Below, one piece after another: positions 1 through 32,354 of a DNA stretch of 32,354 bases (positions within the stretch are counted from its first letter, which is position 1; each line of letters opens with the position of its first letter). Under the pieces are notes generated by a model. That model was not told the origin of the DNA, did no database searches, and saw nothing but the letters and a program-made list of their open reading frames with translations. Source of the stretch: Fusobacteriota bacterium (GTDB taxonomy: Bacteria; Fusobacteriota; Fusobacteriia; Fusobacteriales; JAAYPW01); assembly GCA_012519615.1 (NCBI GenBank), contig JAAYPW010000129.1, forward strand, positions 1 to 32,354, written 5' to 3'. Position numbers and translations under genes: made by a program.

Positions 1-1493
1 TAAAAGAATTAGAAATATTAAATAAATCAGCAGTTTTACCTTTTGAAATATCAGATGATTTAGTTTCAAATGAAAATATTAGATTAAAATATAGATATCT
101 TGATTTAAGAAGACCAAAAATGTTTAATAACTTATTAAAAAGAAATAAAATGCTTAAAACAATGAGAGATTACCTTGATACAGAAGGATTTCTTGATATT
201 GATACACCAATTCTTACAAAATCTACTCCAGAAGGTGCAAGAGATTTCCTTGTTCCTAGTAGATTATCAGAAGGGGAATTTTATGCATTACCACAATCAC
301 CACAATTATTTAAACAAATACTGATGATTGGTGGAGTAGAACGTTATTACCAAGTTGCTAAATGTTTTAGAGATGAAGACTTAAGAGCAGATAGACAACC
401 TGAATTTACTCAATTAGATATTGAAATGTCATTTATTACAGAAAATGAATTAATGGATACTATAGAAAATCTAGCTAAAAAAGTAACAAAAGCTGTAATT
501 GATGTAGATATTGATTATAAATTTGAAAAAATGCCATATGCAGTTGCAATGGAAAAATACGGTTCTGATAAACCGGATACTAGATTTGGTGTGGAATTAG
601 TAGATTTAACTGATATTGCGAGAGAATCAGATTTTAAAGTATTTAAAACTGTAGCAGAAAATAATGGTCTTGTAAAAGGGATAAATGCAAAAGGTGGAGC
701 AAATGTATTATCTAGAAAAGTAATAGATGATTTAACTAAATTTATAGGTATATATGGTGCAAAAGGTCTTGCATGGATAAAAATCAATGAAGATGGCACA
801 TATAGCTCTGTAATTACAAAGTTTTTTAGTGAAGAGCAAGTAGAAAATATGGTAAAAAGAATGGATGGAGAACCAGGTGACGTGTTATTTTTCGTTGCAG
901 ACAAACCAAAAGTTGTATATGACGCACTAGGTAACTTAAGATTACAAGTTGGAAAACTTATGAATTTAATTGATGAAAACGAATATAAATTTCTATGGGT
1001 AGTGGATTTTCCATTACTTGAATGGAGTGAAGAAGATAAAAGATATAAAGCACAACATCATCCATTTACAGCAATTAAAAAAGAGGATTTTGAATTAATC
1101 GCTACAACACCAGAAAAAGCTAGAACTGTAAGTTATGACTTAGTCTTAAATGGTAGTGAAATCGGTGGTGGAAGCTTAAGAATACACGAAGAGGAAGTAC
1201 AAGCAAAAGTATTTGAGATATTGGGATTAAGCAATGAAGAAGCAAGAGAAAAATTTGGATTTTTCTTAGATGCATTTAAATATGGAGCACCTCCTCATGG
1301 TGGAATTGCATTTGGTGTAGATAGATTTTTAATGATGTTATTAAAAGAAGATTCAATAAGAGAAGTAATTCCATTTCCTAAAACGCAAAAAGGGCAATGT
1401 TTAATGACAGAAGCACCATCAGGTGTCGATATAAAACAATTAAAAGAGTTAAGTATACAAGTAACAGCAAAAAAAGAGGATAAAAATATATAG
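1..1493 (+). CDS. aspS: Aspartyl-tRNA synthetase, 5'-truncated by window edge
   Basis: This class II synthetase charges tRNA-Asp with aspartate in the cytosol. The frame is open from the first bases of the window, so the gene enters from the left. About 496 codons are present, against roughly 590 for bacterial AspS, so most of the N-terminal OB-fold anticodon-binding domain lies outside. Visible landmarks are the motif 1 region (YRYLDLRRP, just before the first internal Met at 120), motif 2 ([18 protein letters not shown]), a GAD-type insertion in the middle, and motif 3 (GVDRFLMML) near the C-terminus. The Met at 120 is internal, not the start. I cannot tell whether it is the discriminating or the tRNA-Asn-misacylating type. 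A structured RNA begins about 15 bases after the stop. Confidence 0.97.
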
Positions 1494-1508
1494 TATATAA
1501 ATAAATTT

Positions 1509-1702
1509 ACTGGACTGTGCGATGTAAGTACTTAAACTGAATTTTGGCCTACGTTAAATTTAATGGGAACTGGCTCTGTATCGGTAGCTCAGATCAGTCA
1601 CGATAGCAAACTATTGTTATACGGACCCTGTATGCCTTTATATTCTGGAACCCCCTTGTGAAAACAAGGACCAAAATTCCGTACTACATACGGCAGTCCG
1701 GT
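1509..1702 (+). ncRNA. ssrS: Structured RNA, probable 6S RNA
   Basis: This ~194-nt stretch has no credible long frame and is visibly richer in G and C than its surroundings. It folds as one long rod. A closing stem pairs 1509-1531 with 1681-1702, with G-U pairs and small bulges. An inner 9-bp stem pairs 1539-1547 (GAATTTTGG) with 1671-1679. A large open central region follows, whose 3' side carries a perfect 6-bp hairpin with a GAAA loop (1654-1669). An apical arm uses 1576-1587 with 1611-1624. Closing stem, central bubble with a 3'-side hairpin, and terminal arm is the architecture of 6S RNA, the RNA that sequesters housekeeping RNA polymerase, and the length fits. It lacks the marks of RNase P RNA, SRP RNA and tmRNA. 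The strand and identity are inferred from folding by eye; another structured RNA is possible. Confidence 0.6.
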
Positions 1703-1724
1703 TTTAGTAAAAAAGATAAAATGA

Positions 1725-1942
1725 AAAAGGAAAATAGAAAGTAAATTTAGTAAAAGTATAGAATTATCTTTTGTTGATTCTAAAATGTATTTACTAGTAA
1801 ATAACAATGAAGATTTGTTTAATTATAGTTTTTATTCTGAAAACGTAATATGAAAGAGACAAAGAGGTTTTATGAAGTAATAACTAAATTCATTCAAATT
1901 ATAGATAAATTAGAGTTAAATACAAGAATTTGGAATAAATAA
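1725..1942 (+). pseudogene. Remnant of a DUF3137-type protein (C-terminal end, frameshifted)
   Basis: Two short frames together read like the C-terminal end of a DUF3137 family protein. The first (1725-1849) contains SIELSFVDSKMYLLVNN and a phrase like DLFNYSFYS. It then meets a stop at about 1851, and the sense continues in another frame from 1850 (RFYEVITKFIQIIDKLELN, then TRIWNK) to a TAA at 1940-1942. The order of a self-description strand, a DLF phrase and a terminal NTRIW-like motif is what I know from that family. The N-terminal membrane part and most of the domain are missing, and no ribosome-binding site precedes it. It is therefore a degraded gene end that keeps its own terminator. 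The family assignment is from memory of the motif pattern. Confidence 0.55.
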
Positions 1943-1957
1943 ATAGATTTAAATACA

Positions 1958-1987
1958 AAAGCTTAATAATTATATTAAGCTTTTTTT
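1958..1987 (+). terminator. Rho-independent terminator
   Basis: An 11-bp perfect stem (1958-1968 with 1973-1983, loop ATTA) runs into seven T residues. It ends the aspS / structured RNA / remnant stretch, about 33 bases before the hydF start codon. Confidence 0.88.
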
Positions 1988-2019
1988 ATTAACAAAATAA
2001 GGTAAAAAGGAGATATATT

Positions 2020-3249
2020 ATGGGAAATCTAAATAGAACACCAATATCAAATAGACTACATATAGCTATATTTGGTAGAAGAAATGCAGGTAAATCAAGC
2101 TTAATTAATGCAATTACAAATCAGGAGTTAGCTATTGTATCGGATAAACCTGGTACAACAACAGATCCTATATATAAATCAATGGAAATTTCTAAACTTG
2201 GTCCAGTTGTAATTATTGACACAGCAGGAATAGATGATATTGGAGATTTAGGATTACTAAGAGTTGGTAAAAGTAAAGAGATTATTAGAAAAACAGATAT
2301 ATCTTTAATAGTTTTTGATATTGAAAATGGAATTTCTAAATATGAAGAGGATATAATATTAGAGTTTAAAGCTAATAATATCCCCTATATTTTAGTTGGA
2401 AATAAAATAGATAAAAATAGCAAAATAGATACTATTCAAGAGACATTAAAAAATAGTAAAGAAAATTATATATTTATAAGTGCAAAAAATAATGTTAATA
2501 TAGATGAATTAAAAGAATTAATTATAGAAAAAAGTCCTAAAGAAGAAAAGGAAACTTCAATTTTAGGAGATTTAATAGATGAAGGTGATACTGTAATTTT
2601 AGTTACACCAATAGATAATTCGGCTCCAAAAGGAAGACTTATTTTACCACAAGTACAAACTATAAGAGATATTATTGATAATAACGGGATTGTAAATATA
2701 TGTAAAGAGGAAAATCTAGAAAAAACACTTAATAACCTAAAAGTAAAACCTAAATTAGTAATAACAGATTCACAAATATTTGAAACTGTCTCAAAATTAG
2801 TGCCTGAAGATATATTTCTTACATCATTTTCAATTTTATTTGCTAGATATAAAGGTGATTTAGAGGAACTTACAAAGGGAGCTAAAATTTTAAAAAGTTT
2901 AAAATCAGGGGATAGAGTCTTAATGTCAGAAGCTTGCACACATCATAGTCAAGAAGATGATATTGGTAGAGTAAAAATACCTAATTGGATAAGAGAAAAA
3001 ATTAATAGAGATATTGAATTTACCCATTGTAGTGGTCGCGATTATCCAAAAGACATTGATAAATATAAATTAGTTGTACATTGCGGTGGATGTATGTTAA
3101 ATAAAAAAGAGATGGTAACTAGAATAAAAGAGAGTGTAGAAAAAAATACGCCTATTGTAAATTATGGAATTGCAATTGCTACACTACATAATATTCTAGA
3201 TCGTGCATTAAAACCATTTGAGAAAATATATAGTGAATGGATAAAATAG
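2020..3249 (+). CDS. hydF: [FeFe]-hydrogenase H-cluster maturation GTPase HydF
   Basis: HydF is the scaffold and GTPase that assembles the 2Fe subcluster made by HydE and HydG and delivers it to the [FeFe] hydrogenase. The 409-residue length is normal. The N-terminal GTPase has a P-loop G-R-R-N-A-G-K-S-S (residues 19-27), PGTTTDP switch region (44-50), DTAG (67-70) and NKID (128-131). The C-terminal cluster-binding site is complete: C306-T-H308, then 46 residues, then C355-G-G-C358, matching the family pattern CxHx(46-53)HCxxC. ATG is preceded by AAAGGAG. No hydE, hydG or hydrogenase structural gene lies in the window; the next gene is the ATPase often found in hydrogenase loci. The cell is therefore expected to have an [FeFe] hydrogenase encoded elsewhere. 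Confidence 0.95.
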   Translation: MGNLNRTPISNRLHIAIFGRRNAGKSSLINAITNQELAIVSDKPGTTTDPIYKSMEISKLGPVVIIDTAGIDDIGDLGLLRVGKSKEIIRKTDISLIVFDIENGISKYEEDIILEFKANNIPYILVGNKIDKNSKIDTIQETLKNSKENYIFISAKNNVNIDELKELIIEKSPKEEKETSILGDLIDEGDTVILVTPIDNSAPKGRLILPQVQTIRDIIDNNGIVNICKEENLEKTLNNLKVKPKLVITDSQIFETVSKLVPEDIFLTSFSILFARYKGDLEELTKGAKILKSLKSGDRVLMSEACTHHSQEDDIGRVKIPNWIREKINRDIEFTHCSGRDYPKDIDKYKLVVHCGGCMLNKKEMVTRIKESVEKNTPIVNYGIAIATLHNILDRALKPFEKIYSEWIK

Positions 3250-3330
3250 TATATTAATTTTCTAATTTTTAATTAATAAATATTTATAAAATCTATTTTA
3301 ATTAAAAAAAGTTTATAATTAAAAAATACC

Positions 3331-3359
3331 TTGCAAACATCGCATAAATTAAGTATAAT
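3331..3359 (+). promoter_or_regulatory. Sigma70-type promoter for the HATPase-lptD pair
   Basis: TTGCAA (3331-3336), a 17-base spacer and TATAAT (3354-3359) lie 33 bases upstream of the ATPase start codon, in the only sizeable gap between hydF and lptD. Confidence 0.7.
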
Positions 3360-3391
3360 ATAAATAAATTTTAAATTTAAGTAGGTGAAAA

Positions 3392-3940
3392 ATGAGAACT
3401 ATTGCAGACCATATTTATGATATAGCAAGTAATTCAATAAAAGCAAAATCTAGCAATATACATTTAAAAATAATTATCCAAAATAATAAATTTATATTTA
3501 AAATACAAGACAATGGTTCTGGTATAAATGAAGAAATTTTGAAAAATATATTTGATCCGTTTATTACAAGTCGTAATAAAAAAATAAGAAAAGTTGGACT
3601 AGGATTACCACTTTTAAAGCAAAACACAGAGTTAACCGGTGGATATGTTGTCATAGATTCAAAATTTTGGGAAGGTACCTATTTAGAAGCACAATTTCTT
3701 ACAAATAGTATCGATATGATAGAAATTGGAGATATTGCAGGCACAATTACAGGGCTTATTACTGCAGAGATAAGTATAGATTGGGAGATTGAACTTACAA
3801 GTGATACTACATCGGAGAGATTAACTACTATAGAATTAAAAAATATTTTAGGAGATATTCCACTAAATAATATACAAGTTATACCAATTATTAAAAATAT
3901 TATTCAAGATATATGTTCTACTGTTTTTGAGAATGTATAG
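3392..3940 (+). CDS. HATPase-domain protein of the type found in [FeFe]-hydrogenase loci
   Basis: This is a 182-residue GHKL-fold ATP-binding protein without a histidine-kinase phosphoacceptor domain. The N box is IYDIASNSIKA (about residues 8-18), the G1 box is DNGSG, the G2 box is GLGLP followed by LLKQ, and the rest is a short tail with no membrane segment. Clostridial hydrogenase clusters often contain a protein of this length with the same opening (ADHIYDIA-N-S), and its position directly after hydF fits that family. Its biochemical role is not established: it may be a phosphorylation-independent regulator or an anti-sigma-like protein. SD TAGGTG precedes ATG. lptD starts 28 bases downstream, so the two are probably cotranscribed, an unusual pairing. 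Confidence 0.82.
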   Translation: MRTIADHIYDIASNSIKAKSSNIHLKIIIQNNKFIFKIQDNGSGINEEILKNIFDPFITSRNKKIRKVGLGLPLLKQNTELTGGYVVIDSKFWEGTYLEAQFLTNSIDMIEIGDIAGTITGLITAEISIDWEIELTSDTTSERLTTIELKNILGDIPLNNIQVIPIIKNIIQDICSTVFENV

Positions 3941-3968
3941 TTATTGGCAATTATAAACGGAGGAAAAT

Positions 3969-6900
3969 ATGAAGAAAATATTAATTATTGTGTTTGCACT
4001 AATATCTTTTTTAGCATTTGCAGAAGGGATGTTAATTGAGGCTGTGGCAGATGAAGCAAATATAAGTTTCGAGGATGAAGAATTCTCTGCTAATGGAGGA
4101 CTTAAAGCTCAATATGAAGATGTAAAAATTCAAGCAAATAGAATAAAAAAAGTTAAAGATAAAAATATAATTATTGCTTATGATAAAATTTTATTTAGTC
4201 AACAAGATCAAAATATAGAAGCTGATGAGTTAAGACTTAGATTAGATGATAAAGTTGCCATTGTAAAAGATGGTAAATCATTTACAAAAGTAAGTGGCGA
4301 AGCAAAAGCTCCACATGATAGATTATTTTATGGTGGAGAAAAATTTGAAGCGAGATTTCCTAATAAAGCTATAGTTAAAAATGGATATTTTTCAACATGT
4401 AGTAATATTATTGAGGATAAAAATAGTGCTGATTACAGGATTGAATCTAAAAAAATAGTTGTATATATTGGTAAAAGAGTTGTTGCGTACAATTCATTTC
4501 TGTATATTAAAAAAATACCTGTATTATGGTTTCCGGTATATGTAACCTCACTAAAAAGTAGTGTAGATGGAGCACCTCTATTTCCTAGATTTGGTTCAGA
4601 TAAAGACGGTAGCTATGTAATATGGGGGCTAGATTATGGTGAAGATGATTCGAAATATCTAAATGGAAGTGCTGCTGTAAAATGGAGTACGAAAAAAGGC
4701 TGGGTACTAGATAGCTGGCATAACGCTTATACTATTGAAAAGGGGAAAAATGCAGGGGTAACATCATTTAGAGATACCTATTTATGGCCAAAAGAGGGGT
4801 ATGATAAAGAGTGGAAATTTACCCATACACATAGTTATTCAAGTAATAATGGTCAATTAGATTGGGAATATCAAAATAATAGTACAAGCTCATTAAATGA
4901 TGATACAAAAAAATATTTAAATGAAAAGGGGCAATCTGAAGAAAAAAAAGTATCAATTTATAAATTAAAGTCAAATTTTACAAAGGTTCCAACACTTTTT
5001 CCACCGTTTATACTAAATCCAATACTAAAAAAATATCCGTCATTTGAAGATTATGCTAAAAATGGTGAGTATTCTATTATGACAAATGTTGAGTGGACAG
5101 ATGAAGAAGATGTTATGCGTGAAATTGGAAATAAACAAGATGATGATGGTGAAGACCAAATTGTAGGTTATGTAAAACCAGATAGAAAAATCCTTTTAGA
5201 GGGAAAATTAGATAAGAGAGAGAAACAAGATAGATATGACTATTCATTATATTATAAGAGATTAAAGGATTTAAATCCAGGTAATAGTGTAAATGATACA
5301 GCTTCTTATGATAGAACTCAAAGATATAGCTTAAATTTAAAAAAATATAAAGTTAGCTTAGGATATGAAAGTATTGATAAGGATGAATATAGAACGCTAA
5401 GTACTATTGAACGAGAAGCACTACGTCGTGTAGAAAGGGATTCTATTACAAATGAAATTATAGAAAATACATCTGGTGAAGCGATCTATCTTAATCCTAA
5501 TTATAAAGATATTGAAACAGTAAAAAGATATGATATTATAAAAAATGAAAATTATAAAATTAATATTGGTAGTTATGAAATATTTAAAACAGGACTTAAA
5601 TGGAATGCTGGATACAGTAATACAGAAAGTGTAAAAAAATTAAATGGGGATAGCTATATAGATGCAGAAGGTGAAGTAAAATATTTCAATGATTATCATG
5701 AAACAGGTGTAATTACAGAAGAAGGAAATAATAATCTTACATATAATTTAGGGTTTAATTACTCTAAAACTAGTCTAGGGCTTAATTATAGTGAAGTGGA
5801 AAGTTATACAAAAAAGAACTCTGAATTAGAGGGGATGCCACAAGAGAATATATCAGAAACATTTAAACAATATGGTGGTAGAATATCAAATAGAGATATT
5901 GACTTGAAAAAATACGGTACATTAGGATTAACATATGAATACGCAAAAGATATATTTAAGGAAAAAGATGAGAGATATAAAAATCATTATGATATCGGTT
6001 ATGGAAAAGAACTATATAATAATATAGGCGATCCTTATAGTCCATTTGATTTAAAATTAAATAATCAGGTTGGATATAAATATACTGTATATACATATGA
6101 TTTAGCTAAAAGGGAAGAAGACACCACGGACAGCACAAAAACAAAAGAAGCATATATGAAAGAAAGATTAAATAGTAGTTATAGAATGAATAAAGTGTAC
6201 ACAGATACGTTAACCACAGACTTAGGAAATACTAGAACTACTTATAATTTCACATTAGATGAATCATATAACGGGTATTACTATGCTTTAGATGATTTAG
6301 AATTATTAGAAAGTAGAAACTTAAATAATAATGTTACATTTAATATTGATAATAAGAAATATTTCTATTTTTCTGTGGCAAATTCAGATAATTACAATGA
6401 GCGTTCACCAAAAAAACCAGCATTTAAAAATAGAGATTCTGATGTGTATACGTATGAATTACATGATGAGAGATATGGTAAATTTACATATAGCACAAGT
6501 AATGTAATTTCAAAAACAGAAAAAGTATCTATATCAAATCCAGATGATACCTATATGAGTGCAAGAACTAAGACACTAGGAGATAAATATGGGTATAGTT
6601 TTAAAGATTGGACTCTTAATTATTCTGATTCAAATACTCGTGGAAGAAATTATGATGAAAATGGGGATCCTTTAGAAAATACAGAAACAATAAAAACAAA
6701 TATCACTTCAAAAAATACAAAAGTTTTAGGAGTTGTATTTAATCATGGTGAGATAATAAATAGAAATATATCATTTGATTATGAGATATACAGAGATAAA
6801 ATGCAGAAAATAAATGATAAAAATACTTTAAAATTTAATCTAAGATTTACTGATAAAAGAGACGAGTTGGAAGAACAAATAGATAAAATAAAAAATAGAT

Positions 6901-7598
6901 ATGTTGATGAAGAAAATCAAGATAAATTTGTATTAACAGAGAAAGAACGTAATAAAATACTTGAAATGTTAATGGAAGAAAATAAAAATGATCTTAATTT
7001 TAATTTAATAGGTGCATTGGAACAAGCAAGTAATGACTCAAAAACAAAACTAGGAAAATTAAAAGAATATAAAATAGAATTGGAATTAGTAAACTACGAA
7101 GATTATAGAAAAAAACATGATTATGGTTCTAGTATGAGTAATTTAGTGGCAGGATGGAGTGTTCTATATCATCAATTTTTCTTCTCATATAAATATACAC
7201 AAGCAAAGGATCCATTTTATAAAAAATCTGTTACAACTCCAGATGCACATTACCATTATACAAAAAGATTACATTACAATGAAGGTAGATATAGCTTTGG
7301 TAAAAATAATAGTTGGAATGTTAAATATAATATGCATTTTGATGACTCTATTAAAGATAGAAAAAATTTAAGTTCATCAAAAAATAAAAAATTAAAAAAA
7401 TATGAGATTGGTGTAGAAAAATATTTCCATTGTACACTTTTAGGGTTAACTTATAGTCAAGAACTTGTTGATGAAGGGATATATGAGACACTATGGACAT
7501 TTAAATTCGGATTACTTACTTTCCCAGAGAAAAAATTAGGATTACAAAGAACAAGAAGTGATGGAGAGTACACTATAGAACAGTACTTAGGTATGTAG
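3969..7598 (+). CDS. lptD: LPS-assembly outer-membrane protein LptD, extra long
   Basis: LptD is the outer-membrane barrel that inserts lipopolysaccharide into the outer leaflet. The N-terminus is a clear signal peptide (MKKILIIVFALISFLAF, cleavage likely after AFA at residues 16-18). An OstA/LptA-like beta-jellyroll domain follows (about 20-150), with repeated features such as ANGGLKAQYEDV and IEADELRL. The barrel onset has the typical IPVLWFPVY segment. The rest is aromatic-rich, alternating strands to a C-terminal end. At 1209 residues it is far longer than the usual 650-900, the excess being charged loop-like stretches (for example about residues 985-1025). Only two cysteines exist, C144 at the end of the N-terminal domain and C1155 near the C-terminus. 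SD GGAGG precedes ATG. The LptD call is strong; the substrate LPS type is unknown. Confidence 0.88.
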   Translation: MKKILIIVFALISFLAFAEGMLIEAVADEANISFEDEEFSANGGLKAQYEDVKIQANRIKKVKDKNIIIAYDKILFSQQDQNIEADELRLRLDDKVAIVKDGKSFTKVSGEAKAPHDRLFYGGEKFEARFPNKAIVKNGYFSTCSNIIEDKNSADYRIESKKIVVYIGKRVVAYNSFLYIKKIPVLWFPVYVTSLKSSVDGAPLFPRFGSDKDGSYVIWGLDYGEDDSKYLNGSAAVKWSTKKGWVLDSWHNAYTIEKGKNAGVTSFRDTYLWPKEGYDKEWKFTHTHSYSSNNGQLDWEYQNNSTSSLNDDTKKYLNEKGQSEEKKVSIYKLKSNFTKVPTLFPPFILNPILKKYPSFEDYAKNGEYSIMTNVEWTDEEDVMREIGNKQDDDGEDQIVGYVKPDRKILLEGKLDKREKQDRYDYSLYYKRLKDLNPGNSVNDTASYDRTQRYSLNLKKYKVSLGYESIDKDEYRTLSTIEREALRRVERDSITNEIIENTSGEAIYLNPNYKDIETVKRYDIIKNENYKINIGSYEIFKTGLKWNAGYSNTESVKKLNGDSYIDAEGEVKYFNDYHETGVITEEGNNNLTYNLGFNYSKTSLGLNYSEVESYTKKNSELEGMPQENISETFKQYGGRISNRDIDLKKYGTLGLTYEYAKDIFKEKDERYKNHYDIGYGKELYNNIGDPYSPFDLKLNNQVGYKYTVYTYDLAKREEDTTDSTKTKEAYMKERLNSSYRMNKVYTDTLTTDLGNTRTTYNFTLDESYNGYYYALDDLELLESRNLNNNVTFNIDNKKYFYFSVANSDNYNERSPKKPAFKNRDSDVYTYELHDERYGKFTYSTSNVISKTEKVSISNPDDTYMSARTKTLGDKYGYSFKDWTLNYSDSNTRGRNYDENGDPLENTETIKTNITSKNTKVLGVVFNHGEIINRNISFDYEIYRDKMQKINDKNTLKFNLRFTDKRDELEEQIDKIKNRYVDEENQDKFVLTEKERNKILEMLMEENKNDLNFNLIGALEQASNDSKTKLGKLKEYKIELELVNYEDYRKKHDYGSSMSNLVAGWSVLYHQFFFSYKYTQAKDPFYKKSVTTPDAHYHYTKRLHYNEGRYSFGKNNSWNVKYNMHFDDSIKDRKNLSSSKNKKLKKYEIGVEKYFHCTLLGLTYSQELVDEGIYETLWTFKFGLLTFPEKKLGLQRTRSDGEYTIEQYLGM

Positions 7599-7620
7599 TA
7601 AAATAATAATATACAGATAA

Positions 7621-7800
7621 AATATAAGTGAAATTATCATGAATGGGGTAAGATTCGGTGGTTCAGGAAAATTGGATAATCTAGTGGCAATGGGTGGAAA
7701 TACAGTAAACTTAGGTTCATATAAAAAACTAGAAAATATATGGGAGGCAGCACTAAGAAGTGAACCTCCACAAGAGGTATATGTAAAAATAGATAGAATA
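7621..7800 (+). pseudogene. Remnant of a DNA/RNA non-specific endonuclease (toxin-type) domain
   Basis: A frame opening just after lptD reads FGGSGKLDNLVAM, then NLGSYKKLENIWEAAL and VYVKI. This is the second half of the Endonuclea_NS_2-type nuclease fold seen in secreted nucleases and polymorphic toxins, whose family pattern runs RGHL(I/V)A-RFGG-G-DNLV-M-N-G-Y-LEN-WA-AL. The preceding catalytic RGH part is missing: a stop codon lies at 7618-7620. After VKI the sense dissolves, and the frame continues meaninglessly into the start of thrS. There is no ribosome-binding site before the internal ATG at 7639. I read it as a truncated leftover of a nuclease toxin gene, not an active protein. The family call rests on motif recall. 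Confidence 0.62.
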
Positions 7801-7831
7801 ATAATTTATAAAAATATAAGGAGTGTAAAAA

Positions 7832-9742
7832 ATGTTAAAAGTAGAACTTCCAGATGGAAGTATAAGAGAATACGAAAGTGCGTTATCGGTGTATGACGTA
7901 GCTGAAAGTATTGGTAAAAAATTGGCAAAAGATGCTGTAGCTGGAAAAATTGATGGGAAGTTAGTAGACACGTTCTATGTTATAGATAAAGATGTGAAGT
8001 TAGAGATTATAACGGCAAAATCTGATGAGGGTGTTGAAATAATAAGACATAGCTCTGCGCATCTAATGGCAGAAGCTGTTGTAAAATTATTCCCAGATAC
8101 AAAGGTAACTATAGGACCTGCTATAGAAAATGGATTCTATTACGATTTCGATTCAGAACACGTATTTACAGAGGAAGATTTAGAAAAGATAGAAAATGAG
8201 ATGTCAGAAATAATAAAACTAGACTCTAAATTTAGTCGTCGTGATGTAACTAGTGAAGAAGCTATTAAATATTTTAAGGAAAAAGGGGAAAAATATAAAG
8301 TTGAATTAATAGAAGATTTAGGTGAAACAACAGTTAGTTTATATACACAAGGGGAATTTACAGATTTATGTAGAGGTCCCCATGTACCGTCTACATCTTA
8401 TTTAAAAGCGTTTAAATTGAAAAGTGTAGCTGGAGCTTATTGGCGTGGTAATGCAAAAAATAAAATGCTACAAAGAATATATGGTTTTGCATTTGAAAAT
8501 GATAAAGATTTAAAAAAATATCTTAATTTTCTTGAAGAAGCTGAGAAAAGAGATCATAGAAGATTAGGTAAAGAGTTAGAACTATTTATGACTAGTGATT
8601 ACGGACCAGGATTTCCATTTTTCTTACCAAAAGGGATGGTAATAAAAAACATATTAGAGGATTTATGGAGAAAAGAACATGTGAAAGCATCTTACGAAGA
8701 GATAAAAACTCCAATAATATTAAATAGAACATTATGGGAAACATCTGGACACTGGTTAAATTATAAAGAAAATATGTATACAACTGTAATTGACGAAGAA
8801 GATTATGCGATTAAACCTATGAACTGTCCAGGAGGTATATTAGTATATAAAAATAAAAAACATTCATATAGAGAATTACCTATGAGAACAGGGGAATTAG
8901 GATTAGTGCACAGACATGAACTAAGTGGGGCATTACACGGACTTATGAGAGTAAGAAACTTCACACAAGATGATGCACATATTTTCATGACGGAATCTCA
9001 AATTGAAGATGAAATTGTAGGAGTAATTGATTTAATCGATAAATTCTATAATAAATTATTTAAATTTGAATACGATGTAGAATTATCTACAAAACCAGAA
9101 AAAGCAATAGGTAGTGATGAGATATGGGACACAGCAATTAATGGACTAAAAAAAGCTCTAAATAGAAAAGGGATTAATTATAAAATAAATGAAGGTGACG
9201 GTGCATTCTATGGTCCAAAAATTGACTTTAAAATTAGAGACTGTATTGGAAGAACGTGGCAATGTGGTACAATTCAATTAGATTTTAATTTACCAGAAAG
9301 ATTTGACTTAACTTATGTTGGTGCAGATGGAAATAACCATAGACCGGTAATGATTCACAGAGTAATTTATGGAAGTTTAGAGAGATTTATTGGAATATTA
9401 ATTGAACATTATGCAGGTGCTTTTCCAGTATGGCTGGCACCAGTACAAGTTGCAGTATTAACAATTACATCAGAACAAGATAGTTATGCAAATGAGATAA
9501 TGGATAAATTAAAAGAGCGAGGAATTAGAGTAGAAGCCGATACACGTGCAGAAAAAATAGGGTTAAAAATAAGAGAATCAAATAAACTTAAAAAAATCCC
9601 TGTACAATTAATTTTAGGAAAAAATGAAGCGGAAAATAGAGAGGTAAATGTAAGAAGATTAGGAAGTAATGATAGTGAAACTCTTAAACTAGATGAGTTT
9701 ATTGAAAAAATTGTAGAAGAATCTAAAATAAAATTTGATTAA
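7832..9742 (+). CDS. thrS: Threonyl-tRNA synthetase
   Basis: This class II synthetase charges tRNA-Thr. It is full length at 636 residues. Domains run TGS (about 1-60), the editing/SAD domain beginning near HSSAHLMAEAV, the catalytic core (about 240-530) and a C-terminal anticodon-binding domain (VWLAPVQVAVL onward). The catalytic zinc ligands are visible: the Cys of MNCPGG (C332), the His of QDDAHIF and the His of VMIHRVIYGSLERF. ATG follows AAGGAG with good spacing. A strong terminator follows immediately, so it is a short unit. No T-box leader precedes it, since upstream lies only a gene remnant and lptD. This fits a non-Firmicute host. Confidence 0.98.
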   Translation: MLKVELPDGSIREYESALSVYDVAESIGKKLAKDAVAGKIDGKLVDTFYVIDKDVKLEIITAKSDEGVEIIRHSSAHLMAEAVVKLFPDTKVTIGPAIENGFYYDFDSEHVFTEEDLEKIENEMSEIIKLDSKFSRRDVTSEEAIKYFKEKGEKYKVELIEDLGETTVSLYTQGEFTDLCRGPHVPSTSYLKAFKLKSVAGAYWRGNAKNKMLQRIYGFAFENDKDLKKYLNFLEEAEKRDHRRLGKELELFMTSDYGPGFPFFLPKGMVIKNILEDLWRKEHVKASYEEIKTPIILNRTLWETSGHWLNYKENMYTTVIDEEDYAIKPMNCPGGILVYKNKKHSYRELPMRTGELGLVHRHELSGALHGLMRVRNFTQDDAHIFMTESQIEDEIVGVIDLIDKFYNKLFKFEYDVELSTKPEKAIGSDEIWDTAINGLKKALNRKGINYKINEGDGAFYGPKIDFKIRDCIGRTWQCGTIQLDFNLPERFDLTYVGADGNNHRPVMIHRVIYGSLERFIGILIEHYAGAFPVWLAPVQVAVLTITSEQDSYANEIMDKLKERGIRVEADTRAEKIGLKIRESNKLKKIPVQLILGKNEAENREVNVRRLGSNDSETLKLDEFIEKIVEESKIKFD

Positions 9743-9743
9743 T

Positions 9744-9780
9744 AAAAAAAGGGTAATTCTTTATAGATTACCCTTTTTTA
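9744..9780 (+). terminator. Rho-independent terminator of thrS
   Basis: GGGTAAT (9751-9757) pairs with ATTACCC (9767-9773), flanked by an A-run and followed by a T-run. It begins 2 bases after the thrS stop. Confidence 0.92.
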
Positions 9781-9939
9781 TTTAGGAAATAAAATTATAA
9801 AAGAAAATAAAATTTAAAATATAGAATTAAATTCAAAGTCAAAACATTAATTTTGTAACATATAGACATTAAATATAGAGATTAGAACTTTATACTTAGA
9901 AAAAAACCTCTTTGTCAGTCACTCTTAAAAGTAAAGGTG

Positions 9940-9978
9940 TTGAAATAATATAAATAAGATAATAATTACAATTTAATA
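9940..9978. repeat. Degenerate dispersed repeat, copy 1
   Basis: The core AATAAGATAATAATTACAAT, continuing TTA (9953-9975), recurs at 13228-13250 with a single C/T difference. The similarity extends left to a TTGAAA and right into A-runs. Both copies lie in gene-poor spacers. Its nature is unknown; it could be shared leader DNA of lost genes or a promoter-proximal element. Confidence 0.5.
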
Positions 9979-10108
9979 AAAAAATAATGATATTATCCTT
10001 AATAAAATACATAGATATAATTTTGTTAGAAAAATAAATACTTACTGTAGAAAAAGTAATAAGAATTTAAATATCTTATGTTTTAAATAAAATTATATAT
10101 TTTAAGTA

Positions 10109-10133
10109 TAAATTATGGATTTACCATAATTTA
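10109..10133. repeat. Perfect 10-bp hairpin flanked by an 8-base direct repeat
   Basis: TAAATTATGG (10109-10118) pairs with CCATAATTTA (10124-10133), with a 5-base loop. TTTAAGTA occurs just before it (10101-10108) and at its end (10130-10137). No T-run follows, so it is not an obvious terminator. It may be an operator or an RNA fold. Confidence 0.4.
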
Positions 10134-10207
10134 AGTACCGGAGTATTATGAAATAAGACTATGTTTTAGTACTTTATTATAAAACTATAATGAAATTTAT
10201 AAAAAAA

Positions 10208-10236
10208 TTGATTTTTAAACAATAAAATGTTATAAT
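10208..10236 (+). promoter_or_regulatory. Sigma70-type promoter for the J-domain gene
   Basis: TTGATT (10208-10213), 17 bases, then TATAAT (10231-10236) with an extended -10 TG (TGTTATAAT). The start codon is 52 bases downstream. Confidence 0.72.
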
Positions 10237-10287
10237 AATAAATAAAATTATATGATATAAAACTCGTATAAAGTACGGAGGAAAAAA

Positions 10288-10863
10288 ATGTTTTCAATTT
10301 TAGTTATACTATTTTTTATAATTTCTGGAATGAGTTTATTTTTTCTTGTTACACCAATTTATAATGGTAATTTTTGGAAAATCTATTTTTTATTAGTAAT
10401 ATCATTTGTATTATTGTTATTTGTGAAAATACTTATAATATTACTACCAATCATTTTAGTATTAATACTTTTTAAATTATTAGAAAATGTAATTTTTAAA
10501 AAAAATACCACTTGGACTTCTAGTAATAAAAGCCGTTTTTATAGTGGATTTAATTATTCTAATCAAGACTATAGATACAATAATTACAGATACAATGATA
10601 AATATGATAGATATGGGAAAAATAGCTCTAATAGTGGTAGAGCAGGATTTAGATATACAGATAATGATGAAGATTATGAAATCCTAGGAATTAATAGGAA
10701 TTCAACAGTTGAAGAGATAAAAAAAGCATATAAAAAACAAGTTAGAGTATATCATCCAGATTTTCATCAAGATAAAAGTGATGATTTGAAAAAAGAGTAT
10801 GAGGATAAATTTAAAAAAATCAATGATGCATATAATAATTTAAAAAATAAACATAACTTTTAA
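10288..10863 (+). CDS. Membrane-anchored J-domain protein
   Basis: This 191-residue protein has a hydrophobic N-terminal half and a C-terminal J domain. Residues 1-70 hold two or three membrane segments (around 2-22 and 30-66). A linker of about 50 residues rich in Asn, Tyr, Arg and Ser (NYRYNDKYDRYGK-like) follows. The J domain (about 129-188) starts DYEILGINRNS, has the HPD triad at 156-158 that stimulates DnaK ATPase, and ends KINDAYNNLKNKH. It lacks the zinc-finger and substrate domains of DnaJ, so it probably recruits DnaK to the membrane for an unknown client. Topology is unresolved; the J domain must be cytosolic to meet DnaK. SD CGGAGG lies 6 bases before ATG. The next gene starts 80 bases on, and its product is also predicted to sit in the membrane. 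Confidence 0.8.
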   Translation: MFSILVILFFIISGMSLFFLVTPIYNGNFWKIYFLLVISFVLLLFVKILIILLPIILVLILFKLLENVIFKKNTTWTSSNKSRFYSGFNYSNQDYRYNNYRYNDKYDRYGKNSSNSGRAGFRYTDNDEDYEILGINRNSTVEEIKKAYKKQVRVYHPDFHQDKSDDLKKEYEDKFKKINDAYNNLKNKHNF

Positions 10864-10904
10864 TAGAATTAACTAATAAAAAACTTATAATTATTATAAA
10901 AAAA

Positions 10905-10924
10905 GGGAGGGAGTTATGATATAA
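10905..10924 (+). promoter_or_regulatory. Strong ribosome-binding site with ATG-ATA-TAA start-stop
   Basis: GGGAGGGAG (10905-10913) lies 2 bases before an ATG (10916), whose third codon is TAA (10922-10924). This ATG is in the same frame as the long gene starting at 10946, and the intervening codons (ATA TTT ATC ATA GCA AAA AAA) are open. The arrangement looks like a nonsense mutation in the original N-terminus, or a two-codon leader with reinitiation 22 bases downstream. Confidence 0.6.
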
Positions 10925-10945
10925 ATATTTATCATAGCAAAAAAA

Positions 10946-11545
10946 ATGCTTGTTGTAAAAATAATAATTTTAATATGTATTATATTTATAATTTATAGAA
11001 TAATTTTTAAGCAACTAACTTTATACTTTATAAAATCTTTAAAAAATATCGGGTATTTTAAATATTCTAGTATATATAATATTAATTCAATAGCCAGAAA
11101 AATAATGATAAAAAAATCACCGTATATAGATAGTTGTAGAAATTTTAGTTATGAAAAGCTAGAAAATATGGAGATAACTACAATAAATTTTTTTAAAGAC
11201 CTTGATTATATTTTAAATAAAAATGATATAGATACTGAAAGTATGAAGGAATATCGCGATGAATACGGAAATATAGACATTAGTATAGAAGATTTTGATA
11301 TAGAGATATATAAAAGTGATGAGGATAGAGGTGTCTATATCCGTCGTTTAGTTCTTTTAATAAATTTGTTATTATTAGGAGCAAATTCAATAGAAAAAGT
11401 ATATTTAATAGAAGATACAAAAGAGATTGTATTTTTAACTGAGAGTTTATATAAAAAGATAATAAAATCTAAAATTATTAACAGTATATATAAGCCAATA
11501 GAAATACATAGTGATAATAAAAAGGATGATGAAGATGCTATCTAA
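10946..11545 (+). CDS. Unrecognised membrane-anchored protein
   Basis: I do not recognise this 199-residue protein. It begins with one strongly hydrophobic segment (about residues 3-21, KIIILICIIFIIYRIIF-like), then a basic stretch. The soluble part is rich in Ile, Lys, Asp and Glu, with no cysteine cluster or known catalytic motif, and ends in an acidic tail (KKDDEDAI). A second hydrophobic patch (about 130-148, RRLVLLINLLLLGANSIEKV) could be a buried helix. The ATG at 10946 has no good ribosome-binding site; the strong one lies 30 bases upstream at an in-frame ATG interrupted by TAA at codon 3. The gene overlaps recR by 11 bases, so its translation may still set recR expression. It is either functional through reinitiation or early in decay. 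Confidence 0.6.
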   Translation: MLVVKIIILICIIFIIYRIIFKQLTLYFIKSLKNIGYFKYSSIYNINSIARKIMIKKSPYIDSCRNFSYEKLENMEITTINFFKDLDYILNKNDIDTESMKEYRDEYGNIDISIEDFDIEIYKSDEDRGVYIRRLVLLINLLLLGANSIEKVYLIEDTKEIVFLTESLYKKIIKSKIINSIYKPIEIHSDNKKDDEDAI

Positions 11546-12128
11546 ATCAATAGAAAAATTAGCAAATGAATTTAATAAGCTCCCTGGAATTGGGAAAAAA
11601 TCAGCATTAAGACTTGCTTTTCATATACTTGAAATGGATAATGAAGATGTAATAAAGTTTACTAAAATAATGCTTGATGTGAAAGAAAATGTAAAAAGAT
11701 GCTCTATTTGTGGAAATATCTCAGAAGAAGAAAATTGTGTAATATGTGAAAATGAAGAGAGAGATAATGAAACAATATGTGTTGTAGAAGATGTAAGAGA
11801 TGTAATTGCAATGGAAAAAAGCGGTATGTATAAAGGGCATTATCATGTTTTACATGGAAAGATCTCACCATTAAATGGAGTAGAAGCATCTGACTTAAAT
11901 ATTGATTCACTTATAGAAAGGATAAACAAATCAAATATAAAAGAGGTAATTTTGGCACTAAACCCAGATTTAGAAGGGGAGATGACTTCACTATATTTAT
12001 CAAAAATATTAAAAGAGAATGATGTTCAAGTGACTAAAATTGCAAGTGGAATCCCAATGGGTGGGAATATTGAGTATGCTGATATGGCTACAATTATAAG
12101 TGCAATAGAAAATAGAAAAAAATTTTAA
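11535..12128 (+). CDS. recR: Recombination mediator RecR
   Basis: RecR acts with RecO (and RecF) to load RecA on SSB-coated gaps. Starting at the third of three closely spaced ATGs gives 197 residues and the family opening LSKSIEKLANEFNKLPGIGKKSA, the helix-hairpin-helix. AAAGG lies about 9 bases before it. The zinc finger is C56-S-I-C59 and C68-V-I-C71, followed by the Toprim domain (ICVVEDVRD onward; ALNPDLEGEMT) and the C-terminal conserved phrase ASGIPMGGNIEYAD, which confirms the end. Longer starts (from GTG at 11511) only add MIIKRMMK-like residues not typical of the family. It is translationally coupled to the upstream membrane gene. A bidirectional terminator follows. Confidence 0.96.
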   Translation: MLSKSIEKLANEFNKLPGIGKKSALRLAFHILEMDNEDVIKFTKIMLDVKENVKRCSICGNISEEENCVICENEERDNETICVVEDVRDVIAMEKSGMYKGHYHVLHGKISPLNGVEASDLNIDSLIERINKSNIKEVILALNPDLEGEMTSLYLSKILKENDVQVTKIASGIPMGGNIEYADMATIISAIENRKKF

Positions 12129-12130
12129 TA

Positions 12131-12164
12131 AAAAAGATATCTTTATTTAAGATATCTTTTTTTT
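12131..12164. terminator. Bidirectional terminator between recR and purU
   Basis: A 13-bp stem (12131-12143 with 12149-12161, loop TATTT) built on AAGATATCTT has an A-run on the left and a T-run on the right. It can therefore end the rightward recR transcript and the leftward purU transcript. Confidence 0.88.
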
Positions 12165-12999
12165 ATAAAATTATAGTTTTATTATTATTTAAAAATACTC
12201 TCTCTTCAAATACAAGTTTAAGTGCTTTTGCAAGTACGATTTTTTCAACTTCTTGACCTGCTTTTCTCATTGTTTGTGCATTATAAGTATGATTTATTGA
12301 TATCACTTCCTGGGTAATAATTGGCCCATCATCAAGATCATTATTTACAAAGTGAGATGTTGCTCCTATTAATTTTACACCACGTTCATAAGCTTGTTTA
12401 TAGGGATTTGCACCAATAAATGCTGGTAAAAATGAATGATGAATATTGATAATCTCCTCTGGGAAAGCTGATACAAATGTCGGTGTAAGAATACGCATAT
12501 ATTTAGCAAGTACTATATATTCTGGATTAAGTTCTTTTATTTTTTCGATAATTAGTTTTTCATGATCTTCACGTTCTAAATTTTCATGACTAATTGTAAT
12601 AAATGGAATATTAAATTTATCAACTAAATCTTTTAGTGAACTATAATTAGATATTACCGCTAATATTTCGATATTAAACTCATTATATTGATTTTTAATA
12701 AGTAAATCTCCTAGACAATGGTGTTCTTTTGTAGCTAAAAGAACAACTCTCTTTTTTTCAGGTTTAGAAAATTTAATCTTTGCATTCTCAGGTAAGATAG
12801 ATTTAATTTCATTATAAATTTTATCATTATCAAAATCACCGCTTATCTCTGTACGCATAAAAAAATGATTAGTTTCATTATCAACGTACTCACCATTACT
12901 AACAATATTTAGATTGTTTTCATATAAAATCTTTGTTATTTTGTATATTAACCCTTTTTCATCAGGTGAATCTATTCTAATTATACAGTTTTTATCCAT
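12163..12999 (-). CDS. purU: Formyltetrahydrofolate deformylase PurU
   Basis: PurU hydrolyses 10-formyl-THF to formate and THF, balancing one-carbon pools. The product is 278 residues, normal for the family. An N-terminal ACT domain (RIDSPDEKGLIYKITKIL onward) precedes a formyltransferase-fold catalytic domain. That domain has NIHHSFLPAFIGANPYKQA and SHFVNNDLDDGPIITQ, carrying the Asn, His and Asp used by this fold. The ATG at 12999 is chosen because GGAGGT lies 7 bases upstream of it; a longer TTG start at 13014 would include the Shine-Dalgarno sequence. It is the only minus-strand gene in the window, convergent with recR, and has its own promoter, so it is a single-gene unit. Confidence 0.95.
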   Translation of the reverse strand: MDKNCIIRIDSPDEKGLIYKITKILYENNLNIVSNGEYVDNETNHFFMRTEISGDFDNDKIYNEIKSILPENAKIKFSKPEKKRVVLLATKEHHCLGDLLIKNQYNEFNIEILAVISNYSSLKDLVDKFNIPFITISHENLEREDHEKLIIEKIKELNPEYIVLAKYMRILTPTFVSAFPEEIINIHHSFLPAFIGANPYKQAYERGVKLIGATSHFVNNDLDDGPIITQEVISINHTYNAQTMRKAGQEVEKIVLAKALKLVFEERVFLNNNKTIIL

Positions 13000-13040
13000 A
13001 TTAATTACCTCCAATTTACTCTATAAAATAAGTCAACTAC

Positions 13041-13069
13041 ATTATAAAATGAATCGTATAAAAATGCAA
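13041..13069 (-). promoter_or_regulatory. Sigma70-type promoter for purU
   Basis: Read on the minus strand: TTGCAT (13069-13064), 17 bases, TATAAT (13046-13041), about 41 bases before the purU start codon. Confidence 0.72.
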
Positions 13070-13215
13070 CATAAATTTAAAATTATAAAAAGGATTTTTA
13101 ATAAATTAAGAGAATAATATAAATGCGAAAATTCAAATATATACTTTTACAAATGTAATATGAACAAAACATCTCTATTGGCAATTGCCCACACCTCTTC
13201 TAAGAGAAGAAAATT

Positions 13216-13252
13216 TTGAAAAATAAAAATAAGATAATAATTATAATTTAAT
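13216..13252. repeat. Degenerate dispersed repeat, copy 2
   Basis: This is the second copy of the element at 9940-9978. Both copies share TTGAAA on the left, a near-identical 23-base core (13228-13250) and A-rich right flanks. It sits in the gene-poor region between purU and the large lipoprotein. Confidence 0.5.
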
Positions 13253-13284
13253 TAAAAAATAAAAATTACATTATAAACAAATGT

Positions 13285-13499
13285 ATGGGAAAACCTGCAT
13301 ATTCGCCTAAAAATGGTGATATAATCATAAATAAAGATAAATATAAAACATAATTTTAGCTGCAGATGGAAACAGATGCACATAGATTAAGGGAGAAAGA
13401 TTAGATCTTAGAACTTAGTGCATAGAAAAATGAAATTTGAAAAATGGTGATGAAATTTAATAAGATGCAGATATATGATTTTGTGAGGTAAAATATTAA
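13285..13499 (+). pseudogene. Heavily decayed reading frame, family unknown
   Basis: From ATG 13285 the frame reads MGKPAYSPKNGDIIINKDKY, then stops. Shifted by one frame from 13350, a protein-like sense continues (IILAADGNRCT, IKGERLDLRT, NLKNGDEI, DADI, FCEVKY) punctuated by six stop codons, down to TAA at 13497. The residue composition between stops is not random-looking, which suggests a gene that collected nonsense mutations and a frameshift. I do not recognise the family. It could still be chance in AT-rich DNA. Confidence 0.35.
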
Positions 13500-13514
13500 T
13501 TTTTTTAGTATTGA

Positions 13515-13709
13515 GAAAGAATATTCAAAAAATGGAAATGCAATTATAGTTTTCTTAATGAAATCTTTGGTAAAAGATCTTCTTTTGAGGATTATAAAAT
13601 TCTCATGTTTAAGGATTTTGATAAAATCAAAATTTATCCTATGTATAAATGTAGTAAGTTTGTAATTTTAAGAAATTATATACAGAAAATTATTAATATT
13701 TATAAATAA
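13515..13709 (+). pseudogene. C-terminal fragment of an unrecognised protein
   Basis: A 64-codon frame without a start codon context runs from just after a stop at 13512-13514 to TAA at 13707-13709. Its sequence is protein-like (FLNEIFGKRSSFEDYKIL, FDKIKIYPMYKCSKFVIL). It has no ribosome-binding site and begins abruptly, so it looks like the tail of a lost gene, perhaps the same locus as the decayed frame before it. No family is recognised. Confidence 0.4.
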
Positions 13710-13752
13710 TCTATGAATAATTATGTGTTATATAAAAAAAGGGATGGTAAAA

Positions 13753-16700
13753 ATGGTTAAAAAATTTATTTTTCTTATGCTAATGATCATAGTTTTATTA
13801 GGATGTGGTGGTGGAGGTAGCAATAATGAAGATAACAATAATAAAACTGATATTAATACTCCATATATATTAATTTCAGAAAAAAATACAGTTATAGCTA
13901 ATAACAAAGACTCAATAAAATTTAAAATTTATGATAAAAACAGTGATACTTACATTGAAAAATTTCAATTATATGTTAATGGTGGACTTTATGATAGTAA
14001 CTATTTTGTAACAGAAAAAGATGGTTATTTTGAAGTATATGGTGTCTACAATAATGAAAAAACAAATAAAATAACTGTAACAGGATATTATTTAAATAAT
14101 CCCAGTTGGGAACTAAATGAAACTATAAATATTAATACTGTAAATGGGGAGATAAATTATAAAAATATCAAGTTAGAATTAAGTACAATGGATGGAAATG
14201 TAGATATTTATAGTGGTGATAGTGAATGGGAGTATAAAAATACTGAAATAATAAGTCCAGTTTTGTTTACATATAAAGATTCTGCAAAATTAGAGAATAC
14301 AAAGGTAAAAATTAAATTAGATAAAGAATACGATAATGTAACTGTGTTTTTAGGTACATATGGAAATTTATATTCATACAATCAAACTAGTTTATCATAT
14401 GTGCCGATTTTAGATGCAACAATTATTGGAAATGAGATCACTTTTACAATAAATATAGGTAATGTAGAGAAAAAAATAAAAAGAGATAATACAGGTAATG
14501 ATAATAAAATAGTAATTGCTGTGGCAGCTGAGGAAAATATAGTTGAAACGCCACGATTTACATACGTAGGGCCATATGGAAAGGCTATAACAGATAAAAT
14601 GACAACAACATTAAATAATGCATTTAGAGTATTTATAGAAAAATTAGATATTTCAGAAAATTTAGTAAATGAGGCTTGGACAACCCCTTTAACTATTAAA
14701 ATAATGGAAACTAAAGATACTGCAACCTATGTAGGTAGTCCATATGGTAGAAAATACGATGTTATTGAAGTTGGATATGATGCATTTAGAAACGGGATGT
14801 TAGATATAGCACTTACACATGAATTTTTCCATTTTATACAGTCATGTTATGAGGGAAGTATGGCAAATATAGTATCTAGTGATTATAAATGGATAGATGA
14901 AGCAACTGCAATTACAATTGAAGGCTTAATGAAAAATGACTTAGGTTATGTTGCTGATTTAGCAGAAAATAATAAATATTTTTTTGTACAGGGATTATCA
15001 TGTGGAGATAAAGAAGTAGATGCATATAACGGAGACTTAGGTGTACATGGATATGGAGCTTCATTTTTCATAAGATATCTGGTAAAAAAAGCAGGTGACT
15101 ATAAAATTATAGGGAGAATATATAATGCTATAAATAATCAATCTATAACAGAGATCTCCTCTATAAATGCTTTGAAAACAGCTATTAGTGAGACATTAGA
15201 TAAGGGGATAGAGGTTATATATAAGGAATTTATAGATGAGATATTTAGTGATAAAATGGGTAGCGATTTCATAAGAACAATTGATAATATTGATAATTTC
15301 ACCACAAATAAAAATTATAAATTTTTAATAAAAAAAGATGGAACAAGAAGATTTGAAGACAAAAGAGCTTTTCCCGAATTATCAACTTTTGTATATAAAA
15401 TAAAAGTAGCAAGTAAAGACGTATTGGAAATAGATAAAAATAGTATTCTTAGAGTTAAATACGAGGTCTTAGAAGATAAAAATGATACATTTAATATTAA
15501 AATAATTGGAGGAAATAAAAAAATAATTACAGATAAAAAAATAAATAATAAATTAGAGATAGAAAATTTTGAAAAACATTTAGGTGAGGAGTTATTTTTA
15601 ATAGTAAGTAATCTAAATACAACAGATAAAAATAGCGAAATTACAAATATTAATTTAAATATATCAATACCACCAATTGTAAAAAGTATATCAAAGGATT
15701 CTATATATTCTGGTGAAAAAGTAAAAATAAATGGCTATAATTACGGTAATATACAAAATAATGGTAAAATTCTATTAGGAAATAATGAGATAACTAAAGT
15801 AGTATCTTGGTCAAACAATGAGATAGAATTGGAGATACCAGATACAATTGATTCAGGCGAATATAGAGTAAAAGTATCAGCATATAATATGGAAAGTGAG
15901 GAGGAGATATATTTAAATATAATTAGTGATAAAGTTGAATTTGATGATGCAGGATTTGAAGAGCTAGTAAGATATACAATTGGAAAACCAACAGGTATCA
16001 TTACACCGGATGATATGAAAAAAATACAATTTTTAGATGATGAACACTATGATATACAATCAATAAAAGGTGTGGAGTACTGTGAAAATCTAGTTAAATT
16101 AAATATAAGACAAGGATATTCTAACAAAACAAATATAGAAAATATATCATATATAAAAAAATTAAAAAAACTAAAAATATTGGGACTAACAGGAAATATT
16201 AATAATCTATCAGATTTAAACGAACTTACTAATATTGAAAGACTTATTTTAGATGGTACAACTGCAAGTGATATATCAGTAGTAAAAAACATGAAAAACC
16301 TTGTAGAATTTGCATTATATGATGGTATGATAGCAGTAGGTGGGAGAACTTTAGATAGTTTAGATCCGTTAAGAGAACTAACAAAATTAGAAGATTTATA
16401 TATTTCTAATTATAATATAAAAGATATATCACCATTAATAAATTTAGTAAATATAAAATATTTAGCATTTAGAGAAAATAATATAGAAAATATTGATGCT
16501 TTAGTAAATATGAAAAATTTGGAGACGTTAACTTTATATAAAAATAAGGTTAAAGATATTGAAAGTCTAAGAGATAAACCCAAATTAAGACATTTAGATT
16601 TTATGTATAATGAAGTAACTGATTCTTCTGTAATTGAGACGTTAACAGCTTTACGCTATTTAGATGCTTCAAATAATCATATAGTAAAATTTCCAAATTT

Positions 16701-17235
16701 ATCTATGTGTAAGGAATTAACAAATTTTAAATTTGAGTATAATATGATAACAGATATTACGGAAATATCAAAATTAAATTCAATACAATATCTAAATATA
16801 TATTTTAATCAATTAACTACATTAGATATCACAGAAAAAATGGATACGGTAACAAGTTTAGCTGTATTTAATAATCAACTGGTAAATTTAAATAGTGTAT
16901 CTAAATTAGAGAATTTAGTAAGTATTAATGCATCAAATAATAAAATTGTAGATATTTCAGATATTAAAAATCTAAAAAAACTTAAAACAATTAATTTAGA
17001 AAATAACAATCTTTCGGATATTTCAATATTAGAAGATATTATGACTTTAGAAAATGTGCGATTAAAGGGAAATGAATACCTATATACAGAGGAAAAATTA
17101 TATAGTGAAAATGGGAAACACACAGATCAAAATGGTAAATACGATTATATTGATACAAAAAATGGTCGTGTCATAAAAATATTAGAAGAACGTGGGTGTA
17201 AAGTAGAATATAATTACAAATTAAAAAAAGATTAG
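13753..17235 (+). CDS. Lipoprotein with HExxH (gluzincin-like), IPT/TIG and internalin-type LRR domains
   Basis: This 1160-residue surface lipoprotein has no family name I know. The N-terminus is a lipoprotein signal (VKKFIFLMLMIIVLLGCGGGG), with the lipid-bearing Cys at about 18 and a Gly/Asn/Asp linker. A beta-rich region leads to a metalloprotease-like site, H356-E-F-F-H360, with WIDEATA placing E383 as a likely third zinc ligand, 22 residues on. This is gluzincin spacing. An IPT/TIG domain covers about 640-722. An internalin-type cap (FEELVRYTIGKPTG, about 726-778) precedes roughly 15 leucine-rich repeats of about 22 residues (about 779-1110; for example KLEDLYISNYNIKDISPLINL). ATG 13753 is chosen over earlier in-frame starts (13723, 13744) for its AGGG and a compact signal peptide. 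It is likely outer-membrane or periplasm anchored. It stands alone behind a region of decayed genes. Confidence 0.85.
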   Translation: MVKKFIFLMLMIIVLLGCGGGGSNNEDNNNKTDINTPYILISEKNTVIANNKDSIKFKIYDKNSDTYIEKFQLYVNGGLYDSNYFVTEKDGYFEVYGVYNNEKTNKITVTGYYLNNPSWELNETININTVNGEINYKNIKLELSTMDGNVDIYSGDSEWEYKNTEIISPVLFTYKDSAKLENTKVKIKLDKEYDNVTVFLGTYGNLYSYNQTSLSYVPILDATIIGNEITFTINIGNVEKKIKRDNTGNDNKIVIAVAAEENIVETPRFTYVGPYGKAITDKMTTTLNNAFRVFIEKLDISENLVNEAWTTPLTIKIMETKDTATYVGSPYGRKYDVIEVGYDAFRNGMLDIALTHEFFHFIQSCYEGSMANIVSSDYKWIDEATAITIEGLMKNDLGYVADLAENNKYFFVQGLSCGDKEVDAYNGDLGVHGYGASFFIRYLVKKAGDYKIIGRIYNAINNQSITEISSINALKTAISETLDKGIEVIYKEFIDEIFSDKMGSDFIRTIDNIDNFTTNKNYKFLIKKDGTRRFEDKRAFPELSTFVYKIKVASKDVLEIDKNSILRVKYEVLEDKNDTFNIKIIGGNKKIITDKKINNKLEIENFEKHLGEELFLIVSNLNTTDKNSEITNINLNISIPPIVKSISKDSIYSGEKVKINGYNYGNIQNNGKILLGNNEITKVVSWSNNEIELEIPDTIDSGEYRVKVSAYNMESEEEIYLNIISDKVEFDDAGFEELVRYTIGKPTGIITPDDMKKIQFLDDEHYDIQSIKGVEYCENLVKLNIRQGYSNKTNIENISYIKKLKKLKILGLTGNINNLSDLNELTNIERLILDGTTASDISVVKNMKNLVEFALYDGMIAVGGRTLDSLDPLRELTKLEDLYISNYNIKDISPLINLVNIKYLAFRENNIENIDALVNMKNLETLTLYKNKVKDIESLRDKPKLRHLDFMYNEVTDSSVIETLTALRYLDASNNHIVKFPNLSMCKELTNFKFEYNMITDITEISKLNSIQYLNIYFNQLTTLDITEKMDTVTSLAVFNNQLVNLNSVSKLENLVSINASNNKIVDISDIKNLKKLKTINLENNNLSDISILEDIMTLENVRLKGNEYLYTEEKLYSENGKHTDQNGKYDYIDTKNGRVIKILEERGCKVEYNYKLKKD

Positions 17236-17259
17236 TTATTAAAAAATATTAATAATTTT

Positions 17260-17289
17260 TTGACAAATAACTTCAAAATATGCTATAAT
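17260..17289 (+). promoter_or_regulatory. Strong promoter for the cold-shock-domain gene
   Basis: TTGACA (17260-17265), an 18-base spacer, and TATAAT (17284-17289) with an extended -10 (TGCTATAAT). It leaves a leader of about 55 bases before the start codon. Confidence 0.85.
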
Positions 17290-17351
17290 TAAATTGAAAT
17301 TAGGAAGATTTTCTTAATTGTATTATTATATTTTGAGAGGAAGTGTTTTAT

Positions 17352-17555
17352 TTGTTAAAAGGTAAAGTAAAATGGTTCGATACTAAAAAAGGGTTTGGAT
17401 TTATCCAATGCGAAGATGGAAAAGATATTTTTGTACATTATTCAGCTATTAGCATGGATGGATTTAGAAATTTAGAAGAATCGCAAGAAGTTTCATTTGA
17501 AATTGTAGGTGGGGATAAAGGCCCGCAAGCTGCAAATGTTAAATTAGCAAACTAA
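17352..17555 (+). CDS. Cold-shock-domain protein (CspA family)
   Basis: This is a small single-stranded nucleic-acid-binding protein, an RNA chaperone of the CspA family. From the TTG at 17352 it is 67 residues, opening [17 protein letters not shown] with RNP1 (KGFGFI) and RNP2 (DIFVHY) intact, and it ends in the family's GPQAANVKL. The GTG at 17343 would give three more residues but lies directly against the GAGAGGAAG ribosome-binding site, so TTG with about 10 bases of spacing is preferred. It is monocistronic, with a near-consensus promoter and its own terminator, consistent with abundant expression. Whether it is cold-induced cannot be told from sequence. Confidence 0.94.
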
Positions 17556-17579
17556 TTTATTAGAATAATTAAATGAAAG

Positions 17580-17605
17580 CCTGCTTAAAAGCAGGTTTTT
17601 ATTTT
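17580..17605 (+). terminator. Rho-independent terminator of the cold-shock gene
   Basis: CCTGCT (17580-17585) pairs with AGCAGG (17590-17595) around TAAA, followed by TTTTTATTTT. Confidence 0.9.
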
Positions 17606-17635
17606 AACTTAGAGAGTATTTAGGGAGGAGGGAAA

Positions 17636-18643
17636 ATGCTAAGAAAAAATAAAATTATATTAAATGAACTTAGAAAATGGTATAAGGAAGATAAAATTGA
17701 CAAAAAAACATTTGATAATTTATATGATAACTATAGTAAAAATCAAAATGATGTAGATAGTATTATGAGATGGAGCGTAATTATTGGTGCAATTCTTATT
17801 TTAATAGGAATTATCTACTTTACAATGTATATTGTGTCATCAATTTATACAAAACTAGGATCACTAACTTTAATTACAATTTCTGGATTTTATTTTAGTA
17901 TTAACTTCTTAAATCAGAATAAAAAATATTATTATCCTAAATTAGGTATAAGTACATTAATTTTATCAACCATAGTGTTATTAATAGATAGTTATTACAT
18001 ACTTCTTAAATTTAATATTACTAAAAATGAAATACTATTTATAATAATTTTATTTTGGAGCATAGTCTATTTAATTGTTTCCTACATAAGATATAGACAA
18101 ATTTTACTTATTTTAGCAAACATATTAATACTACCATTAATCTTATCTGCTGGAAATGCAAATACTAAAATTAGTATAATAAATTGTCCTAAAATAACAT
18201 TTTTACTAGTAATATTAGCAGGAATTGTGCTATTTATAGTAGCATATGCGCATAATTTTATAAAATTTAGATTAAGTTATACATATAAAAAAATATATAG
18301 TTTTTTTGGAATAATATATGTAAATATTGGGTTAATGTTAATAACACTTTTTAATGATTATGGCGAAGTAATATTAAAAGTTAAAACTATAGAGAGAGAA
18401 AAATCAATAATGATAATAATATGGGTTTTTGTGAGTATACTACTTTATATTTTAGGAAGAAAATATAAAAATAATACATTTAAAATTTATGCAACAATAT
18501 TTTTATTTTTAAATGTATATATTAGATATTTTGAGTTATTTTGGAATAAAATGAATAAAGGGTTATTTTTTTTAATAATTGGTATTCTGTCTACAGCAAT
18601 AGGTATATATTTTGAAACACAATATAGAAAAAGATTAAGATAA
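17636..18643 (+). CDS. DUF2157-like polytopic membrane protein
   Basis: This is a 335-residue inner-membrane protein. About 44 hydrophilic N-terminal residues (LRKNKIILNELRKWYKEDKI and on) precede a run of about nine hydrophobic segments. The first is WSVIIGAILILIGIIYF, and further segments fill the rest up to a basic C-terminus (YRKRLR). An N-terminal short helical domain with a Trp-containing lysine-rich opening and a first segment of the form GA-L-L-GI is the DUF2157 pattern. Function is unknown for the family. SD GGGAGGAGGG precedes ATG. No promoter is evident after the upstream terminator, so it may depend on read-through from the cold-shock gene. It lies just before the fatty-acid operon but is separated from it by two promoters. 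Confidence 0.7.
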   Translation: MLRKNKIILNELRKWYKEDKIDKKTFDNLYDNYSKNQNDVDSIMRWSVIIGAILILIGIIYFTMYIVSSIYTKLGSLTLITISGFYFSINFLNQNKKYYYPKLGISTLILSTIVLLIDSYYILLKFNITKNEILFIIILFWSIVYLIVSYIRYRQILLILANILILPLILSAGNANTKISIINCPKITFLLVILAGIVLFIVAYAHNFIKFRLSYTYKKIYSFFGIIYVNIGLMLITLFNDYGEVILKVKTIEREKSIMIIIWVFVSILLYILGRKYKNNTFKIYATIFLFLNVYIRYFELFWNKMNKGLFFLIIGILSTAIGIYFETQYRKRLR

Positions 18644-18660
18644 TTTTTTTTATAATTTAA

Positions 18661-18689
18661 TTGTTTTTTTTAAAATTTTATGTTATAAT
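18661..18689 (+). promoter_or_regulatory. Upstream promoter P1 of the fatty-acid operon
   Basis: TTGTTT (18661-18666), a 17-base spacer, and TATAAT (18684-18689) with an extended -10 (TGTTATAAT). Confidence 0.6.
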
Positions 18690-18697
18690 CATAAAGG

Positions 18698-18713
18698 AAT
18701 TAATATATTAATT
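18698..18713. promoter_or_regulatory. Palindrome between the tandem promoters, candidate operator
   Basis: AATTAATATATTAATT is a perfect 16-base palindrome placed about where P1 transcription would start and 15 bases before the P2 -35. Operators of fatty-acid-synthesis repressors are often found in such positions. The sequence does not match the FapR consensus I know, so the regulator is unknown. A/T palindromes also arise by chance in this base composition. Confidence 0.35.
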
Positions 18714-18728
18714 TTGTACCTTTTTAGC

Positions 18729-18758
18729 TTGACAAATTAAGAGATTTTAAAGTATAAT
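18729..18758 (+). promoter_or_regulatory. Promoter P2 of the fatty-acid operon
   Basis: Consensus TTGACA (18729-18734), an 18-base spacer and consensus TATAAT (18753-18758), 27 bases before the yceD start codon. Confidence 0.82.
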
Positions 18759-18785
18759 ATGTAGATATTTTTATGAGGTGAGATA

Positions 18786-19301
18786 TTGAAATTAGATATT
18801 AATAGAGTTTTTATAAATACAGATGAATATACAGATAGTTGTATCCTAAAAAAAGAAGAATTAGAATTAGAAGATATAATTCTATTGGAAGATGTAAATA
18901 TTGATATAAAATTATATAAAATCGATACAGAGATATATTTAAATGTTAAATTTAGAACTAAAATTAGTATAGAATGTGTTAGCTGTCTAAATGAGGCTGA
19001 AAAAATAATTGATGATGAATTTGATGTAATGTATTTATCAGAAAGAGAATATTTAGAGTATGAGGAAAGTCTTAAATCAGATAATGAATATGATTATAAA
19101 GATACAATAAAAGAAGTGTTAGAAAAAAATACGTACATAGATATTACAAAAATAGTAAAAGAACACATAATAGTTGCAGTACCTTTATATCCAAAATGTA
19201 GTGAAAACTGTGAAGGGTTAGAGGAGAAAAAAATATATGAAAAAGAAAATGATATTGATCCAAGGTGGCAGCAACTTTTAAATATTGTAAAAGAAAATTA
19301 G
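18786..19301 (+). CDS. yceD: YceD/DUF177 family protein
   Basis: This 171-residue protein of the YceD (DUF177) family is encoded upstream of rpmF in many bacteria and has been linked to 23S rRNA/ribosome assembly. The central conserved part is a beta-rich segment followed by ECVSCLNEA and an acidic stretch (DDEFDVMYL). The C-terminal half has the DITKIVKEHIIVAVPLYPKCSENCEG pattern with a Cys pair, ending DPRWQQL, which is typical of the family. The start is TTG after GAGGTGA. The gene is the first of the operon and sits 13 bases before rpmF, the arrangement known from many phyla (yceD-rpmF-plsX-fabH). Confidence 0.88.
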   Translation: MKLDINRVFINTDEYTDSCILKKEELELEDIILLEDVNIDIKLYKIDTEIYLNVKFRTKISIECVSCLNEAEKIIDDEFDVMYLSEREYLEYEESLKSDNEYDYKDTIKEVLEKNTYIDITKIVKEHIIVAVPLYPKCSENCEGLEEKKIYEKENDIDPRWQQLLNIVKEN

Positions 19302-19314
19302 GAGGTAATTAAAA

Positions 19315-19530
19315 ATGGCAGTACCTAAGAAAAAAACTTCTAAAGCTAAAAAAAATATGAGAAGATCACATCATGCAATATCTGCAGTTAATGTAGTGGC
19401 ATGTCCTGAATGTGGAGAAACAAAAATGCCTCATAGAGCTTGTCTTGCTTGTGGTGTTTATAACGGCAGACAGGTATTAGAAAAAGAGGGAGCTTCGGAA
19501 ACAACAGCAGAAGATAAAACTGAAGCTTAG
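19315..19530 (+). CDS. rpmF: 50S ribosomal protein L32
   Basis: This 71-residue protein of the large subunit opens [20 protein letters not shown], as expected for bL32. It has a four-cysteine zinc ribbon ([25 protein letters not shown]). The tail ([15 protein letters not shown]) is an acidic extension beyond the ribbon. SD AGGAGG precedes ATG. A terminator-like hairpin lies between this gene and plsX, which would let L32 be made in excess of the fatty-acid enzymes. Confidence 0.97.
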
Positions 19531-19550
19531 TTTTTGTAGTTCACGTTTAT

Positions 19551-19585
19551 AAAAAAGCAAGATTTACTTTATCTTGCTTTTTTTT
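19551..19585 (+). terminator. Terminator or attenuator between rpmF and plsX
   Basis: AAAAAAGCAAGAT (19551-19563) pairs with ATCTTGCTTTTTT (19571-19583), and the T-run continues. It lies inside the operon just before the plsX ribosome-binding site. No promoter is visible between it and plsX, so partial read-through is implied. Confidence 0.85.
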
Positions 19586-19601
19586 ATAAGGGAGGTAACT
19601 T

Positions 19602-20621
19602 TTGATTATGGAGATAGTATTAGATGCAATGGGAGGAGACCATGCACCTTTTGAGACAGTTAAAGGTGCTATTTTAGCTTTAAATGAAATACCTAAATTA
19701 AAAATGATACTGGTTGGACATAAAGATAAAATAGAACAAGAATTAATAAAATATAAATATGATAAAGATAGAGTAGAAATAATACACACAGATGAAGTTA
19801 TAGAGATGAACGAAAAAAAATCGCCAGCAATGGCTGTTAGAGAGAAAAAAAATGCATCTATGAATATTGCTTTACAATTTGTAAAGGAAGGTAAAGCTTA
19901 TGCTTCGGTATCAGCAGGAAATACAGGCGCTTTAATGAGTGCTAGTCTTTTAAAATTAGGAAGAATAAAAGGTGTGCTTCGTCCAGCAATTACAACTGTT
20001 TTTCCAAGCAAAAAAGGTAAAATGATATTATTAGATGTAGGTGCAAATGCGGACTGTAAATCAGAATATTTAAAGCAGTTTGCAATGATGGGATCGTTTT
20101 ATGCTAAAATGATACTAAAAAAAGATAATCCTAAAATAGGAATTTTAAATATTGGGACAGAAGAAGGAAAAGGAAATTCTCTTACAAATGAAGCATATCA
20201 ACTACTTAATGAAACAAAAGATATTAATTTTATAGGAAATACTGAACCAGGAGATATTTTTAAAGGAGATGTTGATGTTATTGTAACAGATGGATTTACT
20301 GGAAATATTGTTCTAAAAACAAGCGAGGGGATAGCTAAGTTAATATTCGATATTATAAAAGAATCTCTCAAAGATAAATTTATAAGTAAAATTGGAGCTT
20401 TATTAATGAAACCAATTTTTATTAATTTGAAGGAGAGAATGGATTATTCAGAATATGGTGGTGCTTTATTTTTGGGATTAGATGGAATATCTATAAAATC
20501 TCATGGAAGCTCAGATGCTAAAGCGATAAAAAATGGTATAAAAATAGCATATTTTTTTGCAGAAAATAATTTTGTTGGAAATCTTAAAGAGATAATGAAA
20601 GGAGAAAAGCCTAATGGCTGA
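19602..20621 (+). CDS. plsX: Phosphate acyltransferase PlsX
   Basis: PlsX makes acyl-phosphate from acyl-ACP for PlsY, the first committed supply for phospholipid synthesis, at the membrane surface. It is about 339 residues, normal length. The opening IVLDAMGGDHAPFETV, the segment ASVSAGNTGALMSASL and the later IGTEEGKGN and VIVTDGFTGNIVLKTSEG are diagnostic. The start is either TTG 19602, with GGAGGT 5 bases upstream, or ATG 19608, which matches the family's usual first residue (M-E-I-V) but is 11 bases from the ribosome-binding site. I keep the TTG. It overlaps fabH by 8 bases, so the two are translationally coupled. Confidence 0.96.
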   Translation: MIMEIVLDAMGGDHAPFETVKGAILALNEIPKLKMILVGHKDKIEQELIKYKYDKDRVEIIHTDEVIEMNEKKSPAMAVREKKNASMNIALQFVKEGKAYASVSAGNTGALMSASLLKLGRIKGVLRPAITTVFPSKKGKMILLDVGANADCKSEYLKQFAMMGSFYAKMILKKDNPKIGILNIGTEEGKGNSLTNEAYQLLNETKDINFIGNTEPGDIFKGDVDVIVTDGFTGNIVLKTSEGIAKLIFDIIKESLKDKFISKIGALLMKPIFINLKERMDYSEYGGALFLGLDGISIKSHGSSDAKAIKNGIKIAYFFAENNFVGNLKEIMKGEKPNG

Positions 20622-21615
20622 AATTAAAAGTGTTGGTATAATAGGAATAGGTAGTTATGTTCCTGAAACAATTCTTACAAATGAAAAACTAGAAACAATG
20701 GTAGATACTACAGATGAGTGGATAGTGAGCAGAACAGGGATAAAAGAAAGAAGAATAGCTAAAGAAGATGAAGCTTGTTCAGATTTAGCTGTTAGAGCAG
20801 CCTTAAAAGCTTTAGAAGATGCAAATACTAAGCCAGAAGAGATTGACTTAATAATAGTATCGACTATTACCCCAGATTTTGCTTTTCCTTCAACAGCAGC
20901 ACTAGTACAGGATAGAATTGGTGCTATAAATGCCGCTGCGTTTGATTTAGAAGCTGCTTGTACTGGATTTGTTTATGGTTTAGTAACAGGAGCTAACTTT
21001 ATAGCTACAGGCATGTATAAAAAAGTATTAGTTATAGGTTCAGAAGCTTTATCTAAAATTATTGATTGGGAAGATAGAAATACTTGTGTTCTTTTTGGAG
21101 ATGGTGCTTCTGCAGCAATATTAGGCGAAGTGGAAAAAGGTTATGGTATTATATCTTATGACTTAAAAGCAAAAGGAAGTGGTGGGGAGTTTTTAGATCA
21201 ACCAGGCGGTGGCTCTAGAAATCCAGCTACAGTAAAAACTATAGAAAATAAAATGCATTTTTTAAAAATGAAAGGTCAAGATGTATTTAAATTTGCAGTA
21301 ACTGCTATTCCAGAAACAATAAATAATATATTAGAAAAAACTGATATTAATATTAAAGATATAGAATTAGTAGTTCCACATCAAGCAAATTACAGAATTA
21401 TAGGTTCGGCAGCGAAAAAAATTGATTTACCAGTAGAAAAATTTTACATGAATTTAGAAACATATGGTAATACATCATCTGCTTCAATTGGTCTAGCTTT
21501 AGATGAAGCGATTAAAAAAAATAAAATAAAAAAAGATGATTATATTATAATGGTAGGATTTGGCGCAGGGCTTACTTATGGTTCGTGTTTAATAAAATGG
21601 TCTAAGGAGGTATAG
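20614..21615 (+). CDS. fabH: 3-oxoacyl-ACP synthase III FabH
   Basis: FabH starts fatty acid synthesis by condensing an acyl-CoA primer with malonyl-ACP. It is 333 residues. The thiolase-fold triad is complete: C116 in EAACTGF, H256 in VPHQANYRI and N286 in YGNTSSAS. The opening [17 protein letters not shown] and [16 protein letters not shown] are standard. The primer preference (acetyl or branched) cannot be read from these motifs. SD AAAGGAG lies inside the end of plsX. Confidence 0.98.
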
Positions 21616-21620
21616 AATTT

Positions 21621-22565
21621 ATGATAAACACAGATATTTGTAAATTATTAAACATTAAATATCCCATATTACAAGGAGCAATGGCTTGGATAGCTGACGG
21701 GAATTTAGCAGGTCACGTATCTAAAGCAGGTGGACTTGGGATAATAGCTGGTGGTGGTATGCCAGTTGAAATTTTAAGAGAAGAGATTAGAAAAGTTAAA
21801 AATATAACTGATAAACCATTTGCTGTTAATTTAATGCTTATAATGGGAGATATTGAAGCACAAATAGATGTTTGTATAGAAGAAAAAGTCCCTGTTGTAA
21901 CTACAGGTGCTGGAAATCCAGGTCCTTACATAGAAAAATTGAAGAAAGCAAATATAAAAATAATACCAATAGTTCCTTCTGTTGCATTGGCAAAAAGAAT
22001 GGAAAAAGCTGGTTCTGATGCTGTAATTGTAGAAGGGACAGAAGCTGGTGGACACATTGGACAATTAACAACAATGGCAGTACTACCACAAATTGTAGAA
22101 GCTTTAGAAATACCTGTAATTGCAGCAGGTGGTATAGCTACTGGTAAGCAATTTGCAGCAGCACTTGCACTAGGAGCTAAGGGGATACAATTAGGTACAA
22201 GATTTATTGTTGCTAAAGAGTGTACTGCACATCAAAATTACAAAGATATGATCTTAAAAGCGAAAGATAGAAGTACTGTTGTAACAGGAGCATCAACAGG
22301 CCATCCTGTAAGAGTACTTTCTAATAAATTTACAAAAGAATTTGTAGAGTTAGAATCAAACGGAGCTTCTACAGAGGAGTTAGAAAAATTTGGTTCGGGA
22401 AAACTTAGAATAGCTGTTAAAAATGGAGATGTAGAAAATGGAAGTGTTATGGCAGGTCAGGTAGCAGCACTAGTTGACAAAGAGGAAACATGTGAAGAGA
22501 TAGTAAATGATTTAGTAAATGGTCTTCAAGTTGAATTAAAAAGACTAAAAGATTCATATTGCTAA
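21621..22565 (+). CDS. fabK: Enoyl-ACP reductase II FabK (FMN-dependent)
   Basis: FabK carries out the last reduction of the elongation cycle using FMN and NAD(P)H, in place of FabI. It is 314 residues. The 2-nitropropane-dioxygenase/FMN TIM-barrel pattern is clear: [19 protein letters not shown] at the N-terminus, [13 protein letters not shown], then [11 protein letters not shown], the phosphate-binding stretch [12 protein letters not shown] and [11 protein letters not shown]. Its place between fabH and fabD is the order known from streptococci and clostridia. No fabI is seen here. SD AAGGAGG is about 10 bases before ATG. Confidence 0.95.
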
Positions 22566-22580
22566 AAATGGAGGTTATTA

Positions 22581-23492
22581 ATGAGTAAAATTGCATTTTT
22601 ATTCCCTGGACAAGGTGCACAATATGTAGGAATGGGAAAAGATTTATATGAAAATAATGAAATTGCTAAAAAACAATTTGATGAAGTGTTTAGTAATATT
22701 GATATAGATCTAAAAGAGGTTATGTTTAATGGTCCAGATGAAAAATTAAAAGAGACTTCTTATACACAACCAGGAATTGTTCTACTTAGTTTAGTACTTG
22801 CAAATATTTTAAAAGAAAAAGGGATAGAACCTGATTATGTTGCAGGACATAGTTTAGGAGAATATAGTGCTTTAGGAGCTGCTAATATTTTAGATACTCT
22901 TAGCACTGTTAAGTTAGCAGCGTTAAGAGGAAGTATTATGAATAGTGTCACTGATAAAATTGACGGAACAATGGCTGCTATTATAGGATTAGATTCAAAT
23001 ATCATAGAACAAATTTGCTCTGAAATTGATGGGACTGTTGAAGCTGTTAATTATAATGAACCAAAACAAACGGTTATTGCTGGAGAGAAAATAGCTGTTG
23101 AAAAAGCTTGCGAAAAGTTAAAAGAAGCAGGTGCAAGAAGAGCTCTTATTTTACAAGTATCTGGTCCATTTCATTCATCACTTATGAGACCAGCTGGTGA
23201 AGAGTTGAAAACTAGATTAGATGAATTTAACTTTGTAGAAAGTAAAATTAAATTTATAGCAAATACAGATGCAAATATTAAAGAGGAAATTTCAGAAATA
23301 AAAGAAGAGTTATATAAACAGACTTTTGGTCCTGTGAAATGGGTAGATACAATTATAAAACTAAGAGATAGTGGTGTAACTAAATTTTATGAAATAGGGC
23401 CTGGAAATGTATTAAAAGGACTTGCTAAAAAAATAGATAAAACTATAGATGTAATTAGTATAGGAACATTAGAAGAATTAGCAAATCTATAA
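22581..23492 (+). CDS. fabD: Malonyl-CoA:ACP transacylase FabD
   Basis: FabD loads malonyl groups from CoA to ACP. It is 303 residues. Visible are FLFPGQGAQYVGMG at the N-terminus, the nucleophile elbow GHS91LGEY and the catalytic His in SGPFH198SS. The C-terminal YEIGPGNVLKGLAKK completes the family pattern. SD GGAGG lies 6 bases before ATG, and only 15 bases separate it from fabK. Confidence 0.98.
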   Translation: MSKIAFLFPGQGAQYVGMGKDLYENNEIAKKQFDEVFSNIDIDLKEVMFNGPDEKLKETSYTQPGIVLLSLVLANILKEKGIEPDYVAGHSLGEYSALGAANILDTLSTVKLAALRGSIMNSVTDKIDGTMAAIIGLDSNIIEQICSEIDGTVEAVNYNEPKQTVIAGEKIAVEKACEKLKEAGARRALILQVSGPFHSSLMRPAGEELKTRLDEFNFVESKIKFIANTDANIKEEISEIKEELYKQTFGPVKWVDTIIKLRDSGVTKFYEIGPGNVLKGLAKKIDKTIDVISIGTLEELANL

Positions 23493-23510
23493 TAAAAAGG
23501 GGGAGTAATT

Positions 23511-24260
23511 TTGATAACTTTAAAAGAGAAAGTTGCAGTTATAACTGGTTCTGCAAGAGGGATAGGTAGATCAATAGCTGAAAAAATGGCTGAAGCTGGA
23601 GCAAATATTGTAATTACTGATATTTTAAAAGATGAAGGGGAAAAAACATCAAGAGAAATTTCAGAGAAATATGGTGTAAAATCTATTTTTGTAGAATCAA
23701 ATGTTGTTAATTTTGAAAGTTCTGCAGAATTAGTTAAAAAAACACTAGATGAATTTGGAAAAATTGATATATTAGTAAATAATGCAGGTATTACAAGAGA
23801 TGGACTTTTCTTAAGAATGAAAGAGGAAGATTTCAATAGAGTAATCGATATAAATCTAAAAGGGACATTTAATTGTAGCCAAGCTGCGTTTAAAGCTATG
23901 GTAAAACAAAGAAGCGGAAGTATAATAAATATTGCTTCTGTTATAGGACTTATGGGGAATGTAGGTCAAGCAAACTATGGAGCATCAAAAGCAGCAGTAA
24001 TTGCATTAGCTAAAACAATAGCAAGAGAGGGAGCTAAAAGAGGAGTAAGAGCAAATTCTATTGCGCCAGGATTTATTAAAACTGATATGACAGAAATATT
24101 AAAAGAAGAAGTGCAAAATCAAATTTTATCACAAATACCTATGGGTGAAATGGGATTACCGGAAGATATTGCAAATACAGCATTATTTTTAGCTTCTGAT
24201 TTATCAAAATACATAACTGGACAAGTAATAACTGTTGACGGTGGAATGGTAATGTATTAA
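23511..24260 (+). CDS. fabG: 3-oxoacyl-ACP reductase FabG
   Basis: FabG is the NADPH-dependent beta-ketoacyl-ACP reductase. It is 249 residues. It is a classical short-chain dehydrogenase with the cofactor motif TGSARGIG, NNAG, and the catalytic Ser143, Tyr156 and Lys160 (NIASVIG; QANYGASKAA). The C-terminal TGQVITVDGGMVM matches FabG. The start is TTG, set by GGGGGAG and by the first family residues (LKEKVAVITG). The stop codon is the left edge of a short palindrome, and the next gene has its own candidate promoter. Confidence 0.97.
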   Translation: MITLKEKVAVITGSARGIGRSIAEKMAEAGANIVITDILKDEGEKTSREISEKYGVKSIFVESNVVNFESSAELVKKTLDEFGKIDILVNNAGITRDGLFLRMKEEDFNRVIDINLKGTFNCSQAAFKAMVKQRSGSIINIASVIGLMGNVGQANYGASKAAVIALAKTIAREGAKRGVRANSIAPGFIKTDMTEILKEEVQNQILSQIPMGEMGLPEDIANTALFLASDLSKYITGQVITVDGGMVMY

Positions 24261-24274
24261 TCTAAATTAGATTA
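24258..24274. promoter_or_regulatory. Palindrome at the fabG end, candidate operator
   Basis: TAATCTA-AAT-TAGATTA forms perfect 7-base arms. It includes the fabG stop codon and lies 12 bases before the -35 of the acpP promoter. No T-run follows, so it is not a terminator. A regulatory role is a guess. Confidence 0.25.
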
Positions 24275-24286
24275 AAAAATAAGTTC

Positions 24287-24315
24287 TTGAAAAATATTAA
24301 AAAATTTGTTATATT
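24287..24315 (+). promoter_or_regulatory. Internal promoter for acpP
   Basis: TTGAAA (24287-24292), a 17-base spacer, and TATATT (24310-24315), 33 bases before the acpP start. An extra internal promoter would suit the high demand for acyl carrier protein. Confidence 0.6.
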
Positions 24316-24348
24316 AAAGAATATGAATAAAAAGGAGGTGAAATACTT

Positions 24349-24579
24349 ATGGCAGATTTTGATAAAGTGAAAGAGGTAATAGTTGAACAATTAGGAGTAG
24401 ATCCTGATCAAGTAACTGAAAACGCTTCATTTATAAATGATTTAGGAGCAGATTCTCTAGACACAGTAGAATTAATCATGGCTTTTGAAGAGGAATTTGG
24501 TGTAGAAATACCAGATGCTGAAGCAGCTAAGTTAAATACAGTTAAAGATGTATTAGATTACATTGAAGCTAATGAATAA
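24349..24579 (+). CDS. acpP: Acyl carrier protein
   Basis: This 76-residue acidic helical protein carries growing acyl chains on a 4'-phosphopantetheine arm. The attachment serine is S36 in [12 protein letters not shown]. Helix III and the C-terminal [12 protein letters not shown] are typical. SD AAGGAGGTGA is near-perfect. It has its own upstream promoter and is followed by a strong hairpin without a T-run, both consistent with expression above that of the flanking enzymes. Confidence 0.98.
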
Positions 24580-24589
24580 TCAATATTTA

Positions 24590-24617
24590 ACTATAGGGGA
24601 GTTGTTTCCCCTATAGT
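24590..24617 (+). promoter_or_regulatory. Hairpin after acpP without T-tract
   Basis: ACTATAGGGGA (24590-24600) pairs perfectly with TCCCCTATAGT (24607-24617), 11 bp with a 6-base loop. What follows is GTATTAATG, not T-rich, so intrinsic termination is unlikely to be efficient. A 3'-end stabiliser or an RNA-processing site for the acpP message is more plausible. Confidence 0.6.
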
Positions 24618-24618
24618 G

Positions 24619-24669
24619 TATTAATGTACTCTTAAGTAATTATAATTTTAATTTTAGAATACATTAATA
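24619..24669 (+). repeat. Second inverted repeat in the acpP-fabF gap
   Basis: TATTAATGTA (24619-24628) is perfectly complementary to TACATTAATA (24660-24669) across a 31-base AT-rich loop. It directly follows the GC-rich hairpin and ends about 24 bases before the fabF ribosome-binding site, so it could fold in the fabF leader. Confidence 0.45.
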
Positions 24670-24707
24670 GGAAATATGAAAAAAATTAAAAGAGAGGGTG
24701 AATCAAT

Positions 24708-25949
24708 TTGAGAAGAGTTGTTGTTACAGGAGTAGGAATGTTAACAGCATTAGGAACTAATGCCAAAGATTCTTGGGAAGCTATATTAGATGGAAAATCA
24801 GGTGTTACTAATATATCAACTTTTGATACTACAGAGTTTCCTAGTAAAATAGCAGGAGAAATTAAAGATTTTAATACTGATGAATATTTTGAAAAAAAAG
24901 AGATAAAAAAATTAGCAAGATATTCACAATTTGCAATAGCTGCATCTAAAATGGCCTTAATAGATTCAGGATTAGAAATTACAGAGGAAAATGCATATAA
25001 TATAGGTGTAATTGTAAGTTCTGGTATTGGAGGTTTAGAAGTATTCGAGGAACAAGAACAAAGATTGCTAGAAAAAGGGCCTAAAAAAATGTCACCTTTT
25101 ACAATACCAGCAATGATCGAAAATATGGGTTCTGGAAATGTATCTATATATTTAGGTGCAAAAGGACCAAATAAAACAATAGTTACTGCTTGTGCATCAG
25201 GAACTCATTCAATTGGTGATGCATTTGAAATGATAAAAAATGGGAAAGTGGATGTAATGATAGCAGGGGGGGCAGAGGCAGCGATAACTCCTATGGGAAT
25301 TGGCGGATTTTGTGCTGCTAAAACTTTAGCTACAAGCTATAATGATAATCCGTCAAAAGCATCAAGACCTTTTACAGGAAATAGAGAAGGATTTGTAATG
25401 GGAGAAGGTGCTGGAGTTTTAATATTAGAAGAGTTAGAGGGTGCTAAAAAAAGAGGAGCAAAAATATATGCTGAGATCGTAGGATATGGAGAAACAGGAG
25501 ATGCATATCATATGACATCACCAGATCCAGAAGGCGCAGGAGCAGTTAGAGCTATTCAAATGGCACTTAAACAAGCAGGAGTTAAACCAGAAGACGTTGA
25601 TTATATAAATGCACATGGTACATCAACTGATGCAAATGATAAGACTGAAACAAAAGCTATTAAACTAGCATTTAAAGAACATGCTTATAAATTAGCAGTA
25701 AGTTCGACTAAAGGTGCAACGGGACATTTATTAGGTGGTGCAGGTGGAGTAGAAGCTGTAATCACAGTATTAGCTGTAAAAGAAGGAATTTTACCTCCAA
25801 CAATAAATTATGATACACCAGATCCGGAATGCGATTTAGATTATGTTCCAAATAAAGCTGTAAAAAGAGATATTAATGTTGCTTTATCAAATTCACTAGG
25901 ATTTGGAGGACATAATGCAGTAATAGCTATAAAAAAATATAGCGAATAA
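24708..25949 (+). CDS. fabF: 3-oxoacyl-ACP synthase II FabF
   Basis: FabF is the elongating condensing enzyme. It is 413 residues. The catalytic triad is visible: C162 in TACASGTHSIG, H303 in NAHGTSTDAND and H340 in KGATGHLLGGAGG. The opening RRVVVTGVGMLTALG and the closing NSLGFGGHNAVIAIKK are standard. The start is TTG after AGAGGGTG. No fabZ, fabA or acc gene is in this operon, so dehydration and malonyl-CoA supply are encoded elsewhere. Confidence 0.98.
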   Translation: MRRVVVTGVGMLTALGTNAKDSWEAILDGKSGVTNISTFDTTEFPSKIAGEIKDFNTDEYFEKKEIKKLARYSQFAIAASKMALIDSGLEITEENAYNIGVIVSSGIGGLEVFEEQEQRLLEKGPKKMSPFTIPAMIENMGSGNVSIYLGAKGPNKTIVTACASGTHSIGDAFEMIKNGKVDVMIAGGAEAAITPMGIGGFCAAKTLATSYNDNPSKASRPFTGNREGFVMGEGAGVLILEELEGAKKRGAKIYAEIVGYGETGDAYHMTSPDPEGAGAVRAIQMALKQAGVKPEDVDYINAHGTSTDANDKTETKAIKLAFKEHAYKLAVSSTKGATGHLLGGAGGVEAVITVLAVKEGILPPTINYDTPDPECDLDYVPNKAVKRDINVALSNSLGFGGHNAVIAIKKYSE

Positions 25950-25963
25950 TGAGGTGAGTTATA

Positions 25964-26677
25964 TTGGAAGAAGAATATAGTCATGAAATTGAAAAAAAAA
26001 TAAATTATACTTTTAAAAATAAAAAGTTACTTCAAAATTCATTGATTCATAGATCTTACGGGAATGAAAATTGGGAGTACAAACATATAAATAATGAAAG
26101 ACTAGAACTTCTTGGTGACGCGGTACTTGATCTAATAGTTACAGAATATTTATATTTAAATTATTCTAAGTCAACAGAAGGGGAGCTTGCTAAATTAAAA
26201 TCTATGATTGTTAGTGAACCGGTACTTACTGAAATCGCTGATGAACTTAATATAGGTAATTATATGTATTTAAGTAAAGGCGAGGAGATAACCGGAGGTA
26301 GAAAAAGAGAATCTATATTAGGTGATGCATTTGAAGCGCTTTTAGGTGCGATTTACCTTGATTCAAATTTTGAAGCTACTAAAAAAATAGCTTTAAAATT
26401 CTTAACTTATAGAATAAAGCATATTGATGAAAATGAAAAATTAATTGATTATAAAACAATATTACAAGAATACAGTCAAAAAGAATATAAAAAAATACCT
26501 AAATATGATGTATTGGAAGAGATTGGTCCTGACCATAATAAAATATTTAAAATAGGTGTAAAAATAAAAAATGGTATAGTTGGAGAAGGAATAGGTAAAA
26601 ATAAAAAAGCTGCCGAGCAATTGGCAGCTAGAAAAGCTTGTGAAATTATTGGAATAAAGCATAATGAAACATTATAA
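25964..26677 (+). CDS. rnc: Ribonuclease III
   Basis: This enzyme cuts double-stranded RNA, maturing rRNA precursors and structured mRNAs. It is 237 residues. The signature NERLELLGDAVLDL and the later ESILGDAFEALLGAIYLD carry the acidic metal ligands. A C-terminal double-stranded RNA-binding domain (about 158-232) ends in GIGKNKKAAEQLAARKA. The start is TTG after GAGGTGAG. It is 14 bases after fabF and overlaps the next gene by 14 bases, so it is part of the same transcript. The acpP-fabF hairpins in that transcript would be candidate substrates, though this is speculation. Confidence 0.97.
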   Translation: MEEEYSHEIEKKINYTFKNKKLLQNSLIHRSYGNENWEYKHINNERLELLGDAVLDLIVTEYLYLNYSKSTEGELAKLKSMIVSEPVLTEIADELNIGNYMYLSKGEEITGGRKRESILGDAFEALLGAIYLDSNFEATKKIALKFLTYRIKHIDENEKLIDYKTILQEYSQKEYKKIPKYDVLEEIGPDHNKIFKIGVKIKNGIVGEGIGKNKKAAEQLAARKACEIIGIKHNETL

Positions 26678-27719
26678 TATTCCAATTTTTATTTCACATT
26701 ATGGTTGTCCTAATGACTGTGTATTTTGTAATCAAAAAAAAATAAATGGTGTTGATACCGATATAAGAGTAGAAGATATCCATAATATTATAGAGACAAA
26801 TCTAAAAACAATTCCCATAAATTCTAAAAAAGAAGTTGCTTTTTTTGGTGGGACGTTTACAGGTATCCCAATTGAAAAACAAATAGAATATTTAAATGCT
26901 GTAGAAACATATGTAAAAGAAAAAAAAATAGATGGGATCAGATTATCTACTAGACCAGATTATATTAATGAAAATATAATGAAAAATTTAAGTAATTATA
27001 CAATAAATGTAATAGAATTAGGAATACAGTCTTTTGATGAAAAAGTGTTAAATTATTCAAAAAGATATTATACTAAAAATACAATATATAATGCAATAGA
27101 AATAATTAGGAAAAAAAAAATATTGCTGGGACTACAGATGATGCCAGGGTTGTATGGAGCATCCTACGAAAGTGATATAAAAGGAATAAAAGAAATAATA
27201 GGTATAAAGCCAGATATTATTAGAATTTATCCTACATTAGTGATAAAAAACACAATATTAGAAAAATTATATAAAGAAAAAAAATATGTTCCTCTTAGTA
27301 TGGATGAAGCAGTAGATATTGCAGTTCAGTATATTGCTAATATGGAATTAAACAATATAAAGATAATTAAAATGGGATTACAACCTTCAGATGATTTAAG
27401 AGAGCCCGGAATAATTGTAAGTGGTCCATTTCACTCTGCTTTTCGAGAACTTGTAGAGGGAGAAATATATTATAGGGTAATTCGTAATTTTTTATATGAG
27501 AATGGTATTATAAATAAGATTATTCATATTAAATCTAACGAAAAAACTATATCTAGAATAAAAGGGATAAATAAAATTAATGAGAAAAAACTAAATATAC
27601 AATTTAAAATTTTAATTGATAAAAATATAAAAAATGGCGATATTATAATTGGAAAAGATAAAGAAATGTATATTTCTAGAGAAGAGATACTTGGTAAAAT
27701 AATTATTGAATGCGAGTGA
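26664..27719 (+). CDS. Elp3-like radical SAM protein
   Basis: This 351-residue radical SAM enzyme has the cluster motif C15-x3-C19-x2-C22 (GCPNDCVFC) right after an opening HYNIPIFISHYG. It also has GGTFTG (SAM-binding region), RLSTRPDYI, ELGIQSFDEKVL and a later LQMMPGLYG. These match the Elp3-related radical SAM family, but the protein lacks the acetyltransferase domain of true Elp3. Related proteins are commonly encoded beside rnc in clostridia; their reaction is not known to me, and tRNA or other RNA modification is the natural guess. The start overlaps the end of rnc by 14 bases, and the stop lies 7 bases before the rng start, so it is sandwiched between two ribonuclease genes and coupled to both. 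Confidence 0.88.
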   Translation: MKHYNIPIFISHYGCPNDCVFCNQKKINGVDTDIRVEDIHNIIETNLKTIPINSKKEVAFFGGTFTGIPIEKQIEYLNAVETYVKEKKIDGIRLSTRPDYINENIMKNLSNYTINVIELGIQSFDEKVLNYSKRYYTKNTIYNAIEIIRKKKILLGLQMMPGLYGASYESDIKGIKEIIGIKPDIIRIYPTLVIKNTILEKLYKEKKYVPLSMDEAVDIAVQYIANMELNNIKIIKMGLQPSDDLREPGIIVSGPFHSAFRELVEGEIYYRVIRNFLYENGIINKIIHIKSNEKTISRIKGINKINEKKLNIQFKILIDKNIKNGDIIIGKDKEMYISREEILGKIIIECE

Positions 27720-27726
27720 GGTTGTA

Positions 27727-29193
27727 ATGAAGCAGATAATAGTAAATGTAACAAAACTTGATATTAAGGTTGCCATTATAGAGTCTGGTAAAGTTGTTGA
27801 ATTTTTTATTCAAAACGAAGATGTAGCTAGAATTATTGGGAACATATATATAGGAAAAGTAGCGAATGTGTTACCGGGTATGGAATCTGCTTTTTTAGAT
27901 ATAGGACTTGAAAAAAATGCTTTTTTATATGTTAAAGATTTAAGAGAATTTGAAGAAAAATATTTAGATGGTATAGAAAATAGCGAAAAACCAATAGAAG
28001 AGATTTTAAATGTTGGTGATGAGGTAATAGTGCAGGTACTTAAAGAACCAAATGGTACTAAAGGAGCAAGGGTAACAACGCACTATACTATACCAGGTAA
28101 ATATTTAGTACTTATGCCAAATAATGATTATATAGCAGTATCTAAAAAAATAACTGATAGTTATGAGAAAGATAGACTAAAAAAAATATTAGAGGATATT
28201 AAGCCAAAGGGTACAGGTCTTATAATAAGAACAGCAGCAAGGAACAAGGAAGAAAGTGTATTTGTGAAAGAGATAGAATACCTTGTAAAAAAATGGAAAA
28301 AAATAGAAAGTGATATTTTTTCTTCGAAACCAGGTAGTATAGTTTATAAAGACACTAATGTAATAAGACGGGTATTTAGAGATATGTTTTCTTCAGAAGT
28401 GGACGAATTAATTATAGATTCAGAAGAACACTATTGGGAATTAATAGATTATGTATCAGCATTTTCAGAAAATGATCTTAAATTAAAACTTAAATTATAC
28501 CAAAAAAGTGAACCAATTTTAGAATACTACGGCATTGAAAAAGAAGTACATAAGGCGCTTCAAAAAAAAGTGTGGCTTGATTGTGGCGGATATTTGATAA
28601 TAGAAAAAACAGAAGCATTAATAAGTATAGATGTAAATACAGGAAAAAATACCGGTTGTTGTAATTTAGATAAAACAATATTTGAGACAAATTATGAAGC
28701 AGCATTAGAAATTCCTAAACAATTACGTCTTAGAAATTTAGGTGGAATTATAATTATAGACTTTATAGATATGAATTCTGAAGAAGATAAGGAAAAAATT
28801 ATAGAAGCATTAAAATTTAACCTAGAAAACGATAGAATAAAAACAAATATTATTGGATTTACAGAATTAGGACTTGTTGAAATGACGCGTAAACGCGTAG
28901 GAAGACAGTTACAGGCATATTTCCTTGATAGATGTAATGAATGCGCAGGGAGCGGTTATATTTACTCTCTGGACACTATTATATATAATATGATAAAAGA
29001 AATACAATCATTTTTTCATGAGAAAGATATACGGGGATTAAATATAAAAGTAAGTGATGTTTTGTATGATAAAATTGAAAAAGATTACATAGAATATATA
29101 AAAGTGTTTGGTAAAGAAAATGGTAAAGATATAAAATTTAAAAAAGAGTCTAGCTATAAAAGAGAAGAAATAGAAATTATCTTAATAAAATAG
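27727..29193 (+). CDS. rng: Ribonuclease E/G family endoribonuclease (RNase G type)
   Basis: This single-strand-specific endoribonuclease acts in RNA decay and rRNA maturation. From ATG 27727 it is 488 residues, RNase G size, without the long C-terminal scaffold of RNase E. An S1 domain (IYIGKVANVLPGMESAFLDIGLEK) comes first, then the catalytic region with SIDVNTG and IIDFIDM, whose aspartates bind metal. The zinc-link motif RCNECAGSG follows. A TTG 21 bases upstream is in frame, but it lies within the end of the preceding gene and only adds NASEVV. GTGAGG sits just before the ATG. A terminator closes the transcript. Confidence 0.95.
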   Translation: MKQIIVNVTKLDIKVAIIESGKVVEFFIQNEDVARIIGNIYIGKVANVLPGMESAFLDIGLEKNAFLYVKDLREFEEKYLDGIENSEKPIEEILNVGDEVIVQVLKEPNGTKGARVTTHYTIPGKYLVLMPNNDYIAVSKKITDSYEKDRLKKILEDIKPKGTGLIIRTAARNKEESVFVKEIEYLVKKWKKIESDIFSSKPGSIVYKDTNVIRRVFRDMFSSEVDELIIDSEEHYWELIDYVSAFSENDLKLKLKLYQKSEPILEYYGIEKEVHKALQKKVWLDCGGYLIIEKTEALISIDVNTGKNTGCCNLDKTIFETNYEAALEIPKQLRLRNLGGIIIIDFIDMNSEEDKEKIIEALKFNLENDRIKTNIIGFTELGLVEMTRKRVGRQLQAYFLDRCNECAGSGYIYSLDTIIYNMIKEIQSFFHEKDIRGLNIKVSDVLYDKIEKDYIEYIKVFGKENGKDIKFKKESSYKREEIEIILIK

Positions 29194-29213
29194 GAAATAA
29201 TATAAAATACAGG

Positions 29214-29244
29214 AAAACAGGGCTTTACTATAGCCCTGTTTTTA
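29214..29244 (+). terminator. Rho-independent terminator after rng
   Basis: ACAGGGCT (29217-29224) pairs with AGCCCTGT (29232-29239), flanked by A's and followed by TTTTT. It ends the fatty-acid / RNA-processing transcript. Confidence 0.92.
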
Positions 29245-29272
29245 TAAAAAAAAATAAGATTAGGGGAAAATT

Positions 29273-30649
29273 ATGTCTAAAATAAAAGAAAAAATAGAAT
29301 ATATATGTGAAAATTGTGGGTATAAAACATTAAAATGGCTGGGTCGATGCCCATCATGCGAATCTTGGAATTCATTTCAAGAAGATATAAAAATAAATAT
29401 AAAAAAACTAAATAATAGGGAAATTAATACCGGTAATCTTAAAATATACAATTTACATGAGTTAGAGTCTACAGAAAACATAAGAATTAATACAACAATT
29501 AAAGAATTTGATAGAGTTTTAGGTGGTGGACTGGTATTAGGTGAAATAGTTTTATTAACAGGACATCCAGGAGTTGGTAAATCTACATTACTTTTACAGG
29601 CAGCGGATGAATATTCAAAAGATAATATTGTATATTATGTAGCTGGCGAGGAGTCTGCAAGTCAGATTAAATTAAGAAGTGAAAGACTAAATATTAATTC
29701 TAAAAATCTTTTTATATTACAGGAAACAGAAATTAATATTATAGAGAATCAGATAAGAAAGAATAAACCAAAAATAGTTATAATAGATTCGATACAAACT
29801 GTATATAATTCAGAATATGATTCAATACCAGGCACAATTACTCAAATAAGGGAATCTACTTTAAAAATAATAGATATTGCCAAAAAAGAGAATATATCGT
29901 TTTTTATTGTAGGTCATATTACTAAAGATGGTAAAATTGCAGGACCTAAATTATTAGAACATATGGTTGATGCTGTACTTACTTTTGAAGGGGAAGAAAA
30001 TTACTATTATAGAATATTACGAAGTGTAAAAAATAGATTTGGATCAACAAATGAAATCGGTATATTTAATATGAATGAAAAAGGGATGACTGAAGTATTG
30101 AATCCATCAGAGTTTTTCCTAAATGATAGAGATGACAAAAATGTCGGAAGTATTATAATGCCAACACTAGAAGGGTCTAAAATATTTCTTGTGGAAGTTC
30201 AAGCACTTTGTACTACACTACTATTTGGATTGCCAAGACGGGTGGTACAGGGATTTGATTTTAATAGAATACAGATAATAAGTGCTATTTTGGAAAAAAT
30301 ACTCCATATTGAATTAGGGGGACTAGACTTATATCTAAATGTACCTGGTGGAATGTATGTTAAAGAAACTGCTGCTGATTTAGCAATTGCTATTTCAATA
30401 TTATCATCAGTAAAAAATATTGAAATAAGTAATAAAATTGCAGCAATTGGGGAGTTAGGATTACGTGGAGAGATAAGAAAAGTATCATTTATAGATAAAA
30501 GACTAATAGAATTAGAAAAATTGGGGTTTAAAGGTGTATATTTACCAGAGGGAAATAGAAATGAAATTGATGAAAAAAAATTTAAAATAAAAGTAATATA
30601 TTTACGAAATTTAAATGAATTATTAGAAAGGATGAATAAAAATGGATGA
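29273..30649 (+). CDS. radA: DNA repair protein RadA
   Basis: RadA is a RecA-like ATPase that promotes branch migration of recombination intermediates. It is 458 residues. Domains run: a four-cysteine zinc finger (C12, C15, C26, C29), a RecA core with Walker A GHPGVGKST (97-105), the RadA-specific KNRFG motif, and a Lon-protease-like C-terminal domain (LDLYLNVPGGMYV, then AAIGELGLRGEIRKV). SD AGGGGA precedes ATG. It overlaps disA by 8 bases, an arrangement seen in many bacteria. Confidence 0.98.
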   Translation: MSKIKEKIEYICENCGYKTLKWLGRCPSCESWNSFQEDIKINIKKLNNREINTGNLKIYNLHELESTENIRINTTIKEFDRVLGGGLVLGEIVLLTGHPGVGKSTLLLQAADEYSKDNIVYYVAGEESASQIKLRSERLNINSKNLFILQETEINIIENQIRKNKPKIVIIDSIQTVYNSEYDSIPGTITQIRESTLKIIDIAKKENISFFIVGHITKDGKIAGPKLLEHMVDAVLTFEGEENYYYRILRSVKNRFGSTNEIGIFNMNEKGMTEVLNPSEFFLNDRDDKNVGSIIMPTLEGSKIFLVEVQALCTTLLFGLPRRVVQGFDFNRIQIISAILEKILHIELGGLDLYLNVPGGMYVKETAADLAIAISILSSVKNIEISNKIAAIGELGLRGEIRKVSFIDKRLIELEKLGFKGVYLPEGNRNEIDEKKFKIKVIYLRNLNELLERMNKNG

Positions 30650-31706
30650 AAAAGAAAAACTTCTAGAAATTATCTCTTTTGTATCTCCGGGAACAGAAAT
30701 AAGAAAAGGGCTTGATAATATCCTCGATGCTGGGAAGGGAGCACTTATTGTTGTTGGAAATAGTGAATCAGTACAAAGTCTCATTGATGGTGGATTCTAC
30801 ATTAATTGTGATTATAACCCGCAAAAGATATATGAACTATCTAAAATGGACGGTGCAATTATTTTAGATGAAAATACGAATAAAATAATATATGCAAATG
30901 TACAGATGCAACCAAATCCAAAAATCGAGACTAATGAGAGTGGAACAAGGCATAGAACTGCAGAAAGAGTAGCTAAGCAGACGGGAAATTTCGTAATATC
31001 AATATCAGAAAAAAGAAAAAGAATAACTCTATATAAAGATAATATTAAATATATCCTAAGAAATATAAATGACATAATGATTGAAGCAAATCAGGCAATA
31101 AAAACTCTTGAAAGATATAAAGCTGTACTAGATAATGCACTAGCAAATCTAACTATTTTAGAATTTGATGACTTAGTAAGTTTGTATGAAGTTGCATTAT
31201 GTATACAAAGGTTTGAAATGTTATTTAGAATATCAAATGAAGTTAAAAGATATATTATTGAATTAGGTGCAGAAGGAAGATTGTTAAATATGCAATTTGA
31301 GGAATTATTAATAGGCGCTGAAAATGAATTGAATTATCTCATTGAAGATTATTATAATGATAAAGAAGTAAAAGATGTAAAAGAAGTAATTGCAGAGTGT
31401 CATGAACTAAATCAAGAAGAGTTACTAGATTTTGGTAAAATAACACAAATTATAGGTTATGGAAGAGCATACAGTACATTAGATAAAAAAGTTATGCCAA
31501 AAGGTTATCGTATTTTAGGGAAAATTCTAAGATTGACTAGAAAAGATATTGACTTATTAATTGATGAATATAAGGAGCTTTCGTACATTATTGAATCTGA
31601 TGCAGAAGAACTTACAGAGATAAAAGGGATTACAAAATTTAAAGCAAAAGCTTTAAAAAATGGATTAAAAAGATTAAAAATGACGGTATTATTAGATAAA
31701 AAATAG
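30642..31706 (+). CDS. disA: DNA-integrity scanning diadenylate cyclase DisA
   Basis: DisA makes cyclic di-AMP from two ATP and slows when bound to branched DNA. It is 354 residues. The N-terminal DAC domain has D70-G-A72 and R103-H-R105 (GTRHRTAERVA), the two catalytic motifs. A helical spine follows, and a C-terminal helix-hairpin-helix DNA-binding domain ends the protein (AEELTEIKGITKFKAKALKNGL). The start lies within the end of radA, and RadA is a known DisA partner in Bacillus, so coupling makes sense. No other c-di-AMP gene is in the window. Confidence 0.97.
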   Translation: MDEKEKLLEIISFVSPGTEIRKGLDNILDAGKGALIVVGNSESVQSLIDGGFYINCDYNPQKIYELSKMDGAIILDENTNKIIYANVQMQPNPKIETNESGTRHRTAERVAKQTGNFVISISEKRKRITLYKDNIKYILRNINDIMIEANQAIKTLERYKAVLDNALANLTILEFDDLVSLYEVALCIQRFEMLFRISNEVKRYIIELGAEGRLLNMQFEELLIGAENELNYLIEDYYNDKEVKDVKEVIAECHELNQEELLDFGKITQIIGYGRAYSTLDKKVMPKGYRILGKILRLTRKDIDLLIDEYKELSYIIESDAEELTEIKGITKFKAKALKNGLKRLKMTVLLDKK

Positions 31707-31708
31707 AA

Positions 31709-31734
31709 AAGTGCAGTTATTTATAACTGCACTT
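31709..31734. terminator. Terminator after disA
   Basis: AAGTGCAGTTA (31709-31719) pairs with TAACTGCACTT (31724-31734). The T-tract after it is poor (AAAATATTTT), so efficiency is uncertain, but position and stem strength fit a terminator. Confidence 0.7.
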
Positions 31735-31742
31735 AAAATATT

Positions 31743-31771
31743 TTGACTTTTAAAAAAATATGGTATATAAT
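31743..31771 (+). promoter_or_regulatory. Sigma70-type promoter for pyrB
   Basis: TTGACT (31743-31748), a 17-base spacer, TATAAT (31766-31771). The leader to the start codon is about 33 bases, too short for a PyrR-type attenuator. Confidence 0.75.
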
Positions 31772-31811
31772 TGACTTAAATAATTATAATATAATTAGAA
31801 GGAGAAAGAAA

Positions 31812-32354
31812 ATGGTATCTATAAAAGGGAAAAATATTTTTGGAACAAAAGATTTAACAGCAGAGGAATTTTATCTAATTGCAGAAAAAGCTAAAGAATA
31901 CAAAGAATTATCTAAAAATCAAGATAAAAAAATAAATGTACTTAGAGGACGAACTATTATAAATGTATTTTTTGAAAATAGTACAAGAACAAGAATTTCA
32001 TTTGAATTAGCAGGAAAAAGATTAGGTGCAGATGTAATAAATATGAGTGTTTCTTCATCATCTCTTAAAAAAGGTGAATCTTTAATGGATACTGCAAAAA
32101 CACTTGATGCAATGAATACAGATCTATATGTAATACGTCATTCAGTGGCAGGTACATGTAAAATATTCTCTTCATTTGTAAGAGGGTGTGTAATAAATGC
32201 AGGGGATGGTGCCAATGAACATCCTACTCAAGGGATATTAGATGTATTTACTATATATGAAAAATTAGGATACATAAAAGGTCTTAAAGTTGCTATAGTG
32301 GGAGATGCACTACATTCTCGTGTGTTAAGATCGAATGTATACTTATTAAAAACA
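31812..32354 (+). CDS. pyrB: Aspartate carbamoyltransferase catalytic subunit, 3'-truncated by window edge
   Basis: PyrB joins carbamoyl phosphate and aspartate, the committed step of pyrimidine synthesis. The first 181 codons are present and open to the window end, out of about 300. The carbamoyl-phosphate loop FFENSTRTRISFE is intact. SSSSLKKGESLMDT carries the Ser and Lys supplied across the trimer interface, VIRHSVAG has the substrate His, and INAGDGANEHPTQGILD is diagnostic of the family. The DAMN phrase and the SLKKGES loop separate it from ornithine carbamoyltransferase. SD AGAAGGAG precedes ATG. Whether pyrI follows cannot be seen. Confidence 0.95.
   Translation, partial: MVSIKGKNIFGTKDLTAEEFYLIAEKAKEYKELSKNQDKKINVLRGRTIINVFFENSTRTRISFELAGKRLGADVINMSVSSSSLKKGESLMDTAKTLDAMNTDLYVIRHSVAGTCKIFSSFVRGCVINAGDGANEHPTQGILDVFTIYEKLGYIKGLKVAIVGDALHSRVLRSNVYLLKT

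Follow-up and report, generated by a model that had tools for sequence, protein, structure and literature searches.

Analysis of the window, the 32,354-nucleotide stretch of DNA studied here, identified an intact gene for a predicted lipoprotein that joins a putative zinc metallopeptidase domain to an internalin-type leucine-rich repeat (LRR) arm. Both parts are of known kinds, and their combination was found in no other protein searched. One possibility is a protease with a built-in binding arm by which it selects its target.

The Gene and Its Genomic Neighborhood

The window is contig C54 of a source assembly of 1.80 Mb that is 97.9% complete. An open reading frame at 13723..17235 (+) is uninterrupted across 1170 codons. 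ATG 13753 is the preferred start based on the GGGATGG just upstream and on the N-terminus that results, MVKKFIFLMLMIIVLLGC, which comprises the signal peptide, lipobox, and Cys characteristic of bacterial lipoproteins. Specifically, C18 follows LLG and CGGGG begins at residue 18, in agreement with the lipobox and CGGGG of the original prediction. The gene is confirmed to be real, intact, and correctly described in that prediction. Its features are listed in Table 1.

Table 1. Features of the lipoprotein gene and the basis on which each was assigned (coordinates refer to the window).
Feature	Coordinates	Strand	Basis
Whole gene, putative zinc metallopeptidase lipoprotein with TIG and internalin-type LRRs, 1160 aa	13753..17235	+	Intact ORF, RBS 5' of ATG
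Lipoprotein signal peptide, lipobox LLGC, predicted lipidated Cys18	13753..13806	+	Direct from sequence
Ig-like stalk domain, residues ~35-128	13855..14136	+	Also detected by profile A3 in L016, L006, L034, and G001 loci
Region 2 ahead of peptidase, residues ~129-245, probably beta-rich	14137..14487	+	Unmatched in Pfam; assigned from sequence
Putative gluzincin-like metallopeptidase domain, residues ~246-540	14488..15372	+	NF045524 at 342-495; hhalign to M30 core
HEFFH, residues 356-360; predicted zinc ligands H356 and H360, predicted general base E357	14818..14832	+	Aligns with HEFQH/HEFTH of relatives
WIDEATA, residues 380-386; third zinc ligand predicted to be E383	14890..14910	+	Aligns with WIDE/WLNE of relatives and lugdulysin
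Y434, candidate catalytic tyrosine	15052..15054	+	Invariant column of alignments A1 and A4; at or next to lugdulysin Y315
Region after peptidase, residues 541-640, probably beta-rich (inferred)	15373..15672	+	No family match
IPT/TIG domain, residues 641-711	15673..15885	+	Pfam PF01833 over cut-off
Internalin-type N-terminal cap, residues ~727-779	15931..16089	+	Internalin models match from ~728 or 751
15 leucine-rich repeats, residues 780-1120	16090..17112	+	Pfam, PDB phmmer, register count, fold comparison
C-terminal tail, end motif IKILEERGCKVEY	17113..17232	+	Common to other LRR proteins of the genome (L003-L006)

Upstream of the gene are a dnaJ-like gene, recR, and purU (opposite strand), and downstream are cspA, a gene for a membrane protein, yceD, plsX, and fabH. 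Because cspA has its own promoter of perfect consensus (17260-17289), the lipoprotein gene is probably monocistronic; no operon able to name a substrate was apparent around it. The GC3 of the gene (0.134) is typical of neighboring genes, and a horizontal origin by composition was therefore rejected. A mobile or phage origin was likewise rejected, given no PHROG match and housekeeping genes on both flanks.

The upstream gap of ~700 bp holds a startless frame of 64 codons at 13515-13709 (+). Two stretches on other contigs (C103 and C38), each interrupted by stops, are weakly similar to this frame (E 0.006 and 0.07), which is possibly the remnant of a repeated element. The original prediction had placed the gene next to decayed genes. 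That description would apply to this possible remnant, but all other family-matched neighbors are intact housekeeping genes.

Two further features of the window were noted. A 6S RNA is located at 1504-1708 (+), between aspS and hydF (Rfam RF00013, 46.7 bits, barely above the gathering score). At 3969-7598 (+) is encoded a 1209-residue protein with a signal peptide and no family match in Pfam or NCBIfam; by eye, it resembles LptD/OstA, involved in LPS assembly, which would suit a diderm envelope.

The Predicted Peptidase Domain

HEFFH and WIDEATA, with its E383, occur at the residues given for them in the original prediction. HEFFH and E383, which aligns with the Glu in the WIDE/WLNE of relatives, together constitute the gluzincin motif of clan MA as judged from the sequence. 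Shuffling of the protein's own letters generated an HExxH in 0.4% of cases, and an HExxH with [WY]-hydrophobic-x-E 15-40 residues downstream in 0.015%. The same stretch was matched by NCBIfam model NF045524 (MXAN_6640 putative metalloprotease) over 154 residues (E 4e-9). What is common to the two is this HExxH stretch; the match spans only model positions 103-240 of 290, and its score (36.5 bits for the whole protein and 38.8 bits for the domain alone) is far under the curated cut-off of 140 bits. To our knowledge, no member of the MXAN_6640 family has been characterized, and a literature search for the name MXAN_6640 returned no paper.

The domain also resembles M30 peptidases (hyicolysin and lugdulysin, 7bb8) in having, in aligned order, an HExxH, a WhxE located ~20-23 residues downstream, and a Y...F pattern. 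When aligned with M30-like relatives, it retains H356, E357, H360, W380, E383, E390, and Y434, with E390 and Y434 falling in columns that are invariant among those relatives. Y434 is part of GYGASFF, which begins at residue 433, and its counterpart in lugdulysin is at or next to Y315 (a register uncertain by one residue), which is substituted in the PDB depositors' mutant (E242Q Y315F). A profile comprising the window domain and its relatives matched lugdulysin (E 5e-32), although this match is driven by the M30-like rows. The match to lugdulysin, a much shorter chain (410 residues), covers only the peptidase part. The window domain alone, when compared with ten M30-like proteins by hhalign, scored 44.9 versus at most 19.4 for 30 shuffles and 11.7 for the reversed sequence. 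Masking of the two motifs abolished this match, indicating that the similarity to M30 is at the level of motifs. M30 membership was rejected for the window domain because the Pfam M30 model (PF10460) did not match it at E values up to 10. Pfam returned nothing above cut-off across residues 200-640, and a PDB search with the catalytic domain alone yielded no direct match.

A single-sequence AlphaFold2 model of residues 235-550 had a pLDDT of about 30.5, which is too low to place the zinc site. This low value, together with the unmatched M30 model and the lack of close relatives found that would reveal selection on the motif, would be compatible with a binding protein that is inactive as a protease and in which the HExxH is degenerate or coincidental. 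We consider this very improbable, given how rarely HExxH and WIDE co-occur in shuffles, the NF045524 match on the same stretch, and the additional presence of E390 and Y434 in invariant columns. Collectively, these observations suggest that the window domain is probably a clan-MA (gluzincin-like) peptidase that falls outside both M30 and the curated MXAN_6640 family. The original claim of a gluzincin protease thus gains from the NF045524 match, the motif-level profile similarity to M30, and the candidate active-site tyrosine, whereas the structure prediction of the zinc site was uninformative. Zinc-peptidase activity of the predicted domain is supported at the level of sequence, and we hold the peptidase step of the proposed function with fair confidence.

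The TIG Domain and the Internalin-Type LRR Arm

The region following the peptidase bears out the remainder of the predicted architecture. The IPT/TIG domain scored 22.3 bits against PF01833 (cut-off, 20.9 bits), and the expected internalin-like cap is followed by 15 LRRs by register counting, where about 15 repeats of about 22 residues had been proposed; 12 of the 15 are exactly 22 residues in length. The repeats matched Pfam LRR_4 (E 5.5e-25), and their best PDB match by phmmer was internalin A (E 7e-44). The cap and the 22-residue, SDS22-type LRRs are the features of the internalin family, although the curated internalin models were matched at only 116.7 bits versus cut-offs of 1275-1600. 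A low-confidence model of residues 640-1160 (pLDDT 48), in which the TIG domain is the best-modeled part (about 50-72), returned the same relatives in a fold search, with internalin A the closest, which at this model quality is taken as no more than consistent with the sequence result.

Listeria internalins (InlA, InlB, and InlF) share the SDS22-type 22-residue LRRs and the internalin-type cap with the window protein. Internalins have no catalytic domain. The LRR of the window protein, in contrast to that of internalins, is at the C-terminal end of a chain that is predicted to be lipid-tethered. LRRs of the SDS22/internalin type are ordinary in the source genome, which has five LRR_4 loci, most of them ending in a motif resembling that of the window protein.

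An Ig-Like Stalk Common to Several Putative Surface Proteins

The N-terminal Ig-like domain is a stalk that is common to several proteins. In the source genome and in Haliovirga abyssi, it recurs on separate chains, most of them lipoproteins, each of which pairs it with a protease of family M30 or C11, with a sulfatase-modifying-factor (FGE-sulfatase) domain, or with LRRs alone, as would be expected if these domains are exchangeable surface tools. In the source genome, one Ig-stalk lipoprotein (L016; contig C125, 24-1628, +) has HEFQH and WIDE and matches lugdulysin (7bb8) by PDB phmmer at E 9e-31, yet is under Pfam's M30 cut-off; a search of this genome with PF10460 gave no match at E 0.001. 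L016 adjoins a tsaD-looking gene. M30 lipoproteins were identified in three other Fusobacteriota genomes, and one Fusobacteriota genome (G079, contig C233) encodes a tandem pair of them (L013/L027).

A second protein of the source genome (L006) comprises only the Ig stalk and LRRs, with an N-terminal hydrophobic segment and no evident lipobox. Three Ig domains are combined with Big_5 and an FGE-sulfatase (SUMF1-like) domain in a third protein (L034; contig C145, 163-2160, -), which has a lipobox. The same combination occurs, without an obvious lipobox, in a protein of another genome (L065; G090, genus g21, 169-2073, -). The Ig-stalk profile identified five proteins in G001 (probably Haliovirga abyssi, as the coordinates of its LRR gene agree with plasmid pHIC of that species), including two LRR lipoproteins and one lipoprotein with a C11 clostripain-type cysteine peptidase (L064; 1420-3189, +). 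The window protein looks like a composite member of this group, built from a local toolkit.

The closest LRR-lipoprotein relatives are in Haliovirga abyssi, a deep-sea isolate of the same order (Fusobacteriales). Its Ig-stalk LRR lipoproteins (L020, L024, and H22 on plasmid pHIC) share the lipobox, this Ig-like domain, and an LRR array with the window protein, but are without a peptidase and without a TIG domain. A role as a host adhesin by analogy with internalin was not adopted, given that the same stalk-LRR lipoproteins occur in this organism.

The sharing of a stalk by peptidase-free LRR proteins and LRR-free peptidases in the source genome and Haliovirga could also indicate that the window protein performs two independent jobs on one tether, with the peptidase acting on anything near (nutrition or cell-surface clearing) and the LRR, as an adhesin or a spacer in the structure, having no part in substrate specificity. 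A precedent is EndoS, whose LRR is flanked by the catalytic domain and the domain that anchors the substrate, and an LRR loop is thought to stabilize a loop of the catalytic domain (PMC10042849). EndoS likewise combines an enzyme, an LRR, and an Ig-like domain in one secreted chain, but it is a glycosidase, is secreted without a lipid anchor, and has a different domain order. Fusion of the domains in a single chain favors a functional link between them without proving one, and we view two independent jobs as somewhat unlikely.

Distribution

BLAST-level and profile searches detected no ortholog in 97 other Fusobacteriota genomes, and the sole weak additional profile match was in one genome (G086, E 0.009). 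Two peptide-pattern scans of genomes from 84,980 species and three of viral contigs identified no relative, with the caveat that exact short patterns may miss distant ones. The catalytic domain was unmatched among plasmids and phages, and a literature search found no paper on a named LRR-metalloprotease lipoprotein. The original prediction gave no named family for this domain order, and no other protein with the peptidase and LRR combination was present in the collections searched. The source genome is the sole member of its family among the genomes compared, so the singleton status of the protein may only reflect unsequenced relatives.

This distribution bears on whether the protein instead functions as a periplasmic protease of envelope maturation, with the LRR binding envelope proteins of the cell itself. 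A periplasmic orientation is possible for lipoproteins, the neighborhood is one of housekeeping genes, and other small LRR proteins also adjoin ordinary genes. Nonetheless, a core envelope function would not be expected to be absent from all other Fusobacteriota searched, and an Ig/TIG/LRR composition is typically seen in exposed proteins. We regard a periplasmic role as distinctly unlikely.

Proposed Mechanism

Our preferred reading is of a zinc protease at the cell surface, in which docking of a protein by the LRR arm confines cleavage to the docked partner or its neighbors, a reading that we hold tentatively, at a little short of an even chance. Lipidated Cys18 would tether the protein as an outer-membrane lipoprotein, and the Ig-like domain would lift it away from the membrane. 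Residues ~246-540 would form the gluzincin-like zinc peptidase, in which H356, H360, and E383 would hold the zinc, E357 would activate water, and Y434 may help to stabilize the transition state. The TIG domain would link the peptidase to the C-terminal, internalin-type LRR arc, and docking of a protein by this arc would limit cleavage to that partner or its neighbors at the cell surface.

We infer both the surface exposure and the docking by the LRR as the source of specificity, and that the LRR sets specificity has roughly even odds. A host factor is only one possibility for the LRR target, and nothing in the data points to a host. Doubtful, in our judgment, is the fuller proposal that the protein is a surface-tethered zinc protease and the first of its own clan-MA subfamily, with an internalin-type LRR arm that selects one protein for cleavage, and that it exemplifies a design of deep-branching Fusobacteriales in which stalk, enzyme, and reader are exchangeable.

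Implications

If the preferred reading is right, the window protein would represent a natural case of cell-surface proteolysis that is aimed by an LRR reader. The protein also indicates that surface proteins of some Fusobacteriales are assembled on a common Ig stalk, on which different enzymes (M30, C11, FGE-sulfatase, and the window peptidase) and LRRs are swapped.
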